Positions 1 through 64,000 of a stretch of 64,000 nucleotides of DNA are shown here, piece by piece; the first letter of the stretch is position 1, and every line of letters starts with the position of its first letter. Under the pieces are notes generated by a model. That model was not told the origin of the DNA, did no database searches, and saw only the letters and a list, made by a program, of their open reading frames with translations. The stretch comes from Arthrobacter burdickii (lineage in GTDB: Bacteria > Actinomycetota > Actinomycetes > Actinomycetales > Micrococcaceae), in the NCBI RefSeq assembly GCF_030433645.1, contig NZ_JAROCG010000001.1, positions 1,612,001 to 1,676,000 on the forward strand, given 5' to 3'. The position numbers and the translations under genes are program-made.

Positions 1-896
1 GGATGCGCCGGGTGGCGGTGGCCGCCGGCGTCGAGATCCGCACCGACGCCGACGTCGTCTCGATCGACACCGAGCCCCGGACGCCCGGCAGGTCCCCCCT
101 CGACCGCCGGGCCGCGACGGTGCGCGGGGTCACCTACCGCACGAACGGTACGACGACGTCGATCGGTGCCGACATCGTCGTGTCCGCCGCGGACCTCCAC
201 CACACCGAGACCACGATGCTGCCGGCGGACCTGCAGACGTACCCGGAGGGGTACTGGCAGAAGCGCGTGCCCGGTCCCAGTGCGCTGCTCCTCTACCTGG
301 GCGTCCGGGGAAGCCTGCCGCAGCTCGAACACCACACCCTGCTGTTCACGACGGACTGGCGCGACAACTTCGGGCGGATCTTCGGCAAGGAGACCTCCGT
401 GCCGTCACCGGCATCGCTGTACGTGTGCCGCCCGAGCGCCACGGACGGTTCCGTGGCCCCAGCCGGCCACGAGAACGTGTTCGTTCTCGTGCCCATCCCG
501 GCGGACGTCACGATCGGCAGGGGAGGGCTCGAGCGCGGGGGAGACGCGAGGGTCGAGGACCTGGCCGACGCCGTCATCGGCCAGATCTCGGAGTGGGCAG
601 GTATCCCCGATCTGGCCGAGCGCATCGTCGTCCGCCGCAGCTACGGGCCGCAGGACTTCGCCGACGACCTCAATGCGTGGCGCGGTACGTCGCTCGGTCC
701 GGCGCACATCCTGAAGCAGAGCGCGTTCTTCCGCGGCTCGAACCGCAGCGCGAAGGTCGGCAACCTCTTCTACGCGGGGAGTTCCACGGTTCCCGGCATC
801 GGCATCCCCATGTGCCTCATCAGTGCGGAACTCATCGTCAAACGGCTGCGCGGCGACACCAGCACGGGGCCGCTGCCGGAGCCTGCCGCCGGGTAG
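1..896 (+). CDS. crtI: Phytoene desaturase (CrtI-type) family oxidoreductase, C-terminal part
   Basis: About 297 residues are visible; the N-terminal FAD-binding part lies before the window. The frame is open to the left edge, and its first Met falls inside a typical CrtI segment (RRVAVAAGVEIRTDADV), so it is not the real start. The C-terminus carries the family signature YAGSSTVPGIGIPMCLISAE followed by IVKRLRGD, the region closing the FAD site in carotenoid desaturases and related amine oxidase-like enzymes. CrtI enzymes introduce double bases of conjugation (double bonds) into phytoene in carotenoid synthesis at the membrane. A diapophytoene desaturase or carotenoid ketolase/oxygenase of the same superfamily cannot be excluded without the N-terminus. 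A weak hairpin (938-955) follows, before the rpoB leader. Confidence 0.75.
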   Translation, partial: MRRVAVAAGVEIRTDADVVSIDTEPRTPGRSPLDRRAATVRGVTYRTNGTTTSIGADIVVSAADLHHTETTMLPADLQTYPEGYWQKRVPGPSALLLYLGVRGSLPQLEHHTLLFTTDWRDNFGRIFGKETSVPSPASLYVCRPSATDGSVAPAGHENVFVLVPIPADVTIGRGGLERGGDARVEDLADAVIGQISEWAGIPDLAERIVVRRSYGPQDFADDLNAWRGTSLGPAHILKQSAFFRGSNRSAKVGNLFYAGSSTVPGIGIPMCLISAELIVKRLRGDTSTGPLPEPAAG

Positions 897-937
897 GACG
901 GACCCCGGCCGCCGGATGCTACCGGCAGGACGTCCTC

Positions 938-955
938 CCCACCAGGTGTGGTGGG
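938..955 (+). terminator. Short hairpin after the desaturase gene
   Basis: CCCACCA and TGGTGGG form a 7-bp stem around a GGTG loop, followed by CTTG with no T-run. It could end the upstream transcript, but the stem is short and it abuts the possible rpoB -35 element. Confidence 0.35.
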
Positions 956-956
956 C

Positions 957-1012
957 TTGACGCAGGGAGGGGAGAGGAGCTATTGGACTTTACGCTACGC
1001 ATGCCGTAACGT
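957..1012 (+). promoter_or_regulatory. Candidate rpoB promoter region
   Basis: The roughly 310 bp before rpoB hold no gene. Two overlapping promoter-like pairs are visible: TTGACG (957-962), 18 bp, TATTGG (981-986); and TTGGAC (983-988), 18 bp, TAACGT (1007-1012). The second has the TAnnnT form usual for actinobacterial sigma-70 -10 boxes. Either would leave a leader of about 200 nt. This is read by eye only. Confidence 0.35.
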
Positions 1013-1196
1013 AGTTCTTTGCGTCTTCCCTCTAAACCTCAGCCTTCATATAGCGGTGGGCTTTGCTCTGCTCTCGTTGTTTAACCTGGCCATACGGTTG
1101 GGGTCACGCGGGCGGACACTGGTGGGCACTGAGATCCCCGCAGCATACTGCGGTGGCGGTGCTGAGGCGAATGCGCTGACAAGCCTGACGGTCTGT

Positions 1197-1203
1197 GGAA
1201 GGA
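1197..1203 (+). promoter_or_regulatory. rpoB ribosome binding site, selects a TTG start
   Basis: GGAAGGA lies 6 nt before the TTG at 1210. An in-frame GTG at 1195 overlaps this site and would add five residues not typical of the family, so the TTG is preferred. Confidence 0.75.
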
Positions 1204-1209
1204 TCCCTC

Positions 1210-4719
<3,510 letters not shown>

Positions 4720-4734
4720 GTTTCACCACACCGA

Positions 4735-4818
4735 ACCGGTGTTCGAACGCGGCCAACGAAATTTCTGGCGGCCGCGGACGGCCTTGAAATATTGAAGGCC
4801 GCTTCCTCGAACACCGGT
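4735..4818 (+). other. Nested inverted repeat in the rpoB-rpoC spacer
   Basis: A perfect 12-bp inverted repeat, ACCGGTGTTCGA (4735-4746) with TCGAACACCGGT (4807-4818), encloses a second hairpin, CGGCCTT (4779-4785) with AAGGCCG (4795-4801) around a 9-nt loop. No T-run follows, so it is unlikely to be a simple terminator. It may be an RNA processing or attenuation element. Confidence 0.6.
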
Positions 4819-4894
4819 CCGGTATGGGCCTAGCTCCCCGCCGCACCCCACAAGACTTCAAGAATTTAGAGAACAAAGAGAGAACAGGGACCCT

Positions 4895-7800
4895 ATGTCC
4901 AGCGAATCCTCCTTCGGCCTCATGCGAATCGGCCTTGCCACCGCGGACGAAATCCGCGGCTGGTCTTACGGCGAGGTCAAGAAGCCGGAAACCATCAACT
5001 ACCGCACGCTCAAGCCCGAGAAGGACGGCCTCTTCTGCGAGAAGATCTTCGGCCCTTCCCGTGACTGGGAGTGCTACTGCGGCAAGTACAAGCGTGTGCG
5101 CTTCAAGGGCATCATCTGTGAGCGCTGCGGCGTCGAGGTGACCCGCGCCAAGGTGCGCCGTGAGCGCATGGGGCACATCGAGCTTGCTGCTCCCGTCACG
5201 CACATCTGGTACTTCAAGGGCGTCCCCTCGCGCCTCGGCTACCTCCTCGACCTGGCTCCGAAGGACCTCGAGAAGGTCATCTATTTCGCGGCCTACATGA
5301 TCACCTCGGTCGACGAGGAGAACCGCCACGCCGAACTGCCGAACCTCCAGGCCGAGCACGACCTCGAGAAGAAGCAGATGACGGACCAGCGTGACTCCGA
5401 CATCGCCGCGATCGCCAAGGACCTCGAGGACGAGCTTGCCCGTCTCGAGGGCGAAGGCGCCAAGGCTGCCGACAAGAAGAAGGCACGCGACTCGGCCGAC
5501 CGCCAGATGGCGAACGTCCGCAAGCGCGCCGACGCCGACATCGAGCGCCTGGTCCAGGTGTGGGAGCGCTTCAAGACCCTGAAGGTCGCAGACCTCGAGG
5601 GCGACGAAGGACTCTACCGCGAGCTGCGCGACCGCTACGGCCTGTACTTCGAGGGCTCCATGGGCGCCGAGGCGATCAAGAAGCGCCTCGAGAACTTCGA
5701 CATGCCTGCCGAGGCAGAGATGCTGCGCGACATCATCCAGAACGGCAAGGGCCAGCGGAAGACGCGCGCCCTGAAGCGCCTCAAGGTGGTCAACGCGTTC
5801 CTGACGACGACGAACAGCCCCCTGGGCATGGTCCTCGACGCCGTGCCGGTGATCCCGCCGGAACTGCGCCCGATGGTCCAGCTCGACGGTGGCCGTTTCG
5901 CGACGTCCGACCTCAACGACCTGTACCGCCGCGTCATCAACCGGAACAACCGCCTCAAGCGCCTGCTGGACCTCGGAGCTCCCGAGATCATCGTGAACAA
6001 CGAGAAGCGCATGCTGCAGGAAGCGGTCGACTCCCTGTTCGACAACGGCCGCCGTGGCCGTCCGGTCACCGGACCGGGCAACCGTCCCCTGAAGTCCCTC
6101 TCGGACATGCTCAAGGGCAAGCAGGGTCGTTTCCGCCAGAACCTCCTCGGCAAGCGCGTCGACTACTCGGGCCGTTCGGTCATCGTTGTCGGCCCGCAGC
6201 TGAAGCTGCACCAGTGTGGTCTGCCCAAGCAGATGGCCCTGGAGCTCTTCAAGCCGTTCGTGATGAAGCGCCTGGTTGACCTCAACCACGCGCAGAACAT
6301 CAAGAGCGCCAAGCGCATGGTCGAGCGTTACCGCCCCCAGGTGTGGGACGTCCTCGAAGAGATCATCACCGAGCACCCCGTGCTGCTGAACCGTGCACCT
6401 ACCCTGCACCGCCTCGGCATCCAGGCGTTCGAGCCGCAGCTGGTGGAAGGCAAGGCCCTCCAGCTGCACCCCCTGGTCTGTGGTGCGTTCAACGCGGACT
6501 TCGACGGCGACCAGATGGCAGTCCACCTGCCGCTGAGCCCCGAGGCCCAGGCCGAGGCGCGCATCCTGATGCTCTCCTCGAACAACATCCTGAAGCCGTC
6601 CGACGGCCGTCCGGTCACCCTGCCCTCGCAGGACATGATCATCGGTCTGCACCACCTCACCACCAAGCGTGAGGGAAGTGCCGGCGAAGGCCGCGTCTTC
6701 ACCAGCGTCGCCGAGGCGATCATGGCGTTCGACATGGGCTCGCTCCACCTCAACTCGGTGGTCCGGATCCGCGTGGACAACTTCGTGCCCAGTGCCGACA
6801 TCGAGGCTCCCGAGGGCTGGGAGCCCGGTACGCCGGCGCTGATCGAGACCTCGCTCGGACAGGTCCTGTTCAACGAGACGCTTCCCCTGGACTACCCCTG
6901 GGTGGAGAAGGTCGCTGACAAGGGCCAGCTCTCGACGATCGTCAACGATCTGGCGGAGCGCTACCCGAAGGTCGTCACGGCGGCAACGCTGGACAACCTG
7001 AAGGACGCCGGTTTCTACTGGGCAACCCGCTCGGGCGTCACCGTCGCCATCTCGGACATCTCCGCGCCGATCAACAAGGCCGGCATCATGGAGGGCTACG
7101 AGACGCAGGCCGCCAAGGTCCAGTCGCAGTTCGACAAGGGGCTCATCGCCGACGAGGAGCGCCGCCAGGAGCTCATCGACATCTGGAACAAGGCGACCAA
7201 CGAGGTTGCCGCATCCATGCGCGACGCGATGCCGAAGGACAACACCATCAACCGCATGGTGTCCTCCGGTGCCCGTGGTAACTGGCTGCAGGTCCGCCAG
7301 ATCGCCGGTATCCGTGGCCTCGTGGCCAACCCGAAGGGCGAGATCATCCCTCGTCCGATCAAGTCCTCGTACCGCGAGGGCCTGTCGGTCCTGGAGTACT
7401 TCATCGCGACGCACGGTGCCCGTAAGGGCCTCGCCGACACCGCCCTGCGTACGGCCAACTCGGGTTACCTGACCCGACGCCTGGTCGACGTCTCGCAGGA
7501 CGTCATCGTCCGCGAGGACGACTGCGGGACCGAGCGTGGCCTGAAGGTCACCATCGCCGTGCCGAACGCCGATGGCGAGCTGGTGCTGCACGAGGAGGTC
7601 GAGAACTCGGCGTACGCACGTACGCTGGCCACCGACGTCGTCGATTCCAAGGGGGAGGTGCTCGCTGCCGCGGGCTCCGACGTCGGGGACGTGCTCATCG
7701 GTGAACTGTTCGAGGCCGGTATCGCCGAGATCAAGGTCCGCTCTGTGCTCACCTGTGAGTCCAGTGTCGGAACCTGTGCCCTGTGCTACGGCCGTTCGCT

Positions 7801-8788
7801 CGCGACCGGCAAGACCGTGGACATCGGAGAGGCCGTCGGCATCATCGCCGCACAGTCCATCGGTGAGCCCGGTACCCAGCTGACCATGCGTACCTTCCAC
7901 ACCGGTGGTGTCGCATCGGCGGAGGACATCACCCAGGGTCTGCCCCGTATCCAGGAGCTCTTCGAGGCGCGTACCCCCAAGGGTGTCGCCCCGATCTCCG
8001 AGGTCGCAGGGCGCGTCACCATCGAGGATGCCGAGAAGCAGCTTCGCCTGGTGGTCACCCCGGATGACGGCTCCGAGGAGATCGCGTACCCGGTCCTCCG
8101 GCGTGCACGCCTCCTGGTCGCCGACGGCGACCACGTCGAGGTTGGGCAGCAGCTCGTCTTCGGTGCGGTCGACCCGAAGCAGATCCTGCGTATCCTGGGC
8201 CCCCGCAAGGCGCAGGAGTTCCTGGTGGACGAGGTCCAGCGCGTGTACCGCAGCCAGGGTGTGGGCATCCACGACAAGCACGTGGAGGTCATCGTCCGCC
8301 AGATGCTGCGTCGCGTCACCGTGATCGAGTCCGGCGAGTCGGACCTGCTCCCCGGTGAGCTGGCAGAGCGTCGCCGCTTCGAGGACGAGAACCGTCGCGT
8401 GGTATCCGAGGGCAAGAAGCCGGCGTCCGGCCGTCCCGAGCTCATGGGTATCACCAAGGCGTCGCTCGCCACCGAGTCGTGGCTGTCGGCCGCTTCCTTC
8501 CAGGAGACCACGCGTGTCCTCACGCAGGCCGCCATGGAAGGCAAGAGCGATCCGCTGCTGGGCCTCAAGGAGAACGTCATCATCGGTAAGCTCATCCCGG
8601 CCGGTACCGGCCTGGACCGCTACACGAAGGTCACGGTCGAGCCCACCGAGGAAGCCAAGGCGAACCTCTTCACCGGTCCGAGCGCGTTCAGCGACTTCGA
8701 CTACGCCGGTGTCGAGGGTGGCCTGAGCCCCGAGTTCCACGCCATCCCGCTGGACGACTACGACATGGGCAACAGCGACTTCCGCTGA
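4895..8788 (+). CDS. rpoC: DNA-directed RNA polymerase subunit beta'
   Basis: 1297 residues, full length. The largest core subunit carries the catalytic Mg2+ triad in [12 protein letters not shown] (Asp535, Asp537, Asp539). The N-terminal zinc-binding site is visible as [19 protein letters not shown] around residues 60-80, and a second Cys cluster lies near residue 950 ([13 protein letters not shown]). The bridge-helix/trigger-loop region includes [20 protein letters not shown]. It starts at an ATG and ends just before a strong terminator (8804-8839), so rpoBC forms one unit separate from the str genes. Confidence 0.98.
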
Positions 8789-8803
8789 ACCTGACTGTCG
8801 GAC

Positions 8804-8839
8804 GGAAAGGCCCCGGACCACTAGGTCCGGGGCCTTTCC
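8804..8839 (+). terminator. Terminator after rpoC
   Basis: A perfect 16-bp stem, GGAAAGGCCCCGGACC with GGTCCGGGGCCTTTCC, around the tetraloop ACTA, 15 bp after the rpoC stop. The right arm contains TTT but there is no long T-tract, as is common in high-GC actinobacteria. Confidence 0.9.
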
Positions 8840-8901
8840 CGTTCGCCCCGTCGTCGCCCGCCAGCGGGGAGCGGGGTACGCGAAGGGGCATGCCGGATCT
8901 C

Positions 8902-8910
8902 TGGTAGACT
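8902..8910 (+). promoter_or_regulatory. Candidate extended -10 promoter of the str operon
   Basis: TGGTAGACT is an extended -10 (TGn + TAnnnT) followed by TG. No good -35 is seen. It lies 245 bp before rpsL in an otherwise gene-free 366-bp gap, downstream of the rpoC terminator. The TAGACTTG form recurs before tuf. Confidence 0.5.
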
Positions 8911-9154
8911 TGGGACCAATTGTTTGTGTGGCAAAGGATCGGCGTTGCGAAACGTATCTCCGCGTTGTACGTAAGTTGTACAACGAATGCCACATTTTCG
9001 CACGCCTACAGTCGTTTCGCGGCAGCTTGTTCGTTGGTAGTGCGCCAAACGACTGATCATCCCGACCTCTGGATGGCGGGGCCCTGCGAAGCGGCCGCAA
9101 CCGCGGAGTAGGGCGACAGGGATCTCATCTTCTGACATTACGGAGAACACGAAA

Positions 9155-9529
9155 GTGCCTACGATTAACCAGCTGGTCCGCAAGGGCCGGTCACCTAAGG
9201 TCTCCAAGACCAAGGCGCCCGCACTCAAGGGCAGCCCCATGAAGCGCGGCGTTTGCACCCGCGTCTACACCACCACCCCGAAGAAGCCGAACTCGGCTCT
9301 CCGCAAGGTCGCCCGCGTGCGCCTCAACGGTGGCATCGAAGTTACCGCCTACATCCCCGGTGTCGGTCACAACCTTCAGGAACACTCCATCGTGCTCGTG
9401 CGCGGCGGACGTGTGAAGGACCTTCCCGGTGTCCGATACAAGATCATCCGTGGCGCGCTCGACACCCAGGGCGTGAAGAACCGCAAGCAGGCTCGCAGCC
9501 GCTACGGCGCAAAGATGGAGAAGAAGTAA
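9155..9529 (+). CDS. rpsL: 30S ribosomal protein S12
   Basis: 124 residues with a GTG start. S12 sits at the decoding centre of the 30S subunit. The two streptomycin-contact regions are wild type: [12 protein letters not shown] with Lys43, and [13 protein letters not shown] with Lys88, so no classic streptomycin-resistance substitution is present. It is the first gene of the str cluster; rpsG starts one base after its stop codon, which indicates translational coupling. Confidence 0.98.
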
Positions 9530-9530
9530 T

Positions 9531-10001
9531 ATGCCTCGTAAGGGCCCGGCCCCCAAGCGGCCGCTCGTACTCGATCCCGTCTACGGTTCACCCCTGGTCA
9601 CGCAGCTGATCAACAAGGTGCTCGTCGACGGCAAGAAGTCCACCGCTGAGCGCATCGTCTACGGTGCCCTCGAAGGCGCACGCGCCAAGTCAGGTGGCGA
9701 CCCCGTGGCAGCCCTCAAGAAGGCCATGGACAACGTGAAGCCGACCCTCGAGGTCCGCTCACGCCGTGTGGGTGGAGCCACCTACCAGGTCCCCGTCGAG
9801 GTCAAGCCCGGTCGTTCGACCGCCCTGGCCCTTCGCTGGCTCGTCGGCTACTCCAAGGCCCGTCGCGAGAAGACCATGACCGAGCGCCTCCAGAACGAGA
9901 TCCTGGACGCTTCCAACGGTCTCGGTGCCGCAGTCAAGCGCCGTGAAGACACGCACAAGATGGCCGAGTCGAACAAGGCCTTCGCACACTACCGCTGGTA
10001 G
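9531..10001 (+). CDS. rpsG: 30S ribosomal protein S7
   Basis: 156 residues with an ATG start, normal length. S7 binds the 3' major domain of 16S rRNA and nucleates assembly of the 30S head. The N-terminus [10 protein letters not shown] and the conserved block [12 protein letters not shown] are recognisable, as is the C-terminal [15 protein letters not shown]. In E. coli S7 is the autogenous repressor of the str operon; whether that holds here cannot be told. fusA follows after 87 bp. Confidence 0.98.
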
Positions 10002-10088
10002 CAGATCTGCCGGCCGGGCCGGAACCCCACCAGGGACGGCCCGGCCGGCGGTCCAGCAGAACTCCATTTTCGTAATAAGGGAGACACC

Positions 10089-12203
10089 GTGGCACAGGAC
10101 GTGCTTACCGACCTCAACAAGGTCCGCAACATCGGCATCATGGCCCACATCGATGCCGGCAAGACCACCACTACCGAGCGCATCCTGTTCTACACGGGTG
10201 TAAACCACAAGATCGGTGAGACGCACGACGGCGCCTCCACCACCGACTGGATGGAACAGGAGAAGGAGCGCGGCATCACCATCACGTCTGCCGCCGTGAC
10301 CTGCTTCTGGGAGAACAACCAGATCAACATCATCGACACCCCCGGGCACGTCGACTTCACCGTCGAGGTCGAGCGCTCACTGCGCGTCCTCGACGGCGCC
10401 GTCGCCGTGTTCGACGGCAAGGAGGGCGTTGAGCCCCAGTCGGAGACCGTGTGGCGCCAGGCCGACAAGTACGAAGTGCCCCGCATCTGCTTCGTCAACA
10501 AGATGGACAAGCTGGGCGCCGACTTCTACTTCACCGTCGACACCATCATCAGCCGCCTGGGCGCCAAGCCCCTCGTGCTGCAGCTCCCGATCGGCGCCGA
10601 GAACGACTTCATCGGCGTCGTCGACCTGCTCCACATGCGCGCCCTCGTCTGGCCCGGCGATGTCAAGGGTGACGTGACCATGGGTGCGAAGTACGAGGTC
10701 CAGGAGATCCCCGCCGACCTCCAGGAGAAGGCCGAGGAGTACCGCGCGACGCTCGTCGAGACCGTCGCCGAGTCCTCCGACGAGCTCATGAACAAGTACC
10801 TCGAGGGCGAAGAGATCTCCATCGCGGAGCTGAAGGCCGGCATCCGCAAGATGACGATCAACTCCGAGCTCTACCCGATCCTCTGCGGTTCCGCGTTCAA
10901 GAACCGCGGAGTGCAGCCGATGCTCGACGCCGTCATCGACTACCTGCCCTCGCCCCTCGACGTCCCCCCGATGATCGGCCACGATCCCCGGGACGAAGAG
11001 ACCGAGCTGACGCGCAAGCCCAGCACGGAGGAGCCGTTCTCGGCCCTCGCGTTCAAGGTTGCGACGCACCCGTTCTTCGGCCAGCTGACGTTCATCCGCG
11101 TGTACTCGGGCCAGGTGTCCGCCGGCACGCAGGTGACCAACTCGACGAAGTCGAAGAAGGAGCGCATCGGCAAGCTGTTCCAGATGCACGCCAACAAGGA
11201 GATTCCCGTCGAGGAAGCCCTTGCCGGCCACATCTACGCAGCGATCGGCCTGAAGGACACCACCACCGGTGACACCCTGTCCGACTCGGCCAACCAGATC
11301 GTCCTCGAGTCCATGAGCTTCCCGGCTCCCGTGATCTCGGTGGCCATCGAGCCCAAGACGAAGGGTGACCAGGAGAAGCTCTCCACGGCCATCCAGAAGC
11401 TCTCGGCCGAGGATCCCACCTTCCAGGTGTCCCTCAACGAGGACACCGGGCAGACGATCATCGCCGGCATGGGCGAGCTCCACCTGGACATCCTGGTGGA
11501 CCGCATGCGCCGCGAGTTCAAGGTCGAGGCGAACGTGGGCAAGCCCCAGGTCGCCTACCGTGAAACCATCAAGCGCGTCGTCGCCAAGCACGACTACACG
11601 CACAAGAAGCAGACCGGTGGTTCGGGCCAGTTCGCGAAGATCCAGATCGCGATCGAACCCCTGGACACGTCCGAGGGCGAGCTCTACTCGTTCGACAACA
11701 AGGTCACCGGTGGACGCGTTCCCCGCGAGTACATCCCGAGTGTCGACGCCGGCATCCAGGACGCACTCAACGACGGCGTGCTGGCCGGTTACCCGGTCGT
11801 CGGCATCAAGGCGACGCTGCTCGACGGCGCCTACCACGACGTCGACTCCTCCGAAATGGCCTTCAAGATCGCCGGACGTATGGCGTTCAAGGAAGCTGCT
11901 CGGATGGCGCAGCCCGTCCTGCTCGAGCCGCTGATGGACGTCGAGGTGCGCACCCCTGAGGAATACATGGGTGAAGTCATCGGTGACCTCAACTCCCGCC
12001 GTGGACAGATGCAGTCGATGGAGGACGCCAGCGGCGTGAAGGTCATCCGTGCCTTCGTTCCGCTGTCCGGAATGTTCGGGTACATCGGTGACCTGCGCTC
12101 GAAGACCCAGGGTCGCGCAGTGTACTCGATGCAGTTCAACAGCTACTCGGAGGTCCCGAAGGCGGTAGCCGACGAGATCATCCAGAAGACGCGCGGCGAG
12201 TAA
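10089..12203 (+). CDS. fusA: Elongation factor G
   Basis: 704 residues with a GTG start and a clear AAGGGAG-type ribosome binding site. It is the GTPase that drives translocation on the ribosome. G1 is [12 protein letters not shown] (residues 19-30), G3 is DTPGHVDFT and G4 is NKMD. Domains II-V follow, ending in the domain V region [14 protein letters not shown]. No fusidic acid-resistance change is obvious by eye. It is followed by a GC-rich hairpin and a separate promoter-like element for tuf. Confidence 0.98.
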
Positions 12204-12271
12204 GCCCCCTCCCGGAAACGGGATTTCCGGAGAGAGCCGGCCTGTCCGAGGGCAGGTCGGCCCCCTCTCCA

Positions 12272-12297
12272 GCTGCCGGCCCGGTCGGGCCGGCAGC
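12272..12297 (+). terminator. GC-rich hairpin between fusA and tuf
   Basis: GCTGCCGGCCCG and CGGGCCGGCAGC form a near-perfect 12-bp palindrome with GT at the centre. No T-run follows. It probably reduces readthrough into tuf or stabilises the fusA mRNA. Confidence 0.55.
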
Positions 12298-12331
12298 GCA
12301 CAGCAATTTCATCAAAACCAAAAGCCCCCAG

Positions 12332-12337
12332 TAGACT
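12332..12337 (+). promoter_or_regulatory. Candidate -10 box of tuf
   Basis: TAGACT followed by TG lies 69 bp before the tuf start. It is the same octamer (TAGACTTG) as before rpsL. No convincing -35 is seen. It would give EF-Tu its own promoter, as is common for this very highly expressed gene. Confidence 0.5.
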
Positions 12338-12405
12338 TGCATGAGTTTCAGCTGCGAAAAGCGCGGCTGGGAAGCAATTCTTCTCAAACGTTCTAGGAGG
12401 AACCC

Positions 12406-13596
12406 GTGGCGAAGGCAAAGTTCGAGCGGACTAAGCCGCACGTTAACATCGGCACCATCGGTCACGTCGACCATGGTAAGACCACGTTGACGGCTGCCAT
12501 TTCCAAGGTGCTGTACGACAAGTACCCCACTCTCAACGAGCAGCGTGACTTCGCGTCGATCGACTCGGCTCCCGAGGAGAAGCAGCGCGGCATCACCATC
12601 AACATCTCGCATGTTGAGTACCAGACCGAGAAGCGCCACTACGCACACGTAGACGCTCCCGGCCACGCTGACTACATCAAGAACATGATCACCGGTGCGG
12701 CCCAGATGGATGGTGCCATCCTCGTTGTCGCCGCCACCGACGGTCCCATGGCCCAGACCCGCGAGCACGTTCTGCTCGCCCGCCAGGTCGGCGTTCCCTA
12801 CCTGCTGGTCGCGCTGAACAAGTCCGACATGGTCGACGACGAGGAGCTCCTGGACCTCGTCGAGATGGAGGTCCGCGAACTGCTCAGCTCGCAGGGCTTC
12901 GACGGCGACGAGGCTCCTGTAGTCCGCGTCTCCGGCCTCAAGGCCCTCGAAGGCGACCCCGAGTGGGTCAAGTCCGTCGAGGAACTGATGGAAGCTGTCG
13001 ACAACAACGTGCCGGACCCCGTGCGCGACAAGGACAAGCCCTTCCTCATGCCCGTCGAGGACGTCTTCACGATCACCGGTCGTGGAACCGTCGTCACCGG
13101 CCGCGCCGAGCGCGGAACCCTCGCCATCAACTCCGAGGTCGAGATCGTCGGTATCCGTCCGGTCCAGAAGACCACGGTCACCGGTATCGAGATGTTCCAC
13201 AAGCAGCTCGACGAAGCCTGGGCAGGCGAGAACTGTGGTCTGCTCCTCCGCGGCATCAAGCGCGAGGACGTAGAGCGCGGCCAGGTCATCGTGAAGCCGG
13301 GTTCCATCACCCCTCACACCGACTTCGAGGCCAACGTCTACATCCTGGCCAAGGACGAGGGTGGGCGTCACAACCCGTTCTACTCGAACTACCGCCCGCA
13401 GTTCTACTTCCGCACCACGGACGTAACCGGCGTCATCACCCTCCCCGAGGGCACTGAAATGGTTATGCCCGGCGACAACACTGAGATGACCGTTGCGCTC
13501 ATCCAGCCCATTGCCATGGAAGAGGGCCTCGGCTTCGCTATCCGCGAAGGCGGCCGCACCGTTGGTTCGGGACGTGTCACCAAGATCCTGAAGTAG
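12406..13596 (+). CDS. tuf: Elongation factor Tu
   Basis: 396 residues with a GTG start and a strong AGGAGG site 8 nt upstream. It is the GTPase that delivers aminoacyl-tRNA to the ribosome. G1 is GHVDHGKTT (residues 19-27), G3 is DAPGHADY and G4 is NKSD; the effector block GITIN is intact. Domains 2 and 3 follow, with the C-terminus [12 protein letters not shown] 17-bp terminator stem lies about 25 bp downstream, so tuf ends the str region. Confidence 0.98.
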
Positions 13597-13621
13597 TCTT
13601 CCGACTGCCGACGTGATGTCG

Positions 13622-13659
13622 AAGAAGGGCCCCGCTGCTGATGCAGCGGGGCCCTTCTT
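13622..13659 (+). terminator. Terminator after tuf
   Basis: A perfect 17-bp stem (AAGAAGGGCCCCGCTGC with its exact complement) around the loop TGAT. The right arm ends in TTCTT. Confidence 0.9.
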
Positions 13660-14106
13660 GTGTCGGCGCTCCAAAGCGGGCAGCCCGTTCGCGGCACGGG
13701 GCCGGAGGGGGAGCGCGCGGTCCGGATCGTCGGGCAGAGGAGTGGCAGGGCCCTCCCGATTGGCGTTATCCCGGCGTCTCTGCCACACTGGATAAGTTGT
13801 TCAAGCGCTCGCGCGCGCGGTCTGAGACCTTCTCCCGGTCAGGATAATGCCTGATGCAGGGATGTGGTCCGCCGGCATGTGCGGCCCAAATATAATCCAC
13901 CCCGTTCGGCTCGGCCGGAATTCGCGGACCGTGTGTGTCTAGGAAAAGCGACACGCCCGAGCGCGGGGGTCGGAGCCCTAGCAGGGTGAGGAACCCGGAT
14001 TCCTTCCGGATTCAGCCTGCAGGGAAGCGTCGCACAACGGACGCAGGAAATGTACGTACGTACCGGAACTGCCCAGGCAGTTATGTAGAGAGAGAGTCGA
14101 GACGCC
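13660..14106 (+). promoter_or_regulatory. S10 operon upstream region
   Basis: About 450 bp without a supported gene. A perfect TATAAT lies at 13891-13896, but no good -35 is seen 16-19 bp before it. A second possibility is GATAAT at 13843-13848. From TATAAT the leader would be about 210 nt, and it includes a small hairpin AACTGCC-CA-GGCAGTT (14067-14082) just before rpsJ. Such leaders carry L4-dependent control in some bacteria; nothing here proves that. Confidence 0.45.
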
Positions 14107-14415
14107 ATGGCGGGACAGAAAATCCGCATCCGGCTGAAGTCATATGACCACGAGGTCATTGATGTTTCAGCACGGAAGATCGTTGAGACGGTGACGCGCG
14201 CAGGCGCAACGGTAGTGGGCCCCGTGCCCCTGCCCACGGAGAAGAACGTATTCGTTGTCATCCGGTCCCCGCACAAGTACAAGGACAGCCGTGAGCACTT
14301 TGAAATGCGTACTCACAAGCGTCTGATCGACATCATTGATCCCACGCCCAAGGCCGTTGATTCGCTGATGCGTCTCGACCTGCCTGCGGACGTGAACATC
14401 GAAATCAAGCTGTAA
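14107..14415 (+). CDS. rpsJ: 30S ribosomal protein S10
   Basis: 102 residues, normal length ([38 protein letters not shown]). It belongs to the 30S head and is also the NusE partner of NusB in antitermination. It is the first gene of the S10 cluster and starts at an ATG preceded by a weak GAGAG-type site. rplC follows after 16 bp. Confidence 0.98.
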
Positions 14416-14431
14416 GGGAGAGCGGATACAC

Positions 14432-15088
14432 ATGTCTACTTCACTTACGCGCCAGGTCAAGGGCCTGCTGGGCGTCAAGCTCGGCATGACCCAGGTCTGG
14501 GACGAGAACAACATCCTCATCCCGGTCACGGTCGTCCAGGCTGACTCGAACGTCATCACCCAGCTCCTCACCGCGGACAAGGACGGCTACACCGCTGTCC
14601 AGATCGGCTTCGGCCAGATCGATCCCCGTAAGGTCACCAAGCCGCTCGCCGGCCACTTCGAGAAGGCAGGCGTCACGCCCCGCCGTCACGTGGTCGAGCT
14701 GCGGACGTCCGACGCCGACTCCTACTCGCTCGGTCAGGAACTCTCCGTGGAGATGTTCGAAGCCGGCCAGACGGTCGACGTCATCGGCACCACCAAGGGC
14801 AAGGGTTTTGCCGGTGTCATGAAGCGCCACGGTTTCCACGGTGTTGGAGCCTCGCACGGTGCTCACAAGAACCACCGCAAGCCCGGTTCCATCGGTGGAG
14901 CATCCACCCCCAGCCGCGTCTTCCGTGGAATGAAAATGGCAGGCCGCATGGGCGCCGTTCGTCAGACCACGCTGAACCTCAAGGTTCACGCTGTCGACGC
15001 AGAGAAGTCGCTGCTGCTGATCAAGGGTGCCGTCCCCGGCGCCCGCGGCCAGGTCGTCCTCGTACGCACCGCCGTGAAGGGAGCATAG
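14432..15088 (+). CDS. rplC: 50S ribosomal protein L3
   Basis: 218 residues. L3 is an early assembly protein near the peptidyl transferase centre. Recognisable parts are [17 protein letters not shown] at the N-terminus and the extended-loop region [19 protein letters not shown]. The loop residues near the active site look typical for the family, with no obvious pleuromutilin or linezolid resistance change. rplD follows 4 bp later. Confidence 0.97.
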
Positions 15089-15092
15089 CCAA

Positions 15093-15716
15093 ATGGCTGC
15101 CAACACTGTAAAGGTCGATCTCCCCGCGGAGATCTTCGATGCACAGACCAACATCCCCCTGCTGCACCAGGTCGTCGTGGCCCAGCTTGCGGCTGCCCGC
15201 CAGGGTACGCACAAGACGAAGACCCGCGCCGAGGTGAGCGGCGCAGGCCGCAAGCCGTTCAAGCAGAAGGGAACCGGTCGCGCCCGCCAGGGTTCGATCC
15301 GCGCCCCCCAGATGACCGGCGGTGGCATCGTCCACGGACCGACGCCCCGCGACTACAGCCAGCGCACCCCCAAGAAGATGATTGCCGCCGCTCTCCGCGG
15401 TGCACTCTCCGACCGGGCACGCAACGGCCGTATCCACGTCCTCGAGTCCCTGGTCACCGGCGACAAGCCGTCGACCAAGGGTGCCATCGAGACCCTGCGT
15501 GCGATCTCCGAGCGGCCCCGCCTGCTCGTCGTCATCGAGCGTGCCAACGATGTCGCCGCGCTGTCGGTGCGCAACGTACCCGCAGTACACGTCCTCTACG
15601 TAGACCAGCTCAACACGTACGACGTGCTGGTGTCGGACGACGTGATCTTCACCCAGGCCGCCTACGAGCAGTTCGTCGGATCGGCTGACGCCATCTCCGA
15701 GGAGGATGCCAAGTGA
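15093..15716 (+). CDS. rplD: 50S ribosomal protein L4
   Basis: 207 residues. L4 reaches into the exit tunnel; the tunnel-loop motif [20 protein letters not shown] is visible around residues 55-75. In E. coli L4 represses the S10 operon. The last four bases, GTGA, overlap the GTG start of rplW, which points to translational coupling. Confidence 0.97.
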
Positions 15717-16018
15717 GCGGCACCATCGCAAAGGATCCGCGCGACGTCGTCATTGCACCCGTCGTCTCGGAGAAGAGCTACGGCCTGATCGACGAAGGCA
15801 AGTACACCTTCCTCGTCGACCCGCGCTCGAACAAGGAAGAAATCAAGCTGGCGGTCGAGAAGATCTTCTCCGTGAAGGTCGAATCGATCAACACCATCAA
15901 CCGGGTTGGCAAGCGCAAGCGCACCAAGTTCGGCTGGGGCCAGCGCAAGGGCACCAAGCGTGCCATCGTGTCCCTCAAAGAGGGCTCGATCGACATCTTC
16001 GGCGGTCCGCTCTCCTAG
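15713..16018 (+). CDS. rplW: 50S ribosomal protein L23
   Basis: 101 residues with a GTG start that overlaps the rplD stop by four bases. L23 lies at the exit of the polypeptide tunnel, where it docks SRP, trigger factor and the Sec translocon. The family pattern [17 protein letters not shown] near the N-terminus and [18 protein letters not shown] in the rRNA-binding part are clear. rplB follows after 31 bp. Confidence 0.97.
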
Positions 16019-16049
16019 AGCGGAGACCACTTTAACGAGGAATTGAGTT

Positions 16050-16889
<840 letters not shown>

Positions 16890-16901
16890 GAGCCTGGAGA
16901 C

Positions 16902-17183
16902 ATGCCACGCAGCCTGAAGAAAGGCCCCTTCGTCGATCAGCACCTTTACGTAAAGGTCGCTCGCGAGAACGAATCGGGCACGAAGAACGTCATCAAGACG
17001 TGGTCCCGCCGCTCCATGATCGTCCCCGACATGCTCGGGCACACGATCGCGGTGCACGACGGACGCAAGCACATCCCGGTGTTTGTCACCGAGTCGATGG
17101 TCGGGCACAAGCTCGGCGAATTCGCTCCCACGCGGACTTTCCGCGGCCATGTTAAGGACGACCGCAAGGGCAAGCGCCGCTAG
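16902..17183 (+). CDS. rpsS: 30S ribosomal protein S19
   Basis: 93 residues ([34 protein letters not shown]). S19 forms a complex with S13 in the 30S head and contacts the A-site side of the subunit. Standard position between rplB and rplV, with a 37-bp gap to rplV. Confidence 0.97.
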
Positions 17184-17220
17184 GCGCTGCTCTTACGGCT
17201 AAGACGAGAGAAGGAAAGCA

Positions 17221-17586
17221 ATGGAAGCCAAGGCTATTGCGCGTCATATCCGCGTAACGCCTATGAAGGCCCGGCGCGTCGTCAACCTTGTTCGTGGTAA
17301 GCAGGCGAATGAGGCTCTGGCTATTCTGAAGTTTGCCCCACAGGTTGCTTCGGAGCCGGTTTTCAAGGTGGTCCAGTCGGCAGTCGCCAACGCCCGCGTT
17401 CTCGCGGACCGTGACGGCGTTGCCTTCGACGAGGACAACCTCATCATCAGCGAAGCATTCGTCGATGAAGGCCCCACGATGAAGCGGTTCCGTCCGCGTG
17501 CCCAGGGCCGCGCGTTCCGCATCAACAAGCGGACCAGCCACATCACGGTTGTCGTCGCTACCCCTGAGAAAGTGGAGGTCCGCTAA
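17221..17586 (+). CDS. rplV: 50S ribosomal protein L22
   Basis: 121 residues. L22 lines the exit tunnel opposite L4. The beta-hairpin part, [20 protein letters not shown], is intact and no macrolide-resistance insertion is seen. The rpsC GTG start follows its stop with no gap, so the two are likely coupled. Confidence 0.97.
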
Positions 17587-18432
17587 GTGGGACAGAAAGT
17601 AAACCCGCACGGGTTCCGACTCGGCATCACCACCGACCACAGGTCACACTGGTTCGCCGACAGCAACAAGCCGGGCCAGCGCTACCGTGACTTCGTCCGC
17701 GAAGACATCAAGATCCGCCAGCTCATGTCGACCGGCATGGACCGGGCCGGCATCGCGAAGGTCGAGATCGAGCGCACCCGTGACCGTGTCCGCGTGGACA
17801 TCCACACGGCACGTCCCGGCATCGTCATCGGCCGCCGTGGAGCAGAAGCGGACCGCATCCGCGGCGAGCTCGAGAAGCTCACCGGCAAGCAGGTCCAGCT
17901 GAACATCCTCGAGGTCAAGAACCCCGAGATCGAGGCTCAGCTTGTCGCCCAGGGCATCGCCGAGCAGCTTTCCTCCCGCGTGGCCTTCCGCCGCGCGATG
18001 AAGAAGGCCATGCAGTCCGCACAGCGTGCCGGCGCCAAGGGCATCCGTGTCCAGTGCTCCGGTCGTCTGGGTGGCGCCGAAATGAGCCGCTCGGAGTTCT
18101 ACCGCGAGGGACGCGTTCCCCTGCACACGCTCCGCGCCAACATCGACTACGGCTTCTTCGAAGCGAAGACCACCTTCGGCCGCATCGGCGTGAAGGTCTG
18201 GATCTACAAGGGTGACGTCACGGCGAAGGAACTTGCAGCCCAGGCTGCAGCAGCTCCCTCCCGTGGCCGCGGTGGAGACCGTCCGGGCCGTGGCCCTGCC
18301 GGTGCCGACCGTGGTGGCGACCGCGGCGGAGACCGTCGTCGTCGTGCCCCCGAGCGCTCCGAGGGCCAGGGTGCTTCGGCACCCGCCGAGACCGCCGCAG
18401 CCCCCGCTGCGACTGAAGGAGGACAGGCTTAG
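17587..18432 (+). CDS. rpsC: 30S ribosomal protein S3 with Arg/Gly-rich C-terminal tail
   Basis: 281 residues, about 50 longer than E. coli S3. The first 215 or so residues are a normal S3 with KH domain ([20 protein letters not shown]) and the C-terminal domain with [21 protein letters not shown]3 lines the mRNA entry channel. The extra tail (about 222-281) is low complexity: first RG repeats ([26 protein letters not shown]), then an Ala/Pro/Glu end. Actinobacterial S3 proteins often have tails, so the tail is probably genuine. GTG start directly after rplV; rplP starts immediately after its stop. Confidence 0.97.
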
Positions 18433-18849
18433 ATGCTTATCCCACGTCGAGTCAAGTTCCGTAAGCAGCACCACCCGGGTCGTTCCGGCGCTGCAACCGG
18501 CGGCACCGAGGTCAGCTTTGGCGAGTGGGGTATCCAGGCTCTGAGCCCGGCATACGTCACCAACCGCCAGATCGAGTCCGCTCGTATCGCCATGACCCGC
18601 CACATCAAGCGTGGCGGAAAGGTCTGGATCAACATCTATCCGGACCGCCCGTTGACCAAGAAGCCTGCCGAGACCCGCATGGGTTCCGGTAAGGGTTCTC
18701 CCGAGTGGTGGGTGGCCAACGTCAAGCCGGGACGGGTTCTCTTCGAACTGTCCGGTGTTTCCGAAGAGGTAGCCCGCGAAGCCCTGCGCCTCGCGATCCA
18801 CAAGCTGCCGTTGAAGGCACGCATCGTGCGTCGTGAGGGTGGTGAATAG
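18433..18849 (+). CDS. rplP: 50S ribosomal protein L16
   Basis: 138 residues ([39 protein letters not shown]). L16 binds near the A and P sites of the large subunit and is a late assembly protein. It starts at the ATG immediately after the rpsC stop and ends 2 bp before rpmC. Confidence 0.97.
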
Positions 18850-18851
18850 TT

Positions 18852-19196
18852 ATGGCTCTGGGTTCAAAGGAACTGGCAACAGACCAGCTGGACGGCTTCG
18901 ATAAGGACCGTCTGGTGGAAGAACTGCGCAAGGCCAAGGAGGAGCTGTTCAACCTCCGTTTCCAGTCGGCCACCGGCCAGCTCGAAAGCCACGGTCGCCT
19001 TCGTTCGGTGAAGCGCGACATCGCACGCATCTACACGGTGCTGCGTGAGCGTGAACTGGGTATCCGTCCCGAGGTCGAAGCTCCCGTCGAGGAAGCGAAG
19101 CCCGCGAAGGCGGACAAGCCCAAGAAAGCCAAGAAGGCCTCCACGAAGGACGAACCTTCCGTGGACACCGAGGCTTCTGAGGAGGACGCCAAATGA
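18852..19196 (+). CDS. rpmC: 50S ribosomal protein L29 with C-terminal extension
   Basis: 114 residues. The first 75 or so form a normal L29 ([38 protein letters not shown]) at the tunnel exit. About 40 further residues are a Lys/Ala/Glu-rich tail ([17 protein letters not shown], then an acidic end). L29 is usually 60-80 residues, so this is a lineage-type extension. The stop overlaps the rpsQ start by four bases (ATGA). Confidence 0.95.
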
Positions 19197-19504
19197 GTGA
19201 GCAGCAGAGCGAAACGACCGTAGGAACCGAGAAGGCCGTCCACGACGCCAACTCGCGCGGCTACCGCAAGGTACGCCGTGGCTACGTCGTCTCCGACAAG
19301 ATGGAAAAGACGATCGTCGTCGAGGTCGAGGACCGCGTGAAGCACGCCCTGTACGGCAAGGTGCTTCGCCGCAGCTCCAAGGTCAAGGCGCACGACGAGG
19401 AGAACATCGCCGGCATCGGCGACATGGTCCTCATCAGTGAGACCCGCCCGCTGTCCGCTACCAAGCGGTGGCGCCTGGTCGAGGTCATCGAGAAGGCCAA
19501 GTAA
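19193..19504 (+). CDS. rpsQ: 30S ribosomal protein S17
   Basis: 103 residues with an OB fold; it is a primary 16S rRNA-binding protein. The core begins at [20 protein letters not shown]; about 20 N-terminal residues are an extension. Its ATG overlaps the rpmC stop. It closes the S10 cluster: a strong terminator stem starts about 40 bp downstream, which cuts it off from rplN. Confidence 0.96.
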
Positions 19505-19546
19505 CACCCGAGCAGTAGGGGGAGCCGGCCCGCCGGCCCCGCAGCA

Positions 19547-19580
19547 GATGCCTCGGACGCGATTTCGCGTCCGGGGCATC
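19547..19580 (+). terminator. Terminator after rpsQ
   Basis: A 15-bp stem, GATGCCTCGGACGCG with CGCGTCCGGGGCATC (one G-U pair), around the loop ATTT, followed by TTC. It separates the S10 and spc clusters. Confidence 0.85.
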
Positions 19581-19879
19581 TTCGCGATACGATAGGAACC
19601 TTGTCTGTCTGGTGGGCTGGCGCATGCCCTCACGAGGGTTCCTCCGCAGGGTTTCCTGCCCAGGACTTCCGCTTGCGGGGCATCCCTTCGGGGGTTTCCT
19701 TCACACCGGGCAAATAGGCAAAAGCCCGATAATCTTGTTCATCACAAATCCGCTGTGCAAACGATCCACGCACAGCCGCGCGCCCGGCGTGCACGTGCTG
19801 AGTACCAGTATTACGGGGCCCACCCATATCCGTTCCGCAAGGCTCGACGAGAGAACCGGCGCGACGACAGGAGTAATAA
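19581..19879 (+). promoter_or_regulatory. Promoter and leader region of the rplN (spc) unit
   Basis: About 300 bp without a supported gene between the rpsQ terminator and rplN. TAATCT followed by TG lies at 19730-19735, the same octamer as before rplM; it overlaps GATAAT (19728-19733). No clear -35 is seen. From here the rplN leader would be about 140 nt. Confidence 0.45.
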
Positions 19880-20248
19880 GTGATTCAGCAGGAGTCGCGG
19901 CTAAAGGTCGCCGACAACACGGGGGCCAAGGAAATCTTGACCATCCGCGTTCTCGGAGGATCCGGGCGCCGCTACGCAGGCATCGGCGACGTCATCGTCG
20001 CCACCGTGAAGGACGCGATCCCCGGCGGCAACGTCAAGAAGGGTGACGTCGTCAAGGCGGTCATCGTCCGCACCAAGAAGGAACGCCGCCGCGCGGATGG
20101 TTCCTACATCAAGTTTGACGAGAACGCAGCAGTGATCCTGAAGAACGACGGCGACCCCCGCGGTACCCGTATCTTCGGCCCTGTCGGTCGCGAGCTCCGC
20201 GACAAGCGTTTCATGAAGATCATCTCGCTGGCGCCGGAGGTGCTGTAG
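19880..20248 (+). CDS. rplN: 50S ribosomal protein L14
   Basis: 122 residues with a GTG start ([39 protein letters not shown]). L14 forms part of an intersubunit bridge. It is the first gene of the spc cluster and appears to have its own promoter, since a terminator and 375 bp separate it from rpsQ. Confidence 0.97.
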
Positions 20249-20251
20249 TCC

Positions 20252-20626
20252 ATGGCACAGAAGACAAAGCTCAAGATCAAGAAGGGTGACCTCGTCCAGG
20301 TCATCACCGGAGCCAAGCAGGACCGCGGCGGAGACCGCGGCAAGCAGGGCAAGGTACTGAAGGTGTTCCCCGAGACCAACCGCGTCCTCGTGGAAGGCAT
20401 CAACCGGATCACCAAGCACACCAAGGTCGGGCAGTCGCAGCGCGGCACCAAGACCGGTGGCATCGAAGTTGTCGAGGCACCCGTGCACATCAGCAACGTC
20501 GCCGTCGTCGATCCCGAGACCAAGAAGCCGACCCGCGTCGGATACCGCACCGAGACCGTCGAGCGCGACGGCCGCGAGCGTGTTGTCCGCATCCGCGTGG
20601 CCAAGTCATCAGGGAAGGATCTGTAA
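20252..20626 (+). CDS. rplX: 50S ribosomal protein L24
   Basis: 124 residues with a KOW motif near the N-terminus ([20 protein letters not shown]). L24 starts 50S assembly and sits near the tunnel exit. The TAA stop shares one base with the rplE ATG (TAATG), indicating coupling. Confidence 0.97.
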
Positions 20627-21201
20627 TGACTGTCGAAACCACAGAAGCCCGGGTTCTTCCCCGCCTGAAGGCGCGCTACGCGTCCGAGATCAAGGCAGCC
20701 CTGCAGGAGGAGTTCAACTACTCCAACGTCAACCAGGTCCCGCGCCTGGTCAAGGTCGTCGTGAACATGGGTGTCGGTGACGCCGCCAAGGACTCGAAGC
20801 TGATCGACGGGGCCGTCAAGGACCTGACCGCGATCACGGGCCAGAAGCCGCAGGTCACCAAGGCCCGCAAGTCCATCGCGCAGTTCAAGCTCCGCGAAGG
20901 AATGCCCATCGGTGCGCACGCTACCCTGCGTGGCGACCGCATGTGGGAATTCACGGACCGCCTGATCTCCCTCGCCCTGCCCCGTATCCGCGACTTCCGC
21001 GGACTCAACGGCAAGCAGTTCGACGGCAACGGCAACTACACCTTCGGCCTCACGGAGCAGTCAATGTTCCACGAGATCGACCAGGACCGTATCGACCGCG
21101 TACGTGGCATGGACATCACCGTCGTCACGACCGCCAAGACCGACGCCGAGGGCCGCGCGCTCCTCAAGGCGCTCGGCTTCCCCTTCAAATCCGAAGATTA
21201 A
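20626..21201 (+). CDS. rplE: 50S ribosomal protein L5
   Basis: 191 residues. L5 binds 5S rRNA and contacts the P-site t[23 protein letters not shown] and the later [17 protein letters not shown] are typical. In most bacteria rpsN (S14) follows; here the next gene is rpsH and only 87 bp of non-coding DNA lie between. Confidence 0.97.
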
Positions 21202-21288
21202 TCTAACTACGTTGCAGGTCCACTCCAGCCGGCACCCTGAGTGCCGTCCGGAGCCCGGAAACCGTTTCGAGGAAGGGCAAGAGCCCAC

Positions 21289-21687
21289 ATGACAATGACA
21301 GATCCTGTCGCAGACATGCTCACGCGTCTGCGCAACGCAAACTCGGCTTACCACGACTCCGTGTCCATGCCGTACAGCAAGTTGAAGGCCCGCGTCGCGG
21401 ACATTCTGAAGGCCGAAGGCTACATCGCCGGCTGGAAGGAAGAGGAAGCGGAGGTCGGCAAGAAGCTGACCATCGACCTCAAGTTCGGACCGGACCGCCA
21501 GCGTTCCATCGCCGGCATCCGCCGTATCTCCAAGCCCGGTCTGCGCGTGTACGCCAAGTCCACGAACCTGCCCCACGTGCTTGGCGGCCTCGGCATCGCC
21601 ATCCTGTCCACGTCCTCCGGTCTGCTCACCGACCGCCAGGCATCCAAGAAGGGTGTGGGTGGGGAAGTCCTCGCCTACGTCTGGTAA
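21289..21687 (+). CDS. rpsH: 30S ribosomal protein S8
   Basis: 132 residues. S8 is a primary binder of the 16S central domain and in E. coli the spc operon repressor. The start is ATG 21289 ([18 protein letters not shown]), with AGGAAGGG upstream. An upstream in-frame extension of 16 codons has no family resemblance and is rejected. The C-terminal GGEVLAYVW is standard. Confidence 0.97.
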
Positions 21688-21705
21688 CGGGAAAGGGAAA
21701 GAATA

Positions 21706-22242
21706 ATGTCACGTATTGGACGTCTCCCCATCGCCGTTCCCGCCGGTGTCGAGGTCGCAGTCAACGGCAACGAGGTCACCGTCAAGGGCTCGAAGGGCGA
21801 GCTGAGCCACACGGTTCCCAGCCCCATCGAGGTCTCCCTGAACGAGGGCATCCTCACCGTCGCGCGCCCGAACGACGAGCGCGAGTCGCGGTCGCTCCAC
21901 GGCCTCACCCGCACGCTGATCTCCAACATGATCGTCGGAGTCACCGAGGGCTACAAGAAGAACCTTGAGATCGTGGGCACGGGTTACCGTGTGCAGGCCA
22001 AGGGCAGCGACCTGGAATTCGCTCTGGGTTACAGCCACCCGGTCGCCGTCAAGGCTCCCGAGGGCATCACCCTGACCGTCGACAGCCCCACCAAGCTCTC
22101 GGTCGCAGGCATCAACAAGCAGCAGGTCGGCGAGGTCGCTGCAACCATCCGCAAGCTGCGCAAGCCTGACCCCTACAAGGGCAAGGGCATCCGCTACGCA
22201 GGCGAGATCATCCGCCGCAAGGTCGGAAAGGCTGGTAAGTAA
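21706..22242 (+). CDS. rplF: 50S ribosomal protein L6
   Basis: 178 residues made of two tandem L6 domains. It sits at the base of the L7/L12 stalk near the sarcin-ricin loop. [19 protein letters not shown] at the start and the signature [14 protein letters not shown] near the end are clear. A purine-rich site precedes its ATG. rplR follows after 2 bp. Confidence 0.97.
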
Positions 22243-22244
22243 CC

Positions 22245-22628
22245 ATGGGTCTGAGCATCAACAAGAAGCGCAGCTCGAAGAGCAAGTCCGCCTCGCGTGG
22301 ACGCCGCCACCTCCGTGTACGCAAGCGCGTCTCGGGCACGGCTGTCCGTCCCCGCCTGGTCGTCAACCGATCGGCCCGCCACGTATTCGTGCAGGTCGTC
22401 GACGACACCAAGGGCGTGACCGTCGCATCAGCCTCCACCCTCGAAGCGGACCTCCGTGCATTCGACGGTGACAAGACCGCCAAGGCCAAGCGCGTTGGCG
22501 AACTTGTTGCAGAGCGTGCCAAGGCTGTCGGTGTCGAAGCTGTCGTCTTCGACCGCGGCGGCAACAAGTACCACGGTCGCGTTGCAGCAATCGCAGACGG
22601 CGCACGTGAAGGTGGGCTGGCACTGTGA
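22245..22628 (+). CDS. rplR: 50S ribosomal protein L18
   Basis: 127 residues. L18 binds 5S rRNA with L5. The basic N-terminal arm and [20 protein letters not shown], and the C-terminal [20 protein letters not shown], are typical. The stop overlaps the rpsE GTG start by four bases. Confidence 0.97.
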
Positions 22629-23362
22629 CCGAGGAAAACAAGGCAAAGGAAGCCCCATTGAATACGGCTACAGAGCAGCCCGCGGCCGAAGCTCCGGCTG
22701 CAGGTGCAACTGACACCGCGTCGGCTGACGCCAACCGCCGCGGCAACGCCCGCGGTGGCGAGCGTGGCGGCAACTCCCGCGGCGGCGAGCGCGGCCGTGG
22801 CGGCCGTGACGGCGGCCGCGACGGCGGACGCAATGACGACAAGGACAAGTTCATTGAGCGCGTCGTCACCATCAACCGTGTCGCCAAGGTCGTCAAGGGC
22901 GGCCGCCGCTTCAGCTTCACCGCCCTCGTGGTGGTAGGCGACGGCAACGGCATGGTCGGCGTCGGCTACGGAAAGGCGAAGGAAGTTCCCTCCGCCATCC
23001 AGAAGGCCGTCGAGGAAGCCAAGAAGACGATGTTCCGCGTTCCGCGCATCGGTGGCACCGTCCCGCACCTGGTGCAGGGCGAGGCAGCAGCCGGCGTCGT
23101 TCTTCTCCGTCCCGCCTCCCCGGGTACCGGCGTTATCGCCGGTGGTCCGGTGCGTGCGGTACTGGAATGCGTCGGCATCCACGACGTCCTCTCCAAGTCG
23201 CTCGGTTCCGCGAACGCCATCAACATCGTTCACGCCACCGTTGACGCGCTGAAGCGCCTCGAAGAGCCCCAGGCAGTCGCGGCACGCCGTGGCCTGCCCC
23301 TCGACGAGGTCGCATCCCACCAGATGCTGCGCGCAATCGCAGCTCAGAAGACAGGTGCGTAA
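22625..23362 (+). CDS. rpsE: 30S ribosomal protein S5 with long RG-rich N-terminal extension
   Basis: 245 residues against about 166 in E. coli. S5 shapes decoding accuracy and the mRNA entry helicase. The normal S5 core begins near residue 75 ([39 protein letters not shown]). Before it come about 75 residues of low complexity: an Ala/Glu-rich stretch, then many RGG/GGR repeats ([20 protein letters not shown]). GTG start overlapping rplR. Extended S5 is known in actinobacteria; the repeat content resembles the S3 tail in the same operon system. Confidence 0.97.
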
Positions 23363-23580
23363 TGACCGCGATCACACCGAAGAACGTGCGCGTGAGCTCG
23401 GCGCAGCTCGAGATCACCCAGATCAAGTCCGCCATTGGCGGCAAGCAGAACCAGCGCGACACGCTGCGGTCGCTCGGTCTCAAGCGGATCGGCCACACCG
23501 TGGTCCGTGAAGCCGATGCCGTTACCGTTGGCATGATCAACACGGTTCCGCACCTCTTGAAGGTTGAGGAGGCCAACTAA
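23362..23580 (+). CDS. rpmD: 50S ribosomal protein L30
   Basis: 72 residues; the family is about 60, so a short N-terminal extension is present. The core runs from [20 protein letters not shown] to [18 protein letters not shown]. Both ends share single bases with neighbours (TAATG at rpsE and TAATG at rplO), giving tight coupling. Confidence 0.96.
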
Positions 23581-24077
23581 TGGCAGAGAACAACACCGCG
23601 GCTTCGGCCGCACCCGAGGCAAAAGCAGAGCGCGTCCACGCCCTCAAGGTCCACCACCTGCGCCCCGCACCCGGAGCCAAGACGGCGAAGACCCGTGTTG
23701 GCCGTGGTGAGGGTTCGAAGGGTAAGACCGCAGGCCGTGGTACCAAGGGAACTGCAGCCCGCTACCAGGTGAAGGCAGGATTTGCCGGCGGCCAGCTGCC
23801 GCTGCACATGCGCCTTCCCAAGCTGCGCGGCTTCAAGAACCCGTTCCGCGTCGAGTTCCAGGTCGTGAACCTGGACAAGCTCTCCGAGCTGTACCCCGCT
23901 GGCGGCGACGTCACCGTGGACAGCCTGGTAGCGAACGGTGCCGTCCGCAAGAACCAGCCCGTCAAGGTGCTGGGGACCGGCGAGATCACCGTGGCCGTCA
24001 ACGTCTCGGCCGACGCCTTCTCCGCATCCGCTGCAGAGAAGATCGTCGCCGCCGGCGGGACCGTCACCGAGCTGTAG
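23580..24077 (+). CDS. rplO: 50S ribosomal protein L15
   Basis: 165 residues. The conserved Gly-rich N-terminal region ([30 protein letters not shown]) and the core [16 protein letters not shown] are visible. About 20 N-terminal residues are an Ala/Glu-rich extension. It is the last gene of the spc cluster: two hairpins follow, so secY is not simply read through from here. Confidence 0.97.
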
Positions 24078-24084
24078 GTCACTG

Positions 24085-24122
24085 GCCAACCCCTTCCCCG
24101 GCGCGCTGGGGGAGGGGTTGGC
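24085..24122 (+). terminator. First hairpin after rplO
   Basis: A 15-bp stem, GCCAACCCCTTCCCC with GGGGGAGGGGTTGGC (one G-U pair), and an 8-nt loop, starting 8 bp after the rplO stop. No T-run. Confidence 0.75.
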
Positions 24123-24146
24123 TGTGATCGGCGGCACTTTGGAACT

Positions 24147-24193
24147 AGACTCTTGGTGGGCAGGGCTGTATCAGCCCACCAGGAGTCTTTTTT
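24147..24193 (+). terminator. Second, T-tailed terminator after rplO
   Basis: A 15-bp stem, AGACTCTTGGTGGGC with GCCCACCAGGAGTCT (one G-U pair), a 12-nt loop, then a run of T. This is a textbook intrinsic terminator, rare in this GC-rich window. Confidence 0.9.
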
Positions 24194-24243
24194 CGGCTCA
24201 GGCCACCACACCCGCCGGTGCTCTGCCACGGGTGACCAACCGT

Positions 24244-24249
24244 TAGACT
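24244..24249 (+). promoter_or_regulatory. Candidate -10 box of secY-adk-map
   Basis: TAGACT lies 52 bp before the secY start and downstream of both terminators. No convincing -35. It fits the TAnnnT form seen at other ribosomal unit heads here, though it lacks the following TTG. Confidence 0.45.
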
Positions 24250-24290
24250 CGGTTGTTGTGTAGGGTCCGCCACAGGACCAACAGACCTTC

Positions 24291-24296
24291 AGGAGG
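24291..24296 (+). promoter_or_regulatory. secY ribosome binding site, selects a TTG start
   Basis: AGGAGG lies 4 nt before the TTG at 24301. Upstream in-frame codons back to 24253 would add 16 residues foreign to SecY, so the TTG start is taken. Confidence 0.8.
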
Positions 24297-24300
24297 ACGC

Positions 24301-25611
24301 TTGCTTAGCGCTATTGGCCGGGCATTCCGGACGCCAGACTTGCGGCGCAAGCTGTTGTTCACGCTGGGAATCATTGCCATCTTCCGCCTCGGAGCCTTCA
24401 TTCCCGCTCCCGGCGTCGACTACGGAAACGTGCAGCAGTGCCTCGCTCTGGGCAACACCGAGGGCGGTCTCTACCAGTTCGTGAACCTCTTCAGTGGGGG
24501 AGCCCTGCTCCAGGTCTCCATCTTCGCGCTGGGGATCATGCCGTACATCACGGCCAGCATCATCACGCAGCTCCTCCGGGTGGTCATTCCCCGCTTCCAG
24601 GAACTGCACGAGGAAGGCGCCCAGGGCCAGTCGAGGCTGACCCAGTACACGCGCTACCTGACCATCGCGCTCGGCCTGCTGAACGCCACCACCCTGGTCT
24701 CGCTCGCCCGCTCGGGCGCACTGCTCGGCAACTGCCCGGTGCCCCTGATCCCGAACGATTCGCTGATCACCATCGTCCTGCTGATCATCACGCTGACCGC
24801 CGGCACCGGACTCATCATGTGGATGGGCGAGCTCATCACCGAGAAGGGTGTGGGCAACGGTATGTCGCTGCTCATCTTCACGGCCATCGCCGCCGGTTTC
24901 CCCACCGCTCTCGGTGAGATCCTCCGCACCCAGGGCGCCACGGTGTTCACCTTCGTCCTCCTCATGGGCGTCGTCGTCGTCGCCCTCGTGATCTTCGTGG
25001 AGCAGTCGCAGCGACGCATCCCCGTGCAGTACGCCAAGCGCATGGTGGGCCGCCGCACGCTGGGCGGCAGCAGCACCTACATCCCGATCAAGGTCAACAT
25101 GGCCGGCGTCATCCCCGTGATCTTCGCGTCCTCGATGCTGTACCTGCCGAGCCTGATCGCACAGTTCAACACTCCGCAGGACGGCACGGCCCCGGCCGGC
25201 TGGGTCAACTGGATCACCACGTACCTGACCCGCGGCGACCACCCGCTGTACATGGCGCTGTACTTCCTGCTCATCGTGTTCTTCACCTACTTCTACGTCG
25301 CCATCACGTTCAACCCGGACGAGGTGTCCGAGAACATGAAGAAGTACGGCGGGTTCATCCCCGGCATCCGCGCCGGGCGTCCCACGGCCGAGTACCTCCA
25401 GTACGTGCTCTCACGCATCACGCTCCCGGGTGCCATCTACCTGGGACTCGTGGCCCTGATCCCGCTGATAGCACTGGTGGCCATCGGCGCCAACCAGAAC
25501 TTCCCGTTCGGCGGCACCTCGATCCTCATCATGGTGGGCGTGGGACTCGAGACGGTAAAGCAGATCGACGCTCAGCTCCAGCAGCGTCACTACGAAGGGT
25601 TGTTGCGTTGA
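24301..25611 (+). CDS. secY: Protein translocase subunit SecY
   Basis: 436 residues, the channel subunit of the Sec translocon with ten transmembrane helices. The N-terminus MLSAIGRAFRTPDLRRKLLF is typical of Arthrobacter SecY. The plug/TM2a region (FVNLFSGGALLQVSIFALGI) and the cytoplasmic loop AKRMVGRRTLGGSSTYIPIK are present. The start is a TTG with AGGAGG upstream. The stop overlaps the adk TTG start. Separated from rplO by two terminators, so secY-adk-map looks like its own unit. Confidence 0.97.
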   Translation: MLSAIGRAFRTPDLRRKLLFTLGIIAIFRLGAFIPAPGVDYGNVQQCLALGNTEGGLYQFVNLFSGGALLQVSIFALGIMPYITASIITQLLRVVIPRFQELHEEGAQGQSRLTQYTRYLTIALGLLNATTLVSLARSGALLGNCPVPLIPNDSLITIVLLIITLTAGTGLIMWMGELITEKGVGNGMSLLIFTAIAAGFPTALGEILRTQGATVFTFVLLMGVVVVALVIFVEQSQRRIPVQYAKRMVGRRTLGGSSTYIPIKVNMAGVIPVIFASSMLYLPSLIAQFNTPQDGTAPAGWVNWITTYLTRGDHPLYMALYFLLIVFFTYFYVAITFNPDEVSENMKKYGGFIPGIRAGRPTAEYLQYVLSRITLPGAIYLGLVALIPLIALVAIGANQNFPFGGTSILIMVGVGLETVKQIDAQLQQRHYEGLLR

Positions 25612-26180
25612 CGAGAATGCTGATCATCGGTCCCCCCGGATCCGGCAAGGGCACCCAGGCCGCTCGGATCTCGGATCGCCTCGACGTCGTGGCCATCTCG
25701 ACCGGCGACATCTTCCGCGACAACGTGAAGCGGGAGACGCCCCTCGGCCTCGAGGCCAAGAAGTACATGGACGCCGGCGACTTCGTCCCCGACAGCGTCA
25801 CGAACAGGATGGTCCGCGACCGCCTCGCGGCCGACGACGTCCAGGAGGGCTTCCTCCTCGACGGGTACCCGCGCACCGCGTCGCAGGTCGCCGAACTCGA
25901 CGACATCCTCCGCGAGAACGAGCTCGAACTCGATGTCGTGCTGCAGCTCACCGCCGATGACGAGGAGCTCGTGAAGCGGCTCCTCGGGCGGGCGAAGCTG
26001 GACGGCCGTTCGGATGACAACGAGCAGGTCATCCGCCACCGCCTCGGGCTCTACCACGACCAGACGGAAGCAGTGGTGTCCCGGTACGACGAGCGCGGCA
26101 TCGTCACCAAGGTCGACGGCATCGGGGCGATCGACGAGGTCACCGAGCGCGTCATGGCAGCACTCAAAGTAGCGAGCTAG
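25608..26180 (+). CDS. adk: Adenylate kinase, short-LID form
   Basis: 190 residues. It catalyses ATP + AMP = 2 ADP. The P-loop GPPGSGKGT is at residues 8-16 and the AMP-site motif DGYPRT near 85-90. The LID is short (RAKLDGRSDDNE) and has no zinc Cys, as in other actinobacterial enzymes. The TTG at 25608 overlaps the secY stop and has GAAGGG 8 nt upstream; an ATG three codons later has poorer spacing. map follows after 11 bp. Confidence 0.96.
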   Translation: MTRMLIIGPPGSGKGTQAARISDRLDVVAISTGDIFRDNVKRETPLGLEAKKYMDAGDFVPDSVTNRMVRDRLAADDVQEGFLLDGYPRTASQVAELDDILRENELELDVVLQLTADDEELVKRLLGRAKLDGRSDDNEQVIRHRLGLYHDQTEAVVSRYDERGIVTKVDGIGAIDEVTERVMAALKVAS

Positions 26181-26191
26181 GACTTTTGGGG

Positions 26192-27019
26192 ATGTTCCGC
26201 CAGCCGAAGATCGAGTACAAGACGACCAGCCAGATGCTCGTGATGCGTGAGGCCGGCCGGGTGCTCTCCACGGCGCTCGACCGCACCGTCGCCGCGGCCG
26301 TCGTCGGTGTCACCACGGCGCAGCTCAACGAGGTCTTCGAGGAGGTCCTCCGCGAGGAGGGCGCGACGTCGAACTTCCTCGGGTACCACGGCTTCCCGGC
26401 CAGTATCTGCACGTCCGTCAACTCCGAGGTCGTCCACGGGATCCCCGGCGGCTACGTGCTGCAGGACGGCGACATCATCTCGATCGACGGCGGCGCCGTC
26501 GTCCGCGGCTGGCACTCCGACTCGGCGCGGACCGTCATCGTCGGGTCGCAGCGACCCGAGGACGTGCGGCTTTCCGACGTCACGGAGGAGGCCATGTGGC
26601 GCGGTATCGCGGCGCTGGCCTCCGCCCGGTTCGTCGGTGACATCGGTGCCGCTATCGACGACTACGTCTCGTCGGTCCCCGGACCCGCCCTCGGGATCCT
26701 CGAGGACTACGTGGGTCACGGTATCGGGACGCAGATGCACCAGGCGCCCGACGTGCTGAACTTCCGCAGCGCGAACCGCGGCCCCAAGGTCCGGCCCGGA
26801 CTCTGCCTTGCCATCGAGCCGATGCTCGTGCAGGGAGGGCTGGAAACCGCAGTGCTCGACGACGACTGGACCGTTGTCACCACCGACGGCAAGCGCGCCT
26901 CGCAGTGGGAGCACAGTGTCGCAGTGCACGACGGCGGCATCTGGGTCCTGTCGGCCCCGGACGGGGGAGCGTCGCGCCTCGAGCCGCTCGGCGTCACCCC
27001 GGCTCCGCTGGCCGGCTGA
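26192..27019 (+). CDS. map: Methionine aminopeptidase, type I
   Basis: 275 residues. It removes the N-terminal Met from new proteins. The five metal ligands of the family are all present: Asp in SIDGGAVVRGWHSDSA (two), His in GHGIGTQMHQAP, Glu in LAIEPML and Glu in WEHSVAV. The chosen start is ATG 26192 (MFRQPKIEYKT), with AGGA 9 nt upstream; a TTG two codons earlier is the alternative. It closes the secY unit and is followed by a strong terminator. Confidence 0.96.
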   Translation: MFRQPKIEYKTTSQMLVMREAGRVLSTALDRTVAAAVVGVTTAQLNEVFEEVLREEGATSNFLGYHGFPASICTSVNSEVVHGIPGGYVLQDGDIISIDGGAVVRGWHSDSARTVIVGSQRPEDVRLSDVTEEAMWRGIAALASARFVGDIGAAIDDYVSSVPGPALGILEDYVGHGIGTQMHQAPDVLNFRSANRGPKVRPGLCLAIEPMLVQGGLETAVLDDDWTVVTTDGKRASQWEHSVAVHDGGIWVLSAPDGGASRLEPLGVTPAPLAG

Positions 27020-27070
27020 CGGCACGGAGCGATCGGCGTCGGCCCGGTATCGGTCCGCTACCTATGACGA

Positions 27071-27104
27071 ACGAAGGTCCCGCACTCCGGTGCGGGACCT
27101 TCGT
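27071..27104 (+). terminator. Terminator after map
   Basis: A 15-bp perfect stem (ACGAAGGTCCCGCAC and its complement) around the loop TCCG, about 50 bp after the map stop. Confidence 0.88.
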
Positions 27105-27154
27105 CGTTCCCGGCGGCGCCTAATACAGCAGCCGGGCGGACCCTGCCGTCCGAT

Positions 27155-27183
27155 TTAACGATCCGGGGACGGTAGCGTAGAGT
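27155..27183 (+). promoter_or_regulatory. Candidate infA operon promoter
   Basis: TTAACG (27155-27160), a 17-bp spacer and TAGAGT (27178-27183) followed by TG. The leader to infA would be about 140 nt. The surrounding gap of about 300 bp holds only this and the map terminator. Confidence 0.5.
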
Positions 27184-27326
27184 TGTCTGTTGGTTGTCTC
27201 TGCTTTTCGTGCCCAATTGGGCTCCGGAGACCTTCCCGTCCGAGCTCCGGTTTCCGACGGGTCTGACAATCAAAACCCCAAACCCGTCCGCCATGCAAGT
27301 GGCGGGCATAGACGTTAGCGGAGGAT

Positions 27327-27548
27327 ATGGCCAAGAAAGACGGTGTCATTGAGATTGAAGGCACTGTGAACGAGGCGCTGCCCAACGCGATGTTCCGCGT
27401 TGAGTTGGCCAACGGACACATTGTTCTCGCCCACATCTCGGGAAAGATGCGCCAGCACTACATTCGAATCCTTCCTGAGGACCGGGTCGTAGTGGAACTC
27501 AGCCCGTACGACCTCACCCGGGGCCGTATTGTCTACCGCTACAAATAA
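27327..27548 (+). CDS. infA: Translation initiation factor IF-1
   Basis: 73 residues, an OB-fold protein that binds the 30S A site during initiation. The sequence is near the family consensus ([28 protein letters not shown]). It is the first gene of the alpha-type unit; the rpmJ start lies 21 bp after its stop. Confidence 0.98.
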
Positions 27549-27569
27549 GAATCAACTCGAAGGAAAACC

Positions 27570-27683
27570 ATGAAGGTCAACCCGAGCGTGAAGCGGATCT
27601 GCGAGAAGTGCCAGGTGGTCCGCCGCAAAGGCAACGTTCTCGTCATCTGCGAGAACCCGCGCCACAAGCAGCGCCAGGGCTAA
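27570..27683 (+). CDS. rpmJ: 50S ribosomal protein L36, zinc-binding form
   Basis: 37 residues, too short for most gene finders. The start [20 protein letters not shown] and the end NPRHKQRQG are standard. Zinc ligands Cys11, Cys14, Cys27 and His33 are all present, so this is the C+ form; under zinc limitation many actinobacteria switch to a C- paralogue elsewhere. GAAGGAAA lies before the ATG. Confidence 0.97.
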
Positions 27684-27704
27684 GAACCTCTTCCAGAGGT
27701 TCTT
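27682..27704 (+). other. Hairpin overlapping the rpmJ stop
   Basis: AAGAACCTC and GAGGTTCTT form a 9-bp perfect stem around TTCCA, starting within the stop codon. It could protect or process the rpmJ 3' end. Confidence 0.55.
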
Positions 27705-27729
27705 CCCACGCGTAGAAGTACATTTCACG

Positions 27730-27808
27730 GCAGAACAGCGTCCCTGTGGGACGTACACCCCCGGCACGGAGGCCGGGGACCGGAACACCAGTTCCGTGGA
27801 CGTTCTGC
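27730..27808 (+). other. Multibranched RNA leader before rpsM
   Basis: An outer stem GCAGAAC (27730-27736) with GTTCTGC (27802-27808) encloses three hairpins: GTCCC-TGT-GGGAC (27740-27752), CCCCGGC with GCCGGGG (27759-27778) and CGGAAC-ACCA-GTTCCG (27781-27796). GTCC (27740-27743) can instead pair with GGAC (27798-27801), so two folds exclude each other. In E. coli S4 controls the alpha operon by binding before rpsM; a similar role here is inference. Confidence 0.6.
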
Positions 27809-27845
27809 TTCAGACCTCCGGTAACACCAAAGGAGCACCGCCACT

Positions 27846-28223
27846 ATGGCACGTCTCGCTGGCGTAGACATCCCCCGCGAAAAGCGGGTAGTCATCGCGC
27901 TTACCTATATCTACGGCGTGGGCAAGACCCGTGCAGAGAAGACGCTCGTGGACACGGGGATCTCCCCGAACACGCGCGTCAAGGACCTCACCGACGCCGA
28001 GCTGGTCCAGCTCCGCGACTACATCGAAGGCAGCTTCAAGGTCGAGGGTGACCTCCGCCGTGAGGTTGCAGCCGACATCCGCCGCAAGGTCGAGATCGGC
28101 AGCTACGAAGGCATTCGGCACCGCCGCGGCCTTCCCGTACGTGGACAGCGTACGAAGACCAACGCCCGTACCCGCAAGGGCCCGAAGCGTACGGTCGCAG
28201 GCAAGAAGAAGGTCGGACGCTAG
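27846..28223 (+). CDS. rpsM: 30S ribosomal protein S13
   Basis: 125 residues ([40 protein letters not shown]). S13 sits in the 30S head and touches the P-site tRNA and L5. A good AAAGGAG site precedes its ATG. It is flanked on both sides by strongly structured gaps of 162 and 169 nt, unusually long for an r-protein operon. Confidence 0.97.
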
Positions 28224-28224
28224 T

Positions 28225-28287
28225 CCCTGATGGCCCCCTAACCGGACTCGCTAGCGCTCGTCCGGCCAGGGAACCCCGCCATCAGGG
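28225..28287 (+). other. Nested hairpin between rpsM and rpsK
   Basis: A 10-bp outer stem, CCCTGATGGC (28225-28234) with GCCATCAGGG (28278-28287), encloses CCGGAC (28242-28247) with GTCCGG (28260-28265). It starts two bases after the rpsM stop. No T-run, so a processing or control element is more likely than a terminator. Confidence 0.6.
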
Positions 28288-28392
28288 GCCCATCCCACTG
28301 GCTCCCTCGCCAACGGAGGCCCCTGTTCGTAGGACCTCCGGCAGGATTCGATCCGACTCAATGCTTTACCCAATACCTTCGTAGGAGAAGTA

Positions 28393-28794
28393 ATGCCCCC
28401 CAAGACTCGTGGAGCGGTGCGTAAGCCGCGTCGCAAGGATAAGAAGAACATCGCGCTCGGCCAGGCGCACATCAAGAGCACCTTCAACAACACCATCGTG
28501 TCCATCACGGACCCCAGCGGAGCAGTCATCTCCTGGGCCTCCGCCGGTGAGGTTGGCTTCAAGGGCTCACGCAAGTCCACCCCGTTCGCCGCGCAGATGG
28601 CTGCAGAAGCTGCTGCAAAGCGTGCCCAGGAGCACGGCGTCAAGAAGGTCGACGTCTTCGTGAAGGGACCGGGATCGGGTCGCGAAACCGCCATCCGTTC
28701 GCTGCAGGCCACCGGCCTCGAGGTCGGCTCCATCTCGGACGTCACCCCCAGCGCACACAACGGCTGCCGCCCGCCCAAGCGCCGCCGCGTCTAA
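28393..28794 (+). CDS. rpsK: 30S ribosomal protein S11
   Basis: 133 residues. S11 forms part of the platform near the mRNA exit. [20 protein letters not shown] and the C-terminal [18 protein letters not shown] are typical. The usual next gene in many bacteria, rpsD, is absent; rpoA follows after a 151-bp gap with a hairpin. Confidence 0.97.
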
Positions 28795-28814
28795 TCTGCT
28801 TTCCGGTCACCGTG

Positions 28815-28850
28815 CCGCCCTGAAGGAAACGAAACGTTCCGGCAGGGCGG
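28815..28850 (+). other. Hairpin between rpsK and rpoA
   Basis: CCGCCCTG (28815-28822) pairs with CAGGGCGG (28843-28850); inside, GGAAACG and CGTTCC give a second partly paired segment. It lies in the slot where rpsD sits in many other genomes. Confidence 0.5.
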
Positions 28851-28945
28851 TTCGGTGCCGTTCCAGTAGCTTTCGAGCCGGCCGACCCGCAGTCCCGCCC
28901 ATACAGAAGCGTCATATAGCGGATGCTTCCTGAAAGGAAATGTAC

Positions 28946-29956
28946 GTGCTTATTGCACAGCGCCCCACCCTGACTGAAGAAGTAGTCGCCGACAACCGCT
29001 CGCGGTTCGTGATCGAACCCCTCGAGCCCGGCTTCGGCTACACCCTCGGCAACTCCCTCCGCCGTACCCTCCTGTCCTCGATCCCCGGTGCTGCCGTGAC
29101 CAGCATCCGCATCGACGGCGTGCTGCACGAATTCACCACGGTTCCCGGGGTGAAGGAGGATGTCACCGAGATCATCCTGAACATCAAGAATCTTGCCGTC
29201 TCCTCGGAGCACGACGAGCCTGTCGTCGCCTACCTGCGCAAGCAGGGTCCCGGCGTCGTCACCGCTGCGGACATCGCGCCTCCCGCAGGCGTCGAGTTCC
29301 ACAACCCGGACCTCCACATCGCGACCCTCAACTCGAAGGGCAAGTTCGAGCTCGAACTGACCATCGAGCGTGGCCGCGGCTACGTGTCCGCCTCGCAGAA
29401 CAAGTCCGGCGACTCGGAGATCGGCCGCATCCCGGTCGACTCCATCTACTCGCCGGTCCTGAAGGTCACCTTCCGCGTGGAAGCGACCCGTGTTGAGCAG
29501 CGCACCGACTTCGACAAGCTGATCGTCGACGTCGAGACGAAGGACGCCATCGCCCCGCGCGACGCCGTCGCTTCTGCCGGCACCACCCTGGTGGAGCTGT
29601 TCGGACTCGCACGCGAGCTGAACACCGCCGCCGAGGGCATCGAGATCGGTCCTTCGCCCACCGACGCAGCACTTGCTGCCGACATGGCGCTGCCGATCGA
29701 GGACCTCGAACTTACGGTCCGCTCGTACAACTGCCTCAAGCGCGAGGGCATCCACTCCGTGGGTGAACTCGTTGCACGCTCCGAGGCCGACCTCATGGAC
29801 ATCCGCAACTTCGGTGCGAAGTCCATCGACGAGGTCAAGGCGAAGCTCGTCGAGCTCGGTCTCTCCCTGAAGGATTCCCCTCCAGGCTTCGACCTTGCCG
29901 CCCGCGCTGCTGCCATCGAAGAGGACGACGCCGCCTACGGCGACGAAGAGCTCTAA
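28946..29956 (+). CDS. rpoA: DNA-directed RNA polymerase subunit alpha
   Basis: 336 residues. The N-terminal dimerisation domain ([20 protein letters not shown]) and the C-terminal domain that contacts activators and UP elements ([34 protein letters not shown]) are both complete. The GTG at 28946 is taken as start ([12 protein letters not shown]) because AAGGA lies 7 nt before it; the ATG two codons upstream is only 1 nt from that site. Confidence 0.97.
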
Positions 29957-29965
29957 AACGCTATC

Positions 29966-30000
29966 TGTCCGCCCGTCGCTGGAAAGCGGCGGGACGGACA
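29966..30000 (+). other. Hairpin between rpoA and rplQ
   Basis: TGTCCGCCCGTCGC pairs with GCGGCGGG and CGGACA (one bulged A, one G-U pair) around a 6-nt loop. It fills most of the 64-nt gap before rplQ. Confidence 0.55.
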
Positions 30001-30020
30001 CCTAATGAGGAGAAATCACC

Positions 30021-30614
30021 ATGCCCACACCCACTAAGGGCCCACGCCTCGGAGGCGGTCCGGCGCACGAACGCCTGATGCTCGCCAACCTGGCCGCCTC
30101 ACTGTTCGAGCACAAGCGCATCACCACCACGGTGACGAAGGCCAAGCGCCTCCGCCCCTACGCCGAGCGTCTCATCACGTTCGCGAAGAAGGGCGACCTG
30201 GCGTCGCGTCGTCGCGTCCTCGGTGTCATCAGCAGCAAGAGCATCGTCCACGAGCTGTTCACGGACATCGCCCCCGCTGTTGCCAACCGCGAGGGTGGCT
30301 ACACCCGCATCACGAAGATCGGCAACCGCAAGGGCGACAACGCTCCCATGGCCGTCATCGAACTGGTGCTGGAGCCCATGTCCGCCAAGCAGTCCGTCGT
30401 CGCCGAGGCCGAGCAGGCCAAGGCTCCCGCCGCTGCCGCAGCACCGGCCGCCGAGTCCGTAGACGTCCCGGAGACCGCTGAGGCTGTCGAGTCGGTCGAT
30501 TCGGCACCTGCTGCGGACGAGGTCGCAGCCGAGGACACCACGGTCGACGCCGAAGCCGGCGCCGAAGATGAGGTCGTCGTCGTCGAAGGCACCGTCGAGG
30601 ACGAGAAGAAGTAA
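30021..30614 (+). CDS. rplQ: 50S ribosomal protein L17 with acidic C-terminal tail
   Basis: 197 residues. The first 120 or so are a normal L17 at the tunnel exit ([39 protein letters not shown]). The remaining 75 or so are an Ala/Glu/Val-rich, strongly acidic tail ending in EDEKK. Actinobacterial L17 is often extended. The ATG is preceded by TGAGGAG. A T-tailed hairpin lies 36 bp after its stop. Confidence 0.96.
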
Positions 30615-30636
30615 TTCTTCCCCTCCGTCGTACGCC

Positions 30637-31581
30637 ATGACCACGCTCGAGCCCGCCATCCCTTCCGGGGATGGCGGGCTTTTGCGTGTCCGTGTCCGCC
30701 TCGATATCTCCTACGACGGTGCGCCCTTCTCGGGTTGGGCCCTGCAGCCAGGGCTCACCACCGTTCAGGGCATCCTCGAAGGTGCCCTCTTCACACTCCT
30801 GCGCCGGCAGGCGCGCCTCACTGTGGGCGGACGGACCGACGCCGGTGTCCATGCCCGTGGCCAGGTGGCCCACGTCGACCTGACGCACGCTGAGTGGGAG
30901 GGCATGGGGCGGGGCCGTGACGTCGAGCCTGCCGACGCCTTCCTGCGCCGGCTGACCGGCACCATCAACCGTGAGCTGACCGATGGCATGACGGGACGCG
31001 GCCGATCCGTTCGCAACTCGGTACCCGCCGTCGTCGTGCGCTCCGCTACCCGCGCACCGGCCGGTTTCGACGCCCGCTTCTCTGCGCTCTGGCGCCGGTA
31101 CAGCTATGGCATCGCCGATACCACGGCTGGGCAGGACCCGCTGCGCCGCCACACGACGCTGTGGCACCCGGCGGCGTTGGATGTCGCGCTGCTCAACGAG
31201 GGTGCGGCCTACCTGCTCGGGATGCAGGATTTCGCCGCGTTCTGCAAGCCTCGGGTAGGGGCTACGACCATTCGTGAACTGCAGCGCTACGAGTTCACCC
31301 GCGGACACGACGGCGTCATCACGGCTACCGTGCAGGCGGACGCCTTCTGCCACAACATGGTCCGGGCACTCATCGGATCAACGCTGCGTGTGGGATCGGG
31401 GGAGCTGCCGCCGGTGTGGCTGGCGGAGAGGCTCGCTGCCCGCCTCAAGGACGCTCGGTCCATCCTCGCCGCTCCGCACCCGCTCGTGCTCGAGGAGATC
31501 GCGTATCCCGGCGACGAGGAGCTTGCCGCTCGCGCTGAACTGACGCGTTCCCGGAGGAACGCCGGACACCTGGAGCCTTAG
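30637..31581 (+). CDS. truA: tRNA pseudouridine(38-40) synthase TruA
   Basis: About 314 residues from ATG 30637. It modifies U38-U40 in the anticodon stem of many tRNAs. LDISYDGAPFSGWALQPGL and the catalytic Asp motif VGGRTDAGVHARGQVAHVD are clear, as is FCHNMVRALIGSTLRVG near the C-terminus. The start is uncertain: no good ribosome binding site is seen before 30637, and a terminator hairpin (30650-30683) falls within the first codons. A TTG at 30682, which would begin MRVRVRLDISYDG, is a real alternative. Confidence 0.93.
   Translation: MTTLEPAIPSGDGGLLRVRVRLDISYDGAPFSGWALQPGLTTVQGILEGALFTLLRRQARLTVGGRTDAGVHARGQVAHVDLTHAEWEGMGRGRDVEPADAFLRRLTGTINRELTDGMTGRGRSVRNSVPAVVVRSATRAPAGFDARFSALWRRYSYGIADTTAGQDPLRRHTTLWHPAALDVALLNEGAAYLLGMQDFAAFCKPRVGATTIRELQRYEFTRGHDGVITATVQADAFCHNMVRALIGSTLRVGSGELPPVWLAERLAARLKDARSILAAPHPLVLEEIAYPGDEELAARAELTRSRRNAGHLEP
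30650..30683 (+). terminator. T-tailed hairpin at the rplQ-truA junction
   Basis: A perfect 13-bp stem, AGCCCGCCATCCC with GGGATGGCGGGCT, around TTCCG, followed directly by TTT. By form it is an intrinsic terminator, yet it overlaps the apparent 5' end of truA. Confidence 0.8.
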
Positions 31582-31607
31582 TCAGGAAGCGCTGCGGCGG
31601 ACGCCGA

Positions 31608-33458
31608 CTAGCTGAGGTCGGGCCGAAGCCGGTGGGGGAGCGGTTCCTCCTGGAGGATTTCTCCGGGTGCCGGCTCTTCATCTTCTCCGTGTGTGAGTTC
31701 TTCATCGAGTTGGTGGAGTTGGTCGTCGACGATCTGTCCGGCCTGCCAGTACCTGTTTCTCCGGGGTGTTCCTGCCCGACCGGGGTGGCCTGGTGCGTGG
31801 AACCAGGAGACACCGCCCCGAGGTTCTGCCCGCCACACGCCCTGGTGGATGAGGTGGTGGTGGCGTGAGCACAGCAGCACTCCATTGCTGATACTTGTGC
31901 TGCCGCCCTTGGACCAGGGGTCGATGTGGTGGGCTTCGCACCAGGGTGCCGGGATGGAACAGTCCGGGAAGGCGCAGCCCTTGTCCCGGGCGACCAGTGC
32001 CCGGCGCAGGTGCGGTGGGAAGAGGCGCTGGGCTCTCCCGAGGTCCAGGACCTGGCCCGCACCGCCGAGGACGACCGGGATGATGTCCGCGTCGCAGGCG
32101 ATCCGCCGGATGCTCCTGGCGCTGACCTGCCCGGCGAAGACCGCCTGTCCCGGCCGCTGGCCCGGGTGCTGGGTCTGGCCGGTGAGGACACTGTTGAGGT
32201 TCCTGCTGAGGTCGGTGATGAGGTCCTGGTAGTCGATGGTCACCATCACCTGCGGCCGGTGACCACCGGTGGCGGGAAGACCGGCCGTGCTCAGGGCGAT
32301 CCTGCACGCTCCGACCAGTCCCTCCAGCAGCATCTGGGCCCTCGTTGGACCCTCCGGATCACCGAACCGGCCCGCACCCGCACCCCAGCCAGAATCGTCA
32401 CCCGCGCCTGAACACGAGTCGTCACCGGTGCCTGTGCCGCTTTCGGCAGCAGCACCGAAGGCAGCGGTAGCGTCTGCGCTTTCGACAGCGACAGCAACGC
32501 CGGTAGCAGCGACAGCAACGCCGGCAGTACTGGTGTGGCCGGGGAGCGCCCTGGGATTCGTGGCGGTGTTCATGACGGTGGCGAGGTGTTCGAACTGCTC
32601 GTCGGTGGCACCGATTTCCAGCACGTGCAGTCCGTGGCGCCGGCCCTTGAGGAACACGCCCTGGCGTGCCCGGAGCACTTTCTCCGATGGTTCCTGCCCG
32701 TCCTGATCCAGGACACCCTCCCACCGGTGGGCCAGGACCCGCAGGATGTCCTCGTCGGACTCCACCGCCTGCCGGGTCAGGTGCTCCTCCATCGACTCGA
32801 CCTGCTCCGCGGTCGCAAAGGACTGCACCCGGTGCACGGCCTGGGAGACGATCGTCGCGGCCCGACCACTGACCAGGGCCGCCTCCGCCGCCGCGCCGAG
32901 GGTTCCCAGCCGGGCCGGCAGTGCCGCGCCCGTCGGGGACATCCGCGGCAGCACCAGCTCGGCCAGGGCCAGCCGGCGCCGGGCCTCGGCACGGCTGACA
33001 CCGAGGGTCCCGCGCAGGAAGTCCGCGCAATCCCTGAACCCATCTGTTCCTGCACCCGCCGAGGACAACGCACCGGTGCCTGAGGAGGCGGTGCTCAAAC
33101 CGGCTGGAGCCGGGGTCTCGACACGGATGCCCTGTTCGGCCCGGGCCAGAAGCGACCCGGTCCCGGACGTACTCCCGGACGTACTCCCGGATGTACTCCC
33201 GGGATCAGGCCCGCCGGGATCAGACTCGTCGACCCGGTAGTGCTCTTGGGCGAGGCGTGCGGCCAGAACTTGTAGGTGATCCACGATCCTCGAGGCCTGT
33301 TCGACGTCGACGATGAGCTGCAGCGCCTCCGAGCGGGTCAGCACACGGCCCTGCAGGCTCACTTCCCGAGCACACTCCGCGAGGGCAACGCACGCCGACT
33401 CGAGCGGACCCACTGGACTTGGGGTCTGCACGGAGCGCTCGATCGGGGCGATGGCCAT
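31608..33458 (-). CDS. DUF222 / HNH endonuclease-type protein (13E12 family)
   Basis: 616 residues from ATG 33458; a GTG seven codons upstream (33479) is possible. The N-terminal half is a DUF222 region (LRGTLGVSRAEARRRLALAE; HRWEGVLDQDGQEPSEKV). The C-terminus is an HNH motif: CAFPDCSIPAPWCEAHHIDP followed by NGVLLCSRHHHLIHQG, with paired Cys that would bind zinc. Two low-complexity inserts are present: a GSTS repeat near residue 90 and an Ala/Val/Gly/Ser-rich stretch near residues 310-360. Such genes occur in many copies in actinobacteria and their role is unknown; some accompany mobile DNA. No sign of recent insertion is seen here. Convergent with truA, 26 bp apart. Confidence 0.88.
   Translation of the reverse strand: MAIAPIERSVQTPSPVGPLESACVALAECAREVSLQGRVLTRSEALQLIVDVEQASRIVDHLQVLAARLAQEHYRVDESDPGGPDPGSTSGSTSGSTSGTGSLLARAEQGIRVETPAPAGLSTASSGTGALSSAGAGTDGFRDCADFLRGTLGVSRAEARRRLALAELVLPRMSPTGAALPARLGTLGAAAEAALVSGRAATIVSQAVHRVQSFATAEQVESMEEHLTRQAVESDEDILRVLAHRWEGVLDQDGQEPSEKVLRARQGVFLKGRRHGLHVLEIGATDEQFEHLATVMNTATNPRALPGHTSTAGVAVAATGVAVAVESADATAAFGAAAESGTGTGDDSCSGAGDDSGWGAGAGRFGDPEGPTRAQMLLEGLVGACRIALSTAGLPATGGHRPQVMVTIDYQDLITDLSRNLNSVLTGQTQHPGQRPGQAVFAGQVSARSIRRIACDADIIPVVLGGAGQVLDLGRAQRLFPPHLRRALVARDKGCAFPDCSIPAPWCEAHHIDPWSKGGSTSISNGVLLCSRHHHLIHQGVWRAEPRGGVSWFHAPGHPGRAGTPRRNRYWQAGQIVDDQLHQLDEELTHGEDEEPAPGEILQEEPLPHRLRPDLS
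32487..32528 (-). repeat. Two copies of a 21-bp repeat inside the HNH gene
   Basis: Two adjoining near-identical 21-bp units (19 of 21 bases alike) encode the Val/Ala-rich AGVAVAATGVAVAV insert of the DUF222 protein. Confidence 0.7.
33162..33197 (-). repeat. Three 12-bp tandem repeats inside the HNH gene
   Basis: CCCGGACGTACT twice, then CCCGGATGTACT, on the + strand. Read on the gene strand they encode the Ser-Thr-Ser-Gly linker near residue 90. Being a multiple of three, copy-number change would not break the frame. Confidence 0.85.
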
Positions 33459-33479
33459 ACCCCAATTTATCGAACACAC

Positions 33480-33721
33480 GTACTACTGCAGCTGCCTCGG
33501 GAGCCTATGTGGACAACTAAAGGGCGGTCTTCACACAAGTAGGGAAAAGGGTGTGCACCCAGGTCGGGGCTCGAGTGGGACCTGTAACGCTCCGGCCCCA
33601 TACGGCCCCCCGCGGAGGAATCAAAGAGGCTCTACGGCCGGTAAGGACCCTCTGGCCCTCCGCGAGTGCGGTAGCGACAACCCGAAGAGGCCTTTACCGC
33701 CAACGCCCTCTTCCAGTACAA
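33480..33721. other. Intergenic stretch, nothing recognised
   Basis: About 240 bp between the 5' end of the HNH gene and the 3' end of the prepilin peptidase. No gene, strong hairpin or clear promoter was seen. It should contain the HNH gene promoter. Confidence 0.5.
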
Positions 33722-34345
33722 CTAGCCGAGCAGGACGAAACTCGCCAGAGCGGCGAGCAGCATGCCAGGACCGAACGGGAAGCTCGAGTTGCGCGACCCG
33801 CGGCGTAGCAGGAGCACGCCGATTCCGGCGATCCCGCCGAGGAGAAACCCGCCGAGCAGTGTCCCCATCCATGCAGCGGCGCCCGCCCAGCCGCCGAACA
33901 ATCCGAGGACGACTGCAAGCTTCACGTCGCCCATCCCCATGCCAGCCGGCGAGATCAGGGCAAGTAGGAGATACACGACGAACAGGCACGCACCTCCTGC
34001 GGCTGCAGCCAGCAGGCCGCTCCAGTTTGCTGTCACCACTCCCGCGAGGAGGAGCAGGGGAACGGTGATCGCCAGGAACCGCAGCAGGATTGCGTTCGGC
34101 AGCAGCTTGGTACGCGCGTCGATCGCTCCGAGCACGACGCCGAAGGCCGCGAGGACAACGAGGAGCGGCAAGTTCCACGACAAGCCCGTGACGACACTTC
34201 CGGCCCCCGCCAGGATTCCTGCCAGTAGCGCCATGGGAACCCGCCAGGACGAAGGCAGGACCGTACGCGGATCCCTGCCGGCGAGGGCGAACAGCGCGTA
34301 GCCAAGGGCGGCGGAGAGGACGGCTATGGAAAGGGCGAGGACCAC
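33722..34345 (-). CDS. tadV: Prepilin peptidase (A24 family), Tad locus
   Basis: 207 residues, nearly all membrane-embedded. Both catalytic aspartates of the A24 family are present: Asp76 in GAIDARTKLLPN and Asp140 in GMGMGDVKL. There is no N-terminal Cys-rich methyltransferase domain, which fits the short TadV/CpaA type that cleaves Flp-class prepilins. Its likely substrates here are Flp and TadE. The GTG start abuts the stop codon of the histidine kinase with no gap, so the two should be translationally coupled. The other tad genes lie about 3 kb upstream, beyond the response regulator. Confidence 0.9.
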   Translation of the reverse strand: MVLALSIAVLSAALGYALFALAGRDPRTVLPSSWRVPMALLAGILAGAGSVVTGLSWNLPLLVVLAAFGVVLGAIDARTKLLPNAILLRFLAITVPLLLLAGVVTANWSGLLAAAAGGACLFVVYLLLALISPAGMGMGDVKLAVVLGLFGGWAGAAAWMGTLLGGFLLGGIAGIGVLLLRRGSRNSSFPFGPGMLLAALASFVLLG

Positions 34346-36028
34346 CTAGACTGACTCCTCCATCGAATCCTGGGGTACGCGGCTGACATCGCCGTTGACC
34401 GGCAGCGACACCGTGAAACGGCTGCCCTTGCCCGGAGAGCTGACACAGGAGATCGCCCCGCCGTGACTTTCCACAATGGACTTGGTGATCGCCAGTCCGA
34501 GACCCGCCCCTTCGATGTCGGCATGCCGTGCCGCCGGGGTCCGATAGAAGCGCGAGAACACCTGCCGGGCCTCCTGTTCCGTCATGCCCATTCCCCGGTC
34601 CTCGACGTGCAGGTTGATGCACGTCTCCGTCTCCTCTGCATGGATGCTCACCACGCCGCCGCCGGGGGAGTACTTGATCGCGTTCGACACGAGATTGTCG
34701 AGCACCTGGGAGATCCGCAGTGGGTCGATCAGCGTCCAGAGCGGGTCCTGGGCGTCGCTCTGGAGCTTCACCTTGTTCCTCTGGGCTCGGAGCCGGTTGG
34801 ACCGCACGCACATCTCGATGAGGGCGGCAAGGTCCACCGGGCGGGGATGGACTCGAACCTTGTCTCCTGCAGTGGACAGCAGATCGGCCACGAGGTGGAG
34901 GACACGTTCGGCGTTGCGGCCAGCGACGTCGACGTAGCCCTTGAGATGAGCGGGTAGCGGGTGCTCGTCCTCCATGACCAGTTCGAGGTAGCCGAGGACA
35001 GACGTGAGGGGGGCATGGAACTCGTGGGAGATGTTCGAGATGAAGGCGTCCTTCGCGGTGACGGCCTCGACGAGTTCGGTCACGTCACTGCACACGATCA
35101 GTGCACCGGCGATACGTCCATCGGCATTCTTGATGGGTCGGGCGGCCGTCGAGAGGGCGCGTTGCGCATCGCCCTCGCCGACCCAGATGAGCTCGTCGGC
35201 ATAGGTCTGGCCAGTGAGAGCGCGGTAAATGGGTCTCTTCTCCAAGGGGAGCGGCGTGGTGCGGTCCGCGCCGAAGTAGAGGGAACGGTGCGTGTCGTGC
35301 CCCGTCGCGAGGCGGTTGAACAGTTCCTGTTGCCGGTTGGTGAGTGTGGTGTTGCCGTGTGCATCTACGGCTGTGAGTCCGACGTCGACGGTGTCGAGGA
35401 TCGCGGTCAGGACGCGCTCACGGTCCATGGCCGCCCGCAGCAGGTCGGTGAGCTCACGGTCCTTGCGTTCGATTTCCAGATCGCGGGCCCTCGCGCTGAG
35501 ACTCATGACGCGGATGGTGACGGCGATGCAGAGCATCACGATCGGGAGCAGCAGGATACCGAGATACGAGCGCATGCGCGACGGATCGAAGGAAAACAGT
35601 AGCGGCCAGGCGGTCACCAGGAGGGATCCGGTCCAGGTGAGGACGAGGGCCGCCCAGGTGGGTAGCGATGAGCGCATGAGCCAGAGCACGGGGAAGACGG
35701 CGAGGACGCCGAGGGCTGGCTGCGTCTCCGTGGCGCCAGCCCTGAGCAGGGCGATGGCGACGAAGTCGAGGATGGGCACGACCAGAAGGCTGCCGCGTGG
35801 AAGCTCACGCCACGGGACCACGACGCTCAGGGCCAGCAGGAGCAGGATCATCGAGAAACCGAGGTCGAAGGTCGAATTGGACATCAGGCCGGGGCGGAGG
35901 ACGGGTGCCGTGACACCGATGACGACGACGATCACGGTAAGGGGGATCTGGCACAGCACAACAGAACGGTTGATGGTGAACCTCGATGCCATTCCCCGCA
36001 ACCACACGGCACCGCCATCCCTAGGCAC
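34346..36028 (-). CDS. Membrane sensor histidine kinase with PAS-like domain
   Basis: About 560 residues from a GTG; an ATG at 35992 is an alternative start. About six membrane segments (roughly residues 25-175) are followed by a short coiled linker, a PAS-like domain (about 205-320, LDTVDVGLTAVDAHGNTTL), HisKA with His335 in ISNISHEFHAPLTSVLGYLE, and a HATPase domain with N-box DNLVSNAIKYSP, G1 DRGMGM and G2 GAGLGLAITKS. The H-box reads HEFHAPL rather than the common HELRTPL, but the phosphorylated His is kept. It is divergent from the OmpR-type regulator at 36226, the likely partner, and coupled to the prepilin peptidase, which suggests a role in pilus control. The signal sensed is unknown. 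Confidence 0.88.
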   Translation of the reverse strand: MPRDGGAVWLRGMASRFTINRSVVLCQIPLTVIVVVIGVTAPVLRPGLMSNSTFDLGFSMILLLLALSVVVPWRELPRGSLLVVPILDFVAIALLRAGATETQPALGVLAVFPVLWLMRSSLPTWAALVLTWTGSLLVTAWPLLFSFDPSRMRSYLGILLLPIVMLCIAVTIRVMSLSARARDLEIERKDRELTDLLRAAMDRERVLTAILDTVDVGLTAVDAHGNTTLTNRQQELFNRLATGHDTHRSLYFGADRTTPLPLEKRPIYRALTGQTYADELIWVGEGDAQRALSTAARPIKNADGRIAGALIVCSDVTELVEAVTAKDAFISNISHEFHAPLTSVLGYLELVMEDEHPLPAHLKGYVDVAGRNAERVLHLVADLLSTAGDKVRVHPRPVDLAALIEMCVRSNRLRAQRNKVKLQSDAQDPLWTLIDPLRISQVLDNLVSNAIKYSPGGGVVSIHAEETETCINLHVEDRGMGMTEQEARQVFSRFYRTPAARHADIEGAGLGLAITKSIVESHGGAISCVSSPGKGSRFTVSLPVNGDVSRVPQDSMEESV

Positions 36029-36225
36029 GCACTATCCAAGGAAAGATGAGAGACCACATACTGAATAACTTCCCGACGCTGAGACCTACGTACTGCCTCA
36101 CATTATGTCCCCTATAACGCGTTTCGCACCGGAAGGCGGCACAATTCCGGTGCGCGGGCATGCACAATGGGATTTATGACGAGTCGAGCGCACGGTAGCG
36201 CAGGTCACATGGGGGTAGGAACCGA
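36029..36225. promoter_or_regulatory. Divergent promoter region, histidine kinase / response regulator
   Basis: 197 bp between two divergent genes. It is less GC-rich than its surroundings in places (36080-36125). It must contain both promoters; no -35/-10 pair was convincing by eye. A GGGGGTAGGAA purine run just before 36226 serves as the regulator's ribosome binding site. Confidence 0.5.
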
Positions 36226-37017
36226 ATGAGCGATCCGGGCGTAGCGGTTGTCATCGAGGATGACGTCGATGTGCGAAATCTCGTGGCGGCAGTCCTGCGG
36301 CAGTCGGGATTCGACGTCCACGTGGCGCCCAGCGGAAGGGCCGGCGTCGACCTGGTCCGCCTGCACGACGCGACCGTGGTGACGGTCGACGTCGGGTTGC
36401 CGGACATCGACGGATACGAGGTGCTCCGGCGCATCCGGAGCTCAAGCAACTGCTACGTCGTCATGCTGACGTCGCGCGGTGACGAGCTGGACACCCTCAC
36501 GGCACTGCAGCTCGGCGCTGACGACTACCTCACCAAGCCGTTCCGTCCGCGGGAGCTTCGCGCCCGTATCGCTGCCATGCTGCGGCGCCCGCGAGCCGTG
36601 CCCGAACCAGTGGCGGTTGGTCACCCCGGCACTGCAGCACCTACCGTCGCTGTTGCCGATCTTCCAGCTCTGCCTTCCGAGTCGTCGCCGGCTCTGAAGC
36701 ACAACGGGCTGGTCCTGAACGCCGCGGCCCGCACCGTCCTCCTCGACGGACGTGAGCTGCCGCTGACGCGCAGTGAGTTCGACCTGCTCCACGAGATGCT
36801 GAAAAGCAACGGCGCTGTGAAGACCAAGGCCGATCTGGTGCGCGTGGTGCGTGGTGACTACTACGGCGAGGACGCCTACATCAGCGACTCCGACGAACGC
36901 GCCATCGAGGTGCACATCGGCAACCTCCGGCGGAAGCTGGACGAGGACCCCAAGAACCCGCGCTGGCTACAAACCGTGCGGGGGGTGGGCTACCGGCTCA
37001 CACCTGCCCGCTTCTGA
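36226..37017 (+). CDS. OmpR/PhoB-family response regulator
   Basis: 263 residues. The receiver domain (about 6-118) has the acidic pocket Glu11-Asp12-Asp13, phospho-acceptor Asp55 in VTVDVGLPDIDGYEV, Thr82 and Lys104 (TKPF), so it looks fully active. A 40-residue Pro/Ala/Val-rich linker leads to a winged-helix DNA-binding domain (about 165-263) with ERAIEVHIGNLRRKLDEDP and the terminal VRGVGYRLTPARF. Divergent from the histidine kinase, its likely partner, and convergent with the Hpt-like gene 20 bp away. Its position inside the tad locus makes the pilus genes natural candidate targets. Confidence 0.93.
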   Translation: MSDPGVAVVIEDDVDVRNLVAAVLRQSGFDVHVAPSGRAGVDLVRLHDATVVTVDVGLPDIDGYEVLRRIRSSSNCYVVMLTSRGDELDTLTALQLGADDYLTKPFRPRELRARIAAMLRRPRAVPEPVAVGHPGTAAPTVAVADLPALPSESSPALKHNGLVLNAAARTVLLDGRELPLTRSEFDLLHEMLKSNGAVKTKADLVRVVRGDYYGEDAYISDSDERAIEVHIGNLRRKLDEDPKNPRWLQTVRGVGYRLTPARF

Positions 37018-37037
37018 AGCAACGACTTGGAGCGGCC

Positions 37038-37418
37038 TCAGGCGGGCGTGAGATACCGGGTTTCGAGCTCGTTGATGGTATCCAGTCCGCAGCGCTCGAT
37101 CGCGGTGAGTGCCGTGCGTGCTGTTTCCAGGTCAGCTGAGGTCACAGCGAGCTCCAGGTCCGCGGCCATCGCGGAAAGCCGTGCCGCGCCGACCATTGCA
37201 GACGAGTTGCGCAGACTGAGGGCCGCGTCGAGGGCGGCGGGGAGGTCCACGCTGCCGATGGAATTCGTGAGGCGGAGATAACGCTCCTCGAACACCGAGA
37301 TGTAGTCGCGGGCGAACGCCCGAGCAGGCACGGGGTCGTTCAGCTGCCGCTCGAGTTGGGAGAGGACAGCGAGGTCCACGAGCGGCAGGATCATCGGGGC
37401 GACATTTGAGAACACCAT
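37038..37418 (-). CDS. Hpt-like protein lacking the phospho-accepting histidine
   Basis: 126 residues, predicted all-helical. Residues 61-85 read AALDAALSLRNSSAMVGAARL, which fits the Hpt consensus (A-H-x-L-K-G-S-A-x-x-x-G-A-x-x-L) except that Leu67 stands at the His position and Arg-Asn replaces Lys-Gly. It could therefore not accept a phosphoryl group, but it might still dock on a receiver domain. It follows tadC in the same direction by 116 bp and is convergent with the response regulator. The Hpt assignment rests on this motif and the helical pattern only. Confidence 0.65.
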   Translation of the reverse strand: MVFSNVAPMILPLVDLAVLSQLERQLNDPVPARAFARDYISVFEERYLRLTNSIGSVDLPAALDAALSLRNSSAMVGAARLSAMAADLELAVTSADLETARTALTAIERCGLDTINELETRYLTPA

Positions 37419-37534
37419 GTCAGGCTACGGCCGCGGTCTGACGATTGGCCGGAAACCGGCTGATGCTGACATATAACTGCGCAATTGCTTCCCTGTTCTC
37501 CGGTTGAGTCGAAACGTTGGCTGTTGTCCCTTGT

Positions 37535-38419
37535 TCACATCCCTCCGAAGGTATTCATCATGTTGATAACAGCCGGTCCGAGGATCACGATGAACATCAC
37601 TGGGAAGATGAAGAGAAGCAAGGGAAACAGTACTTTAACGGGAAGTTGCATCGCTTTCTCCTCTGCCCGTTGGCGTCGTCTGACGCGCGACTGCTTTGCC
37701 TGGGCGCGCAGGACGTTCGCGATTCCTATCCCGTATTTGTCGGCTTGGACGATTGCGCCGACAAAGCTCTTCAGCTCATCAACCGAGGATCGTTGGGCGA
37801 GTGCCTGATATGCATCGCGGCGAGGGCGTCCCACCTGAAGGTCCTGCAAGGTACGCGTGAGCTCCTGAGCCATGGGCCCCTTGCCGTTCGCGGCCGCACG
37901 AGCCATGGCCGCCTCGAACCCTAGGCCGGCCTCCACAGAGATCAGCATCTGATCCAAGGTGTCCGGCAGTTCAGTCTGGATTGCTTCCTGACGTTTGATG
38001 CCAGTGTTGTAGATGAGCAAATCTGGCACGAAGTAGAACAGCGCGATGATGAAGAGTCCGAGGGCCACGTAACCTAATCCCGGATTCTTGCTGAAGAGAA
38101 GGAACCCTAGGGACGCGCCTATCAGGGCCAGCGCCGGTTTTGCGACGATGACTTTTTCGAGCGGCATGGAAGCAGGCCTCCCTGCGAGGGCAAGCCAACC
38201 GTCGATCTTGCTGACATAAACATCGGGTGTCACCTTGTGGGTGATCGCCGTGAGCGCCGATGACGCGCCAGACGACTTGTCGCCGCGCTCACTTATGCCG
38301 CGATTCAGGTTGGCATGAATCGCGAGCACGGATTTGCGGTCGGACGTGGAGAGGGCCCAGCCAAGATAGGCCACGGGGAAGACGATGCTAGCTGCTGCGC
38401 ACCAGACGAGGAGTGACAA
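37535..38419 (-). CDS. tadC: Tad pilus inner-membrane platform protein TadC
   Basis: 294 residues of the T2SSF (GspF-like) family. Membrane segments lie at the N-terminus, near residues 90-130 and at the C-terminus (LFPLLLFIFPVMFIVILG). The cytoplasmic domain has the family pattern ELPDTLDQMLISVEAGLGFE and DKYGIGIANVLRAQAKQSRV. TadC pairs with TadB to form the platform on which CpaF acts. It starts 8 bp after the tadB stop. Confidence 0.93.
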   Translation of the reverse strand: MSLLVWCAAASIVFPVAYLGWALSTSDRKSVLAIHANLNRGISERGDKSSGASSALTAITHKVTPDVYVSKIDGWLALAGRPASMPLEKVIVAKPALALIGASLGFLLFSKNPGLGYVALGLFIIALFYFVPDLLIYNTGIKRQEAIQTELPDTLDQMLISVEAGLGFEAAMARAAANGKGPMAQELTRTLQDLQVGRPRRDAYQALAQRSSVDELKSFVGAIVQADKYGIGIANVLRAQAKQSRVRRRQRAEEKAMQLPVKVLFPLLLFIFPVMFIVILGPAVINMMNTFGGM

Positions 38420-38427
38420 TGCGACCC

Positions 38428-39372
38428 CTAGAACTTGATCTTAATAACGCGGCTGAGCCAGAACCCGCCGATGGCATACATGACCGCTGAAGCACAAATC
38501 ATCAGGATTCCCAGAAAATTCTGGACGAGGACGAGCATATACGGCGGATTAATAATGCCGAACAGTACCGCAATTGCAACCGGCACTGCCATCAGGATGT
38601 ATGCGGACATTTTTCCCTCAGCACTGAGAGCCCGAACCTGCCCTTTGATCTCGCTCCGTTCCCTAATCGTCTCGAGAACATGCTCGAGTACTTCGGCGAG
38701 ATCTCCACCTACTTCGCGGTGAATTTGAATTGCCTGTGCAATCCATCGGAAGTCCTCGCTGTCCATGCGGATGGCGGCCTCCTCGATCGCCAGGTGAGAG
38801 TCCTTTCCAATGCGCGTCTCGTTCACAATCCGTCCCAATTCTTCCGAGGCGGGCGCCTCGGCGTCGGCGGCTACTGCGTCGATCGCACGCATCACGCTGT
38901 GACCCGCTCGCAGCCCACCGATGAGCGTCTGGATGGTGTCGGGAAGCTGCGCGTCGAACCGCGCTCTGCGCTTGTCCCGCTTGAGGGACAACACCAGGCG
39001 GGCAAGGAACGGCACGATGATGGCTACGAGCAGGCCGAGCACCACGTGAGAGAGGAATCCTACGAGGAGCGCAGCAACGAGGGACATCGACAGGACGAAG
39101 ACGGTGAAGTCTGCAGGCCTCATCTTTACACCGGCGTCATACAACAGATCCTTACCATACAGTCCGCCCGATTTGCCCAGAGCGTCATCGACCGCCCCAA
39201 CCGTCGATGAGCTGACCCGGCTGAAGACGGACAACTCCTGCGGCACGCCGGGACGCCTTCGGCTCAGCGGGATCGCTCCTGCCCTCGGCTTGAGGACCAC
39301 GGCGAAAAGCAGCAGCAGCGACACAAAGCACAGGAGTATCCCGAACCCCAGGACCACGGGCGAGACCATCAT
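38428..39372 (-). CDS. tadB: Tad pilus inner-membrane platform protein TadB
   Basis: 314 residues of the T2SSF family. It has an N-terminal anchor, a central membrane pair near residues 95-125 and C-terminal segments. The cytoplasmic part shows FDAQLPDTIQTLIGGLRAGH and REVGGDLAEVLEHVLETIRE, typical of TadB. Its start overlaps the cpaF stop by four bases (ATGA), so expression is coupled to the ATPase. Confidence 0.93.
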   Translation of the reverse strand: MMVSPVVLGFGILLCFVSLLLLFAVVLKPRAGAIPLSRRRPGVPQELSVFSRVSSSTVGAVDDALGKSGGLYGKDLLYDAGVKMRPADFTVFVLSMSLVAALLVGFLSHVVLGLLVAIIVPFLARLVLSLKRDKRRARFDAQLPDTIQTLIGGLRAGHSVMRAIDAVAADAEAPASEELGRIVNETRIGKDSHLAIEEAAIRMDSEDFRWIAQAIQIHREVGGDLAEVLEHVLETIRERSEIKGQVRALSAEGKMSAYILMAVPVAIAVLFGIINPPYMLVLVQNFLGILMICASAVMYAIGGFWLSRVIKIKF

Positions 39373-40898
39373 CGCCGTGCCCCCCCATGGTGTGCTGTGG
39401 CGAAGACTCCGGGCGATACCTGAATCCCCAATTCCTCAAATCGGTCGAGGAAACGGGGGCGAATACCAGTCGCTACGGGTCGACCGAGGAAACGGCCTTG
39501 CGCGTCCATACCTGCCGAGTAGTCGAAGAGGAACGCGTCCTGCAACGTAATGATCTCCCCCTCCATGCCCTGCACCTCTGTGACGTGTGTCACACGGCGG
39601 CTGCCATCGCGCATGCGCGTCAACTGGATGATGAGATCCACGGCTGAAGCGATCTGCTCCCGAATGGCTCGAAGAGGGAGGTCCATGCCGGCCATGAGGA
39701 CAAGGGTCTCGAGGCGTGCAATCGCGTCACGCGGAGAGTTAGCATGCACGGTCGATAGGGACCCATCGTGCCCCGTGTTCATCGCCTGCAGCATATCGAG
39801 CGCTTCACCGCCACGGCACTCGCCCACGATGATCCTGTCAGGGCGCATCCGCAAGGAGTTCTTGAGGAGCTCACGAATACCGATTGCGCCCTTGCCCTCG
39901 ATGTTTGCAGGCCGGCTCTCCAGCCGCACGACGTGCGCCTGTTGCAGTTGGAGTTCCACAGCGTCCTCGATGGTGACGATACGGTCGTCCTCGGGGATGA
40001 AGCCGGAGACGACATTGAGCATGGTGGTTTTGCCGGTGCCGGTTCCGCCCGAGACGATGATGTTGAGCCGCGCCTTAACGCATGCATCGAGAAGTTCCGC
40101 CATTTCCGGAGTCAGAGAGCCCCAGCCCAGGAGATCGTTGACCGTGATAGGTACCTGTGCGAATTTTCGAATGGTGAGTGAGGGTCCATTCACGGCGAGG
40201 GGCGGAATGATCGCATTGACGCGCGAACCGTCCTCGAGCCGCGCATCCACGAGAGGCGATGATTCGTCGATGCGCCGACCGACCTTGGAAACGATCCGCT
40301 CGATGACCTGTCGGAGGTGATCGTCCGACGTGAAATGCAAATCGGTCAGTGTGAGCCGTCCTTTGCGTTCCACGTAGATCTGCTCGGAACTGTTGACCAT
40401 GATCTCCGTGATCGAAGGATCCTCGAGGAGCCGCTGCAGTGGACCGTAGCCCATGACCTCGTCCGCTATCTCGCGAATGAGTCGACGCCGTTCCTCCGGA
40501 GACAGCGGAACCTGCTCCTCGTCGATGACGGCGGACAACTCCTCCTTCGCTGTTTTGCGCAGCTCCTCCTCCGAGACCGACGCGTCGCTGAAGCGGCTGC
40601 CCATGCGATCGAAAAGGGCGGCGGCGGCGCGTTGCTTGAGTCCTCCGAGGGCATCAACGACGGGAGCGGTTGCCTGCGGGCGGTGCCCGGGCAATGCTCC
40701 CGCTGGCCCGGCGACGCGTGCTGAAAGGGTGGATGGCGTGTGTCCGAGGGGGTTCGAAGCCGTCAGGGTATTGGCGGCCGGCGCCACGACCGGAGCGAAC
40801 GGCCTCAACGGGTCCGGTTGGACCACGGAATCCACTTCGGCCGGAGCAACACCTGAGGGGGCGGGGGATGCCTGGTTCATTCGCTCCGAGAGCTTCAC
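39369..40898 (-). CDS. cpaF: Tad pilus assembly ATPase CpaF/TadA
   Basis: 509 residues of the GspE/VirB11 secretion ATPase family. A Pro/Ala-rich N-terminal 80 residues precede the N-terminal domain. Walker A is GGTGTGKTT (284-292), the Walker B region is RIIVGECRGGE (about 355-365) and the His box is TGHDGSLSTVHANS (375-388). It powers pilus assembly. The GTG start overlaps the cpaE stop (GTGA); an ATG six codons on is possible. Both ends overlap neighbours, so cpaB-cpaE-cpaF-tadB form a tightly coupled set. Confidence 0.95.
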   Translation of the reverse strand: MKLSERMNQASPAPSGVAPAEVDSVVQPDPLRPFAPVVAPAANTLTASNPLGHTPSTLSARVAGPAGALPGHRPQATAPVVDALGGLKQRAAAALFDRMGSRFSDASVSEEELRKTAKEELSAVIDEEQVPLSPEERRRLIREIADEVMGYGPLQRLLEDPSITEIMVNSSEQIYVERKGRLTLTDLHFTSDDHLRQVIERIVSKVGRRIDESSPLVDARLEDGSRVNAIIPPLAVNGPSLTIRKFAQVPITVNDLLGWGSLTPEMAELLDACVKARLNIIVSGGTGTGKTTMLNVVSGFIPEDDRIVTIEDAVELQLQQAHVVRLESRPANIEGKGAIGIRELLKNSLRMRPDRIIVGECRGGEALDMLQAMNTGHDGSLSTVHANSPRDAIARLETLVLMAGMDLPLRAIREQIASAVDLIIQLTRMRDGSRRVTHVTEVQGMEGEIITLQDAFLFDYSAGMDAQGRFLGRPVATGIRPRFLDRFEELGIQVSPGVFATAHHGGARR

Positions 40899-42094
40899 GC
40901 GATCACCGCCCGTCGGTGTGCCTTCCGCTGGGCCTCAGCCATGAGGGCGGGATCGAAGCGGTCGACGAGCTTCTGGAGTCCGCGATAGGCAGCATCCTTC
41001 GTCGTGCCCTGGAGGACCGGGATTCCTCGATTCGTGGAGAAAGGAAGGTTCCTCGACCTGGGGACGACGACGTCCACCGGAACGCCCAAGGTCACCTCGA
41101 CGTCACGCACGGTCAGTCCGGCCTTCCGATCGGCAAAATTGAGGACGGTGTGCCGGTTCTGCGGAAGGAGTTGCAACTCGCTGAGCACGCTAAAGCACTT
41201 ATGCAGGCCGCGGACGCTGGGCACGTCCATGCCGCAGATCCACACTCCGTCCGTGGCGAGTTCCAGTGTGGCGAGGCAATGCTCGCCTAGGCCGGGTGCA
41301 GTATCCACGACGACGTAGCGGAACTGTGTGGCGAGCTGGTTGATGAGGTGGGTGACATGCTCCGCGGTGATGTAGTCGGACTCCGCGGGTGACCGCGGTG
41401 CGCACAGGGCGTAAATTCCGGCGGAATGGACGGTCAGGAAAGCCTTGAGGACCATCGAATCCTGGGCAGCCGCACCGTGCACGGCCTCCGTGATGCTGTG
41501 CTCGGGTTCAAGCATGAGGCCTGTCGCGACATCGCCGAACTGCAGATCCAGATCGAGGAGAACCACGCTCATTGGATCGATCTTCCCCAGCCCGATAGCG
41601 AGGTTCGTTGCGACAGTCGTCTTTCCAACGCCTCCTTTCGGTGACATCACAGCGATCACGCGTCCGCGCACCTCGCTCATCTCGGACTGCTGTCCACTGT
41701 TTCGTCGGCGTCGCTCTGCCGCTGTGCAAGCCCTCTGCAGGAGCGCTTGCAGCTCACTCAGGTCGATCTCGGCGCTGATAACGTCGCGGATGCCGGCCCG
41801 CATGGCTCCCAGCATGAGATCGGGGGTCGTGGCGGCGGCGAGTACCAGGCTGATCTCCGGGTACTGGATGTCGAAGATTGACGCGAGGGCCATCGCATCT
41901 TCCGGCCGCACCCCTGGTCCAAAGATCAGCACGTCCGGCTGGCCACCGGCGACTTGCTGCAGGAGGGCGTCCGGGACGAGGAGGACGGCTTCGGGCGGGA
42001 GGGTCTGCAGATCTCCAGGAAGAACGCCCGCAATTGCCTGCCGGACGCGACTCTCGAAGTCCCTTACTGCCGTGATGATCACGAACCTGCTCAT
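40895..42094 (-). CDS. cpaE: Tad pilus localisation ATPase CpaE/TadZ
   Basis: 399 residues. An N-terminal atypical receiver-like domain (about 1-125) is followed by a MinD/ParA-type ATPase domain with the deviant Walker A SPKGGVGKTT (151-160), LLDLDLQFGDVATG and VVVDTAPGLGE. TadZ/CpaE proteins place the Tad machine in the cell. The receiver-like part reads DVLIFGPGVRPEDAM in the place of the phospho-Asp loop and is probably not phosphorylated. It overlaps cpaB by four bases upstream and cpaF by four downstream. Confidence 0.93.
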   Translation of the reverse strand: MSRFVIITAVRDFESRVRQAIAGVLPGDLQTLPPEAVLLVPDALLQQVAGGQPDVLIFGPGVRPEDAMALASIFDIQYPEISLVLAAATTPDLMLGAMRAGIRDVISAEIDLSELQALLQRACTAAERRRRNSGQQSEMSEVRGRVIAVMSPKGGVGKTTVATNLAIGLGKIDPMSVVLLDLDLQFGDVATGLMLEPEHSITEAVHGAAAQDSMVLKAFLTVHSAGIYALCAPRSPAESDYITAEHVTHLINQLATQFRYVVVDTAPGLGEHCLATLELATDGVWICGMDVPSVRGLHKCFSVLSELQLLPQNRHTVLNFADRKAGLTVRDVEVTLGVPVDVVVPRSRNLPFSTNRGIPVLQGTTKDAAYRGLQKLVDRFDPALMAEAQRKAHRRAVIA

Positions 42095-42867
42095 TTGACG
42101 ACCTCTGGGATGGTGATGACTGGGGGATCAGCTTGTTCGGACGTGGCGGATTCCTTCGTGAACCAGATACTTCCGAACTCGGCACCAAAAATAACCTTGC
42201 CCGCGTTGAGATCGTCCAGGGCGAGGGTCACAAAGGCGGAGCCGTTCGGCATGGCGACTCCGTCAGTCCCGGCGTCCGCATTAGCCGAGTCCTCTGTCTC
42301 CGGGGCAGCCTGTTGGACGGCGGTGACCAGGACGTTCTGCAGAATGAGGTTGGTGTGCTGCTTGAATCCGATCATTTCGTCCGGCAGGCGATCAAGGTCC
42401 GGGGCTTCGTCCTCGAGTTCGCCCGAAATGTATACGCCGACGTGGTCGCCGGCCGCGATGCGGCTGCCCAGCATGCGTTCGGGAGCGAGCAGGATAGTGA
42501 CTTCCTCGAGGCCGTCCGGAACAGGTACAGTGCCCGGTGCAAAGTCCTCGGGTGCAACGAGCCTCTCTGCGAGAAGTTGTTCGCCGGGCAGGAGGTCAAC
42601 GGCCGCGATCTTGTTCTCCTGGCCGTCCAGGGTTGTCAGTGCGCGTGGGGCCACGGCAGACTTCACCAGCGACTCCGTCGTTACCAGAGCCCGAAGATCC
42701 TCCACCGGCGTCCCGGCCGGAACGCGCTCGCTGACGACGAGGACCTTGGTGGGGTCGAGTCCTTCCTGGGCGCGACTATCGGCCGCTCCCACGTAGAGGA
42801 CCAGTAGGGCTGTGCCGAGGATCGCCAGGACGAGGGCCGCCAGTCCTCCGATAAGTCGAGTCTTCAC
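42091..42867 (-). CDS. cpaB: Tad pilus protein CpaB/RcpC, SAF domain
   Basis: 258 residues with an N-terminal membrane anchor (LIGGLAALVLAILGTALLVL) and a SAF domain from about residue 42 (VLVVSERVPAGTPVEDLRAL; IAAVDLLPGEQLLAERLV). CpaB/RcpC proteins act outside the cytoplasmic membrane in Tad assembly; in Gram-negatives they work with the secretin. No secretin is present here, as expected in a Gram-positive, so it may act in crossing the peptidoglycan. ATGA overlap with cpaE. Confidence 0.9.
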   Translation of the reverse strand: MKTRLIGGLAALVLAILGTALLVLYVGAADSRAQEGLDPTKVLVVSERVPAGTPVEDLRALVTTESLVKSAVAPRALTTLDGQENKIAAVDLLPGEQLLAERLVAPEDFAPGTVPVPDGLEEVTILLAPERMLGSRIAAGDHVGVYISGELEDEAPDLDRLPDEMIGFKQHTNLILQNVLVTAVQQAAPETEDSANADAGTDGVAMPNGSAFVTLALDDLNAGKVIFGAEFGSIWFTKESATSEQADPPVITIPEVVK

Positions 42868-42922
42868 TGTAGGTGGCTCCTGCCATGACGAGGGGGAGTG
42901 GTGAACAGGGTCACAAAAGGTC

Positions 42923-43957
42923 CTAGTTGGAGAGACCGACGACGGATGCGCCGAGATTGGGTGCGGTGGGCGAGGTCACGAGGCCGTCATCAAGTGAGAC
43001 GAAGCGGGTGAAAAAGCCCTGGATGCCTCGGCAGTTTCCGGTGCAGTTGGGGGCCGCAGGGTCGAGGTGGGTTACTGAAGGCCCACCGCCGAACTTGTAA
43101 CCGGTGATCTGCAAGGCAGCAAACCCCCTCAGCGTGTAGGTGGCGCGGGACCCGTTTAGAACAGAGCTGCTGTAGATAGGGATCAGGACGGGTTCTTCCC
43201 TGAGCCTGGCCATGATGGAAGAGCATTCGCCGGGGAAGTCCAGCCCCGGATTACTTCCCGCTTCACCGGTTCCGATATTCACGGCGGCGGAGCAGCCGGT
43301 ACCGTCCCGATCGAGCCAGCCAAATCCACCCCGAACGTCTCCGTTCTGCCCTGCGCAGCCTGGGTAATCGAGGTTGTTGTCATATCTCAGAAGCATGTGC
43401 ACGGGGGTGGGGTCACCGACAAAATTCCCGGTCGAATCGAGCTGAGTTCGCTGCGACGCGCTGAGGGACTGGCGGAAGACGCACTGACCGATGGTCCATG
43501 GCAGCGTGCTACCTCCGCTAGGTGCGCCCCAGCTTGCCGTCGCAGTAGCTGTGATCTGAGTGTTCTGGAAACCGAGGACGCGGGCGAAAGCGAGAGAGAA
43601 GTGGTTGGCGCCCGTCCCAGCTTCGCGAGCGTTGGTGCGTACGCGCACGCTCGTGGCGGTCGGAAAGGTAATGGAGGTGATGCCGCTTGTGGCATCACCT
43701 GCATTACTGTCGGCAAAGAACTGGCCCGTGCCGTTTACAGCGCCGCAGGTTCCCCTAGAACAATCGTTGGCGATGGCCAGTGCGGAAGCATCGGCACCGT
43801 TCTGGAGCTGGGCCTTCTCCACGTACATAGCGCCGACATCGACGGCGAGGGCTGCCATTCCGAGCAGGACCACCATCATCAGGGCGACGACGACGGCTAC
43901 AGCTCCGCGCTCATCACCGGCGAAAGTACGGTCGCCGGATTCCTTCATCCGCCGCAT
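42923..43957 (-). CDS. tadG: TadG-like pilus-associated protein
   Basis: 344 residues. The N-terminal pseudopilin-like segment (ERGAVAVVVALMMVVLLGMA, then LAVDVGAMYVEKAQLQNGAD) is the Flp-pilus TadE/TadG-like motif. The large extracellular part has ten or so Cys residues, several probably paired, and no recognised enzyme domain. No VWA domain is seen, unlike many TadG proteins. Its start overlaps the tadE 3' end by 13 bases. The product is probably a minor pilin or surface component. Confidence 0.85.
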   Translation of the reverse strand: MRRMKESGDRTFAGDERGAVAVVVALMMVVLLGMAALAVDVGAMYVEKAQLQNGADASALAIANDCSRGTCGAVNGTGQFFADSNAGDATSGITSITFPTATSVRVRTNAREAGTGANHFSLAFARVLGFQNTQITATATASWGAPSGGSTLPWTIGQCVFRQSLSASQRTQLDSTGNFVGDPTPVHMLLRYDNNLDYPGCAGQNGDVRGGFGWLDRDGTGCSAAVNIGTGEAGSNPGLDFPGECSSIMARLREEPVLIPIYSSSVLNGSRATYTLRGFAALQITGYKFGGGPSVTHLDPAAPNCTGNCRGIQGFFTRFVSLDDGLVTSPTAPNLGASVVGLSN

Positions 43958-44334
43958 CGCATTACCCCTATTCCGTCGAGGTTCATGGGGAAGAGTCCAA
44001 CGTCCAGGAAACCGGACATCGATGGCAGCACCACTCTTGTCGTCACCGTTACGTTCCGGTTCGGCGCGCAGGCCGCGGCGTTGCTGGTGACGGTGACGGG
44101 AAGGCCGGCCAGTGCCGGAGCGGCCGCAAGAGCCGCCGCCCTCACGTTCATGGTGCCGTCGTCATAATGAATGGCAGCGTGCCGTGCCCCCTCACGGGCT
44201 GCCTGGGTGAGGGACACTTGCACGTTCATCACCCGGCCGAATTCGAGAATGCCGATGAGGATCAGCAGGAGGACGGGCAGGACGAACGCAAGCTCGATTG
44301 CTACAGCGCCCTTTTCATTTCGGTATCGCTTCAC
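43945..44334 (-). CDS. tadE: TadE-like minor pseudopilin
   Basis: 129 residues with a GTG start. The N-terminal motif KGAVAIELAFVLPVLLLILI is the TadE signature: a short basic leader, Gly before the cleavage point, Glu at position +5 and a hydrophobic helix. The prepilin peptidase at 33722 should process it. It lies 80 bp after flp, separated by a 14-bp hairpin, and overlaps tadG. Confidence 0.9.
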   Translation of the reverse strand: MKRYRNEKGAVAIELAFVLPVLLLILIGILEFGRVMNVQVSLTQAAREGARHAAIHYDDGTMNVRAAALAAAPALAGLPVTVTSNAAACAPNRNVTVTTRVVLPSMSGFLDVGLFPMNLDGIGVMRCGG

Positions 44335-44364
44335 AACAGATCTCCGGACGATGGCGGGTTAAGT

Positions 44365-44403
44365 GCAAACGGCTCTGGCGAATGTGCGACCAGAGCCGTT
44401 TGC
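44365..44403 (-). terminator. Hairpin between flp and tadE
   Basis: A perfect 14-bp stem, GCAAACGGCTCTGG with CCAGAGCCGTTTGC, around an 11-nt loop. In the direction of transcription it comes 11 bp after the flp stop and has no T-run. It probably acts as a partial terminator or as 3' protection, so that far more flp than tadE message accumulates. Confidence 0.75.
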
Positions 44404-44414
44404 GTAAAAGGCAG

Positions 44415-44603
44415 TTAGTCGAGGATGCCGTTGAAGAGGGTGACGATCCGAGTGCCCAGCGTTGCGGCGGCGACGGCGACGACGACAGCGATGAGGGCGA
44501 CCATCAGGCCGTACTCGACCATGGTCGCGCCCTTCTCCTCGTCGGCCAGGCGTGCCTTGGCGGTGTGGAGGACGGTCGAGAGGGTTGCGTACAGTGCGAT
44601 CAT
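44415..44603 (-). CDS. flp: Flp-family type IVb pilin
   Basis: 62 residues, the major pilin of the Tad pilus. The leader is 25 residues long and ends in EEKG; cleavage after Gly25 gives a mature protein starting ATMVEYGLMVALIAV. The G-x4-E-Y pattern (Glu30, Tyr31) of Flp pilins is exact. The mature pilin is only 37 residues. AAGGAG lies 7 nt before the ATG. It is first in the tad transcript. Confidence 0.95.
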   Translation of the reverse strand: MIALYATLSTVLHTAKARLADEEKGATMVEYGLMVALIAVVVAVAAATLGTRIVTLFNGILD

Positions 44604-44991
44604 GGCGAGCTCCTTGGATGAGAATGGACGAACCGTGGACGGAAGGTCCGAGGGGCTGACGCTGTGCCAGCTCTGAGCAAAAATCTAATAGCCGATTCAG
44701 TGCTGAATGCCTGAAACGAGCCGAACCTGAGGGAAGCTTCATCCTTCGGCCCTTCTCCTGCGGAGAACCTGCGTTTTACCGGGCAACCTCCTCCTGCACG
44801 TGAGTAGTCGGTGATCACTCACGCGTAGTTCGCCCTACGGCATGCAGGTATGAAGCCCCGGCGGGAGCTTCCTAGTTCGCTGCGGTGGTGCTCGTTCTGC
44901 AACGGGCGCAGAGCCCAATCGGTCGCCGTCGCACAGCGGGATATCGCGTCATCGCCGGCCGGGGCCCGATCCTGACGTAGTGTTTCGCCTC
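44604..44991. promoter_or_regulatory. flp upstream region with an inverted repeat
   Basis: About 390 bp between divergent flp and the GT87 gene. It contains an inverted repeat CGTGAGT (44799-44805) with ACTCACG (44817-44823), centred on GTGATCAC, which could be an operator. An AT-richer segment near 44675-44695 may hold the flp promoter. No gene was found here. Confidence 0.4.
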
Positions 44992-46350
44992 ATGGCTGAG
45001 ACTTCGACCCCGGGCGGGCTGCATGCAGCGCTCCGGCGTGGCGCGGTACGTGCTGATTCGCTCCTAACCCGAGAGAGGCTGCGGAACTATCCGCTCATCT
45101 TCGTGGTCCTAGGAGCTGTCATCCTGGCCGTCTCCACGGTCCAGCGGCTCGTGGCCCCAGCGGTATTCGGTACGGTGCTGCCCGACTACTTGGCGCACTG
45201 GACCGGAGGGGCGTTATTGCTCGACGGACACGGCACCGACCTGTACAGCATCGAGCGCCAGATGGGTTTCCAGGAATCGATCAACGGCACGTCCTCGGTC
45301 GTGTCATGGTTCGTGTCACCGCCTCTCGTCGCGGCGCTATACGTACCATCGGCGCTCGTCGAATATCCAGCGAGCGCTGGAGTGTGGCTGGTCATCAACG
45401 TGATCTTGCTGGCTGCCTGCCTGTGGTCATTACGCCTCGTGGCGCCCATGCTGATAGCGCGTCGAAGGGGCCTCGTGGTGCTGGTGCTCTGCGCCAGCGC
45501 TCCCGCCTTCGAGTTGCTCGGCGGCGGGCAGGACTCGGCATTCGTGCTTGCGGTATGGCTCCTGGCGCTACGACTGATCGCTGGCCGCCATCAATTCGTC
45601 GCGGGCGCCGCCCTCGGTTTGGCGCTCCTGAAGCCCCAGCATGTAGTCCTGGTACCGCTGGCGCTCCTTGTGACCCGGAGGTTCGGTGCGCTCTCCGGAT
45701 TTCTGGTGATGGGTCTCCTTCAGGCCGGGCTGAGCCTCGCACTGGTGGGGCCAGTGGGGATAGCGCGCTGGGTCGATGCAATCACCGGAAGCGGCTTCGG
45801 CGAGCAGGTCCAGCAGGACCAGGCCTGGAAGATGGTCAGCTTTCCGGCCTTCCTGCACGCTGTGCTGCCCGCGTCGGCGCCGAGTCCTATCGGCTCGATC
45901 CTGAGCATCGTCGTTTTGGTCGCTGCAGCGATAGTCCTCGTAAGACAGCTGATGCGGAGGCGACGCTTATTCAGCCAGCCCTTTGCCGCGGGGGAGGAGG
46001 GGCATGCCCGGGGCCGGGACGGAATGCTGGTGCTGATCGCGACACTGTCCACCACCGTCGTGTTCTCCCCACACCTCGTCGTCTACGACGCCGTCCTCTT
46101 CTTCCCGGTTGCCCTGTGCCTGCTCGAGAATCGGCCCACGGTTGCGGTGCGCCTGAGCCTCGCGGCGGCTTTCTGCACCACGTGGCTCGCGCCAGCGTTC
46201 CATCTGACAGCCGGCCAGCTCGTTTGGCCGTTCTCGATCGGTGCCGCGCCGTGGACGGCCATTCCGCTGGTGATTCTGTGGATCGAGTCCCTCAGACTCC
46301 TCGCGCAGCGAGTTAGGAAGGACGCGCGGCCAGAGCGTACCGTAGCTTAG
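44992..46350 (+). CDS. Polytopic membrane glycosyltransferase, GT87/DUF2029-like
   Basis: 452 residues from ATG 44992; a GTG at 44980 is an alternative and neither has a good ribosome binding site. About ten transmembrane helices. An early loop has DYLAHWTGGALLLDGHGTDLYSIER (split here in meaning: the acidic DY/W motif followed by LYS), and later ALLKPQHVVLVPLAL; both are typical of GT87 mannosyl/arabinosyl transferases that use polyprenyl-phosphate sugars on the outer face of the membrane. The acceptor is unknown. It is divergent from flp, so a link to pilus glycosylation is possible but is only positional. Confidence 0.72.
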   Translation: MAETSTPGGLHAALRRGAVRADSLLTRERLRNYPLIFVVLGAVILAVSTVQRLVAPAVFGTVLPDYLAHWTGGALLLDGHGTDLYSIERQMGFQESINGTSSVVSWFVSPPLVAALYVPSALVEYPASAGVWLVINVILLAACLWSLRLVAPMLIARRRGLVVLVLCASAPAFELLGGGQDSAFVLAVWLLALRLIAGRHQFVAGAALGLALLKPQHVVLVPLALLVTRRFGALSGFLVMGLLQAGLSLALVGPVGIARWVDAITGSGFGEQVQQDQAWKMVSFPAFLHAVLPASAPSPIGSILSIVVLVAAAIVLVRQLMRRRRLFSQPFAAGEEGHARGRDGMLVLIATLSTTVVFSPHLVVYDAVLFFPVALCLLENRPTVAVRLSLAAAFCTTWLAPAFHLTAGQLVWPFSIGAAPWTAIPLVILWIESLRLLAQRVRKDARPERTVA

Positions 46351-46372
46351 CGCGAGCGGGTGCCCCGCCATT

Positions 46373-46402
46373 TTGACCTGAGGCATGCCGGCAGGCTAAT
46401 CT
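46373..46402 (+). promoter_or_regulatory. Candidate rplM-rpsI promoter
   Basis: TTGACC (46373-46378), an 18-bp spacer and TAATCT (46397-46402) followed by TG. The best-formed promoter pair among the ribosomal units here. It gives a leader of about 215 nt. Confidence 0.6.
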
Positions 46403-46559
46403 TGGTAGTCGTTGTGCGTATCCCAGCTCGATACGTCTGCGCCTCTCGGAGCGGTTCAGTTGCAGAACCACCTGGCCCGGGGGCGGAGCCGAGATTTACG
46501 GGATAACTGGTCGTATTTCAGCCCTCACCTGAAGTTCCGGTAACGCATGAATAAGCTGA

Positions 46560-46593
46560 GCCCGCGGGCACGGAGGTTTCCGTGGATGCGGGC
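46560..46593 (+). other. Hairpin in the rplM leader
   Basis: GCCCGC (46560-46565) pairs with GCGGGC (46588-46593) and CACGGA (46569-46574) with TCCGTG (46579-46584), with a 3x3 internal loop. It ends 17 nt before the rplM ribosome binding site, so it could expose or hide it. Confidence 0.5.
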
Positions 46594-46623
46594 GACACCG
46601 AAATAGAAACGAAGGCCATAACC

Positions 46624-47067
46624 GTGCGTACGTACACCCCGAAGCCAGGCGACATCAGCCGCCAGTGGCACGTAATCGATGCAACCGACGTCGTCCTCGG
46701 CCGTCTTGCCAGCCAGACCGCAATCCTGCTCCGCGGAAAGCACAAGCCGACCTTCGCTCCCCACATGGACATGGGCGATTTCGTCATCATCATCAACGCT
46801 GAAAAGGTAGCCCTCACCGGCTCCAAGCTCGAGCAGAAGCGCGCCTACCGCCACTCGGGTTACCCGGGCGGCCTGAAGTCGACCAGCTATGTCGAACTCC
46901 TGGACAAGAACCCGGAGCGCGCAGTCGAGAAGGCTATCCGCGGCATGCTTCCCAAGAACTCGCTGGCAGCACAGCAGATCGGCAAGCTGAAGGTCTACCG
47001 CGGCGCTGAGCACCCCCACGCCGCACAGCAGCCCAAGACGTTCGAAATCACCCAGGTCGCCCAGTAG
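46624..47067 (+). CDS. rplM: 50S ribosomal protein L13
   Basis: 147 residues from GTG 46624 ([19 protein letters not shown]), with GAAGG 8 nt upstream; the open frame extends further upstream but that part overlaps the leader hairpin. L13 is an early 50S assembly protein. [20 protein letters not shown] and [12 protein letters not shown] are typical. Paired with rpsI as usual. Confidence 0.97.
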
Positions 47068-47108
47068 TCCTGGCCACCAACACTTAAGAAATCACTTCAA
47101 GGAGAACC

Positions 47109-47606
47109 GTGGCTCAGAACACCGAAGAGCTGAATGAACCCACTGAGGAGCTTACGAGCTACACCTCAGAGTCCACCGAGGCCAGCGAGACCACCGCGAA
47201 GGAGCGCCCCGCGCTGACCGTCGGCGGCGGAGCCGTTGGACGCCGCAAGGAAGCCGTCGCCCGCGTGCGCCTCGTCCCCGGCACCGGCAAGTGGATCGTC
47301 AACGGGCGCGAGCTCGCTGACTACTTCCCGAACAAGCTGCACCAGCAGGAAGTCAACGACCCGTTCAAGCTCCTCGAGCTCGACGGTGCGTACGACGTCA
47401 TCGCCCGCATCCACGGTGGTGGACCCTCCGGCCAGGCCGGTGCCCTCCGCCTCGGTGTTGCGCGCACGCTGAACGAGATCGACCGCGAGAACAACCGCCC
47501 CGCCCTCAAGAAGGCAGGCTTCCTGACCCGTGACGCCCGCGTCATCGAGCGCAAGAAGGCTGGTCTCAAGAAGGCACGCAAGGCGCCTCAGTACTCCAAG
47601 AGGTAA
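47109..47606 (+). CDS. rpsI: 30S ribosomal protein S9 with N-terminal extension
   Basis: 165 residues with a GTG start and AAGGAGA upstream. The S9 core starts near residue 37 ([20 protein letters not shown]); the preceding residues are acidic and Ser/Thr-rich. The C-terminal tail [12 protein letters not shown], which contacts the P-site tRNA, is intact. A long nested hairpin begins at the stop codon. Confidence 0.97.
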
Positions 47607-47668
47607 TTTTCGCCTTCCCCGAGCGGAATCGCAGGCGCGATTCCGCTCGGGTCCCCTCGGCGAAAATT
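47605..47668 (+). terminator. Long nested hairpin after rpsI
   Basis: An inner perfect 15-bp stem, CCCGAGCGGAATCGC with its complement around AGGC, lies within an outer 10-bp stem AATTTTCGCC (47605-47614) with GGCGAAAATT (47659-47668). The outer arm includes the rpsI stop. Confidence 0.8.
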
Positions 47669-47735
47669 GCCTCTTGGCTCCACGCTCCAGGGCGCGGGCT
47701 GGGTCACATTCTTTCGTCATGTAGGGACACGCGCT

Positions 47736-47772
47736 GATGCCCGTCCGGGGTTCCGGGCGGGCATCGTGCTTT
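47736..47772 (+). terminator. Second hairpin before glmM
   Basis: GATGCCCGTCCGG pairs with CCGGGCGGGCATC (one G-U pair) around GGTT, followed by GTGCTTT. Together with the previous hairpin it isolates glmM from rpsI. Confidence 0.75.
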
Positions 47773-47829
47773 AACCTGTTGGGGGACCCACCTGAGCGGT
47801 CTCATGTTCTTCACTTAGGATGATCCACG

Positions 47830-49188
47830 ATGAGCAAGTTATTCGGCACCGATGGTGTGCGCGGCCTGGCCAACGGCCTGATCACGGCGGAACTCTCCCT
47901 GCAGCTGGCCCAGGCGGCCGCCGTCGTGCTCGGCCACAACGCGGTCGACGGCGATCGACGGCCCACTGCCGTGATCGCCCGCGACCCCCGGATCAGCGGT
48001 GAGTTCATCGCCGCTGCCGTCGAAGCGGGTCTCGCCAGTTCCGGCGTCGACGTCTACGACGCCGGCGTGCTGCCGACGCCGGCCGCGGCGTTCCTCGTCG
48101 CCGACCTCGACGCCGACTTCGGCGTCATGATCTCCGCCTCCCACAACCCGGCTCCGGACAACGGCATCAAGTTCCTCGCCCGCGGCGGCAAGAAGCTCAG
48201 CGACGCGCTCGAGGACGCCATCGAGGCCGAGATGGCCAACACACGCCGCCGCCCCGTCGCCGGCGATGTGGGCCGGATCCAGCGCTTCGCCGACGCCGAG
48301 GACCGCTACGTGGTCCACCTGCTCCAGACCCTCCCGCACTCCCTCGACGGGCTGAAGGTGGTCCTCGACTGCGCCCATGGTGCGGCGAGCGGCTGCTCCC
48401 CGGAGGTGTTCAAGAACGCCGGCGCGGACATCGTGGTCATCGGCGCGGACCCGGACGGTGTGAACATCAACGACGGCTACGGCTCCACGCACCTCGAGAA
48501 GCTCCAGGCCTCCGTGCTCGAGCACGGAGCTGACCTCGGCATCGCCCACGACGGCGACGCGGACCGCTGCCTCGCGGTGGACCACGAGGGCACGGTCGTG
48601 GACGGCGACCAGATCATGGCCGTCATGGCACTGGCCATGAAGGACGCCGGGAAGCTCAAGGACGACACCCTGGTGGCCACCGTGATGAGCAACCTCGGAC
48701 TGAAGATCGCCCTGCGCGAGGCCGGGATCTCCCTCAAGGAGACCGGCGTCGGGGACCGCTACGTCCTCGAGGGCATGCGCGACGGCGACTACAGCCTCGG
48801 CGGCGAACAGTCCGGCCACGTGATCTTCGCCGAGTATGCGACGACCGGCGACGGCGTCCTCACCGGCCTCCAGCTCGCCGCGCGCATCGCTGCGACGGGC
48901 AAGAGCCTCAAGGAGCTCGCGGCCGTCATGACGAAGCTCCCGCAGGTGCTCATCAACGTCAAGGGCGTGGACCGTACGGCGGCCACCTCGGACGAGGGAG
49001 TGCAGGAGGCCGTCCGTGAGGCGGAGGAGATCCTGGGCGAGACCGGGCGGGTCCTGCTGCGTCCCTCGGGCACCGAGCCGGTCGTCCGCGTGATGGTCGA
49101 GGCTGCCGATACCGGGACGGCCCAGCGCATCGCCGAGGAACTCGCCGCCACCGTGCAGGAGCGCCTCTCGCTCGAGCAGGTCGCCTGA
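47830..49188 (+). CDS. glmM: Phosphoglucosamine mutase
   Basis: 452 residues. It converts glucosamine-6-phosphate to glucosamine-1-phosphate for UDP-GlcNAc and peptidoglycan synthesis. [15 protein letters not shown] starts the protein; the phosphorylated Ser104 lies in [13 protein letters not shown]; the Mg2+ loop is [12 protein letters not shown]; the sugar-binding [10 protein letters not shown] and the phosphate-binding [14 protein letters not shown] are intact. The start is an ATG; a promoter must lie within the 160 bp upstream. Confidence 0.97.
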
Positions 49189-49192
49189 GGCG

Positions 49193-49219
49193 CCCTCGGT
49201 CGCAGCACGGACCCGAGGG
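49193..49219. terminator. Hairpin between convergent glmM and MFS genes
   Basis: CCCTCGG (49193-49199) pairs with CCGAGGG (49213-49219) around a 13-nt loop in a 33-bp gap. It may end transcripts from both sides. Confidence 0.5.
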
Positions 49220-49221
49220 TC

Positions 49222-50676
49222 CTACTGACCTGAGGACGCTGTGTCCGTCTCGGCAGACCCCTCTGGGGTGGTCTTGCTTGTGGCCGGCATTGCGACGACG
49301 GCGACGACGGTGAGAAGTGCACCGATCAGAACCGCCAGGAACACCGCGGTGGAGGCCGAGACGATTGTCTGCGCGTCCGAGTCGCCGCCCGGGTTGCCGG
49401 CGTAGATCGAGTTGGCCACGGCCCCGAAAACGGCGACACCGATCGAACTCCCGATCGATCGTGCGAAGAGATTCGTGCCGGTGACCACACCGCGCTCATC
49501 CCACTCGACGCTCGACTGGGCGGCGATGAGGCTCGGGGTCGCTACCAGGCCGAGTCCGAGTCCGACGATGAAACAACTCGCCGCCACCAGCAGGATGCTG
49601 GGGGAGGACGCGGTGAGGGCAAGAACGGCTGTTCCGATGACCGTGACGGTGACGCCGATCAGGGCCGTCCTACGGAATCCGATCCGCAGATAGAATCGGC
49701 CCGATTGGGAGGCGCTGATCGGCCAGCCGAGGGTCAGCGCCGCCAAGGCGAGCCCAGCCAGAATCGGAGAGGTCGCGAGGGCCCCTTCGAGGAAGGTGGG
49801 CACGTAGGAGGTGAGGCCGAGCATGACCGCTCCGACACCGAAGGAGATCATCGCTGTCGTGGCGAGCAACCGTCGGGACACGACCCACGGCGGCAGGACC
49901 GGCTCCGGGGTTTTCCTCTCGACGAGGACGAACGCGGCGAACAGGAGCGCCCCGGCTGTGAAGACGGCGATGCTGATGAAAGAGTTCCAGGCCCACGCCT
50001 GACCGCCCTCGAGGGCCCCAAGAATGATCAGGGTGAGTGAGACCGTCAACAGTCCCGCCCCGAGATAGTCGACCCGGTGCTTCGTGCGTTCGATATTCTC
50101 GTGGAACGTTCGAAGCAGCATCCACCCGGCCAGCAGGCACAGGGGAATGTTCACGAGGAAGATCCCACGCCAGATACCCAGTGAGGAGAACACACCTCCG
50201 AGAGTTGGGCCCACGACCGAGGAGACGGCCCACACGCTGGCAAGATACCCTTGCACCTTTGCCCGCTCGGTCAGCGTATAGATATCGCCTGCGATGGTGA
50301 TCGCCACCGGCTGCACCGCGCCTGCGCCGAGACCCTGCAGCACACGGAACGCGATGAGGGCCGGCATGCTCCAGGCCACTCCGCAGAGAATCGAGCCGAG
50401 CAGGAAAAGACCGATACCGCTGAGAATGATCGGCTTGCGCCCGACGACGTCCGAGAGTTTCCCGTAGACGGGCACCGAGACAGCCTGTGCCAGGAGGTAG
50501 GCGGAGAAAAGCCACGGGAAGGACGTGAAGCCACCGATGTCCTGCACGATGGACGGTACGGCTGTCGCAACGATCGTGGAATCGATCGCCACCAGACCCG
50601 TTGACAGCATCAGGGCGATGAGAATTGGTCCTCGCCGGGACCGGAAGCCGACTCCTTCGGTCGTCGCTGTCGTCAC
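49222..50676 (-). CDS. DHA2-type MFS exporter, 14 transmembrane segments
   Basis: 484 residues. About fourteen hydrophobic helices. The drug:H+ antiporter-2 pattern is present: motif D1-like region after TM1 (GLVAIDSTIVATAVPSIVQD), motif A YGKLSDVVGRKPIIL between TM2 and TM3, and motif C SVVGPTLGGVFSSLG in TM5. It probably exports a toxic compound or drug by proton antiport; the substrate cannot be deduced. No regulator gene adjoins it. Convergent with glmM; the upstream 150 bp to sirB should hold its promoter. Confidence 0.88.
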   Translation of the reverse strand: MTTATTEGVGFRSRRGPILIALMLSTGLVAIDSTIVATAVPSIVQDIGGFTSFPWLFSAYLLAQAVSVPVYGKLSDVVGRKPIILSGIGLFLLGSILCGVAWSMPALIAFRVLQGLGAGAVQPVAITIAGDIYTLTERAKVQGYLASVWAVSSVVGPTLGGVFSSLGIWRGIFLVNIPLCLLAGWMLLRTFHENIERTKHRVDYLGAGLLTVSLTLIILGALEGGQAWAWNSFISIAVFTAGALLFAAFVLVERKTPEPVLPPWVVSRRLLATTAMISFGVGAVMLGLTSYVPTFLEGALATSPILAGLALAALTLGWPISASQSGRFYLRIGFRRTALIGVTVTVIGTAVLALTASSPSILLVAASCFIVGLGLGLVATPSLIAAQSSVEWDERGVVTGTNLFARSIGSSIGVAVFGAVANSIYAGNPGGDSDAQTIVSASTAVFLAVLIGALLTVVAVVAMPATSKTTPEGSAETDTASSGQ

Positions 50677-50826
50677 GTCGTCTCATTCCTGTTCTCGGCG
50701 GAGCGCCATACGCGCACCTGACCGCTTCCGGCCCGAGTGCATAACTGCGCCGACCACGGAATTAGTCCCGCTCCTCCGCTGTGCTCCTCCGCAGAGGGTC
50801 TGCGGGGCGCTGCGGCCCGGGCGGCA

Positions 50827-51624
50827 TCAGACCGGCTGGGCTGAACCGCTCCGGACGCATGTCGACACCAGCGCGCGGCACGGCCGCGGGCAGGGTTCCT
50901 CCTGACCGGGGAGTCCGCCGGCGAGGTGCGCGGCGGCGTCGTCGTACCGGCTGAGCGCGATCTCGGCGATGACGGGACTCGGCAGCAGGGGAGCGCTGAC
51001 GACGTCGGCGCCCGCCTTCGCCAGCTGGTCGTGGAAGTACCCGGGAGCGAGCAGGTAGGAGGCGAGGGCGACCGGACCCCGATCCGGGCCCCCGCGGTAG
51101 GCGGCGACGGCCTCGGGGACGGACGGCGAGGCCTTCGACCCGAAGCCCGGCTGCACCGGACCCGTCCGGAGTTCCGCGAGGACCGCCCGCACCTCCGCGA
51201 CGTCCTCGGCGGCGCACGCGTCGGATGACCCCGCGGCCGCGAGGACCACGGCATCGCCGTCGGCCACGCCCGCCTCGGTGAGACGCTGCTGCAGGACGGA
51301 CGCGAGGCGCGGATCCGGTCCCAATGGGAGAGCGGACACCGTTCCCGGCCTGCTCGCGGCAACCCGCGCAATGTCCACCTTCACGTGGTAGCCGACGGAC
51401 AGCAGCAGCGGGACGATGACGGCCGGACGGTCCGGCGGGAGCGACGCCACGACGTCCACCAGGTCGGGGACCTGCACATCCACGTACGCCTCCAAAACGT
51501 CGAGCCCCGGACGCAGCGCGGAGATCCCGGCCCGCACGGCGTCGATCTCGCGCCGTCCCTGCACGTTGTCCGTGCCGTGGGCGCAGGCGATGAGCACGGG
51601 GGCATTGCTGGAAGGCGCGGTCAT
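50827..51624 (-). CDS. sirB: Sirohydrochlorin ferrochelatase, CbiX/SirB type
   Basis: 265 residues from ATG 51624 (MTAPSSNAPVLIACAHGTDN); the open frame continues upstream into nirD and that part is rejected. Two CbiX-like repeats: the first with ACAHGTDN and LLLSVGYHVKVDIAR (metal-binding His), the second from VLAAAGSSDACAAEDV to SYLLAPGYFHDQLAK. It inserts Fe2+ into sirohydrochlorin, giving siroheme for NirB. It lies 37 bp after nirD in the same direction. A cobalt chelatase role cannot be excluded by sequence, but the context is siroheme. Confidence 0.85.
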   Translation of the reverse strand: MTAPSSNAPVLIACAHGTDNVQGRREIDAVRAGISALRPGLDVLEAYVDVQVPDLVDVVASLPPDRPAVIVPLLLSVGYHVKVDIARVAASRPGTVSALPLGPDPRLASVLQQRLTEAGVADGDAVVLAAAGSSDACAAEDVAEVRAVLAELRTGPVQPGFGSKASPSVPEAVAAYRGGPDRGPVALASYLLAPGYFHDQLAKAGADVVSAPLLPSPVIAEIALSRYDDAAAHLAGGLPGQEEPCPRPCRALVSTCVRSGSAQPV

Positions 51625-51661
51625 GGCAGCCATTGAAGCACTGATGGAGGAACGTACGCGC

Positions 51662-52051
51662 TCAGGCGGCACCGCGGGCTTCGACTCCAGCCGCTTCGAT
51701 TCCACCCACTTCGACCACGCCGTCCACGCACCGCACTGGATACGCCCGGAGTCCCTGTCCACCCGACAGGCAGGCACCCGTGGCGAGATCGTAGACCTCC
51801 TTGTGCAGCGGGGAGGCGATGGTCGGCACAGCGCCGCGCGAGCCGACGATCCCCCGGGCCATGACGGCAGCCTGCGTCCGGGGGTCGATGTTGCCGACGG
51901 CGTAGAGCCGGTTTCCGGGGAGCCGGAACAGGGCGATCTGCTCCCCGTCGACCAGTGCGGCCTCGCCCCAGCATTCCTCGAGGTCGTCGAGTCGGCAGAC
52001 GGCCACCCAGGCCGAGAGTGCGGTGGGGCGCTGGAGTACGAGTTCGGTCAT
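51662..52051 (-). CDS. nirD: Nitrite reductase small subunit NirD
   Basis: 129 residues with a Rieske-like fold. The NirD patterns NIDPRTQAAVMARGIVGSRG and ASPLHKEVYDLATGACLSG are clear. As in other NirD proteins, the Rieske Cys/His ligands are not conserved, so no cluster is expected. AGGAG lies 7 nt before its ATG. Unusually it is not downstream of nirB but divergent from it, sharing a 266-bp control region, and it leads the nirD-sirB unit. Confidence 0.93.
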   Translation of the reverse strand: MTELVLQRPTALSAWVAVCRLDDLEECWGEAALVDGEQIALFRLPGNRLYAVGNIDPRTQAAVMARGIVGSRGAVPTIASPLHKEVYDLATGACLSGGQGLRAYPVRCVDGVVEVGGIEAAGVEARGAA

Positions 52052-52176
52052 GGCGTTCTCCTGCTGATGTCGAGTGCTGATGTCGGGGGTCCGGTGCGTT
52101 TGTCGGGGTCCGGTGCGTTGAGCACAACGCTAGGCCGGGGACGTGTCGACCAGGTCCCGGGGCTGTTGCGCCCGGG

Positions 52177-52223
52177 TAACTTGCACCTCACCGGCCCGGC
52201 GCCCGCCGGTGAGCCCGAAGTTA
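52177..52223. promoter_or_regulatory. Dyad operator between nirD and nirB
   Basis: TAACTT (52177-52182) mirrors AAGTTA (52218-52223) and CTCACCGGC (52187-52195) mirrors GCCGGTGAG (52205-52213), all centred on 52200. Each half reads (G/T)TAAC-N6-CTCAC on its own strand, pointing to the centre. The GTnAC-N6 spacing resembles actinobacterial GlnR boxes; NnaR is the other candidate. It probably controls both nirD-sirB and nirB-cobA-nnaR. Confidence 0.7.
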
Positions 52224-52317
52224 ACTTTGCGATACATCCGCGACACACAGGAGTAATTGCCCCTCCGTACGGTGGAACCAGACGCGGGACCACCCCGGCC
52301 CGGATGGAAGGCACACC

Positions 52318-54987
52318 ATGAGCGAGAACCGATCATCACGGCCCTCCGGGGACGTCCCCGCAGCGCCGGAACGGCGCATCGTCGTCGTGGGCGGGGGACC
52401 TGCAGCACACCGGTTCGTCGAAGCCCTCTGGCGGCGCGGCACCGACGAACTCTCCGTCACCGTGCTCACCGAGGAGGCGCACGCACCGTATGACCGCGTG
52501 GCGCTGAGCAGCGCGCTGACCGGCGACGTGGACCTCAGCCTCGGCGAACAGCTCATGTGGCGCGAACCGGCCATCCGGCTCGTCACCGGTGAGCGGGCGG
52601 TCAAACTCGACCTCGCGGCGCGGTGCGTGGTGGGAGCCTCCGGAGAGAAGTACCCCTACGACGACGTGGTCCTTGCCACCGGATCGGACGCCGTACGGCT
52701 GCCCCTGCCGGGCGGCGAGCACGCGGCGGTCTACCGCACGCTCGACGACGTCCAGTGGCTGCGCACGGAGACCGCCCGCCTCGCCGCCGGCCTCGGCCGG
52801 GCCCCGCGCGCCGTCGTCATCGGCGGCGGGCTCCTCGGCCTGGAGGCAGCCGGAGGACTTCAGCACCTCGGCGCCGAGTCGACGGTCGTCAACCGGGCCG
52901 GCTGGCTCATGAACGCGCAGCTCGACCAGGGCGGGGGACAGGCACTCGGGCGCCTCATCGAGGCGAAGGGCCTAGGGATCCACTGCGGCGGTGCGCCGAC
53001 CTCCATCGAGACGGACGACGGCGGGCGGGTCACCGGCGTCGCGCTGAGCGACGGGTCCGTCCTCCCCGCCGACCTCGTGGTGTTCGCCGTCGGGATCCGG
53101 CCGCGCGACGAGCTCGCGAGGGACGCCGGGCTCGAGGTGGCGCCCCGCGGCGGCGTCGTCATCAGCGCAGCCTGCGAGACCGCCCTGCCGGGTGTGTGGG
53201 CGATCGGCGAGGTCGCGAGCTACGAGGGCGTCAGCATGGGCCTGGTGGCCCCGGCGAATGCCATGGCCGAGGTCTGCGCGGACGGCATCCTCGGGGGCGT
53301 GTCCTCCTTCCCCGGATTCGACACCGCGACCAAGCTGAAGCTCTCCGGCGTCGAGGTCGCGAGCTTCGGTGACGCGCTCGCGGAGACTCCGGGCAGCCTC
53401 GAGATCGTCTACGCCGACCCGGCGAGGGGCCTGTACCAGAAGCTCGTCGTCACGGACGATGCCCGGACGCTGCTCGGCGGCATCTTCGTCGGCGACGCGG
53501 CGCCCTACTCGGCACTCCGGCCCCTGCTGGGCCGCGAGCTGCCCGCCGAGCCCGGGGCCTACCTCTCCTCCGCCGGCGGCGGTGAGGCTCCTCAGTCCGA
53601 CCTGCCCGACGACGTCATCCTCTGCTCCTGCAACAACGTCACCGCCGGCGCATGCCGGTCCGCCGTGCACGGGACGGGGGACGGCGGCGAGGAGCCGGCG
53701 CTCGACATGCTGTCGCTCAAGGCGTGCTCACGTGCCGGCACCCAGTGCGGCTCGTGCGTACCGATGCTCAAGAAGCTGCTCGACAGTGAGCTCACGAAGG
53801 CCGGACGCACCGTCTCGAAGGGCATCTGCGAGCACTTCGCGATGTCGCGGCCCGAACTGTTCGAGGCCATCCAGGCCCTCGACCTCGCCTCCTTCCAGGA
53901 CATCATCCGCCGCTTCGGAGCGACGGAGGAGGCGAAGGCCGGCCACGGCTGCGACATCTGCAAGCCCGCCATCGGCTCCATCCTGGCCACGCAGCGCGGG
54001 GAGTACGTGCTCGACGGCGGCCGCGGCACGCTGCAGGACACCAACGACCGTGCGCTGGCCAACATGCAGCGCAACGGCACCTACTCGGTGGTGCCGCGCA
54101 TCCCGGGCGGGGAGATCACGCCGCAGAAGCTCGCCGTCATCGCGCAGGTCGCCGAGCAGTTCGGCCTGTACGTGAAGCTCACCGGGGCCCTGCGGATCGA
54201 CCTCTTCGGTGCACGCCTGGAACAGCTCCCGGAGATCTGGAAGATCCTCGTCGAGGCGGGCTTCGAATCCGGCCAGGCCTACGGCAAGGCCCTGCGGAAC
54301 GTGAAGTCGTGCGTCGGCTCCACCTGGTGCCGGTTCGGCGTGCAGGACTCGGTGGCCATGGCGATCGACCTCGAACTGCGCTACCGCGGGCTGCGCGCCC
54401 CCCACAAGTTCAAGATGGGTGTCTCCGGATGCGCACGGGAATGCGCCGAGGCGCGGGGGAAGGACGTCGGCGTCATCGCCACCGACCAGGGCTGGAACCT
54501 CTACGTCGGCGGCAACGGCGGCTTCCAGCCCGCTCACGCGCAGCTCCTCGCCCAGGACCTCGATGGCGAGACGCTCATCCGCTACATCGACCGGTACCTC
54601 ATGTACTACATCCGCACCGCCGATCGCATGCAGCGGACGGCCCGCTGGATGGACGACCTCGACGGCGGGCTCGACCACGTGCGCGACGTCGTCATCCACG
54701 ACTCCCTCGGCATTGCCGAGGACCTCGAGGCAGCGATGGCCCGCCATATCGAGCACTACGAGGACGAGTGGGCGGCAACGCTCAGGGACCCCGACCGGCT
54801 CCGCCGCTTCCGGTCCTTCGTCAACGCTCCGGACGCCGCGGACCAGTCGATCGTCCTCGTCGAGGAGCGGGGCCAGCGCCGGCCGGCCACCCCCGCCGAG
54901 ATCGAGGCGCAGGCCCGTCGCACGAACCTCGGAGCGGCGATCCCCCTCCGCTCCGCAGCAGGAACCGCACCAGGAACCGAGGGCTGA
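52318..54987 (+). CDS. nirB: Assimilatory nitrite reductase, large subunit NirB
   Basis: 889 residues. It reduces nitrite to ammonium with NAD(P)H. Domains in order: FAD/NAD(P) oxidoreductase (IVVVGGGPAAHRFVEAL near residue 21; second nucleotide motif VVIGGGLLGLEAAGG), a BFD-type [2Fe-2S] domain with Cys436, Cys438, Cys477 and Cys480, then the sulfite/nitrite reductase repeats with siroheme-[4Fe-4S] ligands Cys665, Cys671, Cys705 and Cys709 (SCVGSTWC; GCARECAE). GGAAGG lies 6 nt before the ATG. First gene of nirB-cobA-nnaR. Confidence 0.96.
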   Translation: MSENRSSRPSGDVPAAPERRIVVVGGGPAAHRFVEALWRRGTDELSVTVLTEEAHAPYDRVALSSALTGDVDLSLGEQLMWREPAIRLVTGERAVKLDLAARCVVGASGEKYPYDDVVLATGSDAVRLPLPGGEHAAVYRTLDDVQWLRTETARLAAGLGRAPRAVVIGGGLLGLEAAGGLQHLGAESTVVNRAGWLMNAQLDQGGGQALGRLIEAKGLGIHCGGAPTSIETDDGGRVTGVALSDGSVLPADLVVFAVGIRPRDELARDAGLEVAPRGGVVISAACETALPGVWAIGEVASYEGVSMGLVAPANAMAEVCADGILGGVSSFPGFDTATKLKLSGVEVASFGDALAETPGSLEIVYADPARGLYQKLVVTDDARTLLGGIFVGDAAPYSALRPLLGRELPAEPGAYLSSAGGGEAPQSDLPDDVILCSCNNVTAGACRSAVHGTGDGGEEPALDMLSLKACSRAGTQCGSCVPMLKKLLDSELTKAGRTVSKGICEHFAMSRPELFEAIQALDLASFQDIIRRFGATEEAKAGHGCDICKPAIGSILATQRGEYVLDGGRGTLQDTNDRALANMQRNGTYSVVPRIPGGEITPQKLAVIAQVAEQFGLYVKLTGALRIDLFGARLEQLPEIWKILVEAGFESGQAYGKALRNVKSCVGSTWCRFGVQDSVAMAIDLELRYRGLRAPHKFKMGVSGCARECAEARGKDVGVIATDQGWNLYVGGNGGFQPAHAQLLAQDLDGETLIRYIDRYLMYYIRTADRMQRTARWMDDLDGGLDHVRDVVIHDSLGIAEDLEAAMARHIEHYEDEWAATLRDPDRLRRFRSFVNAPDAADQSIVLVEERGQRRPATPAEIEAQARRTNLGAAIPLRSAAGTAPGTEG

Positions 54988-54990
54988 ATC

Positions 54991-56043
54991 ATGCAACTCG
55001 AGATCGATCTGGCCGGGCGTCGCGTCGTGGTCCTCGGGGCCGAGCGGGCCTCGCGCAGGGTCGTGGCCCGCTACAGGGCCGCAGGGGCCGACGTCGACCG
55101 GCGGGAGACTGCCCAGGCCTGCACGGACGCGGTGCTCGTCGGCGCCGCGCTCGTCGTCGCGGTCGGAGACGCGGTGGGCGAGGCACCCAACGCGGATCCG
55201 GACTGCGCGATGGACGCACTGCGCGATCGGTGCCGCCGCAGCGGCGCACTGTTCGTGCGGGAGGCAGCTGCGCAGGGGAGCGGCACCGTGACCCTCGTCG
55301 GTGGCGGGCCGGGCGCACTCGGACTCCTGGCCCTCGACGCGGCCGCGGCCCTCCGCGAGGCCGACGTCGTCCTGTACGACAGGCTCGCCCCGACGGACGC
55401 GCTCGCGGAGCTCGCCCCGGCGGCCGACCTCGTGGACGTCGGGAAGCTGCCGGGCCACCACCGCGTGCCGCAGGCCGGCATCAACGATCTCCTGGTCCGG
55501 TACGCGCTCGACGGCAACGCCGTGGTCCGACTCAAGGGCGGCGATCCCTTCGTCTTCGGGCGCGGGAGCGAGGAGCTCGCAGCATGCCTCGCGGCCCGGG
55601 TGCCGTGCCGTGTAGTGCCGGGTGTCAGCTCGGCGATCTCCGTCCCTGCTGCCGCCGGTATCCCGGTCACCCACCGGGGCGTCAGCCACCTGTTCACGGT
55701 GGTGTCCGGCCACGCTCCGCTGAGCGACGAGGAGCACGAGCACCTGGCCGGCCTCGGCGGGACCATCGTGGTCCTGATGGGCGTCTCCACGCTTCCCCAG
55801 CTCGTCGCCGGCCTCGGCCGCGCCGGGATGCGCCCGGACATGCCGGTCGCCGTCGTCGAGCGCGGGTACAGCGCGTCCCAGCGGACGACGGCGGGCACCC
55901 TCGCCACGATCGTCACGGCGGCGGGTGCCGCACGGTGCCAGTCCCCGGCGGTGCTCGTGATCGGGGAGGTGGTGCGCGTGGGCCTCGACCTACAGGGTGG
56001 AGCCGCGCACCTCGCCCGCCTGACCGAATCGCTGGCGTCATGA
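54991..56043 (+). CDS. cobA: Uroporphyrinogen-III C-methyltransferase with reduced CysG-like N-terminus
   Basis: 350 residues. The C-terminal 250 or so are a complete SUMT: GTVTLVGGGPGALGLLALDA, VVRLKGGDPFVFGRGSEE and VPGVSSAISVPAAAGIPVTH. It makes precorrin-2 from uroporphyrinogen III for siroheme. The first 95 or so residues resemble the start of the CysG NAD-binding domain (LAGRRVVVLGAERASRRVVA) but are shorter than the usual precorrin-2 dehydrogenase module and the Gly-rich loop is altered, so dehydrogenase activity is doubtful. It starts 3 bp after nirB; its stop overlaps the nnaR ATG (ATGA). Confidence 0.92.
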   Translation: MQLEIDLAGRRVVVLGAERASRRVVARYRAAGADVDRRETAQACTDAVLVGAALVVAVGDAVGEAPNADPDCAMDALRDRCRRSGALFVREAAAQGSGTVTLVGGGPGALGLLALDAAAALREADVVLYDRLAPTDALAELAPAADLVDVGKLPGHHRVPQAGINDLLVRYALDGNAVVRLKGGDPFVFGRGSEELAACLAARVPCRVVPGVSSAISVPAAAGIPVTHRGVSHLFTVVSGHAPLSDEEHEHLAGLGGTIVVLMGVSTLPQLVAGLGRAGMRPDMPVAVVERGYSASQRTTAGTLATIVTAAGAARCQSPAVLVIGEVVRVGLDLQGGAAHLARLTESLAS

Positions 56044-57161
56044 CCGAGGCGATCCGACTGGACGGGTCGGGAGGGCAGCTGGCCGGCTTCCGTATCGGTG
56101 TGACGTCGGACCGCCGCTCGGGGGACCTGATCGACGCCCTCGAGCGGCGCGGCGCCTCGGTGTTCCACGCACCGGCCCTGAAGATCGCGCCCATCGCCGA
56201 GGACGTGGAGCTGCTCTCGGACACCGCTGCCATGGTGGCCGCCCGCCCGGACCTCTTTCTCATCACCACCGCCTACGGCATGCGCCGCTGGTTCGAGGCG
56301 GCGGACGCCGCCGGGCTCGGTGACGACCTGCTGGACGTCCTGGGAAACGGCCGCATCTACGTGCGCGGGCCCAAGGCGCGGGGAGCGGTGCGAGCGGCCG
56401 GGCTCGACGACGTCGGCATCAGCTCCGACGAGACGACGGCGACGCTGGTCGACGAGTTGCTGCAGCAGGACCTCTCAGGCCTCACCATCGGCGTACAGCT
56501 GCACGCCTACGCCGACGCGCACCAGCTGGCCCGGCTCCGCGCGGCGGGCGCGACCCTGCTCACCGTCACGCCGTACCGCTGGATCAAGCCCGAGGGCTCC
56601 GAGCGGCTGCCGAGGCTGATCGAGGCCGTCTGCGCCGGGCAGCTGGACTGCGTCACCTTCACGAGCGCCCCCGCCGTGGACGCGCTGTTCAACACGGCCG
56701 CCGAGCAGGGCCTGCAGGAGGAACTGATCCAGCGGTTCCGCCGGAGCGTCCTCGCGGCCGCCGTCGGGCCGGTCACCGCGCAGCCCCTGCTCGACGCCGG
56801 CATCGAGCCCATCGTGCCCGACCGCTACCGCATGGGTGCCCTGATCCGCCTCGTCTGCGACCACCTCGCCGAACACCACGTCGAGCAGCTCCGGACCCGC
56901 TCCGGCTACGTGGAGGTGCGGGGCAGGTCCGTCAGGGTGGACGAGGTCCAGGTGGAGCTGGCGCCCGCGCAGCTCGTGCTGTTCAAGGCGCTGCTGTCAG
57001 CCCGCGGTGCCGTCCTCAGCCGAGATGCGTTGACGCACCTCCTCGCACACACCGGTGCCGGCCATGCCCTCGACATGAACGTGAACCGGCTGCGGAAGTC
57101 CCTGCCGGACCCCGGCCTGGTCGAGACCGTGGTCAAGCGCGGGTACCGGCTGCACGTGTAG
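56040..57161 (+). CDS. nnaR: NnaR-type regulator: HemD-like domain fused to a winged helix
   Basis: 373 residues. Residues about 15-265 form a uroporphyrinogen-III synthase-like domain (GFRIGVTSDRRSGDLIDALE; VTFTSAPAVDALFNTAAEQG). Residues about 285-373 are an OmpR-type winged-helix DNA-binding domain (APAQLVLFKALLSARGAVLS; NRLRKSLPDPGLVETVVKRG). This architecture and the nirB-linked position match NnaR, which acts with GlnR on nitrate/nitrite genes in Streptomyces and Mycobacterium. Whether the HemD part is still an enzyme is unclear. The ATG overlaps the cobA stop. A separate hemD is not in this window. Confidence 0.85.
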   Translation: MTEAIRLDGSGGQLAGFRIGVTSDRRSGDLIDALERRGASVFHAPALKIAPIAEDVELLSDTAAMVAARPDLFLITTAYGMRRWFEAADAAGLGDDLLDVLGNGRIYVRGPKARGAVRAAGLDDVGISSDETTATLVDELLQQDLSGLTIGVQLHAYADAHQLARLRAAGATLLTVTPYRWIKPEGSERLPRLIEAVCAGQLDCVTFTSAPAVDALFNTAAEQGLQEELIQRFRRSVLAAAVGPVTAQPLLDAGIEPIVPDRYRMGALIRLVCDHLAEHHVEQLRTRSGYVEVRGRSVRVDEVQVELAPAQLVLFKALLSARGAVLSRDALTHLLAHTGAGHALDMNVNRLRKSLPDPGLVETVVKRGYRLHV

Positions 57162-57262
57162 GTGTTGGCCGCGCTCGCGGCCCGTCCTGCATCACCCGTC
57201 CGCGCCCTCCGACGACGCCCTCCGGCGACGCCCCGCCCCGTTCAACCGGCGGGGCCACCCGC

Positions 57263-57322
57263 TCACGATGCCGGTCACAATGCCTGTCACGATGCCTGTC
57301 GCGATGCCTGTCACGATGCCAC
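57263..57322. repeat. Five 12-bp tandem repeats between nnaR and nasB
   Basis: Five units of the form TCACGATGCCTG, with single-base changes in units 1, 2, 4 and 5. The last unit contains the nasB stop codon and final codons, the other four lie in the 149-bp gap between the convergent genes. The rest of the gap (57162-57262) shows no feature. Confidence 0.9.
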
Positions 57323-58825
57323 GGCGAAGTGCTGCTCGATGACGGCCCGGATCTCGTCATGGCAGCCCCCGCAGCCGGTTCCGGCCCGCGTGCCCACCGA
57401 GACGTCCTGCACCGTCGCGCAGCCCGAGTGGACGGACTCCTGCACCGTGCCCCGCGTGATCCCCGCGCACCGGCACAGGGTCGCGTCGGGTCCTGGAGTC
57501 CGAGCTGCGCCGGCACCCTCGATGCTGTCGAGCCGCAGGAGGCTGGAGCGATCGGCGGGGAGTTCGCTGCCGCGTTCGAAGAGCAGCACCAGTTCCGCGC
57601 CGGTCCGCGGCATGCCCACGCACACGAGGCCCGTCAGCACGCCGTCGCGCGTGACCATCTTCGCGTAGCGACCGTGCCCCGGGTCCGTCCACACAGCGAC
57701 GGCGAGGCCCGGTTCCACCGTCCACGGATCGGCGTCCGTCTCACCCGCGGTCACGGCGTCGACACCGCGGGCCTTGAGGACCAGGACGGCGTCCCGCCGG
57801 TCGGGCAGGCCGACGACGGCGGCGGGGACGCCGGACAGGTCCGCCGCGAAAGCCCGACCGAGCTGGTCCGCCTGCTGCCAGCCAGGGCCGATCAGCCCCT
57901 GCGGCGTGGTGACACCGATGCATGCCGGGCAGGAGCCGTCCCAGCAGCGCACCTCGGCGCAGTCACCGATCGCCCAGATGTCCTGGGTGTCGAGTGCGCG
58001 GAGTTCGTGGTCCACGAGGATCCCGGCGGCAGTAGGAAGGTCGCAGCCGTCGGCGAGTTCGGTACGCGGCCTCACGCCGCAGGCGAGCACGAGGGCGCCG
58101 CCGTTGACCTGGGTCCCGCCCTCGAGGGTGAGACCCGAGAAGCGCCCGTCCGTGAGGGTGATGCCTGTGGACGTGCCGGCCACCACGGTGATGCCGGCCC
58201 GAGTCAGGGCCGCGGCCAGGACCCGTGAGCCCTCACCGAGGAACCGCTCCATGGGGGCCCTGCCGTTGTGGACGAGCGTCACGCGTCCTCCTTCCTCGGC
58301 GGCGGCGAGGGCTGCCTCGATGCCGAGGATGCCTCCGCCCAGCACCACGATGCGCTGCCGCGCGGCCAGGGCCGCCGACACGGCTCGCGCGTCGGAGAGG
58401 TCCCGGAGGAAGCTGACGCCCGGCGGGAGGAGGAGCTCGTCGTGGAGCCCCTCGAGCCGCGGCAGGAGAGGGCGTGATCCGGTGGCGAGGACCAGGCGGT
58501 CGTAGCCGATGGCCTGTCCGTCGTCGAGCAGGACCCGCCGGAAGGGCCGGTCCACCCTCGCCGCACGGGCGCCGAGCCGGACGTCGACACCCGCGGCGAT
58601 CAGCGCCGCCGCGTCGGCGAGCCGGATGGCGGACTCCCGCGTGCGGCCCACCGCAACGTCGGCGACGAGCACCCTGTTGTAGGCGGCGTCCTGCTCCTGG
58701 CCGATCACCGTCAACGCCACACATCCGGCGGCGACGAACGGCTCGAGGTGCTCGATGAGCCGCGCGGCGACGGGCCCGAAGCCCACGACGACGATCCGTT
58801 CCGGAACAGGTGCGGCGTTGCTCAT
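57311..58825 (-). CDS. nasB: Nitrate reductase electron-transfer subunit: FAD/NAD(P)H oxidoreductase with [2Fe-2S] domain
   Basis: 504 residues. A pyridine nucleotide-disulfide-type fold with FAD motif IVVVGFGPVAARLIEHL near the N-terminus and NAD(P) motif IVVLGGGILGIEAALAA near residue 160; DIWAIGDCAEV closes the FAD site. The C-terminus (about 445-500) is a BFD-type [2Fe-2S] domain: LCRCAGITRG and GTGCGGCHDEI. It resembles the N-terminal half of NirB but lacks any siroheme domain, so it most likely feeds electrons to NasA, whose stop it overlaps (ATGA). The substrate preference, NADH or NADPH, is not evident. Confidence 0.82.
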   Translation of the reverse strand: MSNAAPVPERIVVVGFGPVAARLIEHLEPFVAAGCVALTVIGQEQDAAYNRVLVADVAVGRTRESAIRLADAAALIAAGVDVRLGARAARVDRPFRRVLLDDGQAIGYDRLVLATGSRPLLPRLEGLHDELLLPPGVSFLRDLSDARAVSAALAARQRIVVLGGGILGIEAALAAAEEGGRVTLVHNGRAPMERFLGEGSRVLAAALTRAGITVVAGTSTGITLTDGRFSGLTLEGGTQVNGGALVLACGVRPRTELADGCDLPTAAGILVDHELRALDTQDIWAIGDCAEVRCWDGSCPACIGVTTPQGLIGPGWQQADQLGRAFAADLSGVPAAVVGLPDRRDAVLVLKARGVDAVTAGETDADPWTVEPGLAVAVWTDPGHGRYAKMVTRDGVLTGLVCVGMPRTGAELVLLFERGSELPADRSSLLRLDSIEGAGAARTPGPDATLCRCAGITRGTVQESVHSGCATVQDVSVGTRAGTGCGGCHDEIRAVIEQHFAVAS

Positions 58826-60978
58826 GCGATGGCCTCCAGCTGGTCGGTGAATGCGCGGGTGGACAGGGACGCGACCCGGACCGGTGTCGTCTTGAACTCG
58901 GGCATGCCTGAAACCGGATCGGTGGCGCCTCCCGTGAGCCGGTTGGCGCTTTCCGCCTCCGCGTAGTGGAAGGCGAGGAAGACGGTGTCCTGGCGGATGT
59001 CGGCAGTGAGGTCCGCCAGCGCCCGGGCTTCGCCGTGGGCACTGGTGACGACGACGGGGTCGTCCTGCGCGATGCCGAGGTCCTGGGCGGTGGCGGGATG
59101 GAGCTGCAGGCGGGCCGCCGGCTGGGCGGCGAGCAGTTCGGTGACGCGCCGGGTCTGCGTCCCGGACTGGTAGTGCTCGAGCAGCCGGCCCGTGGCGAGC
59201 AGGAGCGGGGCAGGAACCCGTGCGTCGAGGGCGGCCGACCGGGGAGCCACCGGCACCAGCACGGCGCGACCGGTCGGATGGGTGAACGCGTCGAGGAACA
59301 GGCGGGGAGTGCCGGTGCTCCCCGCGGGGTAGGGCCAGTAGGCGGCCGCTCCGCCCTCGAGCACGCTGTAGTCGAGTCCGGAGTAATCCGCGATCCCGCC
59401 GGCGCTGGCGCGGGCGAGCTCATCGAACATCGTCGCCGGGTCGTCGCTGAAGAGCGACGGCGCCTCGAGCAGGCGGGCGAGCTCCTGCATCAGCCACAGC
59501 TCGCTGCGGGCGCCGGGGGGAGGGGCGACGGCGGCGCGGCGGCGCAGGACCCGGCCCTCGAGGTTCGTCACGGTGCCCTCCTCCTCGGCCCACTGGAGGA
59601 CGGGCAGCACGATGTCGGCCAGAGCGGCGGTCTCGGACAGGAAGAAGTCCGAGACGACGAGGAGATCGAGCGACCGGAGTCCGTCGATCACCGTCGAGGC
59701 ATTCGGTGCCGATACGGCAATGTTGGCGCCGTGCACGAAGAGGCAGCGGGTGCCGCCCGGCCGGCCGAGGGAGGCGAGGAGTTCGACGGCGGGCAGTCCG
59801 GGTCCGGGGATGGCATCCTCCGGCACCCCCCAGACCGCGGCGACGTGCGCGCGGGCTGCAGGGTCGGTGATTTTCCGGTAGCCGGGCAGCTGGTCCGCCT
59901 TCTGGCCGTGTTCCCGGCCGCCCTGCCCGTTGCCCTGGCCCGTCAGCGTCCCGAAGCCGCTGTGCAGCGTGCCGGGCAATCCGAGGAGGAGCGCGAGGTT
60001 GATCGCCGCGGTGGTCGTGTCGGTGCCGTCCGCGTGCTGTTCGATGCCCCTGCCGGTGAGGATGTAGGCACCAGGACCGCCCTGTGCTCCGCTGCGTGCT
60101 CCCTGCGCCAGGAGCCTCGCCGTCGCCCGGATCGCGGCGGCGGGGACGCCCGTGATGCCCTGCACGCGCTCCGGCCACCAGCGGGCCAGCCCGCGTGCGA
60201 CGTCGTCGTACCCGCTGGTCCGTGCTGCGAGGTAGCGGCGGTCCTCGAGGCCTTCGGCGACCACCACGTGCGCGAGGCCGAGGAGGAGCGCGAGGTCCGT
60301 ACCGGGCGTGGGCTGGAGGTGGACGCCCTTGCCCTGGTCGGTCAGGCGGGCGGTGGCGGAGCGCCGGGGGTCGACGACGATCAGGCCCGCTGCGGCCTGC
60401 GCCCCCCGGAGGTGCTGGACGAACGGCGGCATGGTGTCCGCGGTGTTCGAGCCGAGGAGCAGGACCACGGACGCGGCGTCGAGGTCCTCCAGGGGGAAGG
60501 GGAGGCCGCGGTCGACGCCGAACGCGCGGTTCCCGGCCGCCGCCGCCGACGACATGCAGAACCGGCCGTTGTAGTCGATGCGGGAGGTGCGCAGCGCAAG
60601 CCGGGCGAACTTGCCCAGCGTGTACGCCTTCTCGTTGGTGAGGCCGCCGCCGCCGAACACCGCGACGGAGTCCCGGCCGGACTCCGCCTGGATGCTGCGG
60701 ACCCGGTCGGCGATCAGGTGCAGTACGGCATCCCACTCCGCTTCCCGCAGCACGCCGTCGGCGCCGCGCACCAGGGGTGCGGTGAGCCGGTCCGGGTGGC
60801 TGAGCAGGTCCGCGGCGGACCAGCCCTTCCGGCACAACCCGCCGCGGTTGGTGGGGAACTCCCGGCCGGTGATCGTCACGCCGTCGTTCCTGCCGTGGCT
60901 GCTCGCCGTGACGGTCATGGCGCACTGGAGGGCGCAGTAGGGGCAGTGCGTCTGCTGCCCGGTCCCGGCCTGCTCCAC
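58822..60978 (-). CDS. nasA: Assimilatory nitrate reductase catalytic subunit
   Basis: 718 residues, a molybdopterin oxidoreductase. The [4Fe-4S] ligands are Cys12, Cys15, Cys19 and Cys49. The Mo ligand is Cys141 in NGRFCMSSAAAAG, as in assimilatory nitrate reductases; formate dehydrogenase would have Sec/Cys in a different setting. GNGQGGREHGQKADQLPGYR is the typical NasA block. The C-terminal molydopterin dinucleotide-binding domain ends near 700. It lacks the extra C-terminal [2Fe-2S] domain of some NasA; that domain is on the neighbouring protein. Starts 3 bp after narK. Confidence 0.94.
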   Translation of the reverse strand: MEQAGTGQQTHCPYCALQCAMTVTASSHGRNDGVTITGREFPTNRGGLCRKGWSAADLLSHPDRLTAPLVRGADGVLREAEWDAVLHLIADRVRSIQAESGRDSVAVFGGGGLTNEKAYTLGKFARLALRTSRIDYNGRFCMSSAAAAGNRAFGVDRGLPFPLEDLDAASVVLLLGSNTADTMPPFVQHLRGAQAAAGLIVVDPRRSATARLTDQGKGVHLQPTPGTDLALLLGLAHVVVAEGLEDRRYLAARTSGYDDVARGLARWWPERVQGITGVPAAAIRATARLLAQGARSGAQGGPGAYILTGRGIEQHADGTDTTTAAINLALLLGLPGTLHSGFGTLTGQGNGQGGREHGQKADQLPGYRKITDPAARAHVAAVWGVPEDAIPGPGLPAVELLASLGRPGGTRCLFVHGANIAVSAPNASTVIDGLRSLDLLVVSDFFLSETAALADIVLPVLQWAEEEGTVTNLEGRVLRRRAAVAPPPGARSELWLMQELARLLEAPSLFSDDPATMFDELARASAGGIADYSGLDYSVLEGGAAAYWPYPAGSTGTPRLFLDAFTHPTGRAVLVPVAPRSAALDARVPAPLLLATGRLLEHYQSGTQTRRVTELLAAQPAARLQLHPATAQDLGIAQDDPVVVTSAHGEARALADLTADIRQDTVFLAFHYAEAESANRLTGGATDPVSGMPEFKTTPVRVASLSTRAFTDQLEAIA

Positions 60979-60981
60979 CGG

Positions 60982-62391
60982 TCAGACCTTGCCGAGCGTC
61001 GAGGAGCGGCGGAGGTAGAAGAACCAGGTGACGGCGAGCATCAGGACGTAGCCGCAGACGAACCCGTAGAACGCGCCCTCGTAGCTGCCGGAGGCGCCCT
61101 TCGAGGCGTTGAGGACCTGCGGGATGAGGAAGCCGCCGTAGGCACCGACCGCCGAGATGAGGCCGAGGGCCGCCGCCGACCTGCGGGCCGTGCTGACGGA
61201 TTCGCGCAGCTCCGCCGATCCTGCGGCGGCACCGCGCCGGGCGAAGATCACCGGGATCATCCGGTAGGTGGCGCCGTTTCCCGATCCGGCGGCGGCGAAG
61301 AGCACGAGGAACAGGCCGAGGAAGAGCCAGAAGTTGGCCAGGGGGAGCGTCCAGACGACGGCGAGCGCTATGACCGCCATGACGGCGAATGCCCCGACGG
61401 TGATGAGTGCTCCGCCGAACCGGTCCGCGAGGCGCCCGCCGAAGGGCCGGGCGAGGGAACCGACCAGGGGGCCGAGGAAGGCCAGGCCCAGCGTGACCGG
61501 GCCCATGGCGATCGTGGAGAACGCGGGGAAGGTATCGGCGATCAGCTTCGGGAAGACCCCGGCGAATCCGATGAAGGACCCGAAGGTGCCGATGTAGAGC
61601 AGCGCCATGATCCACAGGTGCGGTTCACGGACGGCCGCCAGCGAACCGGCGAGGTCGCTCTTGGCGCTGGACAGGTTGTCCATGTACTTCCAGGCGCCGA
61701 AGGCAGCGACGAGGATCAGGGGCACCCAGAGCAGGCCGGCGAGCGGCAGGTTCAGGGTCGCGGCGGCACCGAGCACGACGGCAATGGGCACCACGAGCTG
61801 GGCGACGGCCGCACCGAGGTTGCCGCCCGCGGCGTTCAGGCCCAGGGCCCAGCCCTTCTCGCGGGCGGGGTAGAAGAAGGTTATGTTCGCCATCGAGCTC
61901 GCGAAGTTGCCACCGCCGAAGCCGGCGAGCGCCGCGACGGCGAGCATCACGCCGAACGGGGTCTCCGGGTTCGCGACGCAGAGCGCGAGCCCGACCGTCG
62001 GGATCAGCAGCAGGAGGGCCGAGATGATGGTCCAGTTCCTGCCACCGAACCTCGGCACCATGAAGGTGTAGGGGATGCGCAGGGTGGCTCCGACGAGGGA
62101 CGGCATGGAGATCAGCCAGAAGATCTGCGACGTCGAGAAGGTGAAGCCCGCCGCGGGCAGGTACACGACGACGATCGACCAGAGCTGCCAGACCACGAAG
62201 CCGAGGAATTCGCAGCCGATGGACCACTGGAGGTTCCGCCTGGCGATGGACTTGCCGACGCTGTTCCACTGCGCGGTGTCCTCGGCGTCCCAGTTGTCGA
62301 TCCAGCGGCCGCTGCGGTGCCCCAGCGGTGGCGCGCTCGCCGGAGCTGCCGGCGGGGCGGCCAGGGGCGATGATGCTTCGTCAATGCTCAC
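60982..62391 (-). CDS. narK: Nitrate/nitrite MFS transporter NarK
   Basis: 469 residues, twelve predicted transmembrane helices after a 45-residue Pro/Ala-rich N-terminus. The NarK nitrate signature is clear: GFGGGNFASSMANITFFYPA followed by KGWALGLNAAGGNLG. A second Gly-rich copy in the C-terminal half (FAAAGSGNGATYRMIPVIFA) is also typical. It imports nitrate and may export nitrite. GTG start with GGAGGA about 6 nt upstream. First gene of narK-nasA-nasB. Confidence 0.94.
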   Translation of the reverse strand: MSIDEASSPLAAPPAAPASAPPLGHRSGRWIDNWDAEDTAQWNSVGKSIARRNLQWSIGCEFLGFVVWQLWSIVVVYLPAAGFTFSTSQIFWLISMPSLVGATLRIPYTFMVPRFGGRNWTIISALLLLIPTVGLALCVANPETPFGVMLAVAALAGFGGGNFASSMANITFFYPAREKGWALGLNAAGGNLGAAVAQLVVPIAVVLGAAATLNLPLAGLLWVPLILVAAFGAWKYMDNLSSAKSDLAGSLAAVREPHLWIMALLYIGTFGSFIGFAGVFPKLIADTFPAFSTIAMGPVTLGLAFLGPLVGSLARPFGGRLADRFGGALITVGAFAVMAVIALAVVWTLPLANFWLFLGLFLVLFAAAGSGNGATYRMIPVIFARRGAAAGSAELRESVSTARRSAAALGLISAVGAYGGFLIPQVLNASKGASGSYEGAFYGFVCGYVLMLAVTWFFYLRRSSTLGKV

Positions 62392-62716
62392 GGAGTCCTC
62401 CAGGGGATGGGTGTTCCTGCTTTCCCCTGACGCTAGTGAGCGCGCATTTCCGGCCCTTGCGTGCTGCGTAAACGCTCCGTGACGTTCACCTATCCAAGGG
62501 CCCGGGCCGCTGTGAGAACTTCGGCGGACCCGGCTCCCGCAGGTCGCCGTCGGTGCGCACGGTCGCTCAAGATTGGTTCAAGCTTCACGGGATGACCCGC
62601 CCCGCGGCCGATGGGCGTCTTCCGGTATGCCTACAATCAGTGGCGGCGCTCCCGTTCCTGCCGCTGTTGACAGCGGAAGCCCGGCATGGAGCTTTCGTCG
62701 ACCCAGTGGGAAATGG
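62392..62716. promoter_or_regulatory. narK upstream region
   Basis: 325 bp between divergent narK and a small unknown gene. It contains a short dyad GTGA-CGT-TCAC (62479-62489) next to GTAAAC (62468-62473); these recall the GTnAC-type half-sites in the nirB-nirD region but do not repeat its exact spacing. No firm promoter was identified. Confidence 0.35.
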
Positions 62717-62923
62717 ATGGTTATGAACAGCAGGATCGCGCCCCACGAGGCATTCCCCGACGTCGGCTCGCTGCCGACGGAGCAGGTCGAGGTGTTGAAC
62801 AGCAAGGTCCACCGTGAGCTGGACTTCGAGTACGCGACCGACGGCGAAGCGCATGCCGAGACCGAATTCCGGCTCGAGGAAGTCAACGAGGAACTCGACA
62901 TGCGGGACATGCTCGAGACCTGA
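62717..62923 (+). CDS. Small acidic protein of unknown function
   Basis: About 68 residues from ATG 62717; ATG 62723 is equally possible. The frame is open upstream to 62573, but that part has no clear start signal. The protein is acidic, especially at its end (TEFRLEEVNEELDMRDMLET), with no membrane segment or Cys. No family was recognised. GTGGG lies 6 nt before 62717. It is divergent from narK, so it may share nitrogen control, but nothing in the protein shows it. Confidence 0.5.
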   Translation: MVMNSRIAPHEAFPDVGSLPTEQVEVLNSKVHRELDFEYATDGEAHAETEFRLEEVNEELDMRDMLET

Positions 62924-62986
62924 CACCGGCGCACGCGCCGCACCGGGTCAGCCGGGGAGTTCAGCGGGGCAGATCAGCCGGTCGGG

Positions 62987-63229
62987 TCAGCTGATCGATG
63001 AGGCCGGGGTCGCCTGGGGGCTGTGCCTCTCCAGCACGTCCAGCGCCGCCAGGGGCGACAGGTCGGCGATGGCCGCGACTGCGGCCAGGGACTCGCCGTT
63101 GCTGATCGCCGATGCCACTGCGCTCTGGAGCTCCTCCGGCGGGTCGATACTGGCGGACAGATCATCGTGCACGGCAGCGGTGTCCTTCCGTGCTGCAGCT
63201 ACCACCCGATCAAGGTCTTCAAAGCTCAC
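62987..63229 (-). CDS. Small protein of unknown function
   Basis: 80 residues with a GTG start and a near-perfect AGGAGG site 5 nt upstream, which is the main reason for calling it. Predicted to be helical and acidic: MSFEDLDRVVAAARKDTAAV, then a C-terminal half rich in Ala, Leu and Ser (ISNGESLAAVAAIADLSPLA). No Cys, no membrane segment, no recognised family. It is convergent with the small gene at 62717, 63 bp away, and follows the hydrolase gene in the same direction after 130 bp. Confidence 0.65.
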   Translation of the reverse strand: MSFEDLDRVVAAARKDTAAVHDDLSASIDPPEELQSAVASAISNGESLAAVAAIADLSPLAALDVLERHSPQATPASSIS

Positions 63230-63359
63230 AGGCTCCTCCTAGCACGCGTCCCAGTGCTCCATTCTGCATGAGCGAGGGTAGGTGCAAGGGCCGTGCTGAA
63301 GCAGCCGACAGTCCTTGCCGTCCCGGCCGCGCTGTGCGTGTGGCCGGTCGTGGCCGTCC

Positions 63360-64000
63360 TCATCCCAGGAGTTCCGTCTCCGGCGTTACCCCTCCAGCAC
63401 CGTGCCGGAGGTCCTCCGGAACTGTGCCGGAGGAGTAGCGGCCGAGGAACTGCACGATCTCCCGGGCGACCAGAGGCGCAGCGCCGCGATGCGCGCCGTG
63501 CGGTTGGCCGGGTACCTCCACCACCATCGCGCGGCGGGCTGCTCGGCCGAGCCGCCGGCACCAGGCCCGGCCGGCGATCGCGTCGATGGTTCCGCGGAGT
63601 ATCAGGACGGGCTGGACCACCCGGGCAAGCTGATCATCGAGGCGATAGCCGAGCATCACGGGCAGCTCGGTCAGGTACCACCGGATGCCGCACCGAAGGT
63701 ACGCACCGGTGACCAGCAAGTTGGTCGAGGGCCTCTCCAGAAGGCTGTCCAGTGCCAGAGCCGCGGCATGACGGACGGCGGAGGGATGAGCCGTATCGGT
63801 GACCGGACCGATGAGGACGACCGCGGAGACGAGATCGGGGCGTTGCAGCGCCAGCTCGGTGACGAACTGCGCACCCATCGAATGCCCCACGAGGACACAT
63901 GACGACAACTGGGCCTGCTCGAGGGCCTGCCCCATCAGGTGCGCGTAGTCCGCCACACCGAAGCGGCGCGAGGGACGGGGAGTGCCACCGAAACCAGGAA
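63360..64000 (-). CDS. Alpha/beta hydrolase, 5' end beyond the window
   Basis: At least 212 residues are visible; the frame is open to the right edge, and the part upstream of the GTG at 63956 (PGFGGTPRPSRRFGVADYAH) matches the oxyanion-side region of alpha/beta hydrolases, so the real start lies outside. The nucleophile elbow is VGHSMGAQFVTELAL, the acid is probably Asp in ILRGTIDAIAG and the His is in PGQPHGAHRGA. The substrate is unknown. The C-terminal 20 residues (GTVPEDLRHGAGGVTPETEL) are low complexity and overlap short direct repeats. Confidence 0.8.
   Translation of the reverse strand, partial: PGFGGTPRPSRRFGVADYAHLMGQALEQAQLSSCVLVGHSMGAQFVTELALQRPDLVSAVVLIGPVTDTAHPSAVRHAAALALDSLLERPSTNLLVTGAYLRCGIRWYLTELPVMLGYRLDDQLARVVQPVLILRGTIDAIAGRAWCRRLGRAARRAMVVEVPGQPHGAHRGAAPLVAREIVQFLGRYSSGTVPEDLRHGAGGVTPETELLG

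Follow-up and report, generated by a model that had tools for sequence, protein, structure and literature searches.

The window analysed here, a stretch of 64,000 nt, carries the genes for the two subunits of nitrite reductase on opposite strands, nirD on the minus and nirB on the plus strand, diverging from a gap of 266 bp (Table 1). That a nirD-sirB unit points away from nirB-cobA-nnaR had been proposed in an earlier, sequence-only reading of this DNA, and this is the arrangement seen. The cobA and nnaR genes overlap by 4 bp. Of the named loci, taken from the best 80 of 282 relatives, that of Arthrobacter agilis 4041 is closest, with a NirD 97% identical, and the window genome belongs to the A. 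agilis group. Both regulator genes that bear on what follows are present in the genome: nnaR (HEM4 plus Trans_reg_C) in the window, and a GlnR gene outside it, at L234:1450-2157 on the minus strand, with structure matches to 8hih (5.5e-79, the best) and to 4o1h, 'Transcription regulator GlnR' (4.4e-26).

Table 1. Genes and predicted regulatory features of the window discussed in the text.
Feature	Position	Strand	Details
sirB (CbiX, PF01903)	50827..51633	-	start codon inferred; 28 nt after nirD
nirD, small subunit (Rieske_2, PF13806)	51662..52051	-	
Predicted -10 of nirD, TAGCGT	52127..52132	-	mirror position, 68-73 from centre
GlnR-type array toward nirD, 11-bp register	52143..52180	-	GTTAC 52180-52176, GCAAC 52169-52165, GGGAC 52158-52154 (weak), GACAC 52147-52143
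Predicted NnaR operator, CTCAC-N17-GTGAG	52187..52213		centre 52200; fits the motif quoted in PMC11162112
GlnR-type array toward nirB, 11-bp register	52220..52257	+	GTTAA 52220-52224, GATAC 52231-52235, GACAC 52242-52246, GTAAT 52253-52257
Predicted -10 of nirB, TACGGT	52268..52273	+	+59 from NnaR half-site; 68-73 from centre
nirB, large subunit	52318..54987	+	
cobA-type uroporphyrinogen methylase (TP_methylase, PF00590)	54991..56043	+	
nnaR, HemD (PF02602) fused to OmpR-type winged helix (PF00486)	56040..57161	+	start inferred
Predicted -10 of narK, TAGCGT	62435-62430	-	at +59
One-sided relative upstream of narK	62468..62516	-	CTCAC 62516-62512, N17, GATAG 62494-62490, GTCAC 62483-62479, TTTAC 62472-62468

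Two repeats were seen in passing. At 52062-52119, in the nirD leader, short direct repeats occur as two pairs, TGCTGATGTCG (starts 13 bp apart) and GGGGTCCGGTGCGTT (starts 19 bp apart); an aligned near relative (L002) has fewer bases there, so this stretch of the leader seems to be fast-changing. A 27-bp stretch, CTCACCCGGGCCGCGGCGTTGTGTGAG, is present twice, at G000:C1:346381 and G000:C1:351226, 4845 bp apart, and is perhaps part of a duplicated segment outside the window.

The gap between nirD and nirB contains a dyad of four arms with a common centre at 52200, namely TAACTT (52177-52182), CTCACCGGC (52187-52195), GCCGGTGAG (52205-52213) and AAGTTA (52218-52223), exactly where the sequence-only reading had placed them; the left half reads GTAAC-TTGCAC-CTCAC on the plus strand and the right half TTAAC-TTCGGG-CTCAC on the minus strand. 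The same reading considered the co-centring of two arm pairs improbable by chance, which is borne out in that co-centred runs of at least 9 bp and at least 6 bp appeared in 0 of 4000 dinucleotide-preserving shuffles of the gap. The best symmetric window of the gap, with 15 of 19 pairs, also lies at 52200, and was matched in 5 of 1500 dinucleotide shuffles. CTCAC-N14-20-GTGAG is found at one place in the window and at least once in 55 of 100 shuffles; across the genome, CTCAC-N15-19-GTGAG is found at 17 places, against 13 for the reversed-pattern control, a count that makes the palindrome alone uninformative as a regulon finder and that weighs against reading the gap as a target of NnaR and GlnR. 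The inner motif is thus not rare alone, and its significance derives from its conservation across divergent gaps. That it sits at genome background, and that a few shuffles reach equal numbers of symmetric pairs, would be expected of a chance dyad in G+C-rich intergenic DNA; the complete absence of the co-centred 9 + 6 bp runs from the shuffles, together with a layout conserved across genera, contradicts chance and leaves this explanation with almost no probability.

The inner arms make up a predicted NnaR operator. As quoted in PMC11162112, the NnaR motif of Streptomyces coelicolor and Mycobacterium tuberculosis is CTCAC[A/C][Cg].[13-16bp].GTGAG[CG][GA]; the candidate in the window reads CTCACCG-N15-GTGAG, with a spacing inside the quoted 13-16 range, and on both sides the base after GTGAG fits [CG] and the following base misfits [GA]. 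For M. smegmatis the motif is given as ctCACa/c-16N-t/gGTGag, that is N18 between the 5-mers (PMC6277429), so that the N17 spacer of the window is one base shorter. The same source reports that M. smegmatis NnaR bound neither the msmeg_4008 promoter, where the palindrome is one base short, nor that of msmeg_5360, which has the motif (PMC6277429), and by analogy this may count against the N17 site of the window.

Each outer arm is the first unit of an array of GlnR-type half-sites. The two arrays are opposed and run outward in an 11-bp register, GTGAG-n6-GTTAA-n6-GATAC-n6-GACAC-n6-GTAAT on the plus strand and GTGAG-n6-GTTAC-n6-GCAAC-n6-GGGAC-n6-GACAC on the minus strand. The 16-bp GlnR box gTnAC-n6-GnAAC is matched on the minus strand at 52180-52165 (GTTAC-CCGGGC-GCAAC); the plus-strand pair at 52220-52235 (GTTAA-CTTTGC-GATAC) has two departures from the consensus. 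That the first unit on the right reads GTTAA where GTnAC would be expected, and that GGGAC on the left is weak, also tells against reading the gap as a target of NnaR and GlnR. Beyond the arrays lie two predicted -10 elements, picked from conservation among relatives; scanning 51900-52440 for sigma-70 promoters and terminators gave no match. Both elements are at an identical distance from 52200, so that the mirror image, which takes in the half-site register as well, spans 147 bp. Two divergent predicted -10 elements flanking common regulator sites have the layout of a bidirectional promoter, as far as sequence layout goes. The third array unit falls at about the -35 position and the fourth between -35 and -10. 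With up to four GlnR-type half-sites and a -10 of its own on each side, the gap does not conform to the single dimer pair originally suggested for it.

How widespread is this gene order? A tandem nirBD, with nirD directly 3' of nirB on the same strand, is found neither in the window nor at any of the 117 loci examined in the family, all of which are divergent; the order is the norm in the family, which rules it out as a local oddity. These loci (a first 30, then 7, then 80) come from the 164 NirD-positive genomes among 295 searched, the 117 sampled being mostly the better-scoring and the other 47 being left out. Other families of the same order contributed 8 divergent and 12 tandem loci, with both kinds in three families (f8, f11 and f19), and outside the order all 24 loci examined are tandem, these being the ones for which the best 30 matches gave a locus. 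The earlier statement that nirD normally lies 3' of nirB therefore holds for the Actinobacteria examined outside the order and fails within the family. A further set of 80 named loci, the best among 282 relatives, partly shares genomes with the remaining loci and comprises 78 divergent, one tandem and one without nirB in reach; the divergent ones include Sinomonas, Nesterenkonia, Citricoccus, Kocuria, Agromyces, Plantibacter, Cryobacterium, Leifsonia and Microlunatus parietis. In 66 of these 78 the neighbour of nirB is cobA, and in 65 nnaR lies downstream (sequence long enough for this to be seen is available in 73); nirD is followed by a SirB match in 34, a figure that a diverged SirB below the cut-off may depress. 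The sequence-only reading proposed that the arrangement could set the ratio of NirB to NirD and that of CobA to SirB; given these 34, coupling of both siroheme enzymes does not look general. One record, titled Vibrio cholerae strain 35D contig00063 (L253), has an Arthrobacter-type nir locus with a NirD at 83% to that of the window, and is most likely a case of contamination or mislabelling.

A tree of NirD (76 rows, 42 divergent and 34 tandem; unrooted, 107 columns) shows a single order change, with branch support of 100/98. The 76 were retained from 102 chosen loci after duplicates, fragments below 70 aa, fragments with a stop and loci without a nirB match had been dropped. On the strength of this one change, layout tracks the NirD lineage more than taxonomy.

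The sequence-only reading had suggested searching the nirB-nirD gaps of relatives for the double dyad, and had named a lack of conservation in relatives of the same gene order as grounds for abandoning the idea. Since the dyad is kept in many such relatives, conservation gives no such grounds. In 125 divergent gaps the strict form CTCAC-N15-19-GTGA[GC] occurs in 53 against 0.34 expected, and a looser inner motif in 82 against 2.5 expected. Across 202 gaps, a set that excludes the divergent named locus L286 with its gap of over 700 nt, CTCAC-N17/18/19-GTGA is present in 128 (53, 65 and 10, respectively) and absent from 74, and these 74 are a further point against the NnaR/GlnR reading. Some of the gaps without a strict site, such as L014 and L136, have degenerate forms of it; in others (L090, L192-L194 and L198-L202) nothing similar was seen in the stretch inspected, which suggests that the divergent order outlives the NnaR site.

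The phase of the arrays was analysed in 45 of the 128 anchored gaps, after arms shorter than 75 nt had been dropped and the remainder thinned at 80% identity; the 74 unanchored gaps were left out. In left arms, [GT]nnAC occurs at +11, +22, +33 and +44 in 93, 87, 29 and 84% of the 45 gaps, against a mean of 1.2% and a maximum of 11% elsewhere; in right arms the corresponding values are 4, 69, 60 and 40%, against a mean of 2.1% and a maximum of 31%. At +11 on the right the unit mostly resembles GTTAA, its fourth position being A in 80%. A GlnR-type motif thus accompanies the NnaR site at constant spacing, in 11-bp register on both sides, over the 45 non-redundant anchored gaps. TANNNT starting at +59 is found in 36 of 45 left arms, 34 of 45 right arms and both arms of 29 of the 45. 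As the -10 elements keep +59 while the spacer varies between N17, N18 and N19, each side seems to be anchored to its own NnaR half-site. A composite pattern, made up of the site and the first unit on its right, has a single occurrence in each of 27 genomes out of 295 (reversed control, 0), and by coordinates it adjoins the NirD match in 25 of the 27. The place of NirD is not listed for G262; in G260 the composite pattern lies away from the NirD match, at G260:C1:3819324-3819363.

Promoters with one direction of transcription provide a control. Upstream of narK, which is followed by nasA-like and nasC-like genes, the window contains a one-sided relative of the element, whose 11-bp register holds when GATAG is taken as its NnaR half-site. 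This one-sided form occurs in 19 of 26 narK loci of the genus (the 26 being the strong matches, with some match in 30 of the 38 genomes of the genus), and GTAA[AC] 11 bp beyond CTCAC is present in 0 of the 19, against 66 of 80 nirD/nirB gaps. In genomes with tandem nirB-nirD, a loose NnaR site lies within 400 nt upstream of nirB in 12 of 30, nine of them strict, a count made without a shuffle control; three genomes had a second nirB, the promoter of which was left out. About five of these 12 sites have a clear array on the nirB side (L331, L333, L337, L338 and L339), the rest having a partial one or none, and an array on the opposite side is found at 0 of 12. Because narK and tandem nirB sites are one-sided, the second array is a property of the divergent gap. 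It also follows that the outer arm belongs with the promoter on its side, as the inner part is present at both kinds of locus without an outer part opposite. The (G/T)TAAC-N6-CTCAC unit as first described joins a GlnR-type half-site to an NnaR half-site, and it can be discarded as a single binding unit given that its outer part is missing on the non-promoter side (narK 0/19, tandem nirB 0/12) and its inner part stays. We also note that the L014 gap has GATAG as its NnaR half-site on the nirB side, just as narK does, and that the L015 gap looks similar; the sharing of GATAG between L014 and narK suggests that it is an accepted half-site variant.

The separability of the arms, with a palindrome and only one array at narK and at tandem nirB, is also what one would predict if the gap were two abutting, independent one-sided promoters, where the palindrome serves nirB only and nirD uses its own GlnR array without NnaR, and several gaps do keep arrays around a degenerate centre (again L014 and L136, for example). 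Independence is harder to reconcile with the exact 11-bp register between the left array and the CTCAC half in those 66 of 80 gaps, or with the 29 of 45 gaps in which both -10 elements are at +59 from their own half-site despite spacers of N17, N18 or N19, and we regard it as unlikely.

Taken together, these sequence data make it very probable that the region serves NnaR and GlnR as a conserved bidirectional operator, and we consider it likely that the gap acts as a mirror-symmetric, bidirectional promoter for nitrite assimilation, activated by these two regulators. An NnaR dimer would sit on the central CTCAC-N17-GTGAG at 52187-52213, and GlnR molecules would fill the GnnAC-type half-sites outward, every 11 bp, in filament-like fashion, over 52220-52257 toward nirB and 52180-52143 toward nirD. 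Given where the third and fourth units lie relative to the -35 and -10 positions, RNA polymerase would be recruited by bound GlnR to TACGGT (52268) and TAGCGT (52132). Nitrogen limitation, through GlnR, and nitrate or nitrite, through NnaR, would then switch on the presumed transcripts nirB-cobA-nnaR and nirD-sirB together, and nnaR, as part of the nirB unit, would be expected to activate its own expression. What is reported for a strain other than that of the window, Arthrobacter sp. 24S4-2, fits such two-way activation, in that the expression of nirB, nirD and nasA rises together on nitrate and nitrite relative to ammonium (PMC9975570).

The arrays might instead serve mainly another OmpR-type regulator (MtrA, PhoP or RegX3), in which case the genes would be repressed when nitrogen is plentiful or phosphate scarce instead of being activated by GlnR. 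In S. coelicolor, GlnR boxes are reported to be bound also by MtrA, and one of them by PhoP (PMC6988585), so site occupancy is not readable from sequence, and the genome has 15 Trans_reg_C matches, including a RegX3-like protein. The arrays nevertheless adjoin an NnaR motif, as at the known NnaR/GlnR targets described in PMC6277429, the induction of nirB, nirD and nasA by nitrate in an Arthrobacter (PMC9975570) is at odds with it, and any competition from MtrA would come on top of control by GlnR without displacing it. We consider this alternative very improbable.

The regulators, the site types and the pairing of NnaR with GlnR are already known. In S. coelicolor both regulators are reported to bind and co-activate the nirB promoter, the targets being nirB, nasA and narK (Amin et al. 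2012, as cited in PMC10704036); they are the two regulators proposed for the present gap. The S. coelicolor genes form a nirB1-nirB2-nirC/D cluster (PMC6988585), where the site would presumably act in one direction, whereas here the GlnR array and the predicted -10 are doubled in mirror image around the NnaR site. M. smegmatis and M. abscessus likewise have a CTCAC..GTGAG palindrome near a GlnR motif at conserved spacing (PMC6277429, PMC11162112). According to the same two papers, nnaR and sirB lie within a regulated narK3-nirB-nirD-nnaR-sirB operon in M. abscessus, and in M. smegmatis and M. tuberculosis a nirBD operon is divergent from narK3-nnaR-sirB. As these papers describe them, these mycobacteria differ in keeping nirB and nirD in one operon, with divergence between other genes, and in having one GlnR motif per NnaR motif, compared with the arrays seen here (PMC6277429, PMC11162112). 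The arrays themselves resemble the a-b-a-b arrays of Streptomyces GlnR, described as gTnAc-n6-GaAAc repeats, in their 5-bp half-sites, 6-bp spacers, 11-bp register and tandem repetition (PMC10704036), but in the present gap a pair of them runs outward from a single NnaR palindrome, each up to one of the mirrored, predicted -10 elements. Among the matches listed, judged by titles and abstract openings, we found no description of NnaR sites in this actinobacterial group or of a mirrored nirB/nirD promoter. RegPrecise may hold NnaR regulons for Arthrobacter and its relatives.

A fuller evolutionary reading is possible, and we offer it tentatively, as one that may well prove wrong. A one-sided NnaR/GlnR promoter of nirB would have become two-sided in a single event, at the base of a NirD lineage whose present members occur in Micrococcaceae and in many Microbacteriaceae. 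A single NnaR dimer would nucleate two opposite GlnR filaments, placing the subunit genes on separate transcripts activated by geometrically identical machines, and selection for a balanced supply of the two subunits would preserve the exact mirror.

The gap offers a worked example of a palindromic operator, found elsewhere with one promoter, placed in a probable mirrored two-way promoter. It also provides a model of NnaR and GlnR sites that can be applied directly across a large group of soil Actinobacteria, and a simple system in which to ask how subunit balance survives the splitting of an operon.
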